From contig NZ_CAJATU010000098.1 in assembly GCF_903944925.1 (NCBI RefSeq), forward strand, positions 124,001 to 188,000: a stretch of 64,000 bases of DNA, written 5' to 3'. The notes beneath the pieces are model-generated. The model was not told the origin of the DNA. It did no database searches and saw only the letters and a list, made by a program, of their open reading frames with translations. The position numbers were made by a program, and so were the translations under genes. This document shows positions 1 through 64,000 of the stretch, in pieces (position 1 is the stretch's first letter; each line of letters begins with the position of its first letter). The DNA is from an uncultured Rhodopila sp. (GTDB taxonomy: Bacteria; Pseudomonadota; Alphaproteobacteria; Acetobacterales; Acetobacteraceae).

Positions 1-2
1 GT

Positions 3-1193
3 CCGATTACCTTCACCGGCTTGAAGAACATGAACGAGTCGTTCGTCCGCAGACGGCTGCTGCTGCACCAGGGCGAGCAATTCAACCCGCAAACCATCGA
101 AAAAGCGCGCGCGGATCTGTCGTCCATCGGCGTATTCTCCGTCGTGCGTGCCGTGCCGGCCAATGCGCTGGACCCGGACGGGCAGTTGCCGATCAATCTC
201 GACCTGACGGAGCGGCCGCTGCACGCGGTGGAAGCAACGGCGGCCTATTCAACCGATCTCGGGGTGAATTTTTCCACCACCTGGCGCGACCGCAATCTGT
301 TCGGCAACGCGGAGCAACTGAACCTGACAGCCGGGGCGCTGCTGGGCGGCGACGCCGTCACCAAGCCGGGGTACAATTTCGGCGCGCAATTCCTCAAGCC
401 GGATTTCCTGGTGCGCGACCAGACGCTGGAAGTCGATCTGAACGCCGTCAAGCAGAGCCTGCAGGCCTACGACCAGACCGCGTTGCTGGAGAAAATCGCG
501 CTAAATCGCAAATTGTCGCCGCATTGGACGGTCAGTCTTGGCCTGTCGGGCGAGCAGGAGTCGATCGATCAGGAGGATGTAACCCGGCACTATAACCTTG
601 TCGGCATCCCGGCCAGCGTGCGTTACGACAGTACCGACAATCTGCTGAACCCCACCAACGGCGTGCGCGCATTTCTGATGGCTACCCCGACCTATTCGAT
701 GGGGTCGCCGAGTTCCACCTTCCTCATCATGCAGCTCTCCGGCTCGACCTATTTCGACGTGTTCAATGACGGGCGCAGTGTGATCGCGGTGCGCGGGCTA
801 GTCGGCGAGGCGTCGGGTGTAGGTGTGTTCGGGTTGCCGCCCGATCAGCGGTTCTATGCCGGCGGCAGCAACACCGTGCGGGGCTACAGATATCAGACGC
901 TGGGGCCGCAGTTTCCGGACCAGAAGCCGACTGGCGGCACGGCGATCTCGACCGGCACGGTCGAACTCCGGCAGCGGATCCTCGGCAACTATGGCATGGT
1001 CGCGTTCGTCGATGCGGGACAGGTTACCTCGGAAGGAGCACCGTTCAGCGGCAGTTGGCATGCTGGTGCGGGCGTCGGCGCGCGGTACTATACATCCATC
1101 GGCCCGATCCGGCTGGATTTCGCGGTGCCGCTGAACAAGCTGCCGGGCGGCGATTCGTTTGAGGTGTATATCGGGATCGGACAGGCATTTTGA
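3..1193 (+). CDS. tamA: TamA-like outer-membrane protein (5' end missing)
   Basis: The reading frame is open from the window edge, so the 5' part lies outside. The visible 396 residues begin inside a POTRA domain (ITFTGLKNMNESFVRRR at the start) and continue into a 16-stranded Omp85-type beta barrel. The barrel carries the VRGY motif of lid loop 6 (GGSNTVRGYRY, about residue 290), and the protein ends in a typical aromatic C-terminal beta signal (IGIGQAF). Omp85 proteins of this size that sit directly before a DUF490 gene are TamA, the outer-membrane part of the translocation and assembly module. It acts with the next gene product in outer-membrane protein insertion and/or lipid transport. 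Its TGA stop overlaps the next start. BamA is unlikely given the downstream TamB. Confidence 0.93.
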   Translation, partial: PITFTGLKNMNESFVRRRLLLHQGEQFNPQTIEKARADLSSIGVFSVVRAVPANALDPDGQLPINLDLTERPLHAVEATAAYSTDLGVNFSTTWRDRNLFGNAEQLNLTAGALLGGDAVTKPGYNFGAQFLKPDFLVRDQTLEVDLNAVKQSLQAYDQTALLEKIALNRKLSPHWTVSLGLSGEQESIDQEDVTRHYNLVGIPASVRYDSTDNLLNPTNGVRAFLMATPTYSMGSPSSTFLIMQLSGSTYFDVFNDGRSVIAVRGLVGEASGVGVFGLPPDQRFYAGGSNTVRGYRYQTLGPQFPDQKPTGGTAISTGTVELRQRILGNYGMVAFVDAGQVTSEGAPFSGSWHAGAGVGARYYTSIGPIRLDFAVPLNKLPGGDSFEVYIGIGQAF

Positions 1194-4100
1194 CCCGGCT
1201 CATTCTCAAATGGCTGGCCGGGATCGTGGCCGTGCTGCTGGCGCTGCCGATCGGCGCGGTGATCTTTGTCCTGTTGCTGGCCAACACGGATTTCGGGCGG
1301 CGGCTGATCGAGACTCAGACCAAAAGCCTAACGGGCGGGATGGTGGCGATCCAGGGGCTGGCAGGGCGGTTTCCCGACGCGCTGCGGGTCGGGCAGATCC
1401 AGGTTTCAGACTACAAAGGCCCCTACGTTACGGTTTCGGACTTGGTCCTGGATTGGTCTCCGCTGAAGCTGATCGGCCGGGTCGCCCAGGTCGATCGCCT
1501 ACAGGCGGCTAAGGTGGATTTCGCCCGCCTGCCGGAGTCGGAAAGCAAGACAACCTCCCCCGGCAGCGGAGGCAGTTCGTTCAGCCTGCCGGTGCGGGTC
1601 GATGTACGCAGCCTTCAGGTCGATCAGGCCATCATCGGCGAGCCGGTTGCGGGAGCGGCGGCGACTCTGGCGCTGACCGGTTCGGCGGATCTGCCGGCGC
1701 TGACGCAAGGTACGGTGCATCTGGATGCGCGGCGGCTGGACAGTCCCGGGACTTATGCCGTCAACGGCACGCTGACGCCGCACGACATCCAGGCGACCGT
1801 CACCGCGAATGAGCCGGCCAAGGGGCTTATCGCGACGATCGCGCATGTCCCCGATCTCGGGCCGCTGGCGCTTCAGGCATCCGTGAACGGGCCGCGCGAC
1901 AACATCGGGACTCAGTTGGGTCTCACGGCCGGGCCGTTGAAGGCGTCGGCGTCGGGGACGATCGACCTGGACCACGAGTCAGCCGATATGGCGGTAAAAG
2001 CGGTCGCGCCGGCGATGAGTCCGGGGCCCGGCATGTCCTGGCAGTCGATCCTGGTCGACGCAAAGGTGCATGGACCGTTCGCCAAGGTCGATGCCGACGG
2101 TACGGTTCGCATCGACGCGCTGGAGGCGGCCGGCGCGCGCATCGGCTCGCTGGCTGCCGACGTGAAGGGCAACGCCGGGCAGGTCAGTCTGCACGCGTCG
2201 GTGGCGGAATTGCGCATACCCGGGCCAAAGCCGGACGTTTTCGCCGCCGCCCCCATCGTGCTCGACGCCGCCGCCCGCCTGGACGCCGCCGATCGGCCGG
2301 TGACCTTCGCGGTCAGGCATCCGCTGGTGGCGGTGGACGGTTCGGCGCAGACGGCGGGGATCGAGACTTTGAAGGCGCATCTGGCGCTGCCCGATCTGGC
2401 TCCGCTGGCTGCGGCGGGCGGGACGGATATTCGGGGCAAAACCGATCTGGATGTGCAGGCGGAGGTCAACGGCGAGACGACGACCGCCTCGGCGAAGGGG
2501 CGGCTTTCAGTTATCGGCGGCATGGCCCCGGTGCCGGCGCTTATCGGCGACGACTGCCGGATCGATGTGGCCGGATCGATGCATGGGCAGGATGGGACGC
2601 TGTCGCGCCTGACGGTGAACGGGAAGTCGCTGGACGTGTCGGCGGAAGGCGGCCTGACCGACAAGAAGCTGGACCTGAACTGGGCGGTTGCGCTGGCCGA
2701 TTTGGCGGCGGTGCAGCCGAGCCTGTCGGGCAAGGTGGACGCCAAGGGGCATGCCGGCGGCGCGCTGGATGCTATCGCGTTGCAGGCGGATATCGGCGCT
2801 GATATCGCGGCGAAGGGGGTTCAGCCCGGGCATCTCGATGCACATGTGGACGCGACCGGGCTGCCGGGATCGCCTCATGCGGAGGTCAAGGCGGATGGCA
2901 CGCTGCTGAATGCGCCGCTGTCGCTGGCGTTGACCGCCGATCAGGGGGCGGGGGTGACGAAAGTCGACATCGACCACGCGTCCTGGAAGTCGTTACAGGC
3001 GCAGGGGGCGGTCAGCCTTACGCTGCCCGCGGTGATTCCGGCGGGCAAGCTGCGCATCAACCTGGGGCGCCTGGCCGATCTGGAGCCGTTGATCGGCAAG
3101 CCGATCGGCGGGCAGGCGCAGGCGACGCTGGATTCGGATGACCAGGCGGCAAGGCTGGCGCTGACGGTGAAGGATGCGTCGCTGCCGGGAACCGCGGCAG
3201 TCGGCAAGGCTGTGCTGAATGCGACGGTAACCGATCCAAACGGGCAGGCCTCGGTAGATGGTGTGCTTACCGCGGATGGCGTGTCGGCTGGCGGTGCCAA
3301 GGCGATCTCGGCGCGGGTTACGGCGAAAGGTCCGCAGGAAGCGGTGGCCCTGACGGTCGCCGCCAACGCTCCCGCAGTTGCCGGAGGTGCCGCGAAGATC
3401 AATACCGCGGGCACGCTGAACGTGACGGATCGAACTCTGGCTTTGGCGCGGATGGAAGCAAGTTGGAAGGACCAGGTGCTGCGGCTGCTGGCGCCTGCCC
3501 GGATTGGCTTTGCCGATGGCGTTTCGATGGACCGCGTGCGACTGGGTTTCCAGCAGGCGGTGCTGGACGTGTCTGGTAGCGCCGGCAGCAAGCTCGATCT
3601 GACCGCTACGCTGCGCAATCTGTCGGCCAATGTCGCGGCTATTGCAGACCCGTCGCTGGCGGCGGATGGGGTGATCGCGGCGGATGTGCGCCTGACCGGA
3701 ACCAGTGCTCAGCCGGAGGGAACCGTCAGGGTTACGGCTGATCGCGTGCATCTGAGGCAGGGGCCGGGCCAGGCGTTGCCGCCGGCGAATTTGGCGGCCA
3801 ACGCCACGCTGATGGGGACCTCGGCGCGAATCGACACGCGGCTGACCGCGGGGCCGTCGCATGTCACGGTTACCGGCACGGCGCCGTTGTCCAGCAGCGG
3901 CGCTCTGGACCTGAAATCGGACGGGCTGGTCGATCTGAAGATGCTCGATCCGCTGCTGCTGGCGCAGGGGCGGCGGGCGCGCGGCACGGTGGCCCTGAAC
4001 GCCGAAGTGACCGGCACCACAACCGCACCGCTGGCTAACGGTACCGCCACACTGCGCAACGGCGATGTGGCGGATTACGCGCTGGGGGCGCATGTCTCCG

Positions 4101-5206
4101 ACCTGGCGGCAACCGTGCAGGCGTCCGGCGATATGATCCGGCTGTCCAGCTTTACGGGCCGGGCCGGGCCGGGCACGCTGGGCGGCAGCGGGACGATAAG
4201 CCTCGCGGGGCAAATGCCGGTCGATCTGCGTTTCACCGCCAACAATGCCCGGCCGCTGTCGAGCGACCTGATCACAGCGCTGATCGACGCCAACCTGACG
4301 GTGCAGGGCGAGGTCAAGGGCGACCTCCAGGCGGGTGGCACCCTGCATGTCCGCCGCGCCGATATTCGCATCCCCGACAAGCTGCCGCCGAGCATCGCGG
4401 TGCTGCCGGTGCGCAACGCCAACGCGCCGCCGCCGCCCCCTGCCCCGCCGGCGCCGCAGTCGAACATCGCCCTGAACCTGACTCTGGACGCGCCCCAGCA
4501 GGTGTTCATCCGCGGCCGCGGGCTGGACGCTGAACTGGGCGGGAATATCCATTTCGGCGGCACGGTCAGCAATCCGATCCCGAACGGCGGGCTGCATTTG
4601 CGTCGGGGCACGCTCAGTGTCATCGGCACGACGCTGAACTTTACCGAGGGGACGATCGATTTCACCGGCGCGGGGATCGCGGATCCGTCGCTGCATTTCG
4701 TGGCAACCTCGACGACCCCGACGCTTGTGGCGACGCTGACGGTCAGCGGCAGCGCGAGCGACCCGAAGATCACGCTATCCAGCGTGCCGGACATGCCGCA
4801 GGACGAGATCCTCGCGCAGCTTCTGTTCGGCACCAGCACGTCGAAGCTGAGCCCGCTACAGCTTGCGCAGATCGCCGCGGCTTTGGCGTCGCTGTCCGGG
4901 GCGACCAGCGGCTTCGATCCGCTGGACAGCCTGCGCACCTCGCTGGGGTTGGATCGTCTGACCGTCGGCAGCGATGCGGCGGGAAATCCGACGTTGCAGG
5001 CGGGGCGGTACATTGCGCGCGGCGTCTATGTCGGGGCGCAGCAAAGCGCGTCGGGGACCGGGTCCCAGGTGACGGTGCAGATCGATCTGGCGAAGGGGCT
5101 GAAGCTGGAGGCGACGGCGGGGGCGACCGGATCAAGTTCCGCGACCGGCAGCGCGAGCAGCGAGGATGCCGCCAGCGTGGGCGTGACGTACCAATTCGAA
5201 TATTGA
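1190..5206 (+). CDS. tamB: TamB, translocation and assembly module inner-membrane component
   Basis: This 1338-residue protein has one N-terminal membrane anchor (about residues 5-30, WLAGIVAVLLALPIGAV), a very long repetitive beta-rich region, and a C-terminal DUF490/TamB domain (about 1000-1338) ending in the aromatic residues QFEY. This is the TamB layout: a periplasm-spanning beta-taco that pairs with the outer-membrane TamA. A proline-rich stretch lies near residue 1080 (PPPPPAPPAPQ). The start is TTG at 1190, which overlaps the tamA stop (TTGA), so translation is probably coupled. Homologues are usually 1250-1450 residues, so this one is full length. Very long ORFs on the opposite strand are codon-bias shadows. 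Confidence 0.93.
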   Translation: MTRLILKWLAGIVAVLLALPIGAVIFVLLLANTDFGRRLIETQTKSLTGGMVAIQGLAGRFPDALRVGQIQVSDYKGPYVTVSDLVLDWSPLKLIGRVAQVDRLQAAKVDFARLPESESKTTSPGSGGSSFSLPVRVDVRSLQVDQAIIGEPVAGAAATLALTGSADLPALTQGTVHLDARRLDSPGTYAVNGTLTPHDIQATVTANEPAKGLIATIAHVPDLGPLALQASVNGPRDNIGTQLGLTAGPLKASASGTIDLDHESADMAVKAVAPAMSPGPGMSWQSILVDAKVHGPFAKVDADGTVRIDALEAAGARIGSLAADVKGNAGQVSLHASVAELRIPGPKPDVFAAAPIVLDAAARLDAADRPVTFAVRHPLVAVDGSAQTAGIETLKAHLALPDLAPLAAAGGTDIRGKTDLDVQAEVNGETTTASAKGRLSVIGGMAPVPALIGDDCRIDVAGSMHGQDGTLSRLTVNGKSLDVSAEGGLTDKKLDLNWAVALADLAAVQPSLSGKVDAKGHAGGALDAIALQADIGADIAAKGVQPGHLDAHVDATGLPGSPHAEVKADGTLLNAPLSLALTADQGAGVTKVDIDHASWKSLQAQGAVSLTLPAVIPAGKLRINLGRLADLEPLIGKPIGGQAQATLDSDDQAARLALTVKDASLPGTAAVGKAVLNATVTDPNGQASVDGVLTADGVSAGGAKAISARVTAKGPQEAVALTVAANAPAVAGGAAKINTAGTLNVTDRTLALARMEASWKDQVLRLLAPARIGFADGVSMDRVRLGFQQAVLDVSGSAGSKLDLTATLRNLSANVAAIADPSLAADGVIAADVRLTGTSAQPEGTVRVTADRVHLRQGPGQALPPANLAANATLMGTSARIDTRLTAGPSHVTVTGTAPLSSSGALDLKSDGLVDLKMLDPLLLAQGRRARGTVALNAEVTGTTTAPLANGTATLRNGDVADYALGAHVSDLAATVQASGDMIRLSSFTGRAGPGTLGGSGTISLAGQMPVDLRFTANNARPLSSDLITALIDANLTVQGEVKGDLQAGGTLHVRRADIRIPDKLPPSIAVLPVRNANAPPPPPAPPAPQSNIALNLTLDAPQQVFIRGRGLDAELGGNIHFGGTVSNPIPNGGLHLRRGTLSVIGTTLNFTEGTIDFTGAGIADPSLHFVATSTTPTLVATLTVSGSASDPKITLSSVPDMPQDEILAQLLFGTSTSKLSPLQLAQIAAALASLSGATSGFDPLDSLRTSLGLDRLTVGSDAAGNPTLQAGRYIARGVYVGAQQSASGTGSQVTVQIDLAKGLKLEATAGATGSSSATGSASSEDAASVGVTYQFEY

Positions 5207-5249
5207 CCGCCGCCCGGGAACAAAGCGCGATCGGCAGCGTTGAGCCGGG

Positions 5250-5483
5250 ATGAGCACTGATCCGAAAAGCAACGCCGGTTCCTCCGTCGTCCCTTCGAAC
5301 GCGGAGAAAAATCCGGATGACTGGACGACCGGCACGGAGTCGATGACCGGGGCACAGGCGTCTTATCTGAAGACATTGTGCGAGGAGGCCGGAGAGGAAT
5401 TCGACCCGGGTCTGACCAAGGCCGAGGCGTCGAAGCGCATCGACGCGTTGCAGGGGAAGACAGGGCGCGGCCGAACGCATTGA
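5250..5483 (+). CDS. DUF3072 domain protein
   Basis: The product is a 77-residue acidic soluble protein. Residues 22-70 carry the DUF3072 signature: a DDW-TG segment, then MTGAQASYLKTLCEEAGEE, then LTKAEASKRIDALQ. The family is small, widespread in alphaproteobacteria and actinobacteria, and functionally uncharacterised. It resembles a stand-alone SAP/LEM-like helical module, but that is only a resemblance. It lies 43 bases after tamB and 31 bases before the radical-SAM gene on the same strand, so co-transcription with the DNA-repair pair is possible. The start codon ATG follows GCCGGG, a weak ribosome site. Confidence 0.8.
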   Translation: MSTDPKSNAGSSVVPSNAEKNPDDWTTGTESMTGAQASYLKTLCEEAGEEFDPGLTKAEASKRIDALQGKTGRGRTH

Positions 5484-5514
5484 CAAGCCGGCGGCTTGAG
5501 AACATAAAAAGAAC

Positions 5515-6732
5515 ATGCCTGTTGCCGACAAGCTCGAGATTCTCGCCGATGCCGCGAAATACGATGCGTCCTGCGCATCTTCCGGCGGAGAGCGGCGCAA
5601 CTCTCGCAACAGCGGCGGCATCGGGTCGAGCACCGGAAACGGCATTTGCCATTCCTATACCCCGGACGGCCGGTGCGTATCGCTGCTGAAGATTCTGCTG
5701 ACCAATGCCTGCGTCTATGACTGCGCCTATTGCATCAACCGCCGCTCCTCCAACGTCCGGCGCGCCCGCTTCACCGTGCAGGAAGTCGTTGATCTGACGC
5801 TGGAGTTTTACAAACGTAACTACATTGAGGGGCTGTTCCTGTCGTCCGGCATCATCCGCTCTCCCGATTACACGATGGAAGCTCTGGTTCGGGTCGCGCG
5901 AACGCTGCGCACGGACCACGCCTTCCGCGGCTATATTCACCTGAAGTCGATCCCCGAAGCCTCCCCCGACCTCATTCGCGATGCTGGCCTTTACGCCGAT
6001 CGGCTGTCGATCAATATCGAGTTGCCGACGGAGGAGTCGCTGCGGCGATTTGCGCCGGAGAAACGAACCGCGACGATCCACGCGACGATGCGGGACCTCA
6101 GCGAGAAAATCGCCGATGCAAAAACCGATACCCGGGGGCCGCGGTTTTCGCCGGCGGGGCAGAGCACGCAACTGATCGTCGGGGCCGACAGCAGCAGCGA
6201 TTCCACCGTCCTGGCCACGGCTTCGGCGCTGTACGGGACGTATCGGCTGAAGCGGATCTACTATTCGGCGTTCAGCCCGATTCCTGATGCCAGCACGCTT
6301 TTGCCGGCGCGGCCGGCGCCGCTGGTGCGGGAGAACCGGCTGTACCAGGCCGATTGGCTGATGCGGTTCTACGGCTTTAGCGCGGCGGAGATTCTAGCCG
6401 GCAGCGTGGACGACATGCTGGACCCGGAGATCGATCCGAAGCTCGCCTGGGCGCTGCGCAACCGCGACCGCTTCCCGGTCGATGTAAACACCGCCGAGCG
6501 GGAGAGCCTGCTGCGGGTTCCCGGCCTGGGGGTTCGCACTGTCGATCGTGTCTTGAGCGCAAGAACTCACAGCCGGCTGCGGCTGGATGACATCCGCCGC
6601 CTGGCGGGATCGTTCCGGCGGCTGCTGCCGTTTATAGTTACGGCTGATCACCGGCCGTCGCGATTGCTGGACCGGGCGGCGTTGCGTAGCGTGGTTGCGC
6701 CACGGCCGCAGCAAATGTCGCTGTTCGGATGA
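5515..6732 (+). CDS. Radical SAM protein with helix-hairpin-helix domain (putative DNA modification/repair protein)
   Basis: The 405-residue protein carries the radical-SAM iron-sulfur motif C-x3-C-x2-C (ACVYDCAYC, about residues 64-72). Further conserved cysteines lie upstream (DASC, GICHSY). The C-terminus holds a helix-hairpin-helix DNA-binding segment (VDVNTAERESLLRVPGLG, about residues 322-339). This matches the family named for its genomic link to a uracil-DNA glycosylase (TIGR03916 type), thought to act with the DUF4130 partner in DNA repair or modification. The reaction is unknown. The next gene overlaps its stop by four bases (ATGA at 6729), indicating an operon. The start ATG lies behind an A-rich AAAAAGAA site. 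Confidence 0.9.
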   Translation: MPVADKLEILADAAKYDASCASSGGERRNSRNSGGIGSSTGNGICHSYTPDGRCVSLLKILLTNACVYDCAYCINRRSSNVRRARFTVQEVVDLTLEFYKRNYIEGLFLSSGIIRSPDYTMEALVRVARTLRTDHAFRGYIHLKSIPEASPDLIRDAGLYADRLSINIELPTEESLRRFAPEKRTATIHATMRDLSEKIADAKTDTRGPRFSPAGQSTQLIVGADSSSDSTVLATASALYGTYRLKRIYYSAFSPIPDASTLLPARPAPLVRENRLYQADWLMRFYGFSAAEILAGSVDDMLDPEIDPKLAWALRNRDRFPVDVNTAERESLLRVPGLGVRTVDRVLSARTHSRLRLDDIRRLAGSFRRLLPFIVTADHRPSRLLDRAALRSVVAPRPQQMSLFG

Positions 6733-7493
6733 TCTATTCCATAGTTATCGAACCGCCCGACGATTTCGCTGCGTTTCGCACCGCGGCCCGCAGGCTTTTG
6801 GCGGCACGGATCGATCCGGCGGACGTTACATGGACGGATCGCCGGGAGGCGGCGCTGTTTCCGCAGGTGCCCCCGGGGCCGGAGCGAATCGCGGCGGTGC
6901 CGCGCGCGTTCGTTGAGCTTGCCGAAGCAGTCGCCTGTCATCGCGATGCATCGCGCTGGCCTTTGCTGTATCAGCTTCTCCGGCGCCTCGCGGATGGGGA
7001 ACGAACCCTGATGGACCAGCCCGCCGACACGCTGGTGCACCGGCTTCAGCGGATGGCAGCCTCGGTGCGGCGCGACCGGCACAGGATGACGGCCTTTGTC
7101 CGCTTCCGTATCGTGGACGACGATGACGGACCGTGCTCAGTCGCCTGGTACGAACCGCAGCACCGCATACTCCGCCGGGTCACCCCGTTTTTCATCGACC
7201 GCTTCGCCAGCTTGCGGTTCTCCATCCTGACACCGGATATGTGCGTCCATTGGGACCGCCAAACCGCCCGATACGCCTCGGGTCTAAGCCGATCGGCGGC
7301 GCCGGGTGGGGATGAGGTGGAGGATTGGTGGAAGCGCTACTACTGCGCAACGTTCAATCCGGCGCGCGTGAATCCAAAGCTGCTCGACAGCCATATGCCC
7401 AAACGGTATCGGCGCGACTTGCCTGAAGCAGGCAGCATCCAGGATTTGCTGGGGAATGCTTCCAGAAGAACCGACCGGATGATCGGGCGCTGA
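6729..7493 (+). CDS. DUF4130 protein, partner of the radical-SAM protein (no glycosylase domain)
   Basis: This 254-residue protein matches the TIGR03915/DUF4130 family: FVRFRIVDDDDG near residue 120, then a W-DR-- segment, then DWWKRYYCATFNPARVNPKLL and a terminal PKRYRRDLPEA. In many proteobacteria this domain is fused to a C-terminal UdgX-type uracil-DNA glycosylase. Here the protein stops just past the linker (RRTDRMIGR), and a strong terminator begins 17 bases after the stop, so no glycosylase follows. Free-standing versions also exist in Firmicutes. The ATG overlaps the previous stop (ATGA). The role is inferred to be DNA repair-linked, and the biochemistry is unknown. Confidence 0.87.
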   Translation: MIYSIVIEPPDDFAAFRTAARRLLAARIDPADVTWTDRREAALFPQVPPGPERIAAVPRAFVELAEAVACHRDASRWPLLYQLLRRLADGERTLMDQPADTLVHRLQRMAASVRRDRHRMTAFVRFRIVDDDDGPCSVAWYEPQHRILRRVTPFFIDRFASLRFSILTPDMCVHWDRQTARYASGLSRSAAPGGDEVEDWWKRYYCATFNPARVNPKLLDSHMPKRYRRDLPEAGSIQDLLGNASRRTDRMIGR

Positions 7494-7510
7494 ACGGTTC
7501 GGCATAGCAG

Positions 7511-7539
7511 AAGGCCCCGGACCCGAGGTCCGGGGCCTT
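7511..7539. terminator. Strong bidirectional intrinsic terminator
   Basis: A 13-bp perfect stem (AAGGCCCCGGACC, 7511-7523, with its complement at 7527-7539) closes a 3-base loop. The stem ends in A/T pairs on both sides. It lies 17 bases downstream of the DUF4130 stop on the + strand and 40 bases downstream of the 21-codon ORF on the - strand, so it can end both transcripts. A second hairpin (GTCCG-TTAC-CGGAC) lies at 7556-7569. Confidence 0.85.
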
Positions 7540-7578
7540 CACATTGCTTGTGACTGTCCGTTACCGGACCGGAGTAGT

Positions 7579-7644
7579 TTATGCCGACGGATTCGCGCCG
7601 GCAATCCAGGTCATGGCAAAGGATGCCACCGAACAATGAGACAC
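7579..7644 (-). CDS. 21-codon ORF behind a near-perfect Shine-Dalgarno
   Basis: On the minus strand, GAAAGGAGGTGATCC (7660-7646) is followed by A and a GTG start at 7644. This leaves 7 bases between AGGAGG and the start, which is ideal. The peptide is MSHCSVASFAMTWIAGANPSA, 21 residues read in two blocks: MSHCSVASFA then MTWIAGANPSA, ending at TAA. It is hydrophobic in the middle and contains one Cys and one Trp. A terminator follows (7511-7539), so a very short dedicated transcript is plausible. I do not recognise the peptide, and no gene follows on this strand. Candidates are a tiny membrane peptide, a RiPP precursor, or a small RNA whose anti-anti-SD segment titrates ribosomes. It is divergent from the alcohol dehydrogenase gene. 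Confidence 0.5.
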   Translation of the reverse strand: MSHCSVASFAMTWIAGANPSA

Positions 7645-7805
7645 TGGATCACCTCCTTTCAGTTGTTGCTACGACCCCTGAAGCTTGCTCCCGATTCGGC
7701 TGACTTGGCAAGCAAATCAGCACCCGATTCCCTGCCGGCGCCGCAGCCCTGTTTCCGCCGCCGCCAACCCGCGCCATGCTGCTGCGAAACCCGCAGGAGA
7801 TCTCG

Positions 7806-8975
7806 ATGATTCACGGCATCCACCGCACCGCGCCCATGGAACGCGTCATCTACGGCATCCCGCTCGCTGACGCGTTGGGCGAGGAAATCGGCCGCCTCCA
7901 GCACCGCGCCGTCTATGTCCTGGCCAGTTCCACACTCGATCGCCGAACCGATGTGGTCGAGACCGTCCGCCGCGTCCTCGGCAGCCGCCTCGCAGGAGTC
8001 TGCGCCAAAATCGGTTCCCACACCCCGCGCGCCGATGTCGTGGCCGCGGCGAACGAGGCTCGCGCGGCGGCAGCCGATTTGCTGGTCACCGTCGGCGGCG
8101 GATCGGTTACCGACGCGGCCAAAATGGTCGCCCTCTGCCTCGGCAACGACATCACAGCACCCGAGCAACTCGACAGCCTGCGCGCCACCACCACGCCGGA
8201 GGGCAGGACGGAACGGCCCGCGGTCAGGCCGCCGTCGCTGCGTTCGATCGCCGTGCCGACGACCCTCTCGGCGGGCGAGTTCACCGCCTTCGCCGGCTGC
8301 ACCGACACCGCCCGGCAGAACAAGGAAAGCTATGCCCATCCGCTGATGATGCCGCTGGCGGTGATCCTCGACCCGGCAGTAACGCTGCACACCCCGGAGT
8401 GGTTGTTCCTGTCCACCGGCATCCGCGCGATCGATCATGCGGTGGAGGATATCTGCTCGATCAACCCGACGCCAATATCGGACGGGATGGCGTTGCAGGC
8501 GCTGCGGCTGTTGTCGGCCGGATTGCCGGGGGTGAAGGCGAACCCGGGGGACCTGGAGGCGCGGCTGAACTGCCAACTAGGCGCCTGGCTGTCGATTATC
8601 GGAGCGCAGAACGGGGTGCATAAAGGCGCCAGCCACGGCATCGGCCATGTGCTCGGCGGCACGGCGGGGGTGCCTCACGGCTACACCTCCTGCGTCATGC
8701 TGCCGCATGTGCTGCGCTTCAACGAACCGGTCACAGCCAATCGGCAGACCTGGATCAGCGAAGCGCTGGGGCAGCGGGACAAGATGGCCGCGGACGTGGT
8801 GGTAGCGCTGATCGCCGCACTGGGGCTGCCGGGAACGTTGCGCGCCGCGGGTGTCAAGGCCGAGCAACTTGATGCGATCGCGGCGGGATCGATGCACGAC
8901 CGCTGGGTTCACACCAACCCGATGAAGATCGACGGTCCGGCCACCGTGAGGGCGCTGCTGGACGCGGCCTGGTAG
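7806..8975 (+). CDS. Iron-containing alcohol dehydrogenase / maleylacetate reductase-like
   Basis: The 389-residue protein is a group III metal-dependent (iron) alcohol dehydrogenase. The NAD(P)-binding GGGSVTDAAK motif lies near residue 97, followed by a PTTLSAGEFT segment. The C-terminal metal site contributes HAVED (about 210) and HGASHGIGHVLGG (about 280). Members reduce or oxidise short-chain alcohols, lactaldehyde or maleylacetate. The substrate cannot be read from sequence, though the short length and lack of an extended C-terminus fit maleylacetate-reductase-like relatives. I chose ATG 7806 because GCAGGAG lies 8 bases upstream. An in-frame upstream start at 7776 has no ribosome site. 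It is monocistronic, with a hairpin 26 bases downstream. Confidence 0.88.
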   Translation: MIHGIHRTAPMERVIYGIPLADALGEEIGRLQHRAVYVLASSTLDRRTDVVETVRRVLGSRLAGVCAKIGSHTPRADVVAAANEARAAAADLLVTVGGGSVTDAAKMVALCLGNDITAPEQLDSLRATTTPEGRTERPAVRPPSLRSIAVPTTLSAGEFTAFAGCTDTARQNKESYAHPLMMPLAVILDPAVTLHTPEWLFLSTGIRAIDHAVEDICSINPTPISDGMALQALRLLSAGLPGVKANPGDLEARLNCQLGAWLSIIGAQNGVHKGASHGIGHVLGGTAGVPHGYTSCVMLPHVLRFNEPVTANRQTWISEALGQRDKMAADVVVALIAALGLPGTLRAAGVKAEQLDAIAAGSMHDRWVHTNPMKIDGPATVRALLDAAW

Positions 8976-9001
8976 AGACGCGCGAACGTTGCATTTGCGT
9001 T

Positions 9002-9024
9002 ATGGCCGGGCTTGGCCCGGCCAT
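9002..9024. terminator. Bidirectional hairpin between convergent genes
   Basis: The inverted repeat ATGGCCGGGC (9002-9011) / GCCCGGCCAT (9015-9024) has a 3-base loop. It is further enclosed by GCGTT...AACGC arms. It lies between the convergent alcohol dehydrogenase and phosphate transporter genes and can end both. There is no strong T run, and similar palindromes recur as dispersed elements in alphaproteobacterial intergenic DNA. Confidence 0.6.
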
Positions 9025-9054
9025 GACACAAAACGCAACGGCCGTGCGACCAGC

Positions 9055-10683
9055 CTACATCACCTGCCGCAGCACGAAATACAAGCTCCCCGACATCAGG
9101 ATCGCCGCCGGCAGCGTCAGCACCCAGGCCGCCAGCATGTTCTTCACCGTGCTCCATTGCAGCCCGGCGCCGCTCGCCGCCATCGTCCCGGCGACGCCGC
9201 TGGACAGCACGTGCGTGGTCGAAACCGGCAATCCATAAATATCCGCCGCAGCGATCGTCGCCGCCGCGACCAGTTCGGCCGACGCCCCCTGCCCATATGT
9301 CATGTGCGTCTTGCCGATTTTCTCGCCGACAGTGATGACGATGCGCTTCCAGCCGACCATCGTGCCAAGACCCAGTGCCACCGCAACGGAAACCTTGACC
9401 CAGGTCGGGATGAACTTGGTGCTGTCATCAAGGACGCCCTTGTAGATTTTCAACGCACTCGCTTCCTTGGCCGTGAAAGCCACATTCTGCTTCTGCATCA
9501 CGCGGATCGCTTCGGACACCATGAACATCTCATTGCGGATGTTCTGCACCGCCGCCGCCGGGACCTTGTTCAGCGAGCCATAGGCCTTGACCTGATCCGT
9601 GATGTCGCCCGCCAGCGAACCCAAAGCGGCAAACACCGGCTTGGTATCGACCTCGCGCAGCTTCAGCGCGTCGGTAACGATCGCTTCGGCGGCCGGCGGC
9701 GGGAAGGTCAGGTTGCCGCCGCGGTTGTCGAAGACAGCCTGCGCCTGTTGCGTCGCTGCCACGAAGGCCGGCAGATGGCTGTCCGGCACGGCGCGGTTGA
9801 GCGCATACGCAGTCGGGAGGGAGCCGATCAGGATCAGCATAATGAGGCCCATGCCCTTCTGCCCGTCATTCGATCCGTGCGCGAACGACACCGCGCCGCA
9901 GGTCAGGCAGAGCAGTCCGCGAATCCAGGCCGGTGGCGCCTTGCGGGTCTCCGGTGCCGTATAAAGCCGCTTGTCGCGAACCAGCGCCTTCATCGCCAGC
10001 AGCATCAGCGCGGAACCGATAAAGCCGACCAGCGGGCTGAACAGCAATGCTTTGAACACGCCCATGGCCTGCGACCAGTCCACGCCGGATGTGGCCGCGC
10101 CCTCCGACATCAACTGGTTGGCGACACCCACGCCGATGATCGAGCCGATGAGGGTATGCGACGAACTGGCCGGCAGCCCGAGAAACCAGGTGCCGATGTT
10201 CCAGACGATCGCGGCGATCAGCAGCGCGAAGATCATCGCGAACCCGGCACCCTGGCCGACCTGCAGGATCAGTTCGACCGGAAGCAGGCTGACGATGGCA
10301 AAGGCGACGGCGCCCGAGGATGTAAGAACGCCGAGGAAGTTCATCGTCCCCGAATAGATCACCGCCACCTGCGGCTGCAGGCTGTGCGTATAGATGACCG
10401 TCGCGACCGCGTTGGCGGTATCATGGAAGCCGTTGACGAACTCGAACGCCAGCGCGATCAGCAATGCGATCCCCAGCAGCACGAAGGCGCCCCAGGCAAG
10501 AGCCGGAGCCCCGCTGTCCGTGATGTCGTTGGTCAACCCGCGGACCGTCCAGAACAGCCCGAACACCAAAAGGGCCAGGAACACCAGGATTCCGCCGATG
10601 TGACCGCCGCCTTCGAAGCTGGGCCGGATATCCTGTGGCGTGTCGAGTACGCGCGATTGCTGATCCACTGTCGTTTCTGACAT
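9055..10683 (-). CDS. pit: PiT-family inorganic phosphate transporter
   Basis: The 542-residue inner-membrane protein has about 10-12 hydrophobic segments and the two PiT signature repeats: GFHDTANAVATVIYT (about residue 85) and FAHGSNDGQKG (about 285). A PASSSHTLIG element and a second PVSTTHVLSS element match the duplicated PiT fold. It imports metal-phosphate using the proton or sodium gradient. A long soluble insertion (about 330-430) is rich in charged residues. No PhoU-like DUF47 partner lies next to it, which is a common but not universal neighbour. The start follows GGGGAAG at suitable spacing. Confidence 0.95.
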   Translation of the reverse strand: MSETTVDQQSRVLDTPQDIRPSFEGGGHIGGILVFLALLVFGLFWTVRGLTNDITDSGAPALAWGAFVLLGIALLIALAFEFVNGFHDTANAVATVIYTHSLQPQVAVIYSGTMNFLGVLTSSGAVAFAIVSLLPVELILQVGQGAGFAMIFALLIAAIVWNIGTWFLGLPASSSHTLIGSIIGVGVANQLMSEGAATSGVDWSQAMGVFKALLFSPLVGFIGSALMLLAMKALVRDKRLYTAPETRKAPPAWIRGLLCLTCGAVSFAHGSNDGQKGMGLIMLILIGSLPTAYALNRAVPDSHLPAFVAATQQAQAVFDNRGGNLTFPPPAAEAIVTDALKLREVDTKPVFAALGSLAGDITDQVKAYGSLNKVPAAAVQNIRNEMFMVSEAIRVMQKQNVAFTAKEASALKIYKGVLDDSTKFIPTWVKVSVAVALGLGTMVGWKRIVITVGEKIGKTHMTYGQGASAELVAAATIAAADIYGLPVSTTHVLSSGVAGTMAASGAGLQWSTVKNMLAAWVLTLPAAILMSGSLYFVLRQVM

Positions 10684-10791
10684 GGCTCTTCCCCAAATAT
10701 TTGTCCCAAGATGCTGCGCTTGCGCGGGAATTGGTATTACAGAACGATGACAAATCGGCGCCGCGGGGCGCGGTTCGATGAAATTCCGGCT

Positions 10792-11706
10792 TCAGCGCGC
10801 AGCCACGAAGACCTGCTTTGTTGCGTAGGAGATCCACACGCGGCGGCTCGCCAGCCAGTCCTGCCCCAGGAGCATGTGCACGAATAGCGGCAGTCGTACC
10901 GGCGCGACCCAAATCGCCGGCTTGTCGAGCGCCTCCCCGCCGGCATCCAGCGTCCGGAACCTGTGCAGGTGCATCGGCACTGTATGCGGTCCCAGTCCGC
11001 TGATCGAGTCCACCGGGTCCGCCGTGAGGTTGGAGTCCTGCAACCGCATCCGCACCATCCCCGGTGCGGTCAGCAGCGTTGCGCCTGAACCGCTGTCGAG
11101 CAGCGCGCGCAACGGGGTGCCGTCGAGGCTCACCGCGACGATGATCCCCTGTTGGGCCGGAAACGAGACGGAAATGGACGTATAGGCGCCGGACCAGGGT
11201 AAAAAGCGCCCCGCGCAGTCCTGCACCGTGTAGATCGACAGGCGATGAGCCGGGATGTCGAGATCCAGGTCGAACACCGACAGATAGTCGCGCCCGAGCA
11301 GGCCGTCGATCACGCGATCGCCGGCAACGGCCCGCGGAATGATGCCGACGGTCAGGCTGGTGTCATGGTTCAGCGTCCGCCGCACCAGCTTCACCCCACC
11401 CATACTGAAACTTCGCGGATCGGCATTGGCGCGGCGGTCGATGCCGCCGACACCGCTCAGGGTCGTGCCAACCCATTGGTCCCGCGCCAGACCGAGGCGG
11501 CGGACGGCCTCGCCGGTCACCACGGAACGCTGCGCGCCGGTGTCGAGGATGAAGGATGCAGCGATGCCGTTCACCTCCACCGGGACGATGATCGCGCCGT
11601 TGACGACGTCGAGCGGGATTGTCGCCCGTGCCGTCACCGAACACGCCGCATCAGCGGTGGCAGGGAGCAGCAGGGCGCATAGAAGCAGCAGGATCTTGCC
11701 GGACAC
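10792..11706 (-). CDS. Periplasmic retropepsin-like aspartic protease with two protease domains
   Basis: The 304-residue product starts at GTG 11706, which gives an immediate Sec signal peptide (KILLLLCALLLPATADA). Upstream in-frame starts would overlap the divergent chromate gene. Two retropepsin-like halves follow: ILDTGAQRSVVTG (about residue 52) and LLDSGSGATLLTA (about 205). Each has a downstream hydrophobic-hydrophobic-GxD segment (LLGRDYLS and LLGQDWLA). A tandem pair in one chain gives a pepsin-like pseudo-dimer. The second half has DSG in place of DTG, which is also catalytically competent in the family. The substrate is unknown. The gene is divergent from the chromate transporter genes. 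Confidence 0.85.
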   Translation of the reverse strand: MSGKILLLLCALLLPATADAACSVTARATIPLDVVNGAIIVPVEVNGIAASFILDTGAQRSVVTGEAVRRLGLARDQWVGTTLSGVGGIDRRANADPRSFSMGGVKLVRRTLNHDTSLTVGIIPRAVAGDRVIDGLLGRDYLSVFDLDLDIPAHRLSIYTVQDCAGRFLPWSGAYTSISVSFPAQQGIIVAVSLDGTPLRALLDSGSGATLLTAPGMVRMRLQDSNLTADPVDSISGLGPHTVPMHLHRFRTLDAGGEALDKPAIWVAPVRLPLFVHMLLGQDWLASRRVWISYATKQVFVAAR

Positions 11707-11797
11707 GCGGGTTCTTTCATGGTTCGGCCGGATGTTACGCCCGGGCCACACGCCGTATAATTGCCGCGCGCGCTCGGCGCCGCTAATTCGTCGCCGG

Positions 11798-12343
11798 ATG
11801 TCCGAAACGCGACCCGCCCCCACCGTGTTCGACTTGTTCGCCGGCTTTTTCATCGTCGGCCTGTGCGGCTTCGGCGGCGTGCTGCCCTGGGCGAGACGGA
11901 TGATCGTCGATCAGCGCCAGTGGCTGAGCCTGACCGAGTTTACCGACATGCTCGGACTCTGCCAGTTCCTGCCGGGCGGCAACATCATGAACGTCACCAT
12001 CGCGCTGGGATCGCGATTTCGCGGCGTGACGGGGGCGGCTGCGGCGTTCCTCGGACTGATGGTGGCGCCGACGGCGATCGTTATCGGCCTTGGCGTGCTC
12101 TACGACCGCTACGCCGAATTGCCGCCGGTCCGGCACGGGTTCACGGCGCTGTCGGCCGCCGCGGCGGCCTTCATGGTCTCGAACGCCTGGAAGATCGCCG
12201 CGCCGTTGCGCGGCCGCAGGTTGGCCATCGCGATCGCGGTGTGCACGTTCCTCGCCTTTGCCGTGCTGCGCCTGCCGCTGCCCGCGGCGCTGCCGGTGCT
12301 ATTGCTGGGATCGACCGCGCTACTGTGGCGGTTCCGGTCATGA
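11798..12343 (+). CDS. chrA: Chromate transporter, N-terminal half protein
   Basis: The 181-residue membrane protein corresponds to the first of the two homologous halves of the CHR family. It carries FFIVGLCGFGGVLPWARR (residues 15-32), followed by the conserved FTDMLGLCQFLPGGNIMNV segment near residue 47. The short-chain CHR group encodes the halves as two separate proteins that work together, and that is the case here. The family exports chromate, and some members may move other oxyanions or have no demonstrated role. The ATG at 11798 is chosen because it starts exactly at the family N-terminus. The stop overlaps the next start (ATGA). Confidence 0.85.
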   Translation: MSETRPAPTVFDLFAGFFIVGLCGFGGVLPWARRMIVDQRQWLSLTEFTDMLGLCQFLPGGNIMNVTIALGSRFRGVTGAAAAFLGLMVAPTAIVIGLGVLYDRYAELPPVRHGFTALSAAAAAFMVSNAWKIAAPLRGRRLAIAIAVCTFLAFAVLRLPLPAALPVLLLGSTALLWRFRS

Positions 12344-12870
12344 GCACGCTGCCGGACCTGGCGGTCGTGCACGCGCAGCTTTCGCTGCTCGCATTCGGCG
12401 GCGCCGCCGCGATCATCCCGGAAATGCAGCGCCAGGTGGTGGACGTGCATCACTGGATGGATGCGCGCGAGTTCGCCGCGCTGTACGCGCTGGCTCAGGC
12501 CGCGCCCGGGCCGAACCTGATGGTGGTCAGCCTTGTCGGCTGGCGCGTGGCAGGTTTCTGGGGTGCGCTGGTGACGACGGCGGCGATTTCGGCGCCGTCC
12601 TCGATCCTGACCTTGCTGGTCAGCGGGGTCTGGTATCGGTTCAAGGATGAACCGCTACGGAAGGCGCTACAGGCCGGGCTGCAGCCCGTGACCGCCGGAC
12701 TGATCATGGCCAGCGCGGCGCTGCTGATCCGCAGCACCGCGATGGACTGGTCAACCGCGGCCGTAGCCCTCATAACGGCGGCGCTGTTCATTTTCACCAA
12801 GGTGCATCCGCTGCTGATCCTCGCCGGGGCCGCGCTGGCCGGCGCCGCGGGCGTGTTCGGCCAGGCATAA
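12340..12870 (+). CDS. Chromate transporter, C-terminal half protein
   Basis: The 176-residue membrane protein is the second half of a short-chain chromate transporter pair. LLAFGGAAAIIPEMQRQVV (residues 14-32) and the LAQAAPGPNLMVVSLVG segment (about 50-66) are the family landmarks; the APGPN block is the most conserved. Its ATG overlaps the stop of the first half by four bases, so the two subunits are likely made in equal amounts. The protein faces the opposite membrane orientation to its partner in studied pairs, which is family knowledge and not visible here. Confidence 0.85.
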   Translation: MSTLPDLAVVHAQLSLLAFGGAAAIIPEMQRQVVDVHHWMDAREFAALYALAQAAPGPNLMVVSLVGWRVAGFWGALVTTAAISAPSSILTLLVSGVWYRFKDEPLRKALQAGLQPVTAGLIMASAALLIRSTAMDWSTAAVALITAALFIFTKVHPLLILAGAALAGAAGVFGQA

Positions 12871-12886
12871 CCTGCACCAAGCTGCC

Positions 12887-13735
12887 TCAGCGCAGGACAA
12901 TGCGGCGGTACAGGTGCCATGTCGCATGGCCCAGGACGGGCATCACGATCATCAGGCCCAGTAAAAGCGGAATAGAGCCGGCGACCAGGGCTGCCGTGAT
13001 GATGATGCCCCACTTCGCCATCATCACCGGATTATGCCGAACCACGTTGACGGACGTCATCACCGCGGTTTCCAGTGACACCTTCCGGTCAAGCAACATT
13101 GGAAAAGAAACCGCGCTTATCGAAAGCGAAATCGTGGCAAACACGAAGCCGACGCCACAGCCGAGGAACGCCATGGTCACCCCGGCCCGAGTGTGCAAAA
13201 CATCATGCACGAAAGCGCCGGCGGATACCGGCGGATTAGGTCCCAGCGTGACGTTGTAAATTAGCTGCGCCGCCAGAAGCCAGAACACGAAGATCATCAT
13301 CAGCGCCAGCCCGAGCAGGGCCATGGCATGCAGCGACGGCGAGCGGAACACCTTGAACGCATCCGCCCAGCCGGCCGACAATCCCAGCTCCCGCCGCCGG
13401 CTCATTTCGTTCAGCCCGACGGCGGCCAGCGGCCCGAGCAGCGCGAAACCGGACGCAAGCGGGAAAACCAGAGGCAGCATCTCATAGCCGAACGCCAGCC
13501 GGGCCAGCAGCAGGCCAACAAGCGGATACAGCACGCACAGGAACACGACGTCGCTGCGGGAGGCCTTGAAATCCTCCCAGCCGCGTCGCAGCGCCCATCG
13601 CAAATCCTCGTCCGTGATGCGGCGGACCGCAGGCGTGTTGGAGGTTTCCCAATTCTCGACGTCGCTCGTCAACGTCATCGAACGATAGGCCTGGGTGATC
13701 ACCTCGGCGCCCCAGCCCGGCGGTGTCCTGATCAT
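12887..13735 (-). CDS. DUF2189 integral membrane protein
   Basis: The 282-residue protein has a soluble N-terminus of about 60 residues, with the family motif ITDEDLRWALRRGWEDF near residue 37, followed by six to seven hydrophobic segments. This is the DUF2189 family (formerly likened to cytochrome c oxidase subunit I), found widely in alphaproteobacteria and without a proven function. The start at 13735 is picked for the GGAGGGAAGG site just upstream; an upstream in-frame extension of 76 codons has no ribosome site. It converges on the chromate pair with only 16 bases between the stops. Confidence 0.82.
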   Translation of the reverse strand: MIRTPPGWGAEVITQAYRSMTLTSDVENWETSNTPAVRRITDEDLRWALRRGWEDFKASRSDVVFLCVLYPLVGLLLARLAFGYEMLPLVFPLASGFALLGPLAAVGLNEMSRRRELGLSAGWADAFKVFRSPSLHAMALLGLALMMIFVFWLLAAQLIYNVTLGPNPPVSAGAFVHDVLHTRAGVTMAFLGCGVGFVFATISLSISAVSFPMLLDRKVSLETAVMTSVNVVRHNPVMMAKWGIIITAALVAGSIPLLLGLMIVMPVLGHATWHLYRRIVLR

Positions 13736-13905
13736 GGCGGCCTTCCCTCCGTATCGTTGATTTTCATCGCTGCGGACCAGCGAACCGATTTCGGCAAGCG
13801 CGTAAACGCTGAGCATGAACGCTTTCGCGCCGGACATGCGATCACAAGTCGCCGAACCGTGACGGCGTCTCCGCCACGGTTGGATGCGAACCCGGTATGG
13901 ACGGA

Positions 13906-14409
13906 TCAGGCGATCTCGAAAGCGATTTTTGGCGGTGCCTTCAAGGTTTGCAGGATCACGCAATACCGCTCAGTCGTCTGGATCATGCGTTCGAGTTTCG
14001 GCCGATCGGCGTCGGAATCCAATTCGAACCTGAGTGTAATGTCCGTCAGGCCCACCGGGGCGGCGCGATCGACGCCAAGCGTGCCGCGCGCGTCCCAAAC
14101 GCCCTCGGCTATCACCTTGCCGCCGCGAATGGTGACGCCCATCGCCGTCGCCACCGCCCGCAGCGTCACGCCGGCGCAGCCCACTAGGGCCTCCAGCAGC
14201 ATATCAGCCGAGCAAGCAAGTTCGCCGGAGCCGCCGCCGGCCTTGTGCAGGCCCGCGGTGACCTTGCCGTGCCAGGCCTCCACCACGATGGCGATGTCGT
14301 TGGGATCGAGGCTGCCTTCGGCGCGCGCCGGAATCAGCGCCGCCTCCGGCCGATCGCGGTACAGTTGCTTTATCGGCGCCTGGATGGCGCGCAGCTCGTC
14401 GGCGTTCAT
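13906..14409 (-). CDS. OsmC/Ohr-family protein
   Basis: The 167-residue protein has the OsmC fold signature. An ADMLLEALVGCAGVTL helix (about residues 67-82) carries one conserved cysteine, and a C-terminal ERYCVILQTL segment (about 146-155) carries the second. OsmC/Ohr proteins use such a cysteine pair to reduce organic hydroperoxides. The VEAWHGKV strand and length suit the YhfA/OsmC-like subgroup more than Ohr. It is followed 38 bases later on the same strand by the cupin gene. AAGGA precedes the ATG by about 10 bases. Confidence 0.87.
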   Translation of the reverse strand: MNADELRAIQAPIKQLYRDRPEAALIPARAEGSLDPNDIAIVVEAWHGKVTAGLHKAGGGSGELACSADMLLEALVGCAGVTLRAVATAMGVTIRGGKVIAEGVWDARGTLGVDRAAPVGLTDITLRFELDSDADRPKLERMIQTTERYCVILQTLKAPPKIAFEIA

Positions 14410-14447
14410 GCGTCTATATCCTTACTGCGTTGGCGCCGGACCGAGCG

Positions 14448-14858
14448 CTATTCCGGCGCAGGCGAGGCCAGCGGCTTGTCCTTCTCCACGATGTAGGTGA
14501 CGACGATTCGCGTCGCCTCCGGACCGTTGCGCAGACTGTGCGGCGTCTCCGGCGGCACCTGGAACCCCTCCCCCGCCTTCACCAGCCGATCGGCCTGGCC
14601 TTTGACGGAGAGAGTGCCGCCGCCGGAGGTCAGGAAGGCGGATTCGACGCCGGGGTGGGTATGGCGCGGAATCAGCGTGTTCGGCTCGATATCCACCGAC
14701 ACCAGGATGGCGGCGTATTTGTCACCGGGATATTCGGTTTTTTGCAGGATGGTGCGCTTGAACCCGGGCGTCCCCTGCGCCTCGCCCTCGGCGGACGAAG
14801 CCACCAGGCCAACCGCGGCGCACAGCGCGCACGAGACGAAACCACGTCGCTTGAGCAT
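14448..14858 (-). CDS. Exported cupin-domain protein
   Basis: The 136-residue protein has an N-terminal export signal (LKRRGFVSCALCAAVGLVASSAEG); the paired arginines suggest Tat or Sec export. It then has one small beta-barrel cupin with metal-site motif H-x-H-x4-E (RHTHPGVESAF, about residues 64-74) and the later PPETPHSL histidine (about 102). A single conserved barrel of this kind binds a metal, but the substrate is unknown. The start follows AAGGAACGGCA. It lies between the citrate-synthase-like and OsmC genes, all on the minus strand, which may be one unit. Confidence 0.85.
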   Translation of the reverse strand: MLKRRGFVSCALCAAVGLVASSAEGEAQGTPGFKRTILQKTEYPGDKYAAILVSVDIEPNTLIPRHTHPGVESAFLTSGGGTLSVKGQADRLVKAGEGFQVPPETPHSLRNGPEATRIVVTYIVEKDKPLASPAPE

Positions 14859-14930
14859 TGCCGTTCCTTTCCGTTTCCCTCCGGCATCTTCAACGCCGAC
14901 GCGGCGGCTGTCCAGACCGGACAGCCCGGC

Positions 14931-15992
14931 TCAACCGACGGGCGGTCCGACATAGGCGGACACCGGCCGGATCATCCGCCCGGTTTTCTGCTGCTCCATC
15001 GCATGCGCCAACCATCCGGCGCTGCGCCCGATCGCGAATACCGGGGTGAACGCCTCGCGCGGAATGCCGACGGCGTCGAGCAGCAGCGCGGCAGTGACCT
15101 CCACGTTGGGCGGTAGCCTACGGCCCGGTTTCACCCGTTCGATCGCCGCCGCAACCGCCCGCTCCAGGCCATCGGCGAAGGCGAGCCGCCCGGCCTCCGG
15201 TCCCATCGCCTGCAACGGCCGCCGCATCGCCTCGGCCCGCGGGTCGTTGCCGCGGAACACGCGATGGCCAAAGCCCATCAGCCGCTGGCCGGAGCGCAGC
15301 CTGTCCTCGACCCAGGCATTCAGATCCTCCGCCGCCTCGGCGGCATCCAGCATATTCAGTGTCGGCCCGGGCGCGCCGCCATGCAGCGCACCGGTGAAAG
15401 CGCACCACGCGGCCAGGACCGATGCCGCGAGCGAGGCCCGGGTCGAGGCCACCACCCGCGCGGTGAAAGCCGACGCGCTGAGGCCGCTTTCGCACATGAC
15501 GGTGAAATAGGTATCCAACGCCGCCACCCGGTCGGGCGGCTGAGTCCGCCCGTGCAGCATCCGCAGCAGGTCCGCGCCGGTTGACAGCGCCGGATCGGGG
15601 GCCAGCGGCGGCTGATCGGACGCTTGCCGCACCAGCGCCGGCACGGCGACCGTCAGCGCAGCGACGATCTCGGCCGCCGTCGCAGTGTCAGGCAGCGACG
15701 CCAGCGCTATGCGCACACCTTCGAACAACGACCGTCCGGCCGCGAGCGGCAGCCAGGTGCCAACCGCTTCGTATGCAGCGATGCGCGCGGCGCCGAGTGC
15801 AGCGTGCAGTTCGCCGCGGTCCAGACCGTCGCCTGCGAAGCCATCCCACAGCAGGGCGACGGTCCCCTCGAAGCCGTATCGGACGGCCAGCGCCGGCAAA
15901 TCGACTCCGCGCACCCAGACCATCCCGGCGATCGGATCGGTGTGGCTCAGGATCGTGTCCGCCGCGACGACGCCGTCCAACCCGCTTGCCAT
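14931..15992 (-). CDS. Citrate synthase family protein (citrate/2-methylcitrate synthase-like)
   Basis: The 353-residue protein has the citrate synthase landmarks: ALHGGAPGPTL (about residue 205) with the oxaloacetate-binding histidine, GFGHRVFRGNDPRA (about 246) with the second histidine, and VFAIGRSAGWLAHAMEQ (about 318). It is shorter than the main Gram-negative GltA (about 430 residues) and resembles secondary citrate or methylcitrate synthases. No prp or TCA genes lie near, so the acyl-CoA is not assignable. The ATG at 15992 is chosen because GGAGAG lies 6 bases upstream. It is divergent from the TPR gene across 53 bases. Confidence 0.85.
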   Translation of the reverse strand: MASGLDGVVAADTILSHTDPIAGMVWVRGVDLPALAVRYGFEGTVALLWDGFAGDGLDRGELHAALGAARIAAYEAVGTWLPLAAGRSLFEGVRIALASLPDTATAAEIVAALTVAVPALVRQASDQPPLAPDPALSTGADLLRMLHGRTQPPDRVAALDTYFTVMCESGLSASAFTARVVASTRASLAASVLAAWCAFTGALHGGAPGPTLNMLDAAEAAEDLNAWVEDRLRSGQRLMGFGHRVFRGNDPRAEAMRRPLQAMGPEAGRLAFADGLERAVAAAIERVKPGRRLPPNVEVTAALLLDAVGIPREAFTPVFAIGRSAGWLAHAMEQQKTGRMIRPVSAYVGPPVG

Positions 15993-16045
15993 GTCGTCTC
16001 TCCGCGATTCAGCTTTCGTTAACCTATTTGCGTCAAAATCCTCGT

Positions 16046-17593
16046 ATGCAAAGCATCGCAGACCCCCTGGCCGTCCAACCCGCACCCGATCGTTCAGCCT
16101 ACCGGCTTGGCCTCCTGGCCTTGCGGGACGGCGACCTCTTCACTGCCGTCGCTCTGCTGAGACGGGCGGTAGGCGCCAATCCGCATGACGCCGGCATACG
16201 CCGCAACCTTGTACGCGCGCTGCTGGCCGGTGGACAATTTGTCGAGGTGCTGGCGGAGGCCTCCCGCGCGCTGGTTTTGGCGCCTGATAACGGGGAGCTT
16301 TACTATGCGCTCGGCACCGCGCTCAACGGCGTCGGCCGCCCGGCACGTGCCTGCGCGGCCTTCAACCGCGCCATCGCAATCAACCCGGATCATGCTCCAA
16401 CCTGGCTGAACTTCGGCAATGCAGCAACCGATATGGATGATCTCGAATCCGCGGAAGCGCTGTACCGTACCGCGCTCCGCGTCGATCCGGAACTGCCGGA
16501 GGCGCATGCCAGTCTTGGTTATCTGCTGACCCGGCTCGGGCGCCTGGAGGAGGCGACCCGCTCCTGCGAGACCGCAATCCGCCTGCGCCCGGAGTTTGCC
16601 CGCGCGCATATGAACCTGGCAACCGCACTGCTGCTCGGCGGCGACCTGAACCGGGGTTTTGCGGAATACGAATGGCGCAAGCGTGACGAGCGGTATCGGC
16701 GGGACTTTCCGCCGCCGGATGGCCCCGTTTGGGACGGCTCCGATCCGCACGGGCGCACCATCCTGATCCGAGCGGAGCAGGGTCTGGGCGATGCCATTCA
16801 GTGCGCGCGCTATCTGCGGCTGATCCGCGATGCCGGCGGCACGCCGGTTCTGGTCTGCGCGGCCGCCCTGGTTCCGCTGATCGCATCGATGGATGGCGTC
16901 CTGGCCGTTGCCGCGGGGGACCCGTTGCCACCTTACGACGCGCGGGCCGATCTGATGAGCCTGCCCGCAGCATTCGGCACAACGATGGACAGCATCCCGT
17001 TGGCCGAGGGCTACCTGTCGGCGGACCCCGCCCGCATCGGCGCCTGGAATGCCCGCCTGCCGCCCGGCCGCAAAGCCGGCCTTATCTTCGCCGGCAATCC
17101 CGCCCACCCTGACGATAGGCGGCGCTCGATCCCGCCGGAGCTTGCCGACGCGCTTCCCGCGATACCGGGGCTGAATTTCGTCAATCTCCAGCACGGTCAG
17201 GCTGCCGGCACGCTCGCGCTGCCCGACCTGACGGCGTGGATGACGGACTACGCCGAAACCGCGGCCCTGGTGGCGAACCTGGATGTGGTGGTCACCGTGG
17301 ACACCTCGATCGCGCACCTGGCCGGCGCGCTTGGCACGCCGGCACTGGTTCTGCTGCCGTTCGCCCCGGACTGGCGCTGGATGCTGGGACGCAATGACAG
17401 TCCGTGGTACAGGTCATTGCGCCTTTTCCGGCAGTCCCGGGCCGGCGATTGGAGCAGCGTCATGGCGGAGGTGATGGGCTTACTGGCCTCGGGCGGTTAC
17501 GCTGCCTCGATCTCCGCCACCAGGCCGTCCGCGGCGATACCGCCGAAGAACGTGCCATCAGCCCGCTCCAGTTGCCGCCAGACGATACCATAG
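16046..17593 (+). CDS. TPR protein with C-terminal glycosyltransferase-9-like domain
   Basis: The 515-residue protein has about five tetratricopeptide repeats in residues 15-190 (for example ALGTALNGVGRPARACAAFN). A GT-B/heptosyltransferase-like domain follows (about 230-490), with RAEQGLGDAIQ (about 248) and VVTVDTSIAHLAGALGTPA (about 418), the nucleotide-sugar-binding end. Such fusions are common in alphaproteobacteria and may glycosylate a protein or flagellin, but this is unproven. The last 30 or so residues are low in similarity to the family and are read through the antisense of the next gene, with which it converges and overlaps by 97 bases (17497-17593). Confidence 0.83.
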   Translation: MQSIADPLAVQPAPDRSAYRLGLLALRDGDLFTAVALLRRAVGANPHDAGIRRNLVRALLAGGQFVEVLAEASRALVLAPDNGELYYALGTALNGVGRPARACAAFNRAIAINPDHAPTWLNFGNAATDMDDLESAEALYRTALRVDPELPEAHASLGYLLTRLGRLEEATRSCETAIRLRPEFARAHMNLATALLLGGDLNRGFAEYEWRKRDERYRRDFPPPDGPVWDGSDPHGRTILIRAEQGLGDAIQCARYLRLIRDAGGTPVLVCAAALVPLIASMDGVLAVAAGDPLPPYDARADLMSLPAAFGTTMDSIPLAEGYLSADPARIGAWNARLPPGRKAGLIFAGNPAHPDDRRRSIPPELADALPAIPGLNFVNLQHGQAAGTLALPDLTAWMTDYAETAALVANLDVVVTVDTSIAHLAGALGTPALVLLPFAPDWRWMLGRNDSPWYRSLRLFRQSRAGDWSSVMAEVMGLLASGGYAASISATRPSAAIPPKNVPSARSSCRQTIP

Positions 17594-18270
17594 GCCTCGT
17601 CCAGCCGCGCGGTGACCCAGGCCCAAGTGGTCGGCTGCCACGCCCCCCAGGTGCCGATGCGAAGCGTATCGCCGTCTCCCAGACCGTCATAGTCCCATGC
17701 GATGACCGCGTGTCCGCCGACAACGTCGCCGTCATCGCGGCCGCGTTGCACGTCCCACACGGGCGCGCGCTCCATGTCGCGCTCCCGCAGGGTCACCCCC
17801 CAATACCCGACCCCCAACCGCGCCATCCCGCAGGCCAACGCCGATCGGCTGCGGGTATCGATGGTTGCGTAGAGGCCATGGAGGGTTTGCGGACCGACGT
17901 CGAAACCCGACGCGGCCTGCCTCGCCAGCACGTCCAGCATCACCGCTCCATCGGTGGCCGCGAGATCTGCCGGATTGCCGACACAGGCGCCGTAGAACGC
18001 CGGCACGCGCGCCGGGTCCAGCACGAGATCGAAGCCGTTCAACGCGGCCACACCGCGCGCCGCGTTGGCGAGCGCGACGGCGGTGCAGTCCGGCAAGATA
18101 TCGTTACAATAAAGTCCCGGCTCGAACGCCGTCGCGGAGCGGTCGAGGACCACCGGCGGCGGCACGGCGCCGAACCGGTGCGACGGCGCTCTGGCCAGCG
18201 CCACCGGGTCGTGCCGGATGCGCCCGAGCATGAAGCGGGCGCGCCAGGCAGCGCCGCCGGCGGCGGCCAT
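17497..18270 (-). CDS. Papain-fold (C1-like) cysteine peptidase-like protein of a lysis cassette
   Basis: The 257-residue protein contains a papain-type arrangement. A helix-starting cysteine lies in LPDCTAVALANA (Cys62), a strand histidine in GGHAVIAWDYDG (His187), and a Trp-Gly segment IGTWGAWQ (206-212) sits where papains have Asn-Ser-Trp-Gly. The Asn position is Thr here, so activity is uncertain. There is no signal peptide. Its ATG overlaps the stop of the upstream lipoprotein (TGATG), so it belongs to the lysis-type operon 17497-19752. Similar proteins occur in phage-derived loci of acetic acid bacteria. The target is unknown. Confidence 0.6.
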   Translation of the reverse strand: MAAAGGAAWRARFMLGRIRHDPVALARAPSHRFGAVPPPVVLDRSATAFEPGLYCNDILPDCTAVALANAARGVAALNGFDLVLDPARVPAFYGACVGNPADLAATDGAVMLDVLARQAASGFDVGPQTLHGLYATIDTRSRSALACGMARLGVGYWGVTLRERDMERAPVWDVQRGRDDGDVVGGHAVIAWDYDGLGDGDTLRIGTWGAWQPTTWAWVTARLDEAYGIVWRQLERADGTFFGGIAADGLVAEIEAA

Positions 18271-18731
18271 CAGCGGAACGCAGCCAGGATGGCGCGCGCC
18301 TGGGACGGCTGGTATTTCGGCTGCATGCCGGCGCCCGACACGCCAACGGCCGCGAGAATCACCGGCAACAGGGACAGCGCCGCCTGGATCGCGGCCTCGA
18401 TAACGGATCCGGCCGGTACGAGCGGCAATGCGACCGAGGCGAGAGCCTGCACAACCTGGGTGATTTCCTGTATCGTCGAGGCAGCTGGCGTCGCAGTCGC
18501 GCTCGCCACCTTGGCAGCGCCGGCCTGAATGGTAGCGAGGTAGAAATCGAGTTGCGTCACGGCTGCACTCGGGATTCCCGGCAACAGCTTGATGTCGGCC
18601 GTCGCGGCGGTGAGGCCGGAGGCGATCAGCTTGACATCCGAGGCGATCTGGGACGCTGTCTGCACTTGGCACCCCACCAGGGCGATGGCGGGAACAAGGA
18701 CCGTGGTGCACAGCAGGGTTCGGCGTAACAT
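18270..18731 (-). CDS. Small alanine-rich lipoprotein of the lysis cassette
   Basis: The 153-residue product has a lipoprotein signal peptide with lipobox IALVGC (Cys21). The mature part is rich in alanine, serine and threonine with long helices (VTQLDFYLATIQAGAAKVAS) and a hydrophobic stretch at about 105-128. There is no recognised domain. In a lysis cassette an outer-membrane lipoprotein could be the o-spanin-like member, but o-spanins are normally much shorter, so that is a guess. AAGGAAAT precedes the ATG. Translation is coupled to the papain-like gene by a TGATG overlap. Confidence 0.62.
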   Translation of the reverse strand: MLRRTLLCTTVLVPAIALVGCQVQTASQIASDVKLIASGLTAATADIKLLPGIPSAAVTQLDFYLATIQAGAAKVASATATPAASTIQEITQVVQALASVALPLVPAGSVIEAAIQAALSLLPVILAAVGVSGAGMQPKYQPSQARAILAAFR

Positions 18732-18744
18732 GGCGGTATTTCCT

Positions 18745-18981
18745 TCAGTTTTGAGCGGCGGCGGCCGGTCTGGACGCCGGGGCGTCGGCGTTGCGCGCCT
18801 TGCCGAAATTGCAGGCGATGAAATTCACCACCGCGTAGATCGCCGGGTACACCCCCGTCGCGCCGGCGGCGGGATGCGGCAGAGCCGCCGCCGCCGCGGC
18901 ACATATGGCGATGATGGCGGTAATATAGGGCAGTATAAAACCGGCGCCGGGAATGGCGGCCAGCACGGTCATGATATCCAT
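18745..18981 (-). CDS. Small holin-like membrane protein
   Basis: The 78-residue protein has two hydrophobic segments (about residues 4-25 and 28-50, separated by a short PHPAAGATG turn) and a charged, alanine-rich tail (ARNADAPASRPAAAA). This is the class II holin shape, and its place between an endolysin and a lipoprotein supports the assignment. Homology to a named holin is not evident. I chose ATG 18981, which has GGAG nine bases upstream; a TTG at 18996 is the alternative. Confidence 0.5.
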   Translation of the reverse strand: MDIMTVLAAIPGAGFILPYITAIIAICAAAAAALPHPAAGATGVYPAIYAVVNFIACNFGKARNADAPASRPAAAAQN

Positions 18982-19062
18982 TCCGAGTAACTCCAATATA
19001 GATCTTGGTTTATTGATCGGGCCGCACGACGCCCCTCGCGGCGGCGGCCGGGGGCGACACTG

Positions 19063-19752
19063 TCAGCCTCCGAGCACACGCAGGGCCGCCGTGCACAGGC
19101 GGTTTCGTTCGGCGGCGCCCATCGGTCCGCCGTTGATCTTCCGGGTCATCCTATCCAGAAGCCAGGAATCGGCGAGCTTGTTTAGGTCGTTATCTGACCA
19201 GAACCAGACCGCGCTGTCCGCCGCGCCCGCCGGGGTCGAGGCATGCGCGACGGCCTGGTCGAGCGTCATGTTCATTTCTTTGGCAAACCGCTCATAGGCG
19301 GTGCGGCCGGTGATCTGGATCAGGCCGCGGCCGCGGAAGAACCACCCGTCACCCGAGGCAGGATCGCCGTTGCCCATGCGATTGGCGTAGACATGGTCGG
19401 CGAGCGCCTGCGGCTGGAAGGCACAGGCTTCAGCCGTTTCCGCATCGGGAAACCGCTCCGGCCAGACCTCGCACAGACGCGCCGCGCTGTAGCTGAGGTC
19501 TTCTTCCAGTATTTGAAATCCGCCGCTTTCAACCGCGCATTGGCCCAGGAAGGCCGCCACGCGGCGGGACTTCGTAATAGCGGCCTTGCACAGTCTTCCG
19601 CCCAGGACTTCGACCCACTCCGCTCGCTCGACACCGGACAGATGCGGTGCGACCGCGCGGAGAGCGGCGCCCAGATGAACCGCAAACACGGCGGCGGTGT
19701 CGCCCGGAGGCTGGTGCGGTTTGGTCTCCGGGCTGTTCAATGCGCCGGACAT
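19063..19752 (-). CDS. GH19 chitinase/endolysin-type glycoside hydrolase
   Basis: The 229-residue protein is a glycoside hydrolase family 19 lysozyme/chitinase. It has FLGQCAVESGGF (about residue 71, with the catalytic Glu in VESGG), YANRMGNGDPASGDGW (about 122) and FRGRGLIQITGRTAYE (about 139). It lacks a signal peptide, as expected of a holin-dependent endolysin that cleaves peptidoglycan from inside. It is the first gene of the minus-strand lysis-like operon. The start is not certain: ATG 19752 opens at the family N-terminus, and an ATG at 19857 would add 35 residues. Confidence 0.82.
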   Translation of the reverse strand: MSGALNSPETKPHQPPGDTAAVFAVHLGAALRAVAPHLSGVERAEWVEVLGGRLCKAAITKSRRVAAFLGQCAVESGGFQILEEDLSYSAARLCEVWPERFPDAETAEACAFQPQALADHVYANRMGNGDPASGDGWFFRGRGLIQITGRTAYERFAKEMNMTLDQAVAHASTPAGAADSAVWFWSDNDLNKLADSWLLDRMTRKINGGPMGAAERNRLCTAALRVLGG

Positions 19753-19985
19753 GCGTGGCCCCAAACGGGCGAATCGATAAAGTTTCGCAAAAGTCGATCT
19801 CTGTAATTGCAACGCCGCAAAAACCGGGCGGCCACCGTAGTGTGGGAATATTGTCATAGATTGGGACAGAAGTCAACATAATTTCGGCGCCGCCCGGGTC
19901 CGGACGCGCCCGGCTATGACCGGATGTGGCCAAAGGCGGCAGAACGACGGCGCGATGGCCCCGGTGACGCCATCCTTTGCAGTGC

Positions 19986-20984
19986 TTAATAAGTCCGGAA
20001 AATGCCGGCTATTTCCTCAGGATCGGAGGTCGCCGTCAGCGCCAGCGCCAGCAGGATGCGCGCTTTCTGCGGGTTGAGGTTGTCGGCGATCAGAAAACCC
20101 AGTTGCCGCAGCCTGGTCCCGAGAACTGTCCGGCCCGAGCCGGCGCGCGTAGACTGCACCACGATAACACCTTGCGCCGCAGCAGCGACCAGAGCCTCGA
20201 CTTCGCCGGGCGGGCAGAACCCCGGGGCAAAGCCGGCGGCAACGATGCCCCTTGCCCCGGCCGCAACCAAAGCCCGCACCGCGACGCCGTCGCCTCCGGC
20301 ATAGGAATAGGAAATATCGACCCGCGGCAGGCGATCGATCCCGGAGACATCGAAGACCGTGTCGGGGGCGTGGCGGCGTATCGGCCTGCGGTAGAATTCC
20401 ACGGCGTCGCCATCGGCATGGCCAAGCACGCCGAAATCCGGCGTCCGAAAGGTCTGCAGCCGCATGGTGGAGGTCTTTGTCACGTCGCGCGCCGCATGGA
20501 TTTCGTCGTTCAGGACGACCAGCACACCCATGCCGCGGGCGGCCGGACTGGCGGCGACGCGGATCGCGTTCACCAGGTTCATGCCGGCGTCGCTGGACAG
20601 GGCGCTGGATGGCCGTTGCGCCCCGACAAGCACGACCGGAACCGGGACCTTGACCGTAAGGTTGAGGAAGCAGGCGGTTTCCTCCAGCGTGGCCGTGCCG
20701 TGGCCGATAACGATACCGGCCAGGTCGGGATGCTCCGCGACCAGCCGTTCGCAGAGCTCGACCAGCGCTTTCCACTCGGTAAAGCCGATTGACGGGCTGA
20801 CGATGTTGCTGAAGCGTACGGCAATCACGTCAGCAACCAGGCTGGTTTCCGGCCAGCGCGCCAGAATCTCATCGGCATGCATGATGCAGCCGGTGGCGCC
20901 GTAATCCAGAATGTCCAACGGACCGCGTCCGACGGAGGCGATGGTGCCGCCGGTGCCGATGAAGGCGACTTTCGGCTTGCTCAT
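19986..20984 (-). CDS. ansA: L-asparaginase
   Basis: The 332-residue protein is a type I/II bacterial asparaginase. It has FIGTGGTIASVG (residues 9-20, first catalytic Thr), the IVIGHGTATLEET segment (about 91-103, second Thr-Asp active-site block) and a later KTSTMRL. It hydrolyses asparagine, and possibly glutamine, to aspartate and ammonia. There is no signal peptide, so it is cytoplasmic. The N-terminus at ATG 20984 (MSKPKVAF) was chosen because it aligns with the family; 11 more in-frame codons exist upstream. It is divergent from the MFS gene. Confidence 0.88.
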   Translation of the reverse strand: MSKPKVAFIGTGGTIASVGRGPLDILDYGATGCIMHADEILARWPETSLVADVIAVRFSNIVSPSIGFTEWKALVELCERLVAEHPDLAGIVIGHGTATLEETACFLNLTVKVPVPVVLVGAQRPSSALSSDAGMNLVNAIRVAASPAARGMGVLVVLNDEIHAARDVTKTSTMRLQTFRTPDFGVLGHADGDAVEFYRRPIRRHAPDTVFDVSGIDRLPRVDISYSYAGGDGVAVRALVAAGARGIVAAGFAPGFCPPGEVEALVAAAAQGVIVVQSTRAGSGRTVLGTRLRQLGFLIADNLNPQKARILLALALTATSDPEEIAGIFRTY

Positions 20985-21117
20985 GACGCGGCGTTCAACG
21001 CGGCGCACTGATCCCACCGCATCGCGCGATCGTTGATTGCGTCAAACACACCCATCTGTCGGCTTCTCCGGGTCCATCCCCGGGGACGATTAGGCAATAT
21101 AAAGGTCGCGCGAAGCA

Positions 21118-22554
21118 ATGCCGGAACGTGGAAACGTCTATCGGACCAACGTGCCGAACCGGTTGGACCGCCTGCCGTGGAGTGGTTTCCACTGGCTGGT
21201 GATCTTCGCCCTCGGCATCGCCTGGATTCTGGACGGTCTTGAGGTGACCGTCGTCGGATCGTTGTCCGGCGCCCTGTCGGAGAGCCCGATGCTGCACCTG
21301 ACCGGCAGCCAGATTGGCGCGGCAGCCAGCGCCTACCTCATCGGCGCCGTCGGCGGCGCCCTGTTCTTCGGCTGGCTGACGGATCGCCTGGGGCGCAAGA
21401 AGCTGTTTACCGTGACGGTGCTGGTCTACCTGGTCGCCACCATCGCCTGCGGCCTGTCGTGGGACTTCTGGTCGTTCGCTTTCTTCCGAATGATGACCGG
21501 CGCCGGCATCGGCGGCGAGTATGCCGCTGTGAACGCGACGATTCAGGAGCTGATCCCGGCGAGGCGGCGCGGCTTCACCGACCTCGTGGTCAATGGCAGC
21601 TTCTGGCTGGGCGCGGCCATCGGTGCGCTCGGCGCCTATGTCGTGCTGGACCCGGCGATCATGCCGCCGGAAATCGGCTGGCGCGCCGCATTCATCATCG
21701 GCGGCATGCTCGGCTTCATCGTCCTCTTCCTGCGCCGCTTCCTGCCGGAAAGCCCGCGCTGGCTGATGACACACGGCCAGCCGGAGGAAGCCGAACGGGT
21801 CGTCGGCGAGATCGAAGCGCGCGTTCAGCGGGAGACCGGCCGGCCGCTGCCTCCGGTGCCGCCCGGCTTCCTGACACTGCGCACCGACGTGCAGTCCTGG
21901 TTCGCCGCCGGGGCGAAGGCACTGGTCACGCGCTATCGCCGCCAGGCATGGCTGGGGGTGACGCTGATGGCGGCGCAGGCGTTCTGCTATAATGCGGTGT
22001 TCTTCACCTACGCCCTGGTGCTGACCCGGTTCTACGGCGTCGCCTCCGGCAATGTCGGGTTGTTCATCCTGCCTTTCGCTGTCGGTAATTTCCTCGGGCC
22101 GCTGATGCTCGGGCGGCTGTTCGACACGGTCGGGCGGCGGATCATGATTACCGCGACCTATGGGCTGTCCGGCGTGTTGATGGTGATGACCGGATGGATG
22201 TTCGCCGTGGGCTGGCTGGACGCGGTGCAGCAGACGCTTGCCTGGACGGTGATTTTCTTCTTCGCCTCCGCCGCGGCGAGTTCCGCCTATCTGACGGTCG
22301 GAGAAAGTTTTCCTCTGGAAGTTCGGGCCATCGCGATCTCTCTGTTCTACGCCTTCGGGACCGGAGTGGGCGGCGTCGCCGGTCCGGCACTGTTCGGCGT
22401 GTTGATCGATACCGGCAACCGGATCTCGATCTTCTATGGCTATCTACTGGGCGGGTTACTGATGATCGGCGCCTCGGTCGTTGCTGCGCTGCTGGCGGCG
22501 GACGCGGAGAGACGGTCGCTGGAGGACGTGGCACCGCCGCTTTCGTCGGTCTAG
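21118..22554 (+). CDS. MFS transporter (sugar-porter/aromatic-acid type)
   Basis: The 478-residue, 12-helix permease has the MFS motif GWLTDRLGRKK between helices 2 and 3 (about residue 85). It also has the RMMTGAGIGGEYAAVNATIQEL segment in helix 4-5 (read as RMMTGAGIGG, then EYAAVNATIQEL), and PESPRWLM at about residue 212. These are sugar-porter/AAHS traits, and the GIGGEYA motif occurs in metabolite and aromatic-acid symporters. The neighbouring aldehyde dehydrogenase and tannase-like genes lie 28 and about 1560 bases downstream on the same strand. This suggests import of a phenolic acid, but the substrate is inferred. Confidence 0.87.
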   Translation: MPERGNVYRTNVPNRLDRLPWSGFHWLVIFALGIAWILDGLEVTVVGSLSGALSESPMLHLTGSQIGAAASAYLIGAVGGALFFGWLTDRLGRKKLFTVTVLVYLVATIACGLSWDFWSFAFFRMMTGAGIGGEYAAVNATIQELIPARRRGFTDLVVNGSFWLGAAIGALGAYVVLDPAIMPPEIGWRAAFIIGGMLGFIVLFLRRFLPESPRWLMTHGQPEEAERVVGEIEARVQRETGRPLPPVPPGFLTLRTDVQSWFAAGAKALVTRYRRQAWLGVTLMAAQAFCYNAVFFTYALVLTRFYGVASGNVGLFILPFAVGNFLGPLMLGRLFDTVGRRIMITATYGLSGVLMVMTGWMFAVGWLDAVQQTLAWTVIFFFASAAASSAYLTVGESFPLEVRAIAISLFYAFGTGVGGVAGPALFGVLIDTGNRISIFYGYLLGGLLMIGASVVAALLAADAERRSLEDVAPPLSSV

Positions 22555-22582
22555 CGCCTATATCCGGTAAAGGAGGAACGCA

Positions 22583-24025
22583 ATGAAACTGGCCACGATC
22601 GAAGCGGACGATAGTCCGGTGCAGTCACGGGCCGCCGAGATCCTTTTATTGCAGCGCACAGCTTTCATGCGTGCAGGCGCCCCCGCGCTTGAGGAACGTC
22701 AGGCGGATATCAGGCAGCTCCGCGATGCGGTCCGGCAGCAATCGCAAGAAATCGCGGCCGCCATCTCCTCGGATTTCGGCCACCGTTCCGTTCATGAGAG
22801 CATGGTTGGCGACATCTTGCCCGTGTTGGCGTCCGCGCGGCATGCGCTGCACCATCTCGCATCCTGGATGAAGCCGAAGCGCGTCTCCCCTGGCCTGGAA
22901 CTAATGCCAGGCCGTGCCCGCATACTCTATCAGCCGATTGGAGTCGCCGGCATCATCAGTCCGTGGAACTACCCGTTCCAGCTTGCCATTGTGCCGCTGA
23001 TCGCCGCACTCGCGGCCGGCAACCGGGTGATGCTGAAGCCTTCGGAACTGACGCCCCGAACTTCGGATTTTCTGGCCGGCTTCCTCGGCAAGCTGTTCCC
23101 GGTCGAAAAGGTCTCAACGATCCTCGGCGGCCCGGATACTGGCGCGGCCTTTGCGGCGCTGCCGTTCGACCATCTGTTTTACACCGGCTCCACCGCCGTC
23201 GGCCGCCGCATCATGCGCGCCGCGGCTGAGAACCTGACGCCCGTTACGCTCGAACTGGGCGGCAAGTCGCCCTGCATCATCGGCACCGACGCGGCCCTGC
23301 CGGCGGCGGCGCAAAGTGTCGCGTTCGGCAAGCTGCTGAATGCAGGCCAAACCTGCGTCGCGCCGGATTATGCTCTGGTGCCGCGGGCACGTTTCGATGA
23401 ATTTGTCGATCTGGTTCGGGAAGCGATCACGAAACTCTATCCGTCGCTGCGTGCAAACCCTGACTACACATCGATAGTCAATGACCGTCACTACGAGCGC
23501 GTTACGAGCCTGCTCGGGGAAGCCCGCCGGCGCGGCGTCCGCATCGTCGAGGTCAATCCGTTGAACGAGACTCTGCCGCCGGCCGAACGCAAGATCGTTC
23601 CGAGCCTGTTGATCGATCCGCCGGACGATCTGACCGTGATGCAGGACGAAATCTTCGGGCCGGTGCTGCCGCTCAGGCCGTACAATTCATTAGATGAGGC
23701 GATCGAGTTTGTGAATGGCAAGCCCCGGCCGCTGGCGCTATATTATTACGGTTCCGCCAAAGCAGATCGGGACAAGGTGCTGGACCGAACGGTCTCCGGG
23801 GGTGCGTCGGTCAATGAGACGTTGATGCACATCGTCGTGGAAAACCTCCCGTTCGGCGGCATCGGCGCGTCCGGCATGGGAGCGTATCACGGTGAGTACG
23901 GGTTCCAGACGTTCTCCCACAGAAAGGGGGTTTTCTTGCAAAGCCGGATCAATGGCGCGGGCATGCTGCGCCCACCGTTCGGCAGGGCGGCCAACACAAT
24001 GCTTAAGTTCCTGATGAACCGTTAA
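22583..24025 (+). CDS. Coniferyl-aldehyde dehydrogenase-like NAD(P) aldehyde dehydrogenase
   Basis: The 480-residue protein is an aldehyde dehydrogenase. It has PWNYPFQLAIVPLIAALAAGN (cofactor cleft, about residues 129-148), the catalytic glutamate in TLELGGKSPCI (about 226), the catalytic cysteine in NAGQTCVAPDY (about 258) and an EIFGPVLP segment (about 350). The IGVAGIISPWNYP and LASWMKPKRV features and the hydrophobic C-terminus match the coniferyl-aldehyde dehydrogenase subgroup, which oxidises coniferyl aldehyde and related aromatic or aliphatic aldehydes. AAAGGAGG precedes the ATG. Long-chain aldehyde activity remains an alternative. Confidence 0.85.
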   Translation: MKLATIEADDSPVQSRAAEILLLQRTAFMRAGAPALEERQADIRQLRDAVRQQSQEIAAAISSDFGHRSVHESMVGDILPVLASARHALHHLASWMKPKRVSPGLELMPGRARILYQPIGVAGIISPWNYPFQLAIVPLIAALAAGNRVMLKPSELTPRTSDFLAGFLGKLFPVEKVSTILGGPDTGAAFAALPFDHLFYTGSTAVGRRIMRAAAENLTPVTLELGGKSPCIIGTDAALPAAAQSVAFGKLLNAGQTCVAPDYALVPRARFDEFVDLVREAITKLYPSLRANPDYTSIVNDRHYERVTSLLGEARRRGVRIVEVNPLNETLPPAERKIVPSLLIDPPDDLTVMQDEIFGPVLPLRPYNSLDEAIEFVNGKPRPLALYYYGSAKADRDKVLDRTVSGGASVNETLMHIVVENLPFGGIGASGMGAYHGEYGFQTFSHRKGVFLQSRINGAGMLRPPFGRAANTMLKFLMNR

Positions 24026-24116
24026 GCGAAACCGCACACCAGTGTGAACGAAAGGAACCTGTAAGCCGAAGATGGATTATGCGTAAGTCCTAGGAAAATT
24101 CTTGAGGAAACGCATC

Positions 24117-25943
24117 ATGATCAATCGAGGCGCCGCAAGTCGATCCCAAACCGCGGCCGTGCTTATCGCGGCGTTCAGCTTCCTGCTGACGCTCAGCGCA
24201 TACGCTGCCCCCGCTGCCGCAAGCCAGTGTAGCGCACTTGCAACGAACCTGTCCCTGACGTTCGATGGCGGTGCCGCACTGGTTGGCCCGGCGACGGTGC
24301 AGGACATAACCTCGGGCAGCTACACCCCGGCCGGGTCGACCACACCTATCACCGGGTTGCCGCCGTTTTGCCGGGTGGCGCTGAATATTTCGTCCACCGG
24401 CAATTCCTCTGAATCCCAGATCCTGGTGGAGATCTGGCTGCCCGAATCCGGGTGGAATGGCCGCTACCTCGGCACCGGCAACGGCGGATTCGCGGGCGCG
24501 ATCAGCACCGCCGCCCTGGAAGGCGGCCTGCTGGAGGGCTACGCGGTCGCCAACACCGACATGGGCACCGGCGTGCTGTACAAGTGTAACTCGCTGTATT
24601 GTGGCGGCCGCACCGGGCTTGGCGGACCGCCGGGGGGATTATACGGCCATCCGGACTCGATCAAGGATTTCGGCTACCGCGCAACCCACCTGATGACCGT
24701 GGCGGCCAAGCAGGTGGTCGCCGCCTATTATGGCCAGCCGGAGCACCACGCGTATTTTGCCGGCTGCTCGACCGGCGGCCAGCAATCGCTGATGGAGGCG
24801 CAACGCTTTCCCGACGATTATAGTGGAATTCTTGCCGGCGCGCCGGCTTATGACCGGACCCATCTGCACATGTCCACCGCCTGGCCGTATGCCTGGACGC
24901 AAGTGTCCACTTCCAGCCTGCTGACCGTGCCGGCTCTGTCGTTGATCAACGCAGCCGATCTCGCGAAATGCGGCGGCCACGATGGCGGACTTCCCGGTGA
25001 GGGCTTCCTGACCCAGCCCGCGATCTGCCGTTTCGATGCCAGGACGCTACAGTGCACCGGTGCCTCGACCGATGTGCCGTGCACCGATCCGAATGCGGCC
25101 TCATGCACTTGCCTCGCTCCTGCCCAGGCGAATGCGATGAATGCCATCTGGCAGGGCCCGGTGGACGACCGAGGGCGGCAGCTCCAGCCCGGCTACCTGC
25201 GCAGCAGCGAGACGCCGGTGCCGCTGACGGCAGCCAATCCGTTCGGCAATCTCGGCCTGGTGTGGGGCCAGGCGGGGACGGAACCGCCGTTCGACGGTCT
25301 GATGTTCTGGGCGCAGGGACCGGAATGGAGCTGGCAGGATTTGTTCGCCGATGCCACTGACCCCTCCGCCGAATTGTCAGCCGAGATCAAGGCGATCGAC
25401 ACGACGCCGGTGGGCGACATGACGTTCGAGCAGGCGTTGAACGCGACCAGCGCCGATCTGAGCCGGTTCCGGGGAAACGGCAGCAAGCTCGTGCTGTATC
25501 AGGGTTGGGCGGACCCGCTGATCCCCGGCTTCGCGGCAATCGATTACTGGCAGGCGCTGAAACGGACGGATGGGCACGATCCGTCCGACTATGCTCGTCT
25601 GTTCATGGCACCGGGCATGTGGCACTGCGACGGCGGCCCCGGACCGAACGTGTTCGGCGCGCAGGATCAGCTTCCGCCGCCGAAGCCGGGCGATCCGAAC
25701 GACGACGCACTGGCCGCCCTGGTCGCATGGGTCGAGCACGGCGTCGCGCCGAGCCGGATCATCGCGACCAAGTATGTCAACGATGCGCCGGCGCAAGGGA
25801 TTGCCTCCCAACGGCCGCTCTGCCTGTACCCGAACCACGCGGCGTATAGCGGTTCGGGCGACGTCAACGATCCGGCGAGTTTCCAGTGCGTGCCGAACCA
25901 GCCTGCGCATATCAGCGCACCGGCGCCCATCTACGGGCCGTAA
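24117..25943 (+). CDS. Secreted tannase/feruloyl esterase family hydrolase
   Basis: The 608-residue protein has a Sec signal peptide (AAVLIAAFSFLLTLSAYAAP, about residues 15-35). It then carries the tannase/feruloyl esterase alpha/beta-hydrolase pattern: nucleophile AGCSTGGQQ (about 216), a GWADPLIPGF aspartate region (about 463), and an APGMWHCDGG histidine (about 500). Paired cysteines (CKCN, CTDPN, CTC) fit the secreted family. These enzymes cleave gallate or hydroxycinnamate esters of plant material. ATG 24117 was preferred because GAGGAAA lies six bases upstream; TTG 24102 is the alternative. It sits downstream of an aldehyde dehydrogenase and permease that suit release and use of phenolics. 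Confidence 0.85.
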   Translation: MINRGAASRSQTAAVLIAAFSFLLTLSAYAAPAAASQCSALATNLSLTFDGGAALVGPATVQDITSGSYTPAGSTTPITGLPPFCRVALNISSTGNSSESQILVEIWLPESGWNGRYLGTGNGGFAGAISTAALEGGLLEGYAVANTDMGTGVLYKCNSLYCGGRTGLGGPPGGLYGHPDSIKDFGYRATHLMTVAAKQVVAAYYGQPEHHAYFAGCSTGGQQSLMEAQRFPDDYSGILAGAPAYDRTHLHMSTAWPYAWTQVSTSSLLTVPALSLINAADLAKCGGHDGGLPGEGFLTQPAICRFDARTLQCTGASTDVPCTDPNAASCTCLAPAQANAMNAIWQGPVDDRGRQLQPGYLRSSETPVPLTAANPFGNLGLVWGQAGTEPPFDGLMFWAQGPEWSWQDLFADATDPSAELSAEIKAIDTTPVGDMTFEQALNATSADLSRFRGNGSKLVLYQGWADPLIPGFAAIDYWQALKRTDGHDPSDYARLFMAPGMWHCDGGPGPNVFGAQDQLPPPKPGDPNDDALAALVAWVEHGVAPSRIIATKYVNDAPAQGIASQRPLCLYPNHAAYSGSGDVNDPASFQCVPNQPAHISAPAPIYGP

Positions 25944-25957
25944 ACGAAGGATCGGGC

Positions 25958-26962
25958 TTAAGCGGCAGCGTTTTGGAAAGCCCTGAGCCCGTCCTCGATC
26001 ACGCCGCGCGGGAGGTCGCGGGTGATGAACACCAGCCGGCTGGTACGCGGGTCGCCCTCGGGCCAGGCACGGAGCTTTAACGGCGGGTGCATCAGATGCT
26101 GCACGGCGTGAATCACGATGGGCCGATCCTGGCCCTTCACGTTGAGGATGCCCTTGATCCGTAGCAGGTGCTCGCCCTTCGACGCTACCATCATCCCCAG
26201 CCACATGGACAAGGCCGGCCAGTCCACAGGCTGATCCAGGGTGACGCAGAACGCGGCGATCCGGGCGTCGTGGCGGTTGGGGTCGTGCTGGTGGTGGCCG
26301 TGTCCCGTCTCGTACGCCGCTGCATCGAGCCAGCCGCCCACGTCCGGTGATTTGGCGGACGGATCGAACAGACCGGCGTCCAGAACAAAGGCCGGATCGA
26401 TCTTGCCATGCGTGCTTTCGACTACCGGCGCACCGGGATTCACCCGCCGCAGCCTATCCCGCAATCCCGCCGGATCGGCCAAATCGGCCTTGCTGATGAT
26501 GATCCGGTCCGCCACCGCAACCTGACGGACGGCTTCATGCTGCGAGTCCAGATGCGCCTCGCCGTTGACCGCATCGACCACGGTGACGATCCCATCCAGC
26601 CGATACGCCGTCCCGACGACCGGATCGGTCATCAAGGTCGCCAATATCGGCACCGGATCGGCGAGGCCGGTTGTCTCGATCACGATCCGGCTGATCTCGC
26701 CCCGCCGGGCGCGCGGCAGCATCTCGCGCAGCACCCGCGTCAGGTCGCCGCGCACCGTGCAGCACAGGCAGCCGGCGTTCAGCAGCACCGTGGTGTCGTC
26801 GAGTTTTTCCACCAGCAGGTGGTCGATGCCGATCTCGCCGAATTCGTTGACCAGGACGGCGGTGCGGGCGAGTTCGGGTTGTTGCAGCAGATGGTTCAGC
26901 AGGGTCGTCTTGCCGGCCCCAAGGAAGCCGGTCAGCACCGTGACCGGGGTGGTTTCAGCCAT
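25958..26962 (-). CDS. COG0523 (CobW/ZNG1-type) metallochaperone GTPase
   Basis: The 334-residue G3E GTPase has a Walker A GFLGAGKTTLL (residues 12-22), an NEFGEIGIDH switch region (about 39), the metal-binding CxCC motif GCLCCT (about 64), SKADL as the base-specificity loop (about 160), and a histidine-rich GHGHHQHD stretch (about 220). The C-terminus is a CobW_C domain. This group delivers zinc or cobalt to client proteins. A zinc role is favoured by the neighbouring zinc-enzyme gene hisI and the Zur-like regulator. It overlaps hisI by eight bases, so the two are coupled. Confidence 0.88.
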   Translation of the reverse strand: MAETTPVTVLTGFLGAGKTTLLNHLLQQPELARTAVLVNEFGEIGIDHLLVEKLDDTTVLLNAGCLCCTVRGDLTRVLREMLPRARRGEISRIVIETTGLADPVPILATLMTDPVVGTAYRLDGIVTVVDAVNGEAHLDSQHEAVRQVAVADRIIISKADLADPAGLRDRLRRVNPGAPVVESTHGKIDPAFVLDAGLFDPSAKSPDVGGWLDAAAYETGHGHHQHDPNRHDARIAAFCVTLDQPVDWPALSMWLGMMVASKGEHLLRIKGILNVKGQDRPIVIHAVQHLMHPPLKLRAWPEGDPRTSRLVFITRDLPRGVIEDGLRAFQNAAA

Positions 26963-27368
26963 GGGTGTGGCCGTAAAGCGCTTCGGGGGAAACCTCCGGC
27001 GCGGCGATCTCGATCAGGCCACCATCGCGGGCGGCGCGGTAGAAGCAGTTGCGGCGGCCGGTGTGGCAGGCGACGCCGTCCTGTTGCACCAGCAGCAGCA
27101 ACGTGTCGCCGTCGCAGTCGATGCGGAAATCCTTCAGGTGCTGGGTCTGGCCGGAGGACTCGCCTTTGCGCCACAACCGGTTGCGGCTGCGACTGAAGTA
27201 GCAGACGCGGCCGGTCGCCAGGGTCTCGCGGACAGCCTCGGCGTTCATCCAGGCCATCATCAGCACCTCGCCGGTGTCGTGCTGCTGCGCGATGGCGGGG
27301 ACGAGGCCATTGGAGTCGAAGGCGAGTGCCGCCAGCACGGCATCTGCTTGCGTGTCAGTTTGGTTCAT
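26955..27368 (-). CDS. hisI: Phosphoribosyl-AMP cyclohydrolase (HisI)
   Basis: The 137-residue protein matches HisI: MMAWMNAEAV (about residue 37), YFSRSRNRLWRKGESSGQ (about 57), a DCDGDT magnesium site (about 83), and a VACHTGRRNCF zinc-site segment (about 97). All three zinc-ligand cysteines (in DCDGD, ACHTG and RNCF) are present. It opens the ring of phosphoribosyl-AMP in histidine synthesis. No other his genes are near. Sitting with a COG0523 GTPase and opposite a Zur-like regulator, it could be a zinc-starvation paralogue rather than the main biosynthetic copy. No clear Shine-Dalgarno precedes the ATG. Confidence 0.93.
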   Translation of the reverse strand: MNQTDTQADAVLAALAFDSNGLVPAIAQQHDTGEVLMMAWMNAEAVRETLATGRVCYFSRSRNRLWRKGESSGQTQHLKDFRIDCDGDTLLLLVQQDGVACHTGRRNCFYRAARDGGLIEIAAPEVSPEALYGHTHG

Positions 27369-27414
27369 GGATGATATCTAGGCGTGCCGCCCGGCCGCCG
27401 CCAAGGAGTAGTGC

Positions 27415-27867
27415 ATGGGGTTCTCCCCCCGAACCGAGACATTGCTGACCCGCGCCTCCGCCATGTGCGAGGGCCGTGGCGCCCGGCTAACCGATCTGCG
27501 CCGCCAGGTGCTGGGATTGATCCTGGACCGCGAGGCGCCGACGGGGGCGTACGATCTGCTGGACCAGTTGCGCAGCACGCGGCATGGCGCGGCGCCTCCC
27601 ACAGTGTATCGCGCGTTGGAGTTTTTGCAGGACCAGGGGCTGGTGCACAAGCTGGAGCGGCTGTCGGCGTTCGTCGGCTGCATTGCGCATGAGGACCATA
27701 ATCACGCGGCGCAGTTCTTTATCTGCCGATCATGCGGTAAAGTGGCGGAGTTGGAGGATCACGAGTTGGCGCATGCGCTGGAGGATGCGGCCAGGCGGCT
27801 GGGGTTCAAGCTGGGCAAGGCGACGATCGAGGCGGAGGGGTTGTGCGCCGGGTGTTCGGCTATATGA
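27415..27867 (+). CDS. zur: Fur-family regulator, Zur-like
   Basis: The 150-residue protein has a winged-helix N-terminus (LTDLRRQVLGLIL, about residues 24-36, and PTVYRALEFLQDQGLVHKLE, 19-residue core at about 60). It also has the Fur-family metal sites: HEDHNHAAQFFICRSCGK (about 92-108, a CxxC zinc site) and a C-terminal CAGC. HNHAAQF is typical of Zur in Gram-negatives, and the final CxxC is also Zur-like. AAGGAG precedes the ATG. The gene is divergent from hisI/COG0523 over only 46 bases, so it could control both sides. I could not see a convincing palindromic operator. Confidence 0.85.
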   Translation: MGFSPRTETLLTRASAMCEGRGARLTDLRRQVLGLILDREAPTGAYDLLDQLRSTRHGAAPPTVYRALEFLQDQGLVHKLERLSAFVGCIAHEDHNHAAQFFICRSCGKVAELEDHELAHALEDAARRLGFKLGKATIEAEGLCAGCSAI

Positions 27868-27936
27868 CAGCCGCGGATCGGGTGACTCCGCATGCGATCA
27901 GTGCCAAAACAGCGCTGACTACGCCGGGAGGTCCCT

Positions 27937-30321
27937 ATGAATGCGCCGATGACAACGATCGCGCCGCTCTCAACGCCGGAAACGCGGCGCGTGCACATCC
28001 TCAAGCAGTTGGAGCGCAAACTGCTCTGGCTGTCCGCCTGGATGATCCACAACGCCAACCACATCCGCCCTAACCGGGACGGACTGAAAGTCGGCGGTCA
28101 CCAGGCGTCCTGCGCCTCCTGCATCTCCATCCTGGCGGCGCTGTATTTCGAGGTCGCCCGGCCGCAGGACCGCATCGCGGTCAAGCCGCATGCCGGGCCG
28201 GTGTTCCACGCCATGAACTACCTGTTCGGGCGGCAGACCCGGGACAAGCTGGAACGCCTGCGGCAGTTCGGCGGCATCCAGCCCTATCCGTCGCGGGTCA
28301 AGGACGGGGCGGAGGTGGATTTCTCCACCGGCTCCGTCGGCCTGGGCGTCGCCATGACCAGCTTTGCCGCGCTGATGGCGGACTACGCCCGGCTGCACGG
28401 CATCGGCCGCACCGATTTGCCGCCCGGCCGCCACATCGCCATCTGCGGCGACGCCGAACTGGACGAGGGCAATATCTACGAAGCCCTGCTGGAAGGCTGG
28501 AAGCACGACGTCCGCAATGTCTGGTGGATCGTCGATTATAACCGCCAAAGCCTCGATTCCGTCGTCCCCGACCGCCTGTTCGGCCGCATCGAGGGCCTGT
28601 TCCGCGACATGGGCTGGAACTGCGTCACCATCAAGTTCGGCCGCAAGCTGGAAGCCGCCTTTGCCCGCGACGGCGGCGAGGCGCTGCGCGACTGGATCGA
28701 TGACTGCCCCAACAGCCTGTATTCCGCCCTGACCTTCCAGGGCGGCGCGGCCTGGCGGCAGACCCTGCTGTCCGACCTGGGACGATCGAAGGCGCGCGCC
28801 ATCATCGATGAGCTGAACGACGAGGAACTCGGTGCGCTGATGACCAACCTCGGCGGCCACGACATCGAGACGGTCATCGAGACCCTGCGCGCCGCCGATG
28901 CCGACAGCGACCAGCCGACATGCTTCATCGCCTACACCATCAAGGGCATGGGGCTGCCCTTCGCCGGCCACAAGGACAACCACGCCGGCATGATGAGCAA
29001 GGAGCAGATGGAGCAGTTCCGCCAGGACATGCATATCCGCCCCGGCCATGAGTGGGACATGTTCGAGGGTCTGGACGTGCCCGAGGCGGAGCTGCAGGCG
29101 TTCCTGCGCGATTGCCCGTTCGGCACGCCTTTGACCCCGTCGGGCCGGCTGCTGACCGCGCCGGAGGTGTTCGTGCCGCCGGTGCTGCCGAACCCCAAGC
29201 AGAGCGGGCGCAAGATGTCGACCCAGGGCGGCTTTGGCGAAATCCTCGCCGAAATCGGCCGCGGCCAAGGGGATTTGAAGGACCTCGCCGCTCACATCAT
29301 GACCACGTCGCCGGACGTGACCGTTTCCACCAACCTCGGCCCCTGGGTGAACCGGCGCGGCATCTTCGATCGGCATACGCGAAACGACGTGTTCCGCGAT
29401 TCGAAGCTGGCGTCGGCGCAGCGCTGGGGGATGTCGCCGAAGGGCCAGCACGTCGAGCTCGGTATCGCCGAGCAGAACCTGTTCCTGCTGCTGGGCGCCG
29501 CTGGACTGGCGCCGGGGATGACGGGCGCGCGGCTGCTGCCGGTGGGGACGGTGTACGATCCGTTCGTCAACCGCGGCCTGGATGCGTTGATCTACGCCTG
29601 TTACCAGGATGCGCGGTTCCTGCTGATCTCGACGCCGTCCGGCCTCAGCCTGGCGCCGGAGGGCGGCCAGCACCAGTCGATCAACACCCCGCTGATCGGG
29701 ATGGCAGCCGATCGGCTGGCCAGTTTCGAACCGGCGCATGTGGATGAGCTGGGGATACTGCTGCGGCACGCATTCGACTTCATGCAGCGTCCGGACGGTT
29801 CCGCCGTGTGGTTGCGCCTGTCCACCCGGGCGCTGGAGCAGAAGCCACGCGAACTGGACGCGGTGGCGGTGATCGCCGGTGCGCATTGGGTGGTGCCGCC
29901 GGCGGAGGGCGCGCGGATCGCCCTGGCCTACCAGGGGCCCGTCGCGCCGGAGGCCGAGGCGGCGTTCGAAGTGCTGCGCGACGAAGACCCGGCGGCCGGA
30001 CTGCTGGCTCTGACGTCCCCCGATCGGCTGTACGCCGGCTGGCTGGACGCGCAACGGGCGCGGCGGACGGGGAATCGCGGGGCGGTGTCGCATATCGAGC
30101 GGGTGCTGGCGCCGCTGGCGCGCGGGGCGGCCTTGGTGACGGTACTGGACGGGCATCCGGCGACACACTCCTGGATGGGGGCGGTGCGCGGACAGAGGGT
30201 GGTGCCGCTGGGCCCGGACCATTTCGGGCAGAGCGGTGATATCCCGGACTTGTACCGGGAGTATGGCCTGGATACGGACGCGATCCTGGATGCGTGCGCT
30301 CAGGCGATGTTGGCGGAATAG
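27937..30321 (+). CDS. AceE-like thiamine-diphosphate 2-oxoacid dehydrogenase E1 (transketolase superfamily)
   Basis: The 794-residue protein resembles homodimeric pyruvate dehydrogenase E1 / MdeB-type enzymes. It has HQASCASCISILAALYF near residue 53, VKPHAGPVFHAMNYLFG near 84, and the thiamine-diphosphate motif GDAELDEGNIYEA (about 172) followed by VDYNRQS. A central pyrimidine domain begins near STNLGPWVNRRG, and GIAEQNLFL (about 510) contributes the catalytic Glu. No E2 or E3 gene is adjacent. Length is about 100 residues less than AceE, mainly at the N-terminus that binds E2 in E. coli, so it may act as a transketolase-like or 2-oxobutyrate enzyme. Substrate unknown. Confidence 0.8.
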   Translation: MNAPMTTIAPLSTPETRRVHILKQLERKLLWLSAWMIHNANHIRPNRDGLKVGGHQASCASCISILAALYFEVARPQDRIAVKPHAGPVFHAMNYLFGRQTRDKLERLRQFGGIQPYPSRVKDGAEVDFSTGSVGLGVAMTSFAALMADYARLHGIGRTDLPPGRHIAICGDAELDEGNIYEALLEGWKHDVRNVWWIVDYNRQSLDSVVPDRLFGRIEGLFRDMGWNCVTIKFGRKLEAAFARDGGEALRDWIDDCPNSLYSALTFQGGAAWRQTLLSDLGRSKARAIIDELNDEELGALMTNLGGHDIETVIETLRAADADSDQPTCFIAYTIKGMGLPFAGHKDNHAGMMSKEQMEQFRQDMHIRPGHEWDMFEGLDVPEAELQAFLRDCPFGTPLTPSGRLLTAPEVFVPPVLPNPKQSGRKMSTQGGFGEILAEIGRGQGDLKDLAAHIMTTSPDVTVSTNLGPWVNRRGIFDRHTRNDVFRDSKLASAQRWGMSPKGQHVELGIAEQNLFLLLGAAGLAPGMTGARLLPVGTVYDPFVNRGLDALIYACYQDARFLLISTPSGLSLAPEGGQHQSINTPLIGMAADRLASFEPAHVDELGILLRHAFDFMQRPDGSAVWLRLSTRALEQKPRELDAVAVIAGAHWVVPPAEGARIALAYQGPVAPEAEAAFEVLRDEDPAAGLLALTSPDRLYAGWLDAQRARRTGNRGAVSHIERVLAPLARGAALVTVLDGHPATHSWMGAVRGQRVVPLGPDHFGQSGDIPDLYREYGLDTDAILDACAQAMLAE

Positions 30322-30563
30322 AAGGGTCTTGGCGCGACCTGCGATCCGCTCCGGCGACGAAGCGTTTGAAACCTTTACAGATCAGACACTTCCAGAGGAC
30401 ATCGGTTCAGCGAACCGAACAGCAGTGAAGAACCCCTCCGGAGGACCGAGACCACCGGACGGACCTGCCGCATAAGGACGTCGCAGACCCGCCACGACAC
30501 ATCGCGGGTGCATGGGTCTCAACAGTGGCGAATCGCACCGTTGTGGTGTACGGAGGCTGCGGG

Positions 30564-31955
30564 CTAATATCGGGATAAGTTCCGGCCAAGTACATCTGTC
30601 AACTCGCTTATATCAATCTCAAGCTCCGTAGAGGCAAACCCCCCTTTCGCGTAAACACGTTCGAACCGATGACCGAGACCATTGGCTAAATTGCGGAAGA
30701 AATCCGGCCTGAAGGGGCTTGATGGCATGATTTCAATCACCAGACAGCCTGTTTCGGCAAAAATCAGGTTCGCAAAACCGGCACCGTGCAGTGCCACTAC
30801 AGCCTCCGCCTCTGAAAAAAGGCAGAATTGCTGCGTGAAAGATAAGTCCTCCAGGTGCAATTCCTCAAAGCCGAATTCCTTGGCGATCTCGACGGCAGCT
30901 TTCTCATTGAGAGCCCGCCTGGACCGGGCCCTTGCCCGAGAGATAAACAGCCGTCTGGCCTGGCTTCTCTTGAAATTTAGTTTACTCCCCAGATATTCCG
31001 CGCACCGTCGCAAAACGAACGGGTTCCGAACCACCCCCCACTCCACAATCGCTCTTTCCGGGACCAATAAATCATCCACCTTCATAGACGATAGATCATC
31101 CATCTGGAAAATCTGCGATTCAATACCAAATGCCTGTGCGATTTCGCTCTGAAATTTGCTTTCTATTCTTGTTGTCAGTAGCGGCGTTGTGTCGTCTATC
31201 TGGTCGCGGACGGCAAACAAATTTACCAAGTCTTCCGCAAGATGGTGATAATAATTTTGATAGCCGCCGATGAGGCAAGCCCTGGCTTGCCGTGTATATT
31301 TAGGGGTCGGATACAACACGACGCCACGACCGTGACTTCTCTGTAAATGGGTCATCCGAGGGACAAATAGACAACCGCTCCCGTCCAGTATGATCCAGTC
31401 CGTCGACACCACCCTCGCGTTTTTAATGGAAAAGCTTTTGTCGCCGTACGATACGCGACGCGTCGTTTGCAAGAACCGGCTTTTATGCCGAAGCGGGAAC
31501 GGTGCGCTGAGTTTTTCATCAACCAGGTCCAACGCAGCTCGCCTCGATAGCAACTCGAACGTTTCCCACTCGCGAACCCATTTACGCGATATGGAAACAG
31601 ATCCACCCCTTTCAGCACACAAGTAATTACCATTCCCCGAGATGGCAATTTTGTTAGAGCTAAGGTAGTGAATGGTGAGGTTGTTCTCACAAAAGCTTGC
31701 TTCATCACATATGGAAATCAGACAGTCAATGGCTAAGTGCAGGAACCTGTCGGGCCTTCTGTGTAATGTGAGCACGGGTTTCTCTCCCATCTGCGTCATG
31801 CAGACGAGGGACGCCAGGCTTTCCTTTGATAGGGCGTCGGCTGATACCTGCTTGAGCTTTCCGTTGTCCTCGTCATAAACCAAAAAAGATGAATGGGTGA
31901 CATTGTACAAGAACGTTATTTGTGCAGGGGAGATCCCGCTGAATTCAGTAGACAT
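30564..31955 (-). CDS. GT61-type glycosyltransferase (DUF563)
   Basis: The 463-residue protein shows the GT61 core. YYHHLAEDLVNLF (about residue 230) contains the family histidine, ARRLFISRARARSRRALNE (about 330) gives the RxxSRxxAxxR element, and AVVALHGAGFANLIFAETG (about 388) gives the HGAGxxN motif. This family transfers pentose or GlcNAc to glycans or lipopolysaccharide. Codons are AT-richer than in neighbouring genes, a sign of recent transfer. It overlaps the preceding minus-strand ORF by 11 bases, and GAGG precedes the ATG. Acceptor unknown. Confidence 0.82.
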   Translation of the reverse strand: MSTEFSGISPAQITFLYNVTHSSFLVYDEDNGKLKQVSADALSKESLASLVCMTQMGEKPVLTLHRRPDRFLHLAIDCLISICDEASFCENNLTIHYLSSNKIAISGNGNYLCAERGGSVSISRKWVREWETFELLSRRAALDLVDEKLSAPFPLRHKSRFLQTTRRVSYGDKSFSIKNARVVSTDWIILDGSGCLFVPRMTHLQRSHGRGVVLYPTPKYTRQARACLIGGYQNYYHHLAEDLVNLFAVRDQIDDTTPLLTTRIESKFQSEIAQAFGIESQIFQMDDLSSMKVDDLLVPERAIVEWGVVRNPFVLRRCAEYLGSKLNFKRSQARRLFISRARARSRRALNEKAAVEIAKEFGFEELHLEDLSFTQQFCLFSEAEAVVALHGAGFANLIFAETGCLVIEIMPSSPFRPDFFRNLANGLGHRFERVYAKGGFASTELEIDISELTDVLGRNLSRY

Positions 31956-32583
31956 CCGACCTCGCGTGCTGCGAACCGAGCTGCGCTAGCGAACGGACCT
32001 TGGTTCGCCCGCGGCCGCCGCGCCTTCCAGAAATAGTCTTGATGCGTCCAATGTAGCTGACAATCGACCGCGGAAGGTCAGCTTGCTGCGGCTGGGTCGC
32101 TCCCAGTCCATCACCCTTGCTATGCTTGCGGTCTGCGTCGTCTTCCCGATAACCTGGACGCAAGTTGCAGCGGGTATGGTGCAGCTCGCGAACTAACCCG
32201 GGTTCGCGGCAATGATGCATCGCCAATTTGCCAAACCGTTCATTCGGCTCAGGCCTCCTGTAGATCGCACACGCGTAGTCTTGTGCTTTCCCGGCAACAA
32301 CTGCCCGATTCGCCGCTCGCATGATGGTTTGCGCCTGAGCGGCCGGAACGCACCCAGCGCGGCTCGTTTCGGGGCCGAGAGTGTAGGTCGTAGGGGCCCC
32401 GAGGGTCGCCTTCATCATTCTGACGGAGAGCATGGCCGACTTGTCGGCCGCCTGAATGGTGGCAATGTCGGAATGCCGGTACGGCGCCGCCGACCCGGCA
32501 ACGCGAAGCATTTCGGTTACGGTAATGGCTTGACGCGCCCGGGGACCTTTCAATGCCTGCAATGTGTTGCTCCCTCCCGACAT
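31945..32583 (-). CDS. Weakly supported hypothetical ORF upstream of GT61
   Basis: An open frame of 212 codons reads a basic protein with no domain I recognise. Its stop TGA overlaps the GT61 start (ATGTCTACTGA), which is the only real argument for translation. The first 70 residues (TVTEMLRVAGSAAPYRHSDI and neighbours) look more protein-like than the Arg/Gly-rich end. A frame of comparable length exists on the other strand (32212-32700), so chance openness is quite possible. It could be a decayed gene. Confidence 0.25.
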   Translation of the reverse strand: MSGGSNTLQALKGPRARQAITVTEMLRVAGSAAPYRHSDIATIQAADKSAMLSVRMMKATLGAPTTYTLGPETSRAGCVPAAQAQTIMRAANRAVVAGKAQDYACAIYRRPEPNERFGKLAMHHCREPGLVRELHHTRCNLRPGYREDDADRKHSKGDGLGATQPQQADLPRSIVSYIGRIKTISGRRGGRGRTKVRSLAQLGSQHARSDVY

Positions 32584-33081
32584 TCACGTATCAATGGACC
32601 GGTTCAGCAACCAAGTCGCACAATACACTACGACTCGTGCCAGCGTGCCAACCACGAGCCGGGCCAGGGTCGTTTTGCCCAGCCCTCCGTTCCAGTTTAG
32701 TGACGATCGCCATGGGTTTCCCTGTGAGTCAGCCAACACCTAAATCGTCAGTACGTATTACGCAAAGAGAATTTATGCATGAAGGGCGCGCTAGGTCGGG
32801 ATGACCGGCCGCACGTGGCGCGCTGGTAGGTCAAGCACACCATCCGAAATTTGCGGCTTCGTGAGCCGTCGCCAGGAAGCCAAATCACAACGTCTGGCCG
32901 TCGCGCTGGCGGACGGTCGCCGTGATCCGCTGCTGCACCGAGAAACTCGTGCAGAGAGGCTTCCGGTCTTCGACCGACCGGGCCCGCTTCCGGCTTGTGC
33001 CGGATCATCTCGACCTGCGGCCAACCCACGGCGGTGACGAACAGACGCCCCCGCGGTGCGGTTTCGAGACGGACGATCCCG

Positions 33082-33714
33082 TCAAACCGCCTTCAGGAAA
33101 TCCGTCAGCTTGCTGATCGCCGTCAGCTTGTCGGTCTGATCCAGCGCTCCGAGCTCGGCGGCGAGACGATCCATCGCCGACTCATAGATCTGCCGTTCGG
33201 AAAAGCTCTGGTCGGGCTGCCCGGAGTTGCGGTGCAGGTCGCGCACCACCTCGGCAATTGCCAACGGATCGCCGGAGTTGATCTTCGCTTCATACTCCTG
33301 CGCCCGCCGGGACCACATCGTGCGCTTCACCCGGGCCTTGCCCTTCAGCACCGCCAGAGCCTCGTCGAACTGCTTGCGGCTAGCCAGCTTGCGCAGCCCC
33401 GCGGTGCGCGCCTTGGCGACCGGCACGCGCAGGGTCATGCGGTTTTCCTCGAACGTGATGTGGATCAGTTCGAGTTCGTGCCCCGCGATATTCTCGACCG
33501 CGATTCGCTCTACCCGGCCAACACCGTGCGTCGGGTAGACGACATGGTCGCCCTCGACAAAGATTTCGGCTTTCGCGATCGCTCGCGGCGTCAGGTTCGG
33601 CCCGTTGTGCGGCGGGCGCGGCTGCACCCGCGGCTCCTGCGCCGCCGGAGCGCTGACCGCCGGCTGTTCAACCACCGGATTCGACACGTCTTCCACTGCT
33701 TGCTGCTCACCCAT
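33082..33714 (-). CDS. carD: CarD-family transcription regulator
   Basis: The 210-residue protein has a disordered proline/alanine-rich N-terminus (about 1-48). A CarD/TRCF RNA-polymerase-interacting domain follows (GDHVVYPTHGVGRVERIAVE, read from about residue 56), and then a helical DNA-binding C-terminus (about 110-205). CarD proteins bind RNA polymerase and stabilise open promoter complexes, influencing rRNA and general transcription. In alphaproteobacteria the gene often neighbours the FdxA ferredoxin, as here. A GGTAAGAAG site precedes the ATG. The preceding 32.6-33.1 kb stretch has no gene. Confidence 0.92.
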   Translation of the reverse strand: MGEQQAVEDVSNPVVEQPAVSAPAAQEPRVQPRPPHNGPNLTPRAIAKAEIFVEGDHVVYPTHGVGRVERIAVENIAGHELELIHITFEENRMTLRVPVAKARTAGLRKLASRKQFDEALAVLKGKARVKRTMWSRRAQEYEAKINSGDPLAIAEVVRDLHRNSGQPDQSFSERQIYESAMDRLAAELGALDQTDKLTAISKLTDFLKAV

Positions 33715-33945
33715 CTTCTTACCTGCAGGTCAACCGTACAAATGTGTCGGAACGATGGAGGCTGCAAGCGGGTCTGCTACGCCGCACATGGCTTAATCCG
33801 ATACGATTCCGCTGCTTCCGCGCGGATCGTCATGTCGCCAGCCGCCACCTTTCTCGCTAACCCCGCGGTGACGCGCACCGGCAAAGGGATGCTTACGACT
33901 CGAACCTATATCACGAAAATCGACGCGAGTCAGGGGCTAAAGCCG

Positions 33946-34284
33946 CTACGACGTAACCTCTCCGGGTTCCGGAGAGAACAGTTCCGCCTTGTCGGGCTTG
34001 CCCTTCCATTCCTCAGCATCCGCCGGGGGCTCTCCCTTGCGGGTGATATTGGGCCAAACTGTTGCGTGCTCGCGGTTGATGACCAGCCACGCCTCGGTCC
34101 GGTCGTCGCTGTCCGGCAGAATCGCTTCGGCCGGACATTCCGGCTCGCATACGCCGCAATCGATGCATTCATCCGGATGGATCACAAGCATGTTCGCGCC
34201 GACGTAGAAGCAGTCGACCGGGCAAACCTCCACGCAATCCATGAACTTACAACGAATGCAATTCTCGGTGACCACATAGGTCAT
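33946..34284 (-). CDS. fdxA: Seven-iron ferredoxin FdxA
   Basis: The 112-residue protein has the two cluster motifs of a 3Fe-4S/4Fe-4S ferredoxin: [18 protein letters not shown] (residues 9-26) and [12 protein letters not shown] (about 40-51). The C-terminal extension ends PEWKGKPDK-like ([15 protein letters not shown]) as in FdxA of proteobacteria. It carries electrons; its partner in this organism is not known. It lies between the S4-protein gene and carD in the same orientation, an arrangement conserved in related alphaproteobacteria. AGAGG precedes the ATG. Confidence 0.95.
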
Positions 34285-34332
34285 TGGGCAACCTCTGGAC
34301 GTAGGGATAACAGGCGGCGCGGTGCCGGGCGA

Positions 34333-34662
34333 TCAGGCGGTGCGATATGCCGACGAATCGGCATCAGTGCAAGATGTTGATGGCACATCGCTGACATCCA
34401 TGTACAAAAGCCGCGCCTCGGAGGCAGGACCGCGCCGCTGCGCCAGGCTGGCAACCCGCAAAACCCGCACCGTTCCGTGCACCGGAACGGTCAGCACATC
34501 CCCGATCCGCAGCCGGGCGTGCGGCTTGCATGTCGGCTGCCGGTTGATGCGAACCGAGCCTTGCGCAACCAGCGCCGCACAATCCGAGCGCGCCCGCATG
34601 ACCCTCGCGCACCAGAGCCACTTGTCCAACCGCTGCCAGTCCCGGTCCTCTACGTCAGGTAT
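34333..34662 (-). CDS. S4-domain RNA-binding protein (Hsp15-like)
   Basis: The frame encodes an S4 domain (RLDKWLWCARVMRARSDCAALV), typical of RNA-binding Hsp15/RluB-type proteins that bind ribosomal RNA or 50S-stalled particles. The start is odd. Homologues usually begin several residues before the LDKWLW motif, and the only candidate start within range with a good ribosome site (GGGGAGGGGAG, 34670-34680 region) is ATA at 34662. TTG at 34629 has no ribosome site but would give a 98-residue product. The gene lies 28 bases after the helicase stop and 48 before fdxA, so an operon is likely. Confidence 0.75.
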   Translation of the reverse strand: MPDVEDRDWQRLDKWLWCARVMRARSDCAALVAQGSVRINRQPTCKPHARLRIGDVLTVPVHGTVRVLRVASLAQRRGPASEARLLYMDVSDVPSTSCTDADSSAYRTA

Positions 34663-34690
34663 TGCTCCCCTCCCCGATCAAGCCCCACCG

Positions 34691-37207
34691 CTATCGCCGC
34701 AAAGCCGCCAGCACCGCAAACGGCCCGCTGGCCGGCCGCACCGGGGGCAGCGGCTTGACGTCTACCGGACGCCGCCGGCGCAACGGTGTCAGCATGTTCG
34801 GTGCCGGCGGTCCCTGCTGCTCCGGCCCCGGCCCCACGGCCGGCAGAATCCGGAACCCCAGGTGGCGCAGCACGGCTGGCAGCAGATCCGCCTTGATGGC
34901 GAGCCGGGAGGCGAGCCCGGGCGGCAGTGCCACCGGCGACCGCCGCGACCGGTGGCCCAGATCTCCCGCCACCTTCTCGGCGATATCCAGCCGCACCAGT
35001 ATCGGCCCGGCCTCCACCCAGCCGGCCGCCGCGGCGAACCCCGCCGGCCAGCCGGGCTGCTCGGAAGGGACGGAAACCATTGCCGCGCCCGGCAGCTCGG
35101 GGGTCGCCACGCCATGATGCAGCGCCCACAACCGCACCCGCATCGCCGCCGCCCGCGGTTTCATCAACGCCGGCATGAACAGCGCGAACCGGCCGGAACG
35201 CACGCCCAACGCCCGCAACTGCGTCCGGATCGCCGGCGCAAATGTTTCATCGTCGGCCCCGGGGATCAGCCCGAGCGACTCCATCAGCCGGTGTAGCGGC
35301 CCGCGCAACGCCGGATTGGCCCGGGCCATCGCCTCTGCGGCGAACAGCGGCGCAAGGTCAGCGCGGATTTCGCCGTCCAACCAGCTCTGCAGCCGCGCCC
35401 GCACCCGTTCCCGCGACGCGCCGTCGAGGAATTCGCTGTCCAGCACCTGTATACCCGGCCGCAGCGGAGTCTTGCCGCGGGCCAGCCGGGCTATCGGCAC
35501 GCCCTGCCATTCGACCCGGTGGTCCGCGGTCAGTGCGAACGCGTCCCCGGGCGCGGATTCCAGCACGGCGACACGGCGCGGCATCTCGGCGCGCAGCGCC
35601 CGCCGCGCCGCCCGCAGCACCAGCTTCTTCTCGTCGCCGACCGCCGCCGGATCGGGGACGAAGCCGAAGCCCTCGATGCGGCCAACCTCATGGCCTTCGA
35701 CAACGACTTCGCCGCGCAGGGTGACGGCGGAGAGCAACTCGTCGCCCTCGGCCGCCTCCAGCCGGCGCATCAGATGCGCGGCGCGGCGATCGACGAAGCG
35801 GGTCGTCAGGCTTTCGTGCAGCGCGTCGGACAGCTTATCCTCGACCTCCCGTGCTTTCGCCTGCCAGTGCAGGCTGTCCTTCACCCAGTCGGAGCGGGCG
35901 GCGATGTACGACCAGACGCGCACGCCCGAAAGGCGCTGCATCAGCGTGTCGATGTCGCCATCCGCCCGGTCCAGCCCGGCGATCTGCGCCGCCAGCCAGT
36001 CCGTCGGCAACGCCGTATCGGTGGCCACGTGGGAGAACACCCGGGCGCAGAGCCGGGCATGGGTATCGTCGGCCAGTTTACGAAAATCCGGGATCTGGCA
36101 GGCGTCCCACAGCATCCGCATGCGCCGCCGCCCCTGCGCCAGCTTGCGGATGTCGGGGTCGCGCGACAGCGCCGTCAGGGTTTCGACATCGGATGCTTCG
36201 TTGCCGCGCACCAGCCCGGGGCCGGGCGGCGGCGCGTTCAGGCTGTCCAACAGGCTGTTCAACGACGTGAAATCCAGGTCGCTGTTGCGCCAGCACAGCA
36301 TCTCCAGCGACTCGAAGGTATGCGATTCGACGGCGTGGACGACGTCGTCCGGAATGGGCGGGCATTCGGTGGTGGTGCCGAAGGTGCCGTCCTTCATGCC
36401 GCGTCCCGCTCGGCCGGCGATCTGGCCGATTTCGGCGGCGGTCAGGCGGCGGGGGCGGTGGCCGTCGAACTTGCCGAGGCCGGCGAAGGCGACATGGTCC
36501 ACGTTCATGTTCAGGCCCATGCCGATGGCGTCGGTCGCTACCAGGAAGTCGACCTCACGATCCTGGTACAGCGCCACCTGGGCGTTGCGGGTGCGCGGCG
36601 ATAGGCGGCCCATGACCACGGCGCAACCGCCCTTGCGGCGGCGGATCAGCTCTGCCAGGGCATAGATCTCGCCCGCGCTGAAGGCGACGACGGCGGTGCG
36701 CGGCGGCAGGCGGACCAGCTTGGCCGGGCCGGCGTAAGTCAGTTGCGACAGGCGCGGCCTGGTCTCGATCTGGGCGGATGGCACCAGGCGGCGGATCAGC
36801 GGCGCGATGGTCTCGGCGCCGAGGAACATCGTCTCCACCATCCCGCGCGCATGCAAAAGACGATCGGTGAAGACGTGGCCGCGATCGGCGTCGGCGCAGA
36901 GCTGGATTTCGTCCACCGCGACGAACTCGGCGCGGCGGTCGAGCGGCATGGCTTCGACGGTGCAGGAGAACCAACGGGCCTCCGGGGGGATGATTTTCTC
37001 CTCCCCGGTGATCAGCGCGACGTAGCGGGCGCCCTTCTGCGCCACCATGCGGTCGTAGTTTTCCCGCGCCAGCAAGCGCAGCGGGAAGCCGATGATGCCG
37101 GAGGAATGGGCGAGCAAGCGATCGATCGCGAGATGCGTCTTGCCGGTGTTCGTCGGGCCGAGAACAGCCTTGACGCGAGCCGCGAAACCGGAATCGGAGC
37201 CGAGCAT
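34691..37207 (-). CDS. SUV3-like DEAD/DExH helicase
   Basis: The 838-residue protein has helicase motifs in order: GPTNTGKTHLA (Walker A, about residue 17), AVDEIQLCADADRG (motif II, DEIQ, about 96), VFSAGE (motif III region), and QIAGRAGRG (motif VI, about 268). The C-terminal half is a SUV3-like helical region. Family members unwind RNA or DNA-RNA duplexes, and the mitochondrial SUV3 is part of the RNA degradosome. The start has no obvious Shine-Dalgarno. It is followed by the S4-protein and ferredoxin genes in a conserved order. Confidence 0.9.
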   Translation of the reverse strand: MLGSDSGFAARVKAVLGPTNTGKTHLAIDRLLAHSSGIIGFPLRLLARENYDRMVAQKGARYVALITGEEKIIPPEARWFSCTVEAMPLDRRAEFVAVDEIQLCADADRGHVFTDRLLHARGMVETMFLGAETIAPLIRRLVPSAQIETRPRLSQLTYAGPAKLVRLPPRTAVVAFSAGEIYALAELIRRRKGGCAVVMGRLSPRTRNAQVALYQDREVDFLVATDAIGMGLNMNVDHVAFAGLGKFDGHRPRRLTAAEIGQIAGRAGRGMKDGTFGTTTECPPIPDDVVHAVESHTFESLEMLCWRNSDLDFTSLNSLLDSLNAPPPGPGLVRGNEASDVETLTALSRDPDIRKLAQGRRRMRMLWDACQIPDFRKLADDTHARLCARVFSHVATDTALPTDWLAAQIAGLDRADGDIDTLMQRLSGVRVWSYIAARSDWVKDSLHWQAKAREVEDKLSDALHESLTTRFVDRRAAHLMRRLEAAEGDELLSAVTLRGEVVVEGHEVGRIEGFGFVPDPAAVGDEKKLVLRAARRALRAEMPRRVAVLESAPGDAFALTADHRVEWQGVPIARLARGKTPLRPGIQVLDSEFLDGASRERVRARLQSWLDGEIRADLAPLFAAEAMARANPALRGPLHRLMESLGLIPGADDETFAPAIRTQLRALGVRSGRFALFMPALMKPRAAAMRVRLWALHHGVATPELPGAAMVSVPSEQPGWPAGFAAAAGWVEAGPILVRLDIAEKVAGDLGHRSRRSPVALPPGLASRLAIKADLLPAVLRHLGFRILPAVGPGPEQQGPPAPNMLTPLRRRRPVDVKPLPPVRPASGPFAVLAALRR

Positions 37208-37285
37208 GGATGGGATGTTTGGTGGTTACGGCGCGGAATGCAAGCTGCGATGTCGTGACGGCCTCGCGGCGCCGGTTGCAGCCGC

Positions 37286-38716
37286 TCAGCCGCTGGCGGA
37301 GAGCGCCTGGCGGAGCGGCTGGATTGCCCGCCGCCGTGCATCCGCCAGCGCGCGGATGTCGCGGGCAACGATGGGATGGCGCTCGATAACGTCCTGCAGG
37401 GTACGGGCCGGGATGACAATCATGTCGGCGTCCTGGTCGATGGTAACCCGCACCGGCGACAGGCCGCCGGTCAGGGTTTCAGCCAACACCAGAAGCTGAG
37501 CGGAGCCGATGTGCTCGATCGGGGTTTCGCCCTCGCCGTTGAACAGGGTCATTGCCAGCACACCGCTCAGCACCAGGAACGCCTCGCCGATCGGCGCGCC
37601 GGGCCGCAGCAAGGTGTCGGCGCGCCGATAGCGGCGAAACACTCCATCGCGCGCAACCATGGCCAGCACCTCGACATCGCCATGGAACACACCCAGCGCG
37701 GTCAGCATGCGCAGACGCGCCGCCTCGTCCACCGGCACCTCCGCATCCGCCGGCACGGCGCCGGTCAGCCGCAGGCCATGGCGCTGGGCAGCGTACCAAA
37801 ACCGGCTGAGAAAAGCGTCGCGCGGGCCGCTCCCGGCACCCGGATTGGCGACCGGGATTGTCACGCGGTAGTCGATCAGGCCGCCGGCGATCCCGGTCAC
37901 GACGCAGGTGACGGCGGCATCGGGGAGCAGGCCGGGCAGCGCGGTTCCGGCTTCGAGAACCGCGGCGCGGACCCGCTCCGGTGCCATGTCGGCGCCGAGC
38001 GAAAGCGGAATGTCGACAGCGGCCGGGGCATCGGCGCGCGCAGCGATGCGCAGGTTGTCCTTGGCCAGCGTGCTGTTGGCGACGACGATGCGGTCGGCGC
38101 CGGAGCGACTGAGCAGGACGGTATTCCAGTCCATCTCGACAACCCGGGCCGGAGATCCGTCAACCACCAGCCAGTCGCCGATGCCAAAACGTTTCGACGA
38201 CAGCAGGCTAAGGCCCGACAGCAGGTTGCCGACATACTGCTGGAGGGCGAAGCCGAGCACCACCGAGCCGATACCGAGGGCGGCGAACACCTTGCTGACA
38301 TCGACGTCCCAGATGACCGAGACCACCGCGGCGCCCCAGATCGCCGACAACCCGATACGCAGCACGTCGAGCAGCAGCTTCGGCGCGGTGGTCTGGCTGT
38401 CGAGCACCCTGATCACCACGCTCTGCAGTACGCGCAGCAGCAGGTAGAGGGCACTCAGGGCGCAGACTGTGGCTGCGGTGCGGACAAAATTGTTCCCGGC
38501 CGGCAGTTCGGCGAACTGCCGCAGGATGATCCAGAGCGCAGCGGCGGGCAGCAGCAGGTAGGCGATCTGCCGCAATACGCTTGCAGCGATCGCCCGGCCT
38601 CGAACGTCGAGCGCGCGCGCCACTTCGAGCGACGCCAGCACCAGCACCGGATAACCCAGCACCAGCAGCGCAACCTCAAGGCTGTCGCGCGGCAGCCACT
38701 GCGGCGGCGCCATCAT
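37286..38716 (-). CDS. MscS-type channel with C-terminal cyclic-nucleotide-binding-like domain
   Basis: The 476-residue protein has four to five predicted membrane helices (about residues 12-155). An MscS pore and beta domain follows (FAALGIGSVVLGFALQQYVG at about 145, KRFGIGDWLVVDG at about 175). Then comes a C-terminal cyclic-nucleotide-binding-like beta roll (about 345-460). The phosphate-binding cassette is imperfect: AETLTGGLSPVRVTI has Ala-Glu where the family has Gly-Glu, but keeps the arginine. Proteins of this plan are known as bCNG channels, gated by cAMP or related nucleotides. Its ATG overlaps the stop of the upstream gene (ATGA), so the two are coupled. Confidence 0.85.
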   Translation of the reverse strand: MMAPPQWLPRDSLEVALLVLGYPVLVLASLEVARALDVRGRAIAASVLRQIAYLLLPAAALWIILRQFAELPAGNNFVRTAATVCALSALYLLLRVLQSVVIRVLDSQTTAPKLLLDVLRIGLSAIWGAAVVSVIWDVDVSKVFAALGIGSVVLGFALQQYVGNLLSGLSLLSSKRFGIGDWLVVDGSPARVVEMDWNTVLLSRSGADRIVVANSTLAKDNLRIAARADAPAAVDIPLSLGADMAPERVRAAVLEAGTALPGLLPDAAVTCVVTGIAGGLIDYRVTIPVANPGAGSGPRDAFLSRFWYAAQRHGLRLTGAVPADAEVPVDEAARLRMLTALGVFHGDVEVLAMVARDGVFRRYRRADTLLRPGAPIGEAFLVLSGVLAMTLFNGEGETPIEHIGSAQLLVLAETLTGGLSPVRVTIDQDADMIVIPARTLQDVIERHPIVARDIRALADARRRAIQPLRQALSASG

Positions 38717-40899
38717 TGCGCAGCCTCAGCGGCGACCGGAGACGGCGGGGAGGTATCGCCGGCGGTGGTCGCCGCAGCCGGCCGGCTCCAGGTCCGAAGG
38801 GTCGGGTAAGCGGGGTGCTCCATCAGCGGACAGGGCTGGAAGCCATCCAGATCGTTTAGCAGCATGTAACAGCTTTCGCTGACCCGAACGTGGCCGGGTT
38901 GCGCCTCGTAGGCGCTGCGCCGGGCGGCTTCGAGGGGATGGCCCCAAAGATCGAACCCGGTTGGGACTCCGGCGAACAGCAGGACATCGATCTCACCCGA
39001 CGCCAGCCCAAAGCCGAGCGTGATCGGACTCCCCCTGTCCAGGCTGACCTGCCGAATCGCCAGGGTCGCGCTTCGCGTCCAGGCCAGCGCCCGCGCAGCA
39101 TGATCGAGCCGCGGCGAAGACAGGCCGCAGGCCGCCACATGGATCTCGCCGAGTGAGCGCACCGTCTCGACGCCGTGCGCGGCCGCGGTCGCATTCAGCG
39201 CATTCAGGACCGCGCTGAGCACCTCGCTCATTTCCACGGCACCGTGGCGGACCCCGGCACCATCCAGTCCGTGGATCATCGTGACAATGATGGTGACATT
39301 GCTGGCGCTTTCCGCGGTGATCGTCGCGCCGCTGCGCAGCCGCGCCACCACGCCCGCGGGGTAAAGGCTGTCGAGCATGGCGTCAGCCTTGCGCTCCGCC
39401 GCGGCGATCCGGCGGCCGCGCGCGGCGATCTCCGCCGCAAGCTGGTTATGACCCTCGGCGAGATCGGAGAACTCGTCATTGCCGAGAACATCTATCGGGG
39501 CAGGGTCGCGGCCGGCGGCCAGGGTCGCTTCCAATGTTCGCATGCCGGCAACCACGCGCCGCAGCGGGCGCAGGAACAGGCCGGCGCAGCCAAGCGCGAC
39601 GAAGGTCAGCACAATCGCGGCGATGCCGGCGGTGACGGCCAGATCGCGATCAAGCTGCCGCGCCGCCGCAAAGGCTTCGGAGACGTCCTTCTTCGCCAGG
39701 ATCGCCCAGCGCAGGCCGGCAATCTCGATCGACCCGTAAGCAGCGACCACCTCGACGTTGCCGGGGCCGAGGAAGCGGCCAATGCCGGTCTCGTTATGCA
39801 GCGCCCGTTCGATCAGCGGGTTGCGGTCGGGCAGTGAGAGGATCGTGGTGCCGAGCGCGCGCATCTGCCGGATGGTCGCCTTCGGAACACCGTCCGCCTC
39901 CGCCATTGCGAGAAAGCGTTCCGGATCGGTTTGCATCAGCCGAGCCTGGCTGCGCAGCAAGTGGTCGTCGCCCACCAGCAGCACCTCACCGGTTTCGCCC
40001 TGGCCGTTGGCTTTCCACTGGCCGGCATCCGTCAGCAAGTCGTTGAGTTCGTCGATGTCGATCTGCAAGACCAACACGGCGATGATCCTGCCGTTGGAGG
40101 CGATCGGAACGGCGGTGAATAATTGCGGCGCGAACCCCGCAGGCATGTAGGCGTCGTAGTCCACGATCACCGGCTTGCCGCCGTTGGACAAATCAAGCGC
40201 CCTGCGGACCGCCTCGGCGAAGCCGGAGCGCTGGTACGGGCCGGTGAACACACTGTTGCCCAAGTCGGGTTCGCGCGTCGTTGAGTAGAGCAGGATGCCG
40301 GTTGCCGCATCGACAATGTTTATGTCGTCGAAATCGAGGGCGTTCCTGAGGTGGACGAACTGCTGGTGGTAGCGGGCATGCACTCGGTCATACGGGGAGT
40401 CGCCGGCGACCGCGACCACGTCATTCGGGCGGTTGGGCGGGCTGCTGTTGCGGACGAAATAATCGGCCTGCACCCGCCGCCCGACCGGATCGGCAGGCAT
40501 CAGCCCTTCGATCGGGAGTTGGGTGGCCGCCACTTTGTTGATCCGCGGCAGGAATTCGTTCTCGTACCAAGCCGCCAGCACGGCACTGTCGCCCCTACGG
40601 CCCGCGGCGTCCGCCTGCACCAGGGGGTCCGTGTCATGCCAGGCGGCGATGAAGTCCCGCGCGGCCACAACGGTCAAAGACGCATCGCCGAGTGCTTCGG
40701 CGAAGCGCAGTTGGGTCTCAATGTAGCTTTCGATGCGCTGGCGCTTGCCCTCGCGTTGCGCCATCAATTGCTGCTCGACCGTCTGCTGCAGGGCCGAGGC
40801 GCCGGAGCGGTAGCCGATCAGGGCACCGACGGCCAGGCAGGAGAGGCCGGCGACCAACAGGGTCAAAATGATCTTGGACCGGACGGAGAGCTGTGCCAT
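38713..40899 (-). CDS. Cache-HAMP sensor with degenerate class III cyclase domain
   Basis: The 728-residue membrane protein has TM1 (about residues 10-32), a large periplasmic double-Cache region (about 40-405) and TM2 (about 420-445). It also has a HAMP segment and an adenylate/guanylate-cyclase homology domain (about 528-680). The catalytic landmarks are changed. The first metal aspartate position reads VTMIHG where FADIVG is expected, the GD motif reads RSLGE (Glu for Asp), and DLWGHPLEAARRS keeps only the D-W-G frame. It may therefore be a pseudo-cyclase. It overlaps the cyclic-nucleotide channel gene. The ATG at 40899 is chosen by the signal-anchor position. Confidence 0.78.
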   Translation of the reverse strand: MAQLSVRSKIILTLLVAGLSCLAVGALIGYRSGASALQQTVEQQLMAQREGKRQRIESYIETQLRFAEALGDASLTVVAARDFIAAWHDTDPLVQADAAGRRGDSAVLAAWYENEFLPRINKVAATQLPIEGLMPADPVGRRVQADYFVRNSSPPNRPNDVVAVAGDSPYDRVHARYHQQFVHLRNALDFDDINIVDAATGILLYSTTREPDLGNSVFTGPYQRSGFAEAVRRALDLSNGGKPVIVDYDAYMPAGFAPQLFTAVPIASNGRIIAVLVLQIDIDELNDLLTDAGQWKANGQGETGEVLLVGDDHLLRSQARLMQTDPERFLAMAEADGVPKATIRQMRALGTTILSLPDRNPLIERALHNETGIGRFLGPGNVEVVAAYGSIEIAGLRWAILAKKDVSEAFAAARQLDRDLAVTAGIAAIVLTFVALGCAGLFLRPLRRVVAGMRTLEATLAAGRDPAPIDVLGNDEFSDLAEGHNQLAAEIAARGRRIAAAERKADAMLDSLYPAGVVARLRSGATITAESASNVTIIVTMIHGLDGAGVRHGAVEMSEVLSAVLNALNATAAAHGVETVRSLGEIHVAACGLSSPRLDHAARALAWTRSATLAIRQVSLDRGSPITLGFGLASGEIDVLLFAGVPTGFDLWGHPLEAARRSAYEAQPGHVRVSESCYMLLNDLDGFQPCPLMEHPAYPTLRTWSRPAAATTAGDTSPPSPVAAEAAQ

Positions 40900-41005
40900 G
40901 GCGCGTTGCCTGCATACAGGTGGAAGACAGGGAAGCACGCCCGCGGCGGGCTGCCAGTTTCAAGTGCCGGTGCTCGGTGCGCTCCGGTCTCGAAAGCTCG
41001 GCCGC

Positions 41006-41716
41006 CTACGGGGCCGCGCGCGGGGGAGCGCCGGGCAGGCTTTCAATGGCGCTGATGACGCGATTGATCACCTTGGTTACCAGGTCGGCCGAGTATCCGC
41101 CCACCAGTGCAAGCGCCGGCTGGCTCAGGGTAGCCGACAGCTCTTTCGCCTGGTTGTCGCCACCGGCGGCGAACAACATGCTGGAACGGATTTGCGACAG
41201 CAGGATGCCGGAGATCACGCCCGTGACCCATCGCGTCCAGTAGCTGCCCTGGTGCCGCGGATCGTAAGTGCCGGCGGAAATGTATGACTGGCGCTTCTGG
41301 AGATTGGCGAAGCAGCTTCCCAGCGAGGCGGCACTCAACAGGACCACCTCGATCGCCAGCAGACTGATGCCGGAGTTGTCCAGCAGACCTTTCTGCATAT
41401 TCTCAGGGTTCACCCTGGCCGACAAACTGATCAACAGCAGGAACAGCAGCGACGGGCCACCCAGCGCAAAGAAATACCGAACGATCGGCAGCGGCCCGAG
41501 CGAGCTCATGAACGGATGCCGCTCGAATCGGCCTTGGGTGCGGCGGCGGAACTCATGCCGCTCAAACAGGATGCGCGGTCGCCGGTCGGGCAGGAAACCG
41601 CAGCCGGAGATTTCGACCGAGACCGCCGTCCACAGTTCGGGCAAGCCCACGCTGACCACCCCCGCGGCTCGTTCCAGGCCATCGACTGTCAGCGGTTCCG
41701 CCAATCCAGACTGCAT
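41006..41716 (-). CDS. Hypothetical integral membrane protein
   Basis: The 236-residue protein starts with a soluble region of about 75 residues. It then has three or four hydrophobic segments: IVRYFFALGGPSLLFLLLIS at about 90, a NSGISLLAIEVVLLSAAS segment at about 125, and VTGVISGILLSQIRSSML at about 175. I recognise no family. The ATG at 41716 has AAGGGG upstream. An in-frame start at 41770 has no such site. It lies downstream of the sensor/channel operon in the same direction but 106 bases away, and nothing suggests the role. The 600 bases upstream have no supported gene. Confidence 0.55.
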   Translation of the reverse strand: MQSGLAEPLTVDGLERAAGVVSVGLPELWTAVSVEISGCGFLPDRRPRILFERHEFRRRTQGRFERHPFMSSLGPLPIVRYFFALGGPSLLFLLLISLSARVNPENMQKGLLDNSGISLLAIEVVLLSAASLGSCFANLQKRQSYISAGTYDPRHQGSYWTRWVTGVISGILLSQIRSSMLFAAGGDNQAKELSATLSQPALALVGGYSADLVTKVINRVISAIESLPGAPPRAAP

Positions 41717-42340
41717 GCCATACCCCTTTTGTTTCCGGACCGACCGCCCGTTGCATCGGACAAACGGCAACCAGGAGAATCACTGCACCCCGGCATCTCG
41801 TCCGGCACCGCCAAGCCCGCGATAACAGAACGATTTCGTATTCCGGCACAGTGGCGACGCCGTCCCGCACGGGGCACACATTCACCGCCGGACATGCCGC
41901 GAGGTGACCGGTTGTCCGCCCAGGGTGCTTGCCGCCGGGTTTATGGCCGGTATCGCAACGATCTGGTTCGCGTGTCAGGCTGACGACCGATGTCCCGACC
42001 CCTCCGACACATGAACGATAACGCACTATTTAACCACATGCAACGGCGATGCGTGTGCTACCGGCACACCATCCTGATGCCTTCGCCATGATCAGCGCAT
42101 CCTGGCGCCTGAACAGGGCGGAAGTTGCGCGGCGCAACCCAGGCAACGAAGCGGCAGGGATCACCCTTGCCACCCCACTTGCCCTTTTGAGCAGCAGTAG
42201 TCTGCGAAGCCGCATGGCGGCCAATCGCGGGGTGGCGATAAGCGGGACAAAGGGCAAAGCCGGCCTGCCGGTGCAGCGCAGCCCTTGAGGCCCCCGTCCC
42301 CAACCCGCATCATATTGTGCGGTGGGTCTGTCGCCCTCCG
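41717..42340. other. About 620 bases with no supported gene
   Basis: Short frames on both strands (for example 42049-42288 plus and 42030-42257 minus) overlap each other and have no ribosome site or recognisable content. Bases 41717-41830 are the probable promoter region of the minus-strand membrane protein. The only other thing seen is a base-composition dip near 42000-42060 (TTTAACCACATGCAACGG). I see no RNA gene or repeat. Confidence 0.5.
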
Positions 42341-42415
42341 ATGGAGGCTATAGCAAACAGCCGTGCGGGAACCGGCTCACCGGGTTTGTTCCCGAGCCGC
42401 GTCAGGAAGGCGATC

Positions 42416-42976
42416 ATATCAAAGCGCCCCGGCAAAAGCGACTTACCGGTGAGCCAGGTCCGCCGATACCTGGAGCCTGGCCCGATTGTGCTGGTGTCAT
42501 CGAGATGGCAGGGCAGGACGAACATCATGACCATGGGCTGGCATACGGTGATGGAATTCACCCCATCCCTCGTCGGCTGCGTCATAGACTCCGGCAATCA
42601 CAGCTTTCAGATGATCCGGGCCAGCCGGGAGTGTGTCATCAACCTCCCGACAACGAAGCTGACCGACCAGGTCGTCGGAATTGGCAACACCTCGGGTGCG
42701 GAGATCGATAAGTTCGAGCACTTCGGTCTGACGGCGGAGGACGCTGAGCGGGTCGGCGCACCCCTCATCCGCGAATGCCACGCCAACTTCGAGTGCCGCC
42801 TGCACGACGATGCCCTGGTCGACCGCTACAACTTCTTTATATGGGAAGTCGTGCAGGCGCATATTGCCGCCTCGCCGAAACACCCGGAGACGCTGCACTA
42901 CACCGGGGACGGTGTCTTCATGGTCTCCGGGAAGGTCGTCAGCCGCCGATCGCAGTTCCGGCCGGAGATGCTGTGA
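42416..42976 (+). CDS. Flavin reductase-like protein (FMN-binding split barrel)
   Basis: The frame encodes a 186-residue split-barrel flavin protein. It has DLPVSQVRRYLEPGPIVLVS at its start, TNIMTMGWHTVMEFTPSLVG (about residue 36), the VINLPTTKLTDQVVGIGN segment and a FECRLHDDALV strand (about 120). This matches the NADH:FMN oxidoreductase/flavoredoxin family. The start is uncertain. AGGAAGG precedes ATA 42416, which would match the family N-terminus, while ATG 42341 and GTG 42317 lie upstream with no clear site. It precedes the FGGY kinase by 171 bases; function in a pair with it is not indicated. Confidence 0.75.
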   Translation: MSKRPGKSDLPVSQVRRYLEPGPIVLVSSRWQGRTNIMTMGWHTVMEFTPSLVGCVIDSGNHSFQMIRASRECVINLPTTKLTDQVVGIGNTSGAEIDKFEHFGLTAEDAERVGAPLIRECHANFECRLHDDALVDRYNFFIWEVVQAHIAASPKHPETLHYTGDGVFMVSGKVVSRRSQFRPEML

Positions 42977-43147
42977 CGTGCAGGGCTTCTGGATTTTATG
43001 ATCGGGCTGTACCCGGCCGGCTGGAACGCGATCTGCTTTCTCCCTATGACCCGGGGTAGCCATCCGTTGCCGGGTTGGTTGCGCTGCTGGCCGCGGCGGG
43101 CGATTTTGGCCTGCGGCATGACAGTATCCGTAAAAAGGAGGCGGCAC

Positions 43148-44407
43148 ATGACAGGTGTGGCGATCGGCATCGATCTCGGCACATCCGGCATCCGGGCGGC
43201 GCTCTTGGACGCGCGGCGTGACGTCGTCGCGATGACGCGTGCGCCGATCGGCGCCGCGGAACGCACCAACCCGGACGCCTGGTGGCACGCTCTGCGCGAG
43301 GCTATCGGCGCGCTGGCACGCAACGCCAGCCTGCGCAATGTAGACGGCATCGCCGTCGACGGGACCAGCGGCACAATCCTTCCGGTCGATACCGCCGGGC
43401 GGCCGCTCGCACCTGCCAGCCTTTATAACACCCTGGCTGACCCGGCCGACGTCGCTCGTGTGGCACGTGTCGCACCGCCCGGCAGCGCCGCTCGGGGGGC
43501 CTCGTCACCGCTGGCCCGCGCCCTGGCCTGGCGGAACCTGAAGGCCCGGGCGCATCTGCACCATGAGGCGGACTGGCTCGCCGGCCGTCTATGCGGCCGT
43601 TTCGGCCTTAGCGACTGGAACAACGCCCTGAAGACCGGTTACGACCCGGCCATCCCCGGGTGGCCCGAGTGGCTGCGTGCGCTGGACCTCGATCCGGCAC
43701 TGCTGCCCGAGGTGGTGCCGCCGGGCCAAACCATCGGCCGGATTACCATGCCGAACGCACAGATGCTCGGCCTTCCGGCCGCTGTCAGGATCGTCGCCGG
43801 TACCACGGATGGATGCGCTGCGTTCCTGGCAACCGGGGCGGTTGAGGAGGGCGACGGGGTCACGTCACTCGGCACCACGTTGATGCTGAAGATGCTGTCG
43901 CCGCGTCCGGTTCTGGCGCCTGACCATGGTATTTACAGCCACCGCATCGGCGCGCTGTGGCTGCCGGGCGGGGCGTCGAACAGCGGCGGGGGCGCGCTGG
44001 CCAAATACTTTTCGCCGGCACAGCTTGCAGCCCTCAGCGCCCGGATCGATCCGTCCATTGTGTCGGGGTTGGATTTCTACCCGCTGCCGTCCGCGGGAGA
44101 GCGCTTTCCCGTCGCTGATCCCGCGCTGCCGCCGCGGGAGACGCCGCGGCCGGCTGACGATGCGGTGTTTCTGCACGGCATGCTGGAAAGCATAGCCCGG
44201 ATTGAGGCGGCGGGGTATCGGCGCCTGGCCGAACTTGGGGCGCCACGTGTCAGAAGGGTGTTCACGGTTGGAGGCGGGGCGCGTAACGCAGCGTGGGAGG
44301 CCATTCGAGGCCGGGTGCTAGGCGAATCGATGACAGGTGTTGAACTGCAGCCGCCTCGGGCGCTTGAAGCTGCCGTCGGAACAGCGGGACTGGCCCTGGC
44401 AGGATAA
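43148..44407 (+). CDS. FGGY-family carbohydrate kinase (ribulokinase-like)
   Basis: The 419-residue kinase has the ATP/sugar fold signatures: GIDLGTSGIRAALLD (residues 6-20, phosphate 1), VDGTSGTILPVD near 76, GTTDGCAAFL (about 218), TSLGTTLMLK and VGGGARNAAW (about 370). The short length and the DGTSGTIL loop resemble the D-ribulose kinase/xylulokinase-like subgroup rather than glycerol kinase (about 500 residues). AAAGGAGG lies 8 bases before the ATG. No sugar transport or isomerase gene is beside it, so the substrate is not assigned. Confidence 0.85.
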   Translation: MTGVAIGIDLGTSGIRAALLDARRDVVAMTRAPIGAAERTNPDAWWHALREAIGALARNASLRNVDGIAVDGTSGTILPVDTAGRPLAPASLYNTLADPADVARVARVAPPGSAARGASSPLARALAWRNLKARAHLHHEADWLAGRLCGRFGLSDWNNALKTGYDPAIPGWPEWLRALDLDPALLPEVVPPGQTIGRITMPNAQMLGLPAAVRIVAGTTDGCAAFLATGAVEEGDGVTSLGTTLMLKMLSPRPVLAPDHGIYSHRIGALWLPGGASNSGGGALAKYFSPAQLAALSARIDPSIVSGLDFYPLPSAGERFPVADPALPPRETPRPADDAVFLHGMLESIARIEAAGYRRLAELGAPRVRRVFTVGGGARNAAWEAIRGRVLGESMTGVELQPPRALEAAVGTAGLALAG

Positions 44408-44492
44408 TGTCCGCACTGAAGCGGAGGGGGATCGCCTCGTTCCGCCCTTGCCGCGCATGCAACATATACGCCATGAAGTCCAGCCGGGCTGC

Positions 44493-45701
44493 TCAGGACG
44501 AACGCTCCGCCAGATCGGCTTTGCGCGCGATCATCTTGTCGGCGAGCGCGCTGCTGCCGCCATTTTCGACGACGACTCTCAGTATTGCAGCGTCGGGAAT
44601 TTGTGTCACCACTGCGACGGCCTCACGGATCTCGGCAGCACTCATATCCCCGAAAAGCCTGGTCGCGTGACGATTGTCCGCGTCCTTGCGGAGCGTGTCG
44701 ATCTCGCCGACACACGCGCCGAACGCTTTGCCCTTCGGGTCTCCCTGCGCGCGAAACTCCATCGCGCCGCCAACGTCGAGCGTCATGACCACGCCCTTGG
44801 CGACACCCTGATTGTCGCCGTCGAACCCGGCTGCATCCCAGTTGGCTGTCCAAGCGTGCACTCCGAGCCAGTGCTGCGCTTGTCTGCGCTCGTTTTCGCT
44901 GAGCTGCGAAATCCGCTTTTTCTCAAGCTCGATAAACTCGGTGGCGATCTGGTTCGGTTCTTTCGCTTTCACATAGGTCAGCGTCGGCGCACCGGCCAAC
45001 TGATAAAGCTTCGCCGCAATGATCTCGTTGCGCGCGTGTGCGGGCGATCCCAGCGACTTCACATAGAACCGCCGGCCGGCCTTGTCCTGATAGACGCCAC
45101 CCGGGTGGGTTCCCATTTGCGGGCCGATCTTCTGCATGGTCGCCGTGTCGATGATGGGTTTCGTCCGTCTGACCAGCGCAAGCTGCGCCGGCGTCTCGAT
45201 CGCGCCTTGGCGCGCACGGCGAACGTCCCGAATAGCCAGCTCAGGAGGCATGCCCAATTCGACGAGAAGCCGGGCGGCAATCATGCCAGCCCGGCCAAGG
45301 CCGCCCTTGCAATGCACGAGCACATCGGCGCCGCTGCACAGCAGCGCGCGGATGTCTCCGCCATGCGTCTCCCACTGCCTCTCAAATGCGTCGGTCGGAA
45401 CAGAGTAATCGGCGATCGGCAGATGTCGCCAATCGATCCCGAGGCCTCGGATTTCCGCGCCGAGACCGGGCACCTTGAGCGCCGCGAGTTCGGCCGGCTC
45501 AACCAGCGTCAGCACCAGACGCGCGCCCCATGCACTGATGACACCGAGATCCGTTGCGAGATCGCGCGCCCAGGCCCCTGTTGCCGCCGCATTGTCATGC
45601 TTGCCGGGGCAGAATGTGATCCCGATCCGCCCATGCGACGGGCTTGCACGTACTTCCGCGATTTGAAGCGGGTGGGTCCAACTTGTCCGCGCTCCGGCCA
45701 T
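44493..45701 (-). CDS. Two-domain protein: CDKN3-type phosphatase fused to a kinase-like fold domain
   Basis: The 402-residue protein has two parts. Residues 10-180 match the cyclin-dependent-kinase-inhibitor-3-like dual-specificity phosphatases: WGARLVLTLVEPAEL, general-acid loop PIADYSVP (Asp98), and P-loop VHCKGGLGRAGM (Cys131, Arg137). Residues 195-380 match a domain otherwise seen in phage head-associated and stand-alone proteins, with a protein-kinase/HipA-like order: YVK (Lys215), NE (Glu226), NWDAAGFDGDN (Asp289, Asp296-Asn297) and LDVGGAMEFRAQG (Asp309). The second part's activity is inferred, not known. ATG 45701 has GAGAAGG upstream; ATG 45770 would add 23 residues. I see no partner gene. 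Confidence 0.78.
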   Translation of the reverse strand: MAGARTSWTHPLQIAEVRASPSHGRIGITFCPGKHDNAAATGAWARDLATDLGVISAWGARLVLTLVEPAELAALKVPGLGAEIRGLGIDWRHLPIADYSVPTDAFERQWETHGGDIRALLCSGADVLVHCKGGLGRAGMIAARLLVELGMPPELAIRDVRRARQGAIETPAQLALVRRTKPIIDTATMQKIGPQMGTHPGGVYQDKAGRRFYVKSLGSPAHARNEIIAAKLYQLAGAPTLTYVKAKEPNQIATEFIELEKKRISQLSENERRQAQHWLGVHAWTANWDAAGFDGDNQGVAKGVVMTLDVGGAMEFRAQGDPKGKAFGACVGEIDTLRKDADNRHATRLFGDMSAAEIREAVAVVTQIPDAAILRVVVENGGSSALADKMIARKADLAERSS

Positions 45702-45885
45702 TCTGCCTTCTCGAAAAAGGAAATCGGCGATCCAAGCGGGAGGATACCGCAACAGCCGGCGTCTGGCCATCAGCCATGCTTGATCGGGGAACGGCTGCCG
45801 GGGGCGTCAGCGTTCGCGTTCACTTCCGATGAACCGGTTTGCGGCACACCGCACCACTTTGTTGCGATGCTGTTCCGGCGGAAAC

Positions 45886-46719
45886 TCATGCATCGAAGAA
45901 CACCAGTGTCCGCAACTCAATACTTTCCCGAGGCACCATATCAGCCGGAGCATTTGGATCAGCGAACGAGGTGTGGGGCATGAATCGCGCCCGTCCGTCC
46001 TTGGCCGAATCGAAGCACTTCAGCAACAATGCCTCGTCCGCCCGCATCTCCGGGGCATAATACCAGCGGTGCGCCGGATTATAGGTCAGGCCGTAAACTT
46101 CTCCGGTCCGATCGCGGTAAATCAAATCCTGACCCACCAGATCGCCATCCGCAACCGACGCCGCATCGCACATTGCCAGAGGCGCATCATACAGCGGCCC
46201 GCGGATCGGCCGCCAGACATTCACGATAGCGAAACGGCGAGTCAGCAGATCATCCGCTTCCGCGCCCATCAGGTCGCGCACCCGCTGAGGCCCGGAAACC
46301 TCAGTATAATCACCATGAATCCGGGTCACCGGCTGGCGCGGCGTGCCGTGCGTGCGATCCTCCACACCCTGCTCCCGGCGCCGGATCGTATGGTCGAACA
46401 CCATGACCCGGTTGGCCCCGGTCGCCTGCTTCACCAGACCTTCGGCCTCTTGGTAATAGACCGAGCGAAGCTGCGCCTCGTCATAGAAATCGTCCACCGC
46501 CGTCGGGGCATCGATCAGCGCGAACCCTTGCGCGTCCAGACTCAGCCCGTCCGCAATCGGCCGCATGTCGAAAATCGGCACCACATGCGGGTCATTGACG
46601 ATATTGGTCCGCGCCACGCCGTCCGGCGGGTCATAGGTATAGGTGTGCGGCTTATCCGCGGTTTTCGCCAGGTAAACGACCTCTCCGGCCACCTGCGACA
46701 GCGACGAAACAACGTCCAT
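45886..46719 (-). CDS. CmcJ/NvfI-family oxidoreductase-like protein
   Basis: The 277-residue protein fits the CmcJ-type family, relatives of the cephamycin 7-alpha-methoxylation accessory protein and fungal AsqI/NvfI enzymes. Features are YTYDPPDGVARTNIVNDPHVV near residue 27 (read as YTYDPPDG and ARTNIVNDPHVV), the MVFDHTIRRRE stretch (about 107) and a HGDYTE segment (about 138) near a basic PQRVRDL. The HTI and HGDYTE histidines and the VNVWRP strand resemble a double-stranded beta-helix metal enzyme, which is inferred. AAGGAGG precedes the ATG. It is divergent from the TetR-type gene, which probably controls it. Confidence 0.72.
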   Translation of the reverse strand: MDVVSSLSQVAGEVVYLAKTADKPHTYTYDPPDGVARTNIVNDPHVVPIFDMRPIADGLSLDAQGFALIDAPTAVDDFYDEAQLRSVYYQEAEGLVKQATGANRVMVFDHTIRRREQGVEDRTHGTPRQPVTRIHGDYTEVSGPQRVRDLMGAEADDLLTRRFAIVNVWRPIRGPLYDAPLAMCDAASVADGDLVGQDLIYRDRTGEVYGLTYNPAHRWYYAPEMRADEALLLKCFDSAKDGRARFMPHTSFADPNAPADMVPRESIELRTLVFFDA

Positions 46720-46749
46720 GATTTCCATCCTCCTTGCCGATGGGCTATG

Positions 46750-46767
46750 CCACACCGATCTGTGTGG
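46750..46767. promoter_or_regulatory. Palindromic operator candidate in the divergent promoter region
   Basis: CCACAC-N6-GTGTGG (46750-46767) is a perfect 6+6 inverted repeat with a 6-base spacer in the 65-base gap between the divergent CmcJ-like and TetR-family genes. Position and symmetry fit a TetR dimer site. No consensus for this regulator is known, so the call rests on position and symmetry only. Confidence 0.5.
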
Positions 46768-46784
46768 ATCGCAGTTGGGAGCCG

Positions 46785-47372
46785 ATGGCGGCTTCCGCAA
46801 GTTCCATCCGACAGGAGTTGACCGGCGTGGCGCTCATGGCAGACCGCATCCTTCAGGCAGCCGATCGGCTGTTTTACCGGAAGGGGATAAGGGCGGTCGG
46901 GGTGGATGCTGTGGCGGCCGAGGCCGGGATCAGCAAACGTTCTCTCTACGACACGTTCCCGTCGAAGGACTCGCTGGTCGCCGCCTATCTGCGGCAACGC
47001 ATGCTGCCCCCGCCCGAATCGGGCGACCCGCCCGCGCAACAGGTGCTGGCGATGTTCGACCGACTGCGGGAGCGCTTCGCGGCGGGCGATTTCCGCGGCT
47101 GCGCCTTCGTCAACGCGGTGACCGAACTGGCTGAGGATTGCGACGCCGCCCGTGCCATTGCGATCCAATACAAGGACGCACGGCGCCGGCAAATCGAGTC
47201 GCTGTTGGCGCGGGCCGGAGCGGCGGACGCGGACACGCTCGCCGAACAGATCGCCTTGCTGATCGAAGGCGCAATCTCCACGATGCTGGTCAGGAACAAC
47301 TCTGCGGTCGCAGTACAGGCGCGTGATGCCGCCGCGATCTTAATGCGAGCGGCCGGGACGTTGCAGGGCTAA
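46785..47372 (+). CDS. TetR-family transcriptional regulator
   Basis: The 195-residue protein has a TetR helix-turn-helix (RILQAADRLFYRKGIRAVGV, AGISKRSLYDTFPSKDSL, about residues 18-60) and a helical ligand-binding C-terminus. ATG 46785 was chosen because GGGAG lies just upstream; ATG 46836 begins at the helix-turn-helix and is the alternative. It is divergent from the CmcJ-like gene with a palindrome (46750-46767) between them. The C-terminal part (GCAFVNAVTELAEDCDAARAI) resembles regulators of the AcrR type. Ligand unknown. Confidence 0.87.
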   Translation: MAASASSIRQELTGVALMADRILQAADRLFYRKGIRAVGVDAVAAEAGISKRSLYDTFPSKDSLVAAYLRQRMLPPPESGDPPAQQVLAMFDRLRERFAAGDFRGCAFVNAVTELAEDCDAARAIAIQYKDARRRQIESLLARAGAADADTLAEQIALLIEGAISTMLVRNNSAVAVQARDAAAILMRAAGTLQG

Positions 47373-47465
47373 CTGAATATTAGCTGGACGCGCCGCCGGT
47401 GGATTGCTTTTGTCAAGTTTTAATCCTGACCTGAAAAGATCGCATGCCTGCCGCCCTCAGATAAT

Positions 47466-47480
47466 TGCTGCAATGCAGCA
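47466..47480. promoter_or_regulatory. Palindrome upstream of the 96-residue protein gene
   Basis: TGCTGCA-A-TGCAGCA (47466-47480) is a perfect 7+7 inverted repeat, 65 bases before the start of the following small gene. It could be an operator or a mRNA hairpin. No function is established. Confidence 0.35.
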
Positions 47481-47544
47481 TCGAAGCAGTCATATTGGTG
47501 TCTCGGGGAGGTTTTGGCGTCCATATCTTGCTTAGGAGACTAGA

Positions 47545-47835
47545 ATGCCTTCCACCCACCTCTACCCCGATCCATCGGACCTTTCTCCGGTTTTCTTGTC
47601 GGGCGAGCTCGATCTGGACGACACCGACCTCGTATCGTCGGTCGCCTTCGGTGAAGCCATATTGAGTGCACACGGAACCGATGGTCCGCTTGCGTTCGCC
47701 GTGCCCGCTCACGCCGCCGCCGCACGGGCGGCACGGGACCACAGCCGGTTTATGTTCGGCCTGTTGCCGGAGCAGCCGCGCGCATCGCTGCCGGACGAGT
47801 CGTTCCTCAATCTGGGACCGACCGAGCAGGCATAG
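47545..47835 (+). CDS. Small acidic hypothetical protein
   Basis: The 96-residue protein is predicted soluble and acidic, with a repeated Leu/Asp pattern near the start (FLSGELDLDDTDLVSSVAFG) and no signal peptide, cysteine or recognised domain. AGGAG lies seven bases before the ATG. A strong terminator follows 22 bases after the stop, and the upstream spacing of 170 bases holds a palindrome. That makes it a well-bounded single-gene unit. Codon choice is GC-rich like the rest. I do not recognise the family. Confidence 0.6.
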   Translation: MPSTHLYPDPSDLSPVFLSGELDLDDTDLVSSVAFGEAILSAHGTDGPLAFAVPAHAAAARAARDHSRFMFGLLPEQPRASLPDESFLNLGPTEQA

Positions 47836-47856
47836 ACCGCATCGCACAGTTTAGAA

Positions 47857-47891
47857 GCAAAAAGGCCGGGTCCCTTCCCCGGCCTTTTTGC
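47857..47891. terminator. Bidirectional intrinsic terminator
   Basis: GCAAAAAGGCCGGG (47857-47870) pairs with CCCGGCCTTTTTGC (47878-47891) over a 7-base loop, a 14-bp stem with A/T-rich lower ends giving a T run on each strand. It ends the 96-residue protein gene and can also end the small minus-strand gene that follows. Confidence 0.8.
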
Positions 47892-47910
47892 TTTTTCATT
47901 CATCGGCGCG

Positions 47911-48051
47911 TCAGCGGCCGCCGACGTCGATGACGGCTGCGACGCTGCCGGCGGGTGCGGGCTGCGAGTGGGCGACGCCGATATTGGCCAGGCTCAGCGC
48001 GGTGAAAGCGGCGCGGATCAGGGTCTTGGTCGTAAATATATGGCTGCACAT
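47911..48051 (-). CDS. 46-residue secreted small protein
   Basis: An ATG at 48051 with GGGAG upstream opens a 46-codon frame ending in TGA at 47911. The product has a signal-peptide-like N-terminus (TLIRAAFTALSLANIGVAHS, residues 10-29). The mature tail is short (QPAPAGSVAAVIDVGGR). It lies just beyond the bidirectional terminator, which would end its transcript. Small signal-peptide proteins of this style are common in acetic acid bacteria and of unknown role. Confidence 0.5.
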   Translation of the reverse strand: MCSHIFTTKTLIRAAFTALSLANIGVAHSQPAPAGSVAAVIDVGGR

Positions 48052-48204
48052 CCCGTCTACTCCCATCCTGCCCGAGCGCTGCGGCCGGTATCTGTAGGAC
48101 CGGAAGTGGGGCTGTACGGGCGGGATGATAATTTGGCCGGGTGGTATTGGACTTATGCGGCAGCCGGGGAAATGTCGCCCTGGCTACGGGCGCCCGTCGG
48201 ATCA

Positions 48205-49455
48205 TCACCCTGCGAGTGCCCCCGCCACCGCGCCGCTCATGCACGTCGCCAATGTCCCCGAGAGGATCGTCCGCAACCCGAGCTGCACGATCTCCCGCCG
48301 CCGCGCCGGCACCATCGCGCCGAGGCCGCCGATGACGATGCCCAGGCTGCCAAAATTGGCGAACCCGCACAGCGCATAGGTCAGTATCATCCGGCTGCGG
48401 GACGAAAACGTCTCCGCCGGCAGGGTGGAGAAATTCAGATACGCCACGAACTCGTTCAGCACCGTCTTAGTCGCCATCAAGGTCGAGGCGGTCGCCGACT
48501 CCGCCCAGGGCACGCCGATGAGCCACATGACGGGGCGGAATGGTATGGCGAACAAACGTTGGAGCGTGACTGCCGAACCGTCCCAGTCCGGCAACAACCC
48601 CAGCGTCATGTTCACCAGCGTCACCAGCGCCACCGTCACAAGCAACGTCGCTATAATCGCCGTCAGAATGGGCACACCATCCAGCGTGCCTTTCACTAGC
48701 GCATCGAAACTGCTATGCGGCGGGTCCTCGATGACCAACGTTGCGGGTCTGTCGGCCGGGTCGAACGGAACCATCAGCGCGGCGATGGCAAGCCCCGCGG
48801 GCGTGCTGATGATCGAGGCGATCAGGATATTGCCCAAAGCATTCGGAACGAACGGCGCAAGAAACGAGGCGTAGATCACCATCACCGTCCCTGCCACCCC
48901 CGCCATGCCGCAGGTCATCAGCGCGAACAATTCGCCCCGCTGCATCCGCGCGAGATACGGCCGCACCAGCAAAGGCGCCTCCACCATGCCGACGAACACA
49001 TGCACCGCCGCACCCAGGGCCAGCGGGCCGCTGATGCCCATCGTGCGGCGGAGCAGCCAGGCGAAGCCCGCGGTGACCCGTTGCAGCAGGCCCCAGTAGA
49101 ACAGCAGCGATGCCAGGGCGCTGATCGTCAGCACCAGCGGCAGCGCCTGGAACGCCAGGATGAAGCTGGCGCCGGGATGCGCCTCCGCGAACGCGGGCGC
49201 GCCGCCGCCGAGATAGCCGAACACGAACTGGGTGCCTGTCAGCGTCGCCGCATGCAGCGCATTCGCCGCATCGTTCAGCCGGAACATCAGTCTGTCGGCT
49301 CCCGGGACGCCGATAAGCAGCAGCGCAAAGACGATCTGCAGGACGACGCCGGAGACGACGGTGCGCCAGGGGATACCGCGTCGGTTCTCGCTGCACAGGA
49401 ACGCCAGCAGCAGCAGTGAGGCCAGGCCTAGACCGGCGTGGATCGTGCCAGTCAC
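48205..49455 (-). CDS. CNT-family nucleoside transporter (NupC-like)
   Basis: The 416-residue, multi-helix protein matches concentrative nucleoside transporters. It has GVPGADRLMFRLNDAANALH near residue 45, GGGAPAFAEAHPG near 80, the conserved FVGMVEAPLLVRPYL segment at about 140 and the IISTPAGLAIA loop at about 205. A cation gradient drives nucleoside uptake in this family. The gene starts at GTG 49455, giving the N-terminal hydrophobic segment (LGLASLLLLAFLC). The alternative upstream extension of 38 codons is basic and unlikely. It is convergent with the small gene 47911. Confidence 0.87.
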   Translation of the reverse strand: MTGTIHAGLGLASLLLLAFLCSENRRGIPWRTVVSGVVLQIVFALLLIGVPGADRLMFRLNDAANALHAATLTGTQFVFGYLGGGAPAFAEAHPGASFILAFQALPLVLTISALASLLFYWGLLQRVTAGFAWLLRRTMGISGPLALGAAVHVFVGMVEAPLLVRPYLARMQRGELFALMTCGMAGVAGTVMVIYASFLAPFVPNALGNILIASIISTPAGLAIAALMVPFDPADRPATLVIEDPPHSSFDALVKGTLDGVPILTAIIATLLVTVALVTLVNMTLGLLPDWDGSAVTLQRLFAIPFRPVMWLIGVPWAESATASTLMATKTVLNEFVAYLNFSTLPAETFSSRSRMILTYALCGFANFGSLGIVIGGLGAMVPARRREIVQLGLRTILSGTLATCMSGAVAGALAG

Positions 49456-49790
49456 GCGACCAGGCCAGGGTTGACGGGGCGGCAGGCGGGAGATGCGCCT
49501 GCTGTTCGTCGGTCCGCGGTCAGCATCGTCATCCCTTGATTGCCGTTGGTCAGCGGAGTGTAGCGGCAATCGTATCGGCTAGCGAGCGCCGGCGCCGGGA
49601 TCGTTGGAGCCGAGATACCAAGCGCGTCGATGCCTTACCCCAACGGCTGAATGGACAGACTCATGGCTGCGGTCGCTCCCAACGTCATGGCGGGCGGGGA
49701 TGTCGCGGACGGCGGCCCAGGCAGAGCGCGTAAACGCCCCTGGCGCTATCGGCGCGTCAAGGCGCCTTGACTCTTGACGGCGCGCTGGCT
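49456..49790. other. 335-base intergenic region with a 16-bp palindrome
   Basis: No gene is supported here. GTCAAGGCGCCTTGAC (49756-49771) is a perfect 16-bp palindrome, flanked by GCGC...GCGC. It could be a protein-binding site or hairpin, lying 20 bases beyond the zinc alcohol dehydrogenase stop (which is at 49791 on the minus strand), so a terminator is one reading. There is no T run. Nothing else is seen. Confidence 0.4.
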
Positions 49791-50879
49791 TCAGAACACG
49801 CCGAAATTGATCAGATTTCGCACCGGAGTCCCTGACTTCAGTTTCGCGAACCCCTCGTTGATCTCGCCCAGCTTGATTTGCCCGGAGATCAAATGATCCA
49901 GCTTCAACCGTCCCTGCCGCCAAAACTCCAGCAGCCGGGGCATATCCACGCGGAAACGGTTGCCGCCCATGCTGGTGCCCTGGATCTTCTTGTCGCGCAG
50001 GAAGTCGAAACCGTGCAACTCGATCTTCGTTCCCAACGGGATCATGCCGATGATCGTTGCCACTCCGCCGGGCCGCAGCATGGCGAAGGACTGTTCCGCC
50101 GTCGTTTTCAGCCCGATGGCCTCGAACGAATACGGCACCCCGCCGCCCGTCAGATCCTTCACCGCCTTCACCGAATCGGCGTTCGAGGCGTTGATCGTGT
50201 CCGTCGCACCCATCAGCTTCGCCAGTTCCAGCTTCGATTGGTTCGTATCGATCGCGATGATCCGGGCCGCCCCCGCCAGCGCCGCGCCGTTCACCGCCGA
50301 CAGCCCGATGCCGCCGCAGCCGAGCACCGCGACGGTGCTGCCCGGCTCCACCTTCGCGGCATGGAACACCGCACCCACGCCGGTCATCACGCCGCAACCA
50401 ACCAGCGCGGCGCGATCCAGCGGGATGTCCGGATCTATCTTCACCACGGCATGTTCGTGCACGACCATCTGCTCGGCGAACACCGAGAGGTTGAAGGCCT
50501 GGTGCAGCACCTGCCCCTTCCATTTCAACCGCCGCGCCACGCCGGGCAGCAGCTTCACCTCGGTGTTTTCACACAAATTCGGATGCCCGGTCATGCACTG
50601 CGGACATTCGCCGCAGAACACCGACAGGCAGGTGATGACATGGTCGCCGGGTTTGACGTACGTAACGTCCTCCCCCACCGCCTCGACCAGAGCGGCGCCT
50701 TCATGCCCCAGCACGGCGGGCGTGGGATAGGGATACAGGCCTTCCATGAAATGCAGGTCGGAGTGGCAAAGGCCGGCGTAGGCGGTGCGTAACAAAACCT
50801 CGCGCCGCCCGGGCTTCTCGATCTCCACGTCCTCGATCGTCAGCGGTTGGTTTGCCTCGTGGAATACAGCGGCTTTCAT
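49791..50879 (-). CDS. Zinc-dependent (NAD) alcohol dehydrogenase
   Basis: The 362-residue medium-chain dehydrogenase has catalytic zinc ligands in AGLCHSD (about residue 37) and GHE (about 60). Structural zinc cysteines lie in CGECPQCMTGHPNLC (about 88-102), and the Rossmann element is VLGCGGIGLS (about 190). The overall pattern and the GLKTTAEQSFAMLRPGG segment match the class III-like/benzyl-alcohol or geraniol dehydrogenase types. The start follows GGGGGAACC. It lies 100 bases before the His/Met-rich protein gene in the same direction, without evident functional link. Confidence 0.88.
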   Translation of the reverse strand: MKAAVFHEANQPLTIEDVEIEKPGRREVLLRTAYAGLCHSDLHFMEGLYPYPTPAVLGHEGAALVEAVGEDVTYVKPGDHVITCLSVFCGECPQCMTGHPNLCENTEVKLLPGVARRLKWKGQVLHQAFNLSVFAEQMVVHEHAVVKIDPDIPLDRAALVGCGVMTGVGAVFHAAKVEPGSTVAVLGCGGIGLSAVNGAALAGAARIIAIDTNQSKLELAKLMGATDTINASNADSVKAVKDLTGGGVPYSFEAIGLKTTAEQSFAMLRPGGVATIIGMIPLGTKIELHGFDFLRDKKIQGTSMGGNRFRVDMPRLLEFWRQGRLKLDHLISGQIKLGEINEGFAKLKSGTPVRNLINFGVF

Positions 50880-50979
50880 CGGCTGGTTCCCCCCGTTTCC
50901 TAGTCCCGGGGAGCCTACCCGTTGCAGCACGAGAGGCAAGGACGAGGCGGCGCCGCCCGACGCGACGCCGCCGGACGCC

Positions 50980-51339
50980 TTACATCTTGCCGCCGGGGCC
51001 CGGCGCCGCGCCGCCGGTCCCGCCGGACGGCATCGCCGGAGCACCGGCATCGAATGCTTCGCCCTTCTGGGCAGCCTGGTAACTCTGGTCGTTCAGGCGA
51101 TCCACGGCCGCGTCCCCGGAGTTCTCGGACATGTGGGACTTCGCATGGTGCTCACTCATGGCGGAATGATGCATATGCCCGGTCATGTGGGATCCCGGGG
51201 TCGCCTCATGTGTGGCCGGCATGTTCGTAGACCCGCCGGCGCCGGTGTCACCCGCCGGGTTGTTGCTTTGGGCGAGTACGGGCGTGGCGGCCAGCATCGC
51301 GGCGGCGCAGGCCGCCTTGAACAGAGTCGCTTTTGCCAT
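50980..51339 (-). CDS. Secreted histidine/methionine-rich small protein
   Basis: The 119-residue protein has a Sec signal peptide (FKAACAAAMLAATPVLAQ). The mature part includes a His/Met run (SHMTGHMHHSAMSEHHAKSHM, about residues 50-70, 20 of it at most in one block). A following helix (GDAAVDRLNDQSYQAAQ) and a Gly/Pro tail close the protein. The His/Met run suggests periplasmic binding of copper or another metal; no such activity is known. AAGGAG precedes the ATG. It is divergent from the leader/P450 transcription unit. Confidence 0.62.
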   Translation of the reverse strand: MAKATLFKAACAAAMLAATPVLAQSNNPAGDTGAGGSTNMPATHEATPGSHMTGHMHHSAMSEHHAKSHMSENSGDAAVDRLNDQSYQAAQKGEAFDAGAPAMPSGGTGGAAPGPGGKM

Positions 51340-51459
51340 CGTCATCTCCTTCCTGGTTGTCCAAGGTTGAGGTGCGTCAACACCCGCTCGTGAATTGGCA
51401 TGGGGAAGTTCGCCCTGCCCATCACTTCCAGTTGCGCTCAGCAAGAATTTTTCGGCTCT

Positions 51460-51487
51460 TGCAAAGCCGCGTCGATGCGGTTTATGC
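51460..51487 (+). promoter_or_regulatory. Promoter candidate for the attenuator leader
   Basis: TTGCAA (51460-51465) and TTATGC (51482-51487) are separated by 16 bases, within reach of a sigma-70 promoter spacing of 16-18. If used, transcription would begin within a few bases of the leader ATG at 51495, giving a near-leaderless mRNA. This is a weak call; no other promoter was seen for the plus strand. Confidence 0.3.
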
Positions 51488-51494
51488 AGCGCGC

Positions 51495-51554
51495 ATGGCA
51501 GCGTTCAATCACGCCCTGCGATTTTGGTACTGTTGGTACAGACCGGCGGCCTAG
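51495..51554 (+). CDS. 19-residue leader peptide rich in Phe/Trp/Tyr codons
   Basis: ATG 51495 opens MAAFNHALRFWYCWYRPAA, ending in TAG at 51554. Five of the six codons in FWYCWY encode aromatic residues, and an extra Phe lies at position 4. It is followed 25 bases later by a terminator hairpin. Short peptides with such codon runs control transcription attenuation of aromatic amino acid operons in proteobacteria. No Shine-Dalgarno is visible, which weakens the case. I interpret it as a regulatory leader, not a functional peptide. Confidence 0.5.
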   Translation: MAAFNHALRFWYCWYRPAA

Positions 51555-51608
51555 GATCGTGCCCTTGTAGCAAGACCCCAAGCCGCCCCGTCCAGGCGGC
51601 TTTCGTTT
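51545..51608 (+). promoter_or_regulatory. Attenuator: antiterminator segment plus terminator hairpin
   Basis: The terminator stem is AAGCCGCC (51580-51587) with GGCGGCTT (51595-51602), an 8-bp stem with a 7-base loop and a TTTCGTTTT tail, directed only to the plus strand. GGCGGC (51545-51550), at the 3' end of the leader peptide codons, can pair with the GCCGCC arm (51582-51587) instead, forming a six-pair antiterminator. No upstream plus-strand gene needs this terminator, so it belongs to a leader transcript. The gene pair downstream is the 41-residue ORF and the P450. Confidence 0.5.
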
Positions 51609-51678
51609 TGCAGTGCCCTCGCGTTACGAATCCGCTGAAGATGGTTCGGTTGCGGGTCGCCAATCCCCCGGAGCATCC

Positions 51679-51804
51679 ATGCAGCAATCCAGTTTCGATT
51701 TCGACGTCATCACCGGCCCGGTGCCGCCGCGCCCGGCACCGAAGCCCGTGCCGCAACCGAACCCGGTCCAAACCGCGCCGCCGCCGGGTGGAACCGGCAA
51801 GTAG
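51679..51804 (+). CDS. 41-residue proline-rich ORF before the P450
   Basis: ATG 51679 has CCGGAGC (GGAG, 5 bases spacer) upstream and opens a 41-codon frame. The product, MQQSSFDFDVITGPV followed by a Pro-Lys-rich tail with VPQPNPVQT, has no hydrophobic segment and no cysteine. It ends 34 bases before the P450 start. It is short and could be chance, but the ribosome site and place in the attenuator transcript favour real translation. Confidence 0.4.
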   Translation: MQQSSFDFDVITGPVPPRPAPKPVPQPNPVQTAPPPGGTGK

Positions 51805-51838
51805 CCGAGGGTCTGAACAGGCGGCTATAGTGGGTCGC

Positions 51839-53200
51839 ATGTCAGCCACCCTGTTTCGTCCGCCCGTGCCGCCGGTTTCCGATGCGCCGCTCTCGGTGCG
51901 GGGCTTTCTGCGCGCCGTCCGCAGCAACGCGCTGACGATGTGGCCGAGTGCGGCCTATCGCCAGGACAGCATCACCCGGACGTTCTTCAACCGCACCACC
52001 GTGCTGATGAACGAGCCGGAGGGCATTTACCACGTCCTCGTCGGCAACCCCGGCAATTTCCGCCGCTCCCCAGCCTCGATCCGCATCCTGCGGCCGATTA
52101 CCGGAGAGGGCCTGCTGCTGAGCGAGGGCGAACCCTGGAAATTACAGCGCCGCACCATCGCCCCGGCGCTGGGGCCGCGGGTGATGCCGATGCTGGCCAG
52201 CCATATCGTTGCGTCAACGCAGCGGGCGATGGTGGGGCTGGAGGCGGAGTCGAATCGGCCCGTCGATCTGCTGGCGGCGATGCAATCCCTGGCGCTGGAT
52301 ATCGCCGGGCGCTCGATGTTCTCGATGGAGATGGACCGTTACGGCGCAGCGATGCGGCGGATGCTGACGGAATTTGGCGAGACCTATGCCAAGCCGCATC
52401 TGCTCGACATGATCCTGCCGCCGTCGATCCCGACCTGGCACGATCTTGGGCGCATGCGGTTTAAGCGCCGCTGGATGGGGCTGATTGAAACGATTTTGTC
52501 GGCGCGGCTGGCGGTGCCGCCCCCGGAGTCGCCGCGCGACCTTTTCGATCTGTTGCGCGCGGCGCGCGATCCGGAAACCGGGGCGGGGTTCTCGCCGGTT
52601 CAGTTGCGCGACCAAGTGGCGACATTGATCCTCGCCGGTCACGAAACGACCGCGGTGACGTTGTTCTGGGCGACGATTCTGCTGGCCGAGGCGCCGCAGG
52701 AGCAGCAGAAAGTCGCGGACGAAGCCGCGCGGGTGCCGATAGAGCCGGAGACCGCGCACGCCGCGATGGCCGATCTGGTGCGGACAAAGGCGGTGGTAAA
52801 CGAAACGTTGCGGCTGTTTCCGGCGGCTTTTACCCTGGTGCGGGAGACGCTCGGCCCGGACCGGGCCGGCGTGGTGGACCTTCCAGCCGGGACGTTGGTA
52901 ATGATCGCGCCCTGGGTTCTCCACCGGCATCACGCGCTGTGGCAGGATCCGGATGGGTTCCTTCCGGATCGTTTCATGCCCGGCCAACCTCCGCCTGGCC
53001 GCTTCGCATTCATGCCGTTCGGTGCCGGGCCAAGGATTTGCGTCGGCGCGCAATTCGCGATGGCGGAGGCCGTGCTGGTGCTCGCCTCGCTCATCGGCCG
53101 CTTCCGGATCGAGCGCGTAGGCGCGCGTCCTGTGCTGCCGGTGGCGATTGTAACGACCCAGCCCGACCATGCGGCTTTGGTGAAGCTGTCCGCGCGGTAG
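51839..53200 (+). CDS. Cytochrome P450
   Basis: The 453-residue protein has the P450 landmarks: I-helix oxygen-binding LILAGHETTAVTLF (about residue 263), K-helix ETLRLFP (ExxR, about 317), a PERF-like DRFMP (about 379), and the heme loop FMPFGAGPRICVGAQFA (about 393-409) with the cysteine thiolate. Its substrate is not predictable; the family resembles bacterial fatty-acid or terpenoid-hydroxylating types. No ferredoxin or reductase is next to it. It follows an attenuator-like leader and a 41-residue ORF on the same strand. The ATG lacks a clear ribosome site. The next gene is convergent. Confidence 0.93.
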   Translation: MSATLFRPPVPPVSDAPLSVRGFLRAVRSNALTMWPSAAYRQDSITRTFFNRTTVLMNEPEGIYHVLVGNPGNFRRSPASIRILRPITGEGLLLSEGEPWKLQRRTIAPALGPRVMPMLASHIVASTQRAMVGLEAESNRPVDLLAAMQSLALDIAGRSMFSMEMDRYGAAMRRMLTEFGETYAKPHLLDMILPPSIPTWHDLGRMRFKRRWMGLIETILSARLAVPPPESPRDLFDLLRAARDPETGAGFSPVQLRDQVATLILAGHETTAVTLFWATILLAEAPQEQQKVADEAARVPIEPETAHAAMADLVRTKAVVNETLRLFPAAFTLVRETLGPDRAGVVDLPAGTLVMIAPWVLHRHHALWQDPDGFLPDRFMPGQPPPGRFAFMPFGAGPRICVGAQFAMAEAVLVLASLIGRFRIERVGARPVLPVAIVTTQPDHAALVKLSAR

Positions 53201-53344
53201 GCGGAAGAACGCCGGGCGTTCAGGTCATTCGTTGCATGTGGCATCGCATTCAACGCCAAGTCGCCAAGTCGCCAAGTCTTCCGAAACCGACAGACACCTG
53301 AACCGGGCGCACGGATCATGGCCCCCGGAACGACATCGCCAGCT

Positions 53345-54556
53345 TCAGGCCCGGGTCATCGGACACCCGCCCTCAGTCATCGGACGGAACGCATCCTGCG
53401 TTGGAATCGTTGCCAACGTGATGAAAAAATCACCCGGGTAACGGCTGGCGGCCGGGCTTTTCACCTGGAACAAATAGCACGGATGGATGGTGCGCCCATC
53501 AGCGCGGATCGATCCGGCGCCGAAGCAGTCGTCATCCGTCGGGATCGCCTTCATCGCCGCAACCGTATCCCGCCCCGACGCCTTTGCTTTTGCCGCCCCA
53601 AGAACCTTAACGGTCTTCAGGTAATGGCTCACCGCCGCATAAGCCCCGGCATGCACTTCGTTCGGGTAGACCCCCTGCGGCAGACGCGGCCTGACCCTTG
53701 CCGTAAAGGCCCGGGTGCGGTCGTTCTGGTCCCAGTAGAAGCACTCTGCCAGGTTGACTTCCTGCATCGTTTCCAGCCCGGCGTTGGCCACCGCGGTGAC
53801 ATTGCCGACCATGGCGGCCATGGTCAATCCGGATTCAAGACCAAATTCCCGGGTCTGCTTGACGCAGTTGATCAAATCGTCCCCGGCATTGGCGAACGAC
53901 GGGACGTTCACCCCGCTGGCCTTGGCAGCCAGCAGATAAGATGAGAAATCCGTCGTCCCCGGGAACGGATAGGCGCTGGCCCCGGCCACCTTGCCGCCCG
54001 AAGCCGCAAGCAATTTCGTGGTATCATTCTGGATGGCATGGCCGAACGCATAGTCGGCGGTAATGAAATACCAGGAATCGCCGCCGCTGGCGACCAGCGC
54101 CTTGACCATGGTGTGGGCGAGGTTCCAGGTGTCGTAAGTCCAGTGGATCAGGTTCGGACTGCAATTTTTCCCCGTCAGCTCGGACGATCCGGGCGCGGAA
54201 TTGAGCTGAATCCTGTCCTTCTCCTGCGCAACCGTCGTCAATGCAATCGCCGCCGCGCTGTTGCCGACATCGATAATGACATCGATGCCGTCGCGGTCGA
54301 ACCATTGCCGGGCGATGCCGGCGGCCACGTCGGGCTTGTTCAGGTGGACCTTGATCCCGGTGTTTTCGGCGGTGAATTCGTCGACCGCAAGCTGCGCGCA
54401 GGCGACGCTGGTGGGACCTGTAACGTCGCGGTAGTCGCCGGACAAATCGGTCAGCACGCCGATGCGCACGACATTCGAATCCTGCGCGGCGGCGGGGCGA
54501 AGCGGCAGGCTGGCGGCGATGGCGCCCCCCGGTAAGGCTCGGCGGCTGGCTGGCAT
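53345..54556 (-). CDS. Branched-chain-amino-acid-type ABC transporter substrate-binding protein (orphan)
   Basis: The 403-residue periplasmic protein has an N-terminal signal (AIAASLPLRPAAA) and a type I LivJ-like binding fold. GVLTDLSGDYRDVTGPTSV lies near residue 33 and DGIDVIIDVGNSAAA near 90. A cysteine pair (CSPN, CVKQ) falls in the middle. Members bind amino acids, amides or urea in ABC importers. No permease or ATPase gene lies nearby, so this is an orphan receptor whose partners are encoded elsewhere. AAGGAATC precedes the ATG. It is convergent with the P450 gene. Confidence 0.88.
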   Translation of the reverse strand: MPASRRALPGGAIAASLPLRPAAAQDSNVVRIGVLTDLSGDYRDVTGPTSVACAQLAVDEFTAENTGIKVHLNKPDVAAGIARQWFDRDGIDVIIDVGNSAAAIALTTVAQEKDRIQLNSAPGSSELTGKNCSPNLIHWTYDTWNLAHTMVKALVASGGDSWYFITADYAFGHAIQNDTTKLLAASGGKVAGASAYPFPGTTDFSSYLLAAKASGVNVPSFANAGDDLINCVKQTREFGLESGLTMAAMVGNVTAVANAGLETMQEVNLAECFYWDQNDRTRAFTARVRPRLPQGVYPNEVHAGAYAAVSHYLKTVKVLGAAKAKASGRDTVAAMKAIPTDDDCFGAGSIRADGRTIHPCYLFQVKSPAASRYPGDFFITLATIPTQDAFRPMTEGGCPMTRA

Positions 54557-54620
54557 GGACGATTCCTTCTTGGTTGATTCCCGATCCCGAAGCGACCTCA
54601 GCAGAAGACTGCTCGGCGCG

Positions 54621-55049
54621 TTACGGCCGGCCCTTCACCACGCTGCGCGGCGGATCGACGCGCCGCAATCGGACCTCCGTATGGCAGCGGAAATCCGTGG
54701 CGGTTCCATCCAGCGCGCCGTCGGCAATCCTGCCGTCCAATACCGTCATCCCCGGAAATCCGCGGGTCGGATTGGCCCAGATGCCGGAGGCGCGCACTCT
54801 CCCGTCGTCGCCGACGGTGCCCGTCATCTGCGTCTTCGCGCTAAACAGTGCCATGGAAAAATGACCGCCCGCGATCAGGGCGGATACCGGACCCTTCAAC
54901 CGGACGACGCCGCAAGCCTCCGCCTGGTCCGATTGGCGAGTCCCGGCATACCGCCCGTCAAACAACCCGGACGGAATCGGATCAGCCGCCGAACACCCTG
55001 CGTTGCCCAAGACGACCGTCATTAGCAGTAATACTGTCAGCCTGCGCAT
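54621..55049 (-). CDS. Small hypothetical lipoprotein
   Basis: The 142-residue protein has a lipoprotein signal (LTVLLLMTVVLGNAGC, lipobox LGNAGC, Cys19). The mature part contains a beta-rich region (SGLFDGRYAGTRQSDQAE, SMALFSAKTQMTGTVGD) with two further cysteines (EACGV and FRCH) that could form a disulfide. No family is recognised. A weak GCCGGG site precedes the ATG. It lies 64 bases after the substrate-binding protein start in the same direction, but no operon is clear. Confidence 0.68.
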   Translation of the reverse strand: MRRLTVLLLMTVVLGNAGCSAADPIPSGLFDGRYAGTRQSDQAEACGVVRLKGPVSALIAGGHFSMALFSAKTQMTGTVGDDGRVRASGIWANPTRGFPGMTVLDGRIADGALDGTATDFRCHTEVRLRRVDPPRSVVKGRP

Positions 55050-55149
55050 CCCGGCGCCTGTTCACATGCGGAGCCAGGGATTGGACGCGGACGCCCGATG
55101 CTCGGCAACCCAGCAACGCGTTATCACGCAAACGGCGACGACACCGCCG

Positions 55150-56043
55150 CTACGCCGCCGCGCGAGAAACGAAGTCCAGCCGAAACCGCTCCTGGATATG
55201 CTCGGCCAGCGCGTCGGTGACCGGTTGCGCCGCATCACGAGCCTTCAGCAGCATGATCCCAAACTCCGGTAGCGGCGGCAAACCCTCCTCCGGCCGCATC
55301 GGCCGCACGCCCTCAGGCAGCACCGTCAGGGCCGACACCGTCACGGCGAGCCCCGCGACCACCGGCGCGTGCGTGCCGATCTGGGTGCCGGAGAGGTAGG
55401 CGATGCGGTAACGGATGCCGGAGTCGCGCAACGCGTCCTCCGCGGCTCGCCGCCAGCCGCAAGCTTCGTGCGCCAGGGCCAGCGGCAGCGGGTCCTGCCG
55501 GTGCGGTGCGTATCGCGTCGACGTGATCCAGCTCAACGGCCCGCGCCATAGCGGCACCGCCGGCCAGTTGCGCGGCTCCATGCCGGCGGATACCAGGGTC
55601 AGGTCCAGTTCCCCCGCTTTCAGCCGCTCCACCAGATCGGTTGATGACGAGCACAGCACATCGACCTGAACGGCGGGATGCGTCTCGGCGAAGCGCCGGA
55701 GCACCGCCGGGATGTGCGACAGCGCGTAATCATCTGGCGTGCCGAGCCGAACGGTGCCGGAAATCGCCGGCTCGCGGAAAGTCCGCATCACTTCATCATT
55801 AAGCGCCAGGATGTCGCGCGCGCGGGCCAGCAGATACCGCCCGTGCGGCGTGAGCGTGACTCCGCCGCCCCTGCCCCTGCTAAGCACGGTCTGGCCGAGA
55901 ACCTCCTCCAGCCGCTTGATCTGCATCGAAACCGCCGACTGGGTTCGCCCCAGCCGATCGGCGGCGCCGGTAAAGCTTTCGCCCTCGGCAATCAGAAGGA
56001 AGGCGCGGAGCAGTTCCGGATCGAGGGCGAGTGCCTGTTGCAT
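55150..56043 (-). CDS. LysR-family transcriptional regulator
   Basis: The 297-residue protein is a LysR regulator: helix-turn-helix with FLLIAEGESFTGAADRLGRT near residue 15 (20 residues) and QSAVSMQIKRLEEVLG near 36, then a periplasmic-binding-like effector domain (about 90-290). It is divergent from the DUF1127 gene, and LysR proteins often control the divergent neighbour, but a DUF1127 gene is an unusual target. The 105-base AT-rich gap (56044-56148) contains the promoters. The effector is not known. Confidence 0.93.
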   Translation of the reverse strand: MQQALALDPELLRAFLLIAEGESFTGAADRLGRTQSAVSMQIKRLEEVLGQTVLSRGRGGGVTLTPHGRYLLARARDILALNDEVMRTFREPAISGTVRLGTPDDYALSHIPAVLRRFAETHPAVQVDVLCSSSTDLVERLKAGELDLTLVSAGMEPRNWPAVPLWRGPLSWITSTRYAPHRQDPLPLALAHEACGWRRAAEDALRDSGIRYRIAYLSGTQIGTHAPVVAGLAVTVSALTVLPEGVRPMRPEEGLPPLPEFGIMLLKARDAAQPVTDALAEHIQERFRLDFVSRAAA

Positions 56044-56148
56044 CCCATCAAATTATATCATGGCACCCATAAGATCAATTCGTTTTACTGATTACGCGGC
56101 TTGGCCGATAAAGCGGCGGTTCGCTTTAACGATTCCAGGATGACTTTG

Positions 56149-56382
56149 ATGTCCGGCCTTCTGATGACCCGATTCGATCATACCCGGCCCGCAGCGGAGC
56201 GGACCGGGTGGACGCATCCGGTCGATGCATTCATGCTCATGCTGCGCATCTGGCAGTCTCGCCGTGCTCTGCTGGATCTTACCCCCCGTGAACTCAGCGA
56301 TATCGGCGTCTCCCGCGCAACCGCGATCGCCGAGGCGTCGCGGTTGCCGTGGGATATCGGCCCGATGGCCGATCGGCGTTAG
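56149..56382 (+). CDS. DUF1127 small protein
   Basis: The 77-residue product has the DUF1127 helix pattern at its C-terminal half: MLRIWQSRRALLDLTPRELSDIG and SRATAIAEASRLPWD (about residues 31-70). Proteins of this family are small, basic, often stress-induced, and some bind RNA and link to phosphate or carbon metabolism in alphaproteobacteria. I chose ATG 56149, with AGGA eight bases upstream; ATG 56140 and TTG 56101 would lengthen the N-terminus. It is divergent from the LysR gene. Confidence 0.8.
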   Translation: MSGLLMTRFDHTRPAAERTGWTHPVDAFMLMLRIWQSRRALLDLTPRELSDIGVSRATAIAEASRLPWDIGPMADRR

Positions 56383-56392
56383 CGCCGGTTCG

Positions 56393-56615
56393 CTAGCCCG
56401 AGGTATCGCTTCCCGCCCCGCCGGTCTTCTGTTCGATGGTTCCGCGCCGATCGCCGCTGATAATGCTGTTGTACGCAGCATCCGGCCGGTAACTTGGCGT
56501 GGCGATCGGAAGACCTCCCCCCCGGATTCCCGGGATTGGGGTTTTGCGGAAGGGTGGCTGTCGCGGGCGTCGCGACCAGTGCTGCCGTGGCCATACAACG
56601 ATTGCTGACATTCAT
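56393..56615 (-). pseudogene. Small secreted-protein gene with a frameshift at a G7 run
   Basis: ATG 56615 has AGGAGA and an 8-base spacer upstream, and reads a signal-peptide-like start (MATAALVATPATATLPQ after MNVSNRC). After a run of seven G (plus-strand C7, 56517-56523) the frame turns into low-complexity Arg-rich sequence. In the frame reached by removing one G, it reads PSYRPDAAYNSIISGD then TIEQKTGGAGSDTSG and stops at 56393. A G6 run would give one plausible secreted protein of about 73 residues. This may be a sequencing error, a real mutation, or phase variation at the homopolymer. Confidence 0.5.
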
Positions 56616-56833
56616 AGTATATTCTCCTGACGCATTATTATGCAGTTGGAGGTGCCGACACCCGGTCAATCAGTCACGGAGCGCTGTCGGAGGCATCTCG
56701 CAAAACGCATCGCCGGCTTCAGCCGGCAACACCACGGACAGTGGTCGCACCGCCGTATGGTCCGCTTCGCATCTCGGTAAATTCGATTTTAATGTTGGGA
56801 TCAGCCGCCGATCGGCGCGCAGGGCGCCGCACC

Positions 56834-58120
56834 TCAGGGCTGCAGCGTCCGCTCTCCGGCGCCGAATACCGGCTGCGGTGCCGGCGCGGTTTGGCGCCGC
56901 GGCGCCGCCTCGGTGACGACGCCGAAACGCACCATGTAGGGGCGGAACTTCAGGCGTTCGGCCGTCTCGTTCAGGCCATGGTCCTCGAAATGGTAGCTGT
57001 GTTCGCCGTAGCCGCCATTCGGCTTGGCTGCCACGAAGGTCTCGATCGCAGCCTCCGACGCGGGTGACAGGGTCATGCCGAAGTGCCGGTAGACGCCCTC
57101 CACCGTGGCGACCGGATCGCTGATCAGGTCCATGTGATGCACGTGGCACACCGCATCGGGGAACCCCGCGTCATCGCCAACAGCCATCATCCGCTGCGTG
57201 CCGTCCAGCCAACGGCGGCTCTCATGCGGACCCAACGCGCGCGGGTCGAGCGTACGGGTGAACGGGCGGCGCAGCACCTCGGTCAGCCGGGACTGCGACA
57301 GCAGCACCTTCACAGGGTCACGATGCACGAACACGATTCTGGCATCGGGATAGACCAGGCGAATCACTTTCAGCGCGAACAGATGCTCGGGACATTTCAG
57401 CACCCATTGCTTCGCGGCGCCATCCTGATGCTGAAGATACTGGAGGAATCGCTTGTGAAACCGGTAGGCTGGCAGATTGTTGACGACATCCGCGTCCAGC
57501 CAGTCGCGGTAGGACGGAATGTGATACGTCGTGTCGAACCGCAGGCTACGGAACACGTGCGCCGTAATCTCGCTGCATTCCTGCGGCGATGTCGCTTCCA
57601 GCGGGTGCAGCGCATGGAAATCCGGAGCCAGCCAGTCGAATGCCTTCAACTGTTTGGCGACGCGGGCGGTTCGCTGCTCCTTGCTGCCGGATGCCGGCGA
57701 CGGATAGATCGTCTCCCACACCAGCGGACCGCGGTTGGCCTCATCGAGCAGCATCAGCCGGTGCAGGAACGTCGTGCCGCTGCGCGGCAGGCCGGTGATG
57801 AAGATTGGTTGAGGTATCGGCTCGGCCGCGATGCCGGGACATCGGACGACGGCATCCTGGAGCATCAGCAGGTTAGACAGGAATCGCACGACGTCCCACT
57901 TGGTGGCGCTGCGCCCGACCAGGCTCAAGGCGGATTCGGAATTGCAGGACTCGAGCAGCCGGCAGAGCGGCCCGATGAACGACGTGTTGCCAAAATCCCG
58001 CAATCCGGTCTTGTCGCGCGCCGTCCGGATCAACCTATCAGCGTCGAACGGTCGGTCGAGCAGGCCGAAATAGCCGGCCACCGCATCGGAGAAGCGCAAA
58101 GTCGCGGTCGCGATCGTCAC
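56834..58120 (-). CDS. Sulfotransferase family protein
   Basis: The 428-residue protein has the PAPS-binding phosphosulfate loop GLPRSGTTFLHRLMLLDE (about residue 110), the RDPVKVLLSQSRLTEV segment (about 270) with the conserved Arg and Ser, and several DW-rich helices. These proteins transfer sulfate from 3'-phosphoadenylylsulfate to an unknown hydroxyl acceptor. The N-terminal 100 residues are a helical domain seen in this sulfotransferase subgroup. GTG 58120 is preceded by AAGGG at suitable spacing. It is divergent from the MlaC/HpnM-like gene. Its acceptor is not indicated by neighbours. Confidence 0.85.
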   Translation of the reverse strand: MTIATATLRFSDAVAGYFGLLDRPFDADRLIRTARDKTGLRDFGNTSFIGPLCRLLESCNSESALSLVGRSATKWDVVRFLSNLLMLQDAVVRCPGIAAEPIPQPIFITGLPRSGTTFLHRLMLLDEANRGPLVWETIYPSPASGSKEQRTARVAKQLKAFDWLAPDFHALHPLEATSPQECSEITAHVFRSLRFDTTYHIPSYRDWLDADVVNNLPAYRFHKRFLQYLQHQDGAAKQWVLKCPEHLFALKVIRLVYPDARIVFVHRDPVKVLLSQSRLTEVLRRPFTRTLDPRALGPHESRRWLDGTQRMMAVGDDAGFPDAVCHVHHMDLISDPVATVEGVYRHFGMTLSPASEAAIETFVAAKPNGGYGEHSYHFEDHGLNETAERLKFRPYMVRFGVVTEAAPRRQTAPAPQPVFGAGERTLQP

Positions 58121-58335
58121 ATCGAAGCCCTTTTCAACAGCGCCGTGATCGTTCGGCGTTCGGATGAACCTTGGCGTTGTTGCATGGCAAATGTGCTCAC
58201 AAACGCGCGAACACGCGCATGTTTGGTATGCATGCAGCGGAGGTAAGCGCGCCCATGTATCTGGATGATGTCGGAATCCATGCCAAAATGGGTAAGGAGT
58301 CCGAAAACGTTGAATGGCATGAGGGGATGAACTCG

Positions 58336-58998
58336 ATGCATCTGGTTCGCTGCCGCCGCCGTGGCCTGCTCGCTGCGAGCGCGGCTTTTCTAACGACTGC
58401 CGCGCTGCCCGTATACGTCGCCGCCACGATTCGGCCGGCACATGCCGCCGATGACGAGTCGGTCGTCCAACCGATACAGCAACTGGTGGGCGGCCTGATC
58501 GAGATCATGAAGGCCGGCACCGGAACGCCGTTCGCGCAGCGATTCGAGACGCTGGCACCGATTGTCGATCGAACCTTCGACCTGCCGATCATTTTGCAGG
58601 AGTCCGTCGGCTCGACCTGGGCGTCGCTGCCGCAGGACCAGCAGGACATGTTGATGCAGGCGTTCCGCCGCTACACGGTGTCGTCCTATGTCAACAGCTT
58701 CAACGACTACAAAGGGCAGCGCTTCGACGTGAAGCCCGGCACAAGGCCAGTCGGCAATGGCGAGCAGGTGGTGCAGACCCGCATCATCCCCAAGACCGGC
58801 GACGGGCATGAGTTGGACTACGTGATGCGCCAGGGGTCCGAAGGCTGGCGGGCGGTCGATGTCCTTGCCGACGGCTCGGTCAGCCGGGTGGCGGTGCAGC
58901 GCTCGGATTTTCGCCGGTTGCTGGCCCGCGGGGGCGCTGAGGCGCTGGCGAAAAGTCTGCGTACAAAGTCGGCGGACCTGTCGGGCGGGTCCAGCTAG
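58336..58998 (+). CDS. MlaC/HpnM-like periplasmic protein (toluene-tolerance Ttg2 family)
   Basis: The 220-residue protein has a signal peptide (RGLLAASAAFLTTAALPVYVAA) of 22 residues, read in two parts, RGLLAASAAFLTT and AALPVYVAA. Its mature part matches the MlaC/Ttg2D fold: FAQRFETLAPIVDRTFDLP (about 70), WASLPQDQQDMLMQAFRRY (about 95) and VNSFNDYKGQRFDVKPG (about 121). MlaC moves phospholipids between membranes, while HpnM is a hopanoid-linked relative; the sequence alone does not decide. No mla or hpn genes lie next to it. ATG 58336 follows GAGGGG; ATG 58327 and 58255 are further in-frame starts. Confidence 0.8.
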   Translation: MHLVRCRRRGLLAASAAFLTTAALPVYVAATIRPAHAADDESVVQPIQQLVGGLIEIMKAGTGTPFAQRFETLAPIVDRTFDLPIILQESVGSTWASLPQDQQDMLMQAFRRYTVSSYVNSFNDYKGQRFDVKPGTRPVGNGEQVVQTRIIPKTGDGHELDYVMRQGSEGWRAVDVLADGSVSRVAVQRSDFRRLLARGGAEALAKSLRTKSADLSGGSS

Positions 58999-59098
58999 AC
59001 AGTCCCGATTTGGCCGGGCGGGTGCGGCGGGGGTGGTCCGACCCCCATTCTCTTCGCGACGCTTGCCGCGACTCGGGCGCCGGTAGTACGGTCACGAA

Positions 59099-60355
59099 GT
59101 GGCAACATTCCGCTTCCTGCATTGCGCTGACCTGCATCTCGACAGCCCGTTGCGCGGGCTGGAGGCGAACCCGGACGCGCCGGCGGACCGCATCCGCCGA
59201 GCGACCCGGCGCGCACTGGAAAACCTGGTCGATTTCGTCCTGCGCGAGAAGCTGGATTTCGTTGTCGCAGCCGGCGATCTCTACGACGGCGATTGGCAGG
59301 ATTGGCGCACCGGCCAGTTCCTCGTCTCTCAGATCGGCCGCCTGACCGCATCGGGAATTCCCTTTGTCGCCATCCGTGGCAACCACGACGCCGAAAGCGT
59401 CATCACCCGCCGCCTGCGCATGCCTTGCCTGCTGGACACCAAACGCCCGGAAACGATCCGGCTGCAGAACCTGCCCGTTTCGATCCACGGCCAGAGCTTT
59501 GCGACACGCGCCGTGACTGCGAACCTCGCCAAGGATTATCCCGCGGCCGACGCTGACCGTTTCAATATCGCACTGCTACACACCTCGGTGGACGGTCGCG
59601 AAGGCCACGACAGTTACGCACCCTGCTCGGTCGAGCAACTCAGTGGCCACGGCTACCAATACTGGGCGCTCGGCCACGTGCATCAGCGCGAAATTCTTTC
59701 GGACACACCCTGGATCGTCTTCCCTGGCAATCTGCAAGGCCGGCACATCAACGAATCCGGGCCAAAGGGCGCCACACTGGTCACCGTCATCGACGACCGT
59801 GTCGCCAAAGTCGAACCCGTCATCCTTGACGACGTGCGCTGGGCCAAGATCGAGGTGGCAGTTCCGTATGACGCCGATGAGGATGCCGCACTGGCCCTGA
59901 CCCGAACCTGTATGCTGGCGGCCTATGAACAGGCGGCCGGCCGCCTGCTCGCAACCCGGATCGTTCTGTCCGGCGCCTGCGCCGCGCACGCCGCCTTCAG
60001 CGCCAACGTGCATGGTGCCCGGGAAAAGCTCCGCGCCGAGGCCATGACGATCGACGGACCGGATGCGATCTGGACAGAAATGATCACCATCGCCACCAGG
60101 CCGATGATCGATACGGCATCGCTGAGAAACCGCGAGGACGCCATCGGCCGGCTGGCCTGCGCGCTCGACACGATCGACCCGGCGCAGCTCGGCGGCGTGC
60201 TGAAAAACTATGCCGAGAAACTGCTCGGCCACGCGTCCTGGCCACGCCTGGAACTCACCAAGCACGCTTTGGTCAAAGCCGCGGACGGAGAGATTTCGCC
60301 CGAACTGATCGAACGCGCCCGCGACCTGCTGCTGGCGCGGATCGCCGAGGGCTGA
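59099..60355 (+). CDS. yhaO: YhaO-like DNA repair exonuclease subunit (SbcD-type metallophosphoesterase)
   Basis: The 418-residue protein has the metallophosphoesterase motifs of SbcD/YhaO: HCADLHLDSPL (residues 8-18, D-x-H), VVAAGDLYDGD (about 55, GD), AIRGNHDAES (about 90, GNHD), and a later GHVHQRE (about 197, H-x-H). SbcD-type nucleases act with an SbcC-like ATPase on DNA ends. The start is GTG 59099. It ends three bases before the next gene, so the pair is an operon. Length matches YhaO rather than SbcD. Confidence 0.9.
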   Translation: MATFRFLHCADLHLDSPLRGLEANPDAPADRIRRATRRALENLVDFVLREKLDFVVAAGDLYDGDWQDWRTGQFLVSQIGRLTASGIPFVAIRGNHDAESVITRRLRMPCLLDTKRPETIRLQNLPVSIHGQSFATRAVTANLAKDYPAADADRFNIALLHTSVDGREGHDSYAPCSVEQLSGHGYQYWALGHVHQREILSDTPWIVFPGNLQGRHINESGPKGATLVTVIDDRVAKVEPVILDDVRWAKIEVAVPYDADEDAALALTRTCMLAAYEQAAGRLLATRIVLSGACAAHAAFSANVHGAREKLRAEAMTIDGPDAIWTEMITIATRPMIDTASLRNREDAIGRLACALDTIDPAQLGGVLKNYAEKLLGHASWPRLELTKHALVKAADGEISPELIERARDLLLARIAEG

Positions 60356-60358
60356 CCC

Positions 60359-63300
60359 ATGCGGCTTACCGCCCTGACCCTGAACAAATACGGCTGTTTC
60401 GAAGACGAGCGGATCGTCTTCGATCCCCGCCCCGGCGTGCTGAACCTGCTGATCGCACCGAACGGCGCCGGCAAGTCAGTGCTGCGCACCGCGTTCGGCG
60501 ACCTGCTGTTCGGCATTCACAACCAAACCCCGATGGGCTTCCGCTTCGGCTATCCCGGCATGCGCATCGCCGCCGACATCCTGCGGTCCGACGGCTCTAC
60601 CCTGACCATCGGGCGGCGTAAGGCGCGGGGCAATGCCCTGACCGCGGCCGATGGCGGCGAACTCGACCCCTCAGTTGCCGGGGCGCTGCTCGGCACCCGC
60701 GACCGCCCCCTTCTCGAACGTCTTTTCGCTCTCGATACCGATCGGCTGCGCGAAGGCGGCAAGGCGCTGCTGGCGTCTGGCGGCGATCTCGCCAGCGCCC
60801 TGCTTTCGGCATCCGGCGGCATCCGCGAAGCGCGCCAGTTGTTACGCGCATTGGAAAAGGAACGAGACGATCTCGCACCGGCGCGCCGGGCTTCGCAAAG
60901 GCCCTATTACCGGGCGCTGGACAGCTATACCGACGCGCGCCGCCGCATCGCCGCCGCGCAGCTTAAGCCGGACGAACGCCAGGCTCAGCAGGATAGACTG
61001 GACGAACTGCTACGGCAGCAACACGAACACAACCGCAGGGCGGAAGCCGCCTCGGCTGAAATCTCGCGCCTGGAACGCATCCGCCGGGTGCGCCCGTTGC
61101 TGGCCCAGCGCGACGAAGCCGCTTCCTGGCTTGAAGCCAACCCCGATGCGCCAAACCTGGCGCCCGGCCTGCGGCAACGCTTGGGCGAAGCGCACCTTGC
61201 GCTCGTCAAAGCCGAAACCGAGGCCAACAACAAAGCGCAAGCGCTGACCGAAGTCGAAGCGCAGGCCGCTGCGATCGTTCTGGATACGGCGCTGCTGGCC
61301 GAGGCTGCCGCCATCGACTCGCTCACCGCCGAAACCGGCGCTGCCCGCAAAGCCGCAGCCGATCGGCCGGGCATTGTGGGGGAGTTGGAGGCGAAATCCG
61401 CGCGGATCGGGGATCTGTTGCGGCAGCTCGGCAGCGATCTGCCACCCGCGCGGGCGGCGGAGGCGATCCCGCAGCGGACGCTGCAGGCGCGTACGCAACG
61501 GCTGATTCGTGACCACACCGAACAGATGGCGGCCACCCGCGACGCCCCGGCAAAACACGCCGCCCGGACGCGGGACCTCGCCGAGATCGATCGCAAGCTG
61601 GCGGCACTTCCCGCGGCGCAGGATCTGCACGGACTCGACGCCCTGGTCAGGGAAATCGGCGATCCCGCCGCCCGGCGGGGGGAAGCCGAACGGGCACACG
61701 CCGAGACCGCGGCGACGCTGGCCGCGACGCTGGCAAGGGTGCCGGGCTGGCATGGCGACGCAAACACGCTCGCCGAAACCAAGCCGCTGACCGAAGATCT
61801 TTACAAGCGGCACGATCTGGATGTGCAGATCGCAACGACCGAGGAAACCCGCGCCCGCGATCTGCATGCCGCCGAAGACGGGAAGCTGCAGGTTGCGCGG
61901 ACGCAACTGGATGAGACTGCCCGCAGCGGTTCCGTTCCGGATGTGGAAGCCCTGCAACGGGCGCGCGGCCGCCGCGAAGCCGTCTGGCGTCTGATCTACC
62001 GCCACGCCTTCACCGCCGATAAGCCATCATCGGAGGAGGAAAAGGCGGTCACGGATGGCACCCCTCTGCCATTGGCGTTCGAACGCGCCATGGCCGCGGC
62101 CGATACGCTCGCGGACCAGCGCACCGAACAGTCCGATCTGCTGGCGCGCATCGACGCAGCGAAACGGTCGATGGAGTCGCAGGAAACGCTGGTTTCGCAG
62201 GCCGCCGATCGCCTGCGGGTAGCGCAACAAAAGGCCGACGCTGCACGCCGGGCATGGATGCAGATCTGCGCACCCTTGCCACTGGGCGTGACGGCGACGC
62301 TGTCTGACGTGACGGCGTTCGTTGCGGCACGTGAGCGTGTGCTCGACGCGATGGCGCGCCATGCCGTCGCCACCCGGGGACTCGAAGCGCTGGCCGCGAA
62401 ACATGCCGCCTGGGCGGCGCGGCTTGCGCAGGCGCTGCCGCCACCGCATGACGATCTCGCGGCACTGCTATCCCGTGCCCGCCAGGCGGCGGATGACGGC
62501 AGCAAGCGCGAAAAAGCCGCCGAACGCCTGGAGACGCAACGCGCGCAGGCGGCCAAGGAGCTGCGCGAAACCGAGGCCGCCGCCACCGAAGCGCACCAGC
62601 GCCTGGAGTCATGGCGAACCGACTGGCAGGCGCTGCTGACCGAACTCCGCCGCCCGCCCGGGGAAGACCCGGCCGTCACCGAGCAGGTGTTGCATCTGCT
62701 CAACGATATCGACAAGGAGCATCAGGCGGCGGCGACACTGTCCAGGCGGATCAGCGGCATGCAGGCGGATATCGACCGCTTCGGCCAGTCGGTCCGCGAT
62801 GTTGCGGCGCGCATCGCCGGAACCGACCCGGCGGCCGATGCATTCGGAACCACGAGGGACCTGTCCCGGCGCCTGGCCGGGCAAAAGGAACTGCGTGAGA
62901 AACAGAATCTGCTGATCGTCCAGCGCGACGCGGCCCGTCTGGCGGCGGAAACAGCCAGCGCCGCCCTCGCGGATTCCCGTGCCGCCCTGAACGCGATCCT
63001 GCTTCAGGTCGGTGTCGATACAATCGAAGCGGCGCAGGCACACCTGACCCTGGCGGAACAGCGCAGCCGGTTCGAGGCACAATGCAACGATGCTGATGCA
63101 AAACTGCACGACGCAGGGGACGCCGTTTCCGTCGGTCGACTCCGCGACGAAATCGCGGATATCCCGCCGGACGAACTGCAGGGCCGCCACGACGCCCTGG
63201 TGGAGGACCGCCGTGCCGCCGGCGCAGCGGCACAGGCCGCGCTGAAAGATCTGACGGAGTTGCGCGTCGGCATGGCGCAGCAGGACGCCGACACCAACGT

Positions 63301-63862
63301 CAACACGGCCGCAGCCGATCGGCAGGCCGCCGTGGCGGCGGTGGCGAATACGCTGGATGAGTCGCTGCTGCTGCACGCTGCCGCCTCGATGCTGGACCTG
63401 GCACTGAAATCCCTGGAGGAAACCGGCGATTCCGGATTGCTGCTGCGTATCGGCTCGATATTCCAGGCGCTGACCCTGGGCGCCTATGCACGCGTCACCA
63501 GCGAAACGGATGGCGACAGCGCCGCGCGCCTTGTCCTGGTGCAACGGGCTTTTCCCGAGGAGAGGCAAACCGTAGACCAGCTCTCCGAAGGCACGCGGGA
63601 CCAGCTTTTTCTCGCACTGCGCGTGGCCGAGATCGAACGCCATTTGACCGGTGCGACGCCGTTGCCGTTTATCGGCGACGACATCTTGCAGACTTTCGAC
63701 GATGACCGGGCGCTGGCCGCGATGGAAGTGCTGACGGACTTAAGCCACCGGACCCAGACCATTCTGCTGACGCATCACCGGCACGTGGTGGATTTGTCCG
63801 CGCAGCTGCCGGCGGGCAGTGTGCATATATGCGAGCGGGAGGCGGCGCTTAGCGTGGGGTGA
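60359..63862 (+). CDS. yhaN: YhaN-like SbcC/Rad50-type AAA ATPase
   Basis: The 1167-residue protein has an N-terminal ATP-binding head (Walker A IAPNGAGKSVLRTAFGD at about residue 30). Long coiled coils follow (about 180-1000, in which alanine, glutamate and arginine dominate). The C-terminal head carries the ABC-type signature LSEGTRDQLFLALRVAE (about 1060) and the Walker B/D-loop region PFIGDDILQTFDDDRALAA (about 1100). This is the YhaN type: an SbcC-like partner of YhaO in DNA-end processing. Unlike Rad50, no central CxxC zinc hook was seen. The ATG lies three bases after the yhaO stop. Confidence 0.9.
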   Translation: MRLTALTLNKYGCFEDERIVFDPRPGVLNLLIAPNGAGKSVLRTAFGDLLFGIHNQTPMGFRFGYPGMRIAADILRSDGSTLTIGRRKARGNALTAADGGELDPSVAGALLGTRDRPLLERLFALDTDRLREGGKALLASGGDLASALLSASGGIREARQLLRALEKERDDLAPARRASQRPYYRALDSYTDARRRIAAAQLKPDERQAQQDRLDELLRQQHEHNRRAEAASAEISRLERIRRVRPLLAQRDEAASWLEANPDAPNLAPGLRQRLGEAHLALVKAETEANNKAQALTEVEAQAAAIVLDTALLAEAAAIDSLTAETGAARKAAADRPGIVGELEAKSARIGDLLRQLGSDLPPARAAEAIPQRTLQARTQRLIRDHTEQMAATRDAPAKHAARTRDLAEIDRKLAALPAAQDLHGLDALVREIGDPAARRGEAERAHAETAATLAATLARVPGWHGDANTLAETKPLTEDLYKRHDLDVQIATTEETRARDLHAAEDGKLQVARTQLDETARSGSVPDVEALQRARGRREAVWRLIYRHAFTADKPSSEEEKAVTDGTPLPLAFERAMAAADTLADQRTEQSDLLARIDAAKRSMESQETLVSQAADRLRVAQQKADAARRAWMQICAPLPLGVTATLSDVTAFVAARERVLDAMARHAVATRGLEALAAKHAAWAARLAQALPPPHDDLAALLSRARQAADDGSKREKAAERLETQRAQAAKELRETEAAATEAHQRLESWRTDWQALLTELRRPPGEDPAVTEQVLHLLNDIDKEHQAAATLSRRISGMQADIDRFGQSVRDVAARIAGTDPAADAFGTTRDLSRRLAGQKELREKQNLLIVQRDAARLAAETASAALADSRAALNAILLQVGVDTIEAAQAHLTLAEQRSRFEAQCNDADAKLHDAGDAVSVGRLRDEIADIPPDELQGRHDALVEDRRAAGAAAQAALKDLTELRVGMAQQDADTNVNTAAADRQAAVAAVANTLDESLLLHAAASMLDLALKSLEETGDSGLLLRIGSIFQALTLGAYARVTSETDGDSAARLVLVQRAFPEERQTVDQLSEGTRDQLFLALRVAEIERHLTGATPLPFIGDDILQTFDDDRALAAMEVLTDLSHRTQTILLTHHRHVVDLSAQLPAGSVHICEREAALSVG

Positions 63863-63899
63863 GGCGTCTTTAGGGAACGGGTCGGATCCCGGCTCTTGG

Positions 63900-64000
63900 C
63901 TACTCCCCGGCAAACGCCGCAAAGGCCTCCGTCAGCACTTCGTAAATCGGCCGCTTGAACGCCACCGCCAGCGCCGGAAGCTCCGCCAGCTTCACCCAGC
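63900..64000 (-). CDS. 3' end of a probable NUDIX hydrolase (cut by window end)
   Basis: The minus strand is open from the window edge to a TAG at 63900. The visible 32 residues include WVKLAELPALAVAFKRPIYE and end EVLTEAFAAFAGE. The W-x-x-x-x-E-LP-L---F-RPIYE pattern is the C-terminal signature of alphaproteobacterial NUDIX hydrolases of the ADP-ribose diphosphatase/MutT type. The NUDIX box itself is outside the window, so the assignment rests on this tail only. It is convergent with yhaN over 37 bases. Confidence 0.55.
   Translation of the reverse strand, partial: WVKLAELPALAVAFKRPIYEVLTEAFAAFAGE

Follow-up and report, generated by a model that had tools for sequence, protein, structure and literature searches.

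The gene described here lies on the reverse strand of the window, the whole 64,000-nucleotide stretch of uncultured Rhodopila sp. DNA that was analysed, and joins a phosphatase-type (PTP) domain to a kinase-like domain (KLD) in one chain (Table 1). The first in-frame ATG gives a frame at 44493-45770 (-), and this alternative ATG at 45770 adds 23 residues. We prefer the start at 45701, since homologues align from there. Among the scanned neighbours in the window, Pfam identifies an FGGY carbohydrate kinase, a flavin reductase-like protein and a TetR regulator, and one protein has no match. Upstream on the same strand, a 304-residue frame (45886-46800 (-)) has no Pfam match at E ≤ 1; we take it to resemble CmcJ/AsaB-type proteins. 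A 548-residue frame runs antisense to the PTP-KLD gene at 44337-45983 (+). Such antisense frames cluster across 78 of the 82 sources in our flanking-frame clustering, as is expected of shadow frames in G+C-rich DNA. Elsewhere, the G+C content falls to about 0.55 at window positions 30001-33000, against 0.62-0.70 over most of the window, and this stretch is possibly recently acquired DNA.

Table 1. Features of the PTP-KLD gene (window positions)
Feature	Position	Strand	Basis
Whole gene PTP-KLD (phosphatase + kinase-like domain), 402 aa	44493..45701	-	ORF, Pfam, homologue alignment
Predicted phosphatase domain (dual-specificity / PTP), residues 1-180	45162..45701	-	Pfam Tc-R-P, PTP-SAK and CDKN3 over cut-off; Foldseek KAP 1fpz, 2.1e-10
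PTP signature loop VHCKGGLGRAGM, residues 129-140 (C131 nucleophile, R137)	45282..45317	-	Sequence; conservation
Kinase-like domain (KLD), residues 183-402	44496..45155	-	AF2 pLDDT 97.4, pTM 0.93; CtkA Z 15.1 over 202/220 residues
K215, beta-3 lysine equivalent	45057..45059	-	Invariant in 102 sequences; predicted strand E29-34 of KLD model
E226, alpha-C glutamate equivalent	45024..45026	-	Invariant in 102 sequences; predicted helix H38-54 of KLD model
NWDAAGFDGDN, residues 287-297, catalytic-loop equivalent	44811..44843	-	D289, N297 invariant
DVGG, residues 309-312, DFG-equivalent	44766..44777	-	D309, G311, G312 invariant

A phosphatase-type and a kinase-like domain

The N-terminal part matches three Pfam families, Tc-R-P (3.6e-9), PTP-SAK (1.8e-8) and CDKN3 (2.4e-6), all of which exceed the curated cut-offs, and its closest relatives among solved sequences are PTPs. 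The model of the full-length protein (pLDDT 91.5, pTM 0.76) has KAP/CDKN3 (1fpz) as its best PDB fold match in Foldseek (2.1e-10). By profile and fold, residues 1-180 are a CDKN3/KAP-like dual-specificity phosphatase with predicted activity, in keeping with the CDKN3-type phosphatase named in an earlier, sequence-only reading of this gene. The CX5R signature is present at residues 131-137 (CKGGLGR). In 79 aligned rows, C131 and R137 are each conserved in 78, the remaining row being a gap, and D98, the likely general acid, is conserved in 77, the others again being gaps. The fold and the CX5R loop are common to CDKN3/KAP and the archaeal PTPs (SsoPTP and Tk-PTP); unlike these, the window phosphatase is joined to a KLD and occurs in a nitrogen-fixation genome context. 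A stand-alone phosphatase 65% identical to that of the window was found in another genome (G068; locus L195, 2965-3720 (-)), for which neither DraT nor KLD is reported and no nifH was found at E ≤ 1e-60.

Searches of Pfam, PHROGs and NCBIfam return nothing for residues 183-402 at E ≤ 1. We aligned 102 KLDs (that of the window and those of bacterial and phage loci), and the AlphaFold2 model of the domain built from this alignment reaches a pLDDT of 97.4 and a pTM of 0.93. Foldseek searches of the PDB with this model returned CtkA first, and also RIO kinases, Bud32, JAKs, CDK2, phosphotransferases and HipA. Upon realignment, the KLD matched CtkA with a Z of 15.1 and an rmsd of 3.3 over 202 of 220 residues, and lower Z values were obtained for PI4KII-alpha (11.8), HipA (11.2), LepB (11.2) and HipT (10.5); families missing from this realignment list were not counted as excluded. 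The sequence profile of the KLD matches LepB alone, with an E of 0.36 that is not significant by itself. As modelled, the KLD folds like a protein kinase of the HipA/PI4K type. A kinase or HipA/PI3K-like fold had been proposed for it before, and the predicted structure, compared with kinases, sustains that proposal through the matches to CtkA, PI4KII-alpha, LepB and HipA.

The motif order on which the sequence-only reading drew corresponds to K215, N225-E226, N287-W288-D289, D296-N297 and D309-V-G-G. The catalytic residues among these, K215, E226, D289, N297 and D309 (K33, E44, D107, N115 and D127 in domain numbering), are invariant in the 102 sequences, as are four glycines, K141 and E151 (domain numbering). 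Among the 79 bacterial rows, each of the five is kept in 78-79, the remainder being gaps. On the predicted structure they are ordered strand, helix, loop, loop and post-hairpin, as in kinases. From the fold match and these predicted secondary-structure positions it follows that the motif residues should lie in one pocket, and by analogy the KLD may well be an active kinase. Alternatively, the KLD might be a pseudokinase or a sensor of ADP-ribose or nucleotide that merely positions the phosphatase. Small kinase-like folds frequently have regulatory roles, which speaks for such a function, but the K, E, D, N and D positions are all invariant in the 102 phage and bacterial sequences, and we regard this alternative as highly improbable.

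CtkA of Helicobacter pylori, PI4KII-alpha, the N-terminal part of LepB and HipA/HipT share the fold and the order of catalytic residues with the KLD, at 8-15% identity. Unlike them, the KLD lacks a Pfam match, is fused to or paired with a phosphatase and is tied to ADP-ribosylation contexts. Weak Pfam matches at E ≤ 1 occur among the 102 members for HipA_C (18/102) and HipA_2 (7/102). The domain is not a HipA in the strict sense: the HipA_C cut-off is not reached, and the window KLD matches no Pfam family at all at E ≤ 1. By searches of profile libraries, the KLD appears as a family of its own within the HipA/PI4K branch. Another candidate was the kinase of polyvalent proteins, whose Kinase-PolyVal domain we take to be PF18762. 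The window KLD does not match Kinase-PolyVal at E ≤ 1, and it is absent among the 25 of 41 matched families that are listed for other KLD members. We rejected this candidate as a different family, going by those parts of the polymorphic-toxin and polyvalent-protein literature that describe it.

Fused and tandem loci and their neighbourhoods

Full-length fusions that are 84-88% identical to the window protein exist in three further genomes of the genus (G007, G024 and G029). We also scanned genomes for KLD loci, requiring one motif, and analysed the best 80 of 140 confirmed loci, which are not a census. In these best 80 of 140, the KLD is fused to the phosphatase in 21 loci (three of them in the same genomes as the genus fusions), encoded in tandem with a separate phosphatase gene in 58, and without phosphatase in one (L097). 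The phosphatase is thus immediately upstream of the KLD in 79 of the 80. A candidate KLD start lies in a 4-base overlap with the PTP stop codon in 17 of the 58 tandem loci. The 21 fused loci include one with a shortened phosphatase part (L072) and one whose kinase frame ends early (L096); another locus is cut by a contig end (L033), and the kinase frame is interrupted in L094. One fusion is plasmid-borne, in Rhodobacter sp. CZR27, where it adjoins draG-draT. The three further genus genomes and the 21 fused loci among the best 80 of 140 exclude chance, and an assembly artefact or an arrangement confined to a single genome was rejected on the same grounds. The separate KLD genes of the 58 tandem loci also agree with the earlier remark that this domain occurs on its own.

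In a tree of 107 KLDs, the 80 phosphatase-linked domains (the window's and 79 others) form one clade with an SH-aLRT of 100. Outside this bacterial clade are 26 phage domains, taken as every third aligned one, and the phosphatase-free L097, which groups with the phage rows. The change between the fused and the split state is required four times on this tree.

The constant pairing is compatible with a self-limiting kinase, in which the phosphatase resets an autophosphorylated KLD as KAP does on phospho-CDK2. The best phosphatase fold, KAP/CDKN3, is named kinase-associated phosphatase in the PDB and was solved with phospho-CDK2 (1fq1), and fusion or tandem order in 79 of the best 80 of 140 loci suggests matched amounts of the two activities. 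However, the pTM of 0.76 for the full-length model leaves the mutual facing of the two domains uncertain, and resetting autophosphorylation does not by itself explain the link to DraT described below. We consider this explanation unlikely.

The surroundings of the pair were compared by clustering flanking frames from 82 sources, which are the best 80 of 140 loci, the window region and L013. The most frequent families are draT (14/82 sources) and draG (13/82). GGDEF-EAL proteins rank next with 12 sources, ahead of short-chain dehydrogenases and LysR regulators with 8 each; all three are large and common families that likely recur by chance. Smaller clusters occur in 6 and 5 loci. Two clusters, with 78 and 45 sources, consist of antisense or shadow frames of the PTP-KLD gene, and some others of shadow frames of draTG.

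Within the flank retrieved (at most 8 kb, and less at contig ends), draT is present in 13 of the best 80 of 140 loci and absent in 67; in the window's own genome it is on another contig. Three arrangements were observed. In 11 of the 13 draT-flanked loci, draG-draT is downstream and convergent, as in Rhodobacter capsulatus (L084), where the fusion is convergent with draG-draT. In L043, draT is divergent. In L086, draT, PTP, KLD and a flavodoxin gene follow one another on one strand in an apparent operon, with draG beside them on the other strand. That the same genes neighbour the pair in three different layouts speaks for selection to keep them close together. The draTG region of R. capsulatus was reportedly described in Masepohl 1993, an account that may mention the neighbouring frame.

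The flavodoxin gene that directly follows the pair in L086 has counterparts about 4-5 kb beyond the pair in L056, L094 and L085, which are too few cases to use. Near the Derxia pair, L056 carries two consecutive UMP-kinase-like genes and a flavodoxin gene (10325-12857); the former could encode molybdenum-storage proteins of a nif region.

Upstream regions of the window gene and of 78 loci were searched for promoter elements. The sigma-54 -24/-12 consensus occurs in none of the 79 regions and a looser variant in one (0.2 expected), and NifA-type sites occur in 5 of 79 against 3.1 expected. A direct nif-type promoter is thus not supported by these 79 regions. To our knowledge, co-regulation by NifA and sigma-54 is not a defining feature of draTG itself.

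Co-occurrence with DraT

Through ADP-ribosylation of dinitrogenase reductase, the DraT/DraG system turns nitrogenase off and on. We searched for DraT (PF07357, nitrogenase ADP-ribosyltransferase) in 77 genomes with a KLD locus from the best 80 of 140; L043 (the same strain as L026), L055 and L091 were left out. DraT was found in 74 of the 77 (48/49 and 26/28), against a background of 7 of 385 Alphaproteobacteria and 29 of 398 genomes of the phylum. The hosts of these best 80 of 140 loci belong, as we understand, mostly to nitrogen-fixing genera. Two of the three genomes lacking DraT (G432 and G477) are MAGs with nifH over the cut-off, in which the pair lies on a contig of 5.4 or 4.2 kb. The third (G495) has the locus without phosphatase, and neither DraT nor nifH was found in it.

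Among 59 relatives of the window genome, the genomes with DraT and those with the fusion are identical, four in all and including that of the window (Fisher 2e-6, a type of value that is too favourable because the genomes are related). nifH exceeds the cut-off in those four and in one more (G023), which is 68% complete and has neither DraT nor the fusion. In the class sample, the pair is present in 2 of 385 genomes, both DraT-positive. In the phylum sample, where the kinase domain alone was searched, close KLD homologues (63-100% identity) occur in 3 of 398 genomes, all DraT-positive, and two distant matches (36% and 22% identity, in frames of 1333 and 1471 residues) occur in DraT-negative genomes. 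These samples overlap and are not independent: by coordinates, L018, L019, L024 and L068 are the same as G024, G007, G029 and G077, respectively. The pair is linked with DraT, a conclusion that we hold with high confidence.

The link runs in one direction. Of the DraT-positive genomes, 5 of 7 in the class sample lack the pair, and 26 of 29 in the phylum sample lack a close KLD match. The pair is not needed for DraT/DraG and is apparently optional. In a tree of 60 DraT proteins, 40 from KLD genomes (38 of the 74 DraT-positive ones plus G000 and G496) and 20 from among the 30 DraT genomes that lack a close KLD match, 7 changes of the KLD state are needed, whereas shuffled states need 17. This suggests that the pairing was gained or lost together with several DraT lineages.

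A different origin of the link may be considered, namely that the KLD is a domesticated phage effector, kept as a defence gene or as a toxin tamed by the phosphatase, and that its association with nitrogenase is incidental and due to nif/dra islands. The position of the bacterial KLD clade beside phage domains fits this idea, and so do the presence of HipA among the fold matches and a homologue on a Streptomyces plasmid (L015, 36-5663 (+)), in which the KLD is the C-terminal domain of a 1875-residue toxin-like protein. (A related Streptomyces copy, L016 4941-5654 (+), carries internal stops and is apparently a pseudogene.) However, draT is outside the fetched flank in 67 of the best 80 of 140 loci, although 74 of 77 genomes encode it, a pattern that simple physical hitch-hiking explains poorly. 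Moreover, defence genes typically change fast, unlike the PTP-KLD sequences, which are 84-88% identical within the genus and whose catalytic residues, gaps aside, are the same in all 79 rows. An effector origin with an incidental nitrogenase link is very unlikely in our view.

Phosphorylation, ADP-ribose and the nitrogenase switch

The phosphatase and the KLD stand together in 79 of the best 80 of 140 loci, nearly always in DraT genomes. On this basis we read them as a reversible phosphorylation module, formed by two opposed enzymes, that acts on a protein of the DraT/DraG switch, and we assign this reading a probability of about 0.5. Being nearly restricted to DraT carriers among the genomes searched, the pair probably belongs to the nitrogenase off-switch as a part that has been overlooked. 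The analysis establishes the presence of the two domains, their predicted folds, the conservation of the catalytic residues, the gene pairing and the co-occurrence with DraT; enzymatic activity of either domain, their opposition and the identity of the substrate are inferred. Several findings count against this reading: the majority of DraT genomes in the class and phylum samples have no pair or no close KLD match, 67 of the best 80 of 140 loci show no draT in the fetched flank, the sigma-54 consensus is missing from all 79 upstream regions, and G432 and G477 carry the pair and nifH without DraT. In the proposed mechanism, the KLD would bind ATP in its HipA/CtkA/PI4K-like fold and transfer phosphate; by analogy, K215 and E226 would hold ATP, D289 would be the base, and N297 and D309 would bind metal. 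The N-terminal phosphatase would remove the phosphate added by the KLD through C131 and R137. As substrate, one of the switch proteins (DraT, DraG, NifH or a PII partner) is most likely, and a second covalent mark would then let the switch take in the energy or nitrogen status. The kinase and the opposing phosphatase would be provided by one chain in the window and by two adjacent genes in most relatives. AceK, HPr kinase/phosphorylase and PFK-2/FBPase-2 likewise unite opposed activities in one chain, as proposed here for PTP-KLD. Their domain pairings do not match PTP-KLD, and AceK uses one active site for both reactions.

Both domains also have separate connections to ADP-ribose. The viral KLDs were counted in 56 dereplicated complete proteins out of 80 loci. 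An ADP-ribosyltransferase exoenzyme domain is present in the same chain in 27 of the 56 and a NUDIX domain in 25; portal and MuF domains are present in 14 and 8, respectively (all at E ≤ 0.01), which accords with the previously noted occurrence of the domain in phage head proteins. Four KLD proteins from named phage and plasmid records were scanned, three of which have an ADP-ribosyltransferase and one of these also a NUDIX domain. The anti-CBASS enzyme Acb1 is joined to the KLD in 2 of the 56 phage proteins, and a topoisomerase IB domain is found in 2 of the 56.

On the phosphatase side, L005 and L006 encode fusions of the same subfamily to an ADP-ribosylglycohydrolase, and both proteins match Tc-R-P, PTP-SAK and CDKN3. 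The 20 best KLD-free phosphatase matches, except G000 and G077, were examined for their neighbourhoods. A glycohydrolase is in the chain or alongside in 5 of the 20, and none is within the fetched 3 kb or less in the other 15, several contigs ending within that distance. In the part of PMC9503650 that treats such proteins, the phosphatase is coupled to an ADP-ribosylglycohydrolase in slightly more than 55% of one bacterial neighbourhood set. There, such phosphatases are proposed to process released ADP-ribose, and the coupling is proposed to act against viral ADP-ribosylation; that part of the account does not mention the KLD. The fusions in L005 and L006 match the same phosphatase families, and the partner of the phosphatase differs, being a glycohydrolase in those systems, as far as that part of PMC9503650 describes them, and the KLD in the window protein.

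Thus, the pair might instead perform phosphate chemistry on ADP-ribose: the KLD would phosphorylate ADP-ribose or an ADP-ribosyl adduct and make it resistant to DraG, and the phosphatase would reverse this so that the glycohydrolase can act. The phosphatase-glycohydrolase fusions and linkages, the published coupling (in the part of PMC9503650 cited above) and the ADP-ribosyltransferase and NUDIX domains of the phage proteins all favour it. On the other hand, a glycohydrolase is missing from the retrieved flank (3 kb at most) of 15 of the 20 best phosphatase relatives, and roughly one in two phage KLD proteins lacks an ADP-ribosyltransferase match. A literature search by title and abstract returned no ADP-ribose kinase of this fold, and we know of none; as far as is known, the folds closest to the KLD act on proteins or lipids. 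Chemistry on ADP-ribose is, on balance, an unlikely alternative.

A bolder form of this alternative is a phosphate lock, in which the KLD phosphorylates the ADP-ribosyl mark or its ADP-ribose and thereby blocks glycohydrolases, the partner phosphatase being the key. If true, it would explain why the KLD occurs with ADP-ribosyltransferases, the phosphatase with glycohydrolases, and both with DraT. Phages would carry the kinase with an injected ADP-ribosyltransferase, thereby protecting the marks on host proteins. The bacterial countermeasure would be the fusion of phosphatase to glycohydrolase, and nitrogen fixers would have taken over both the kinase and the phosphatase, making the nitrogenase off-state persistent yet reversible. 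We rate such a lock as decidedly unlikely.

Each of the two folds, phosphatase and kinase-like, is already known. In openly licensed PMC literature, no description of the pairing of the KLD with a phosphatase or of its tie to DraT was found, and the DraT/DraG link, the usual two-gene form and the ADP-ribosylation context in phages are likewise absent from the sequence-only reading. The pair differs from DraB, which is described as NifO/ArsC-like in PMC5249018. With respect to the DraT/DraG switch, with which it co-occurs and which it sometimes adjoins, the phosphatase-KLD pair would be an additional component, and apparently an optional one.

Textbooks use DraT/DraG to illustrate how bacteria regulate by ADP-ribosylation, and a conserved phosphatase-KLD pair that is nearly confined to DraT carriers suggests that some of them have a further enzyme pair. 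Since the KLD is common in phage proteins beside ADP-ribosyltransferases, its biochemistry may also help in understanding phages. How the nitrogenase off-switch is controlled, in turn, bears on nitrogen-fixing strains that are tolerant of ammonium.
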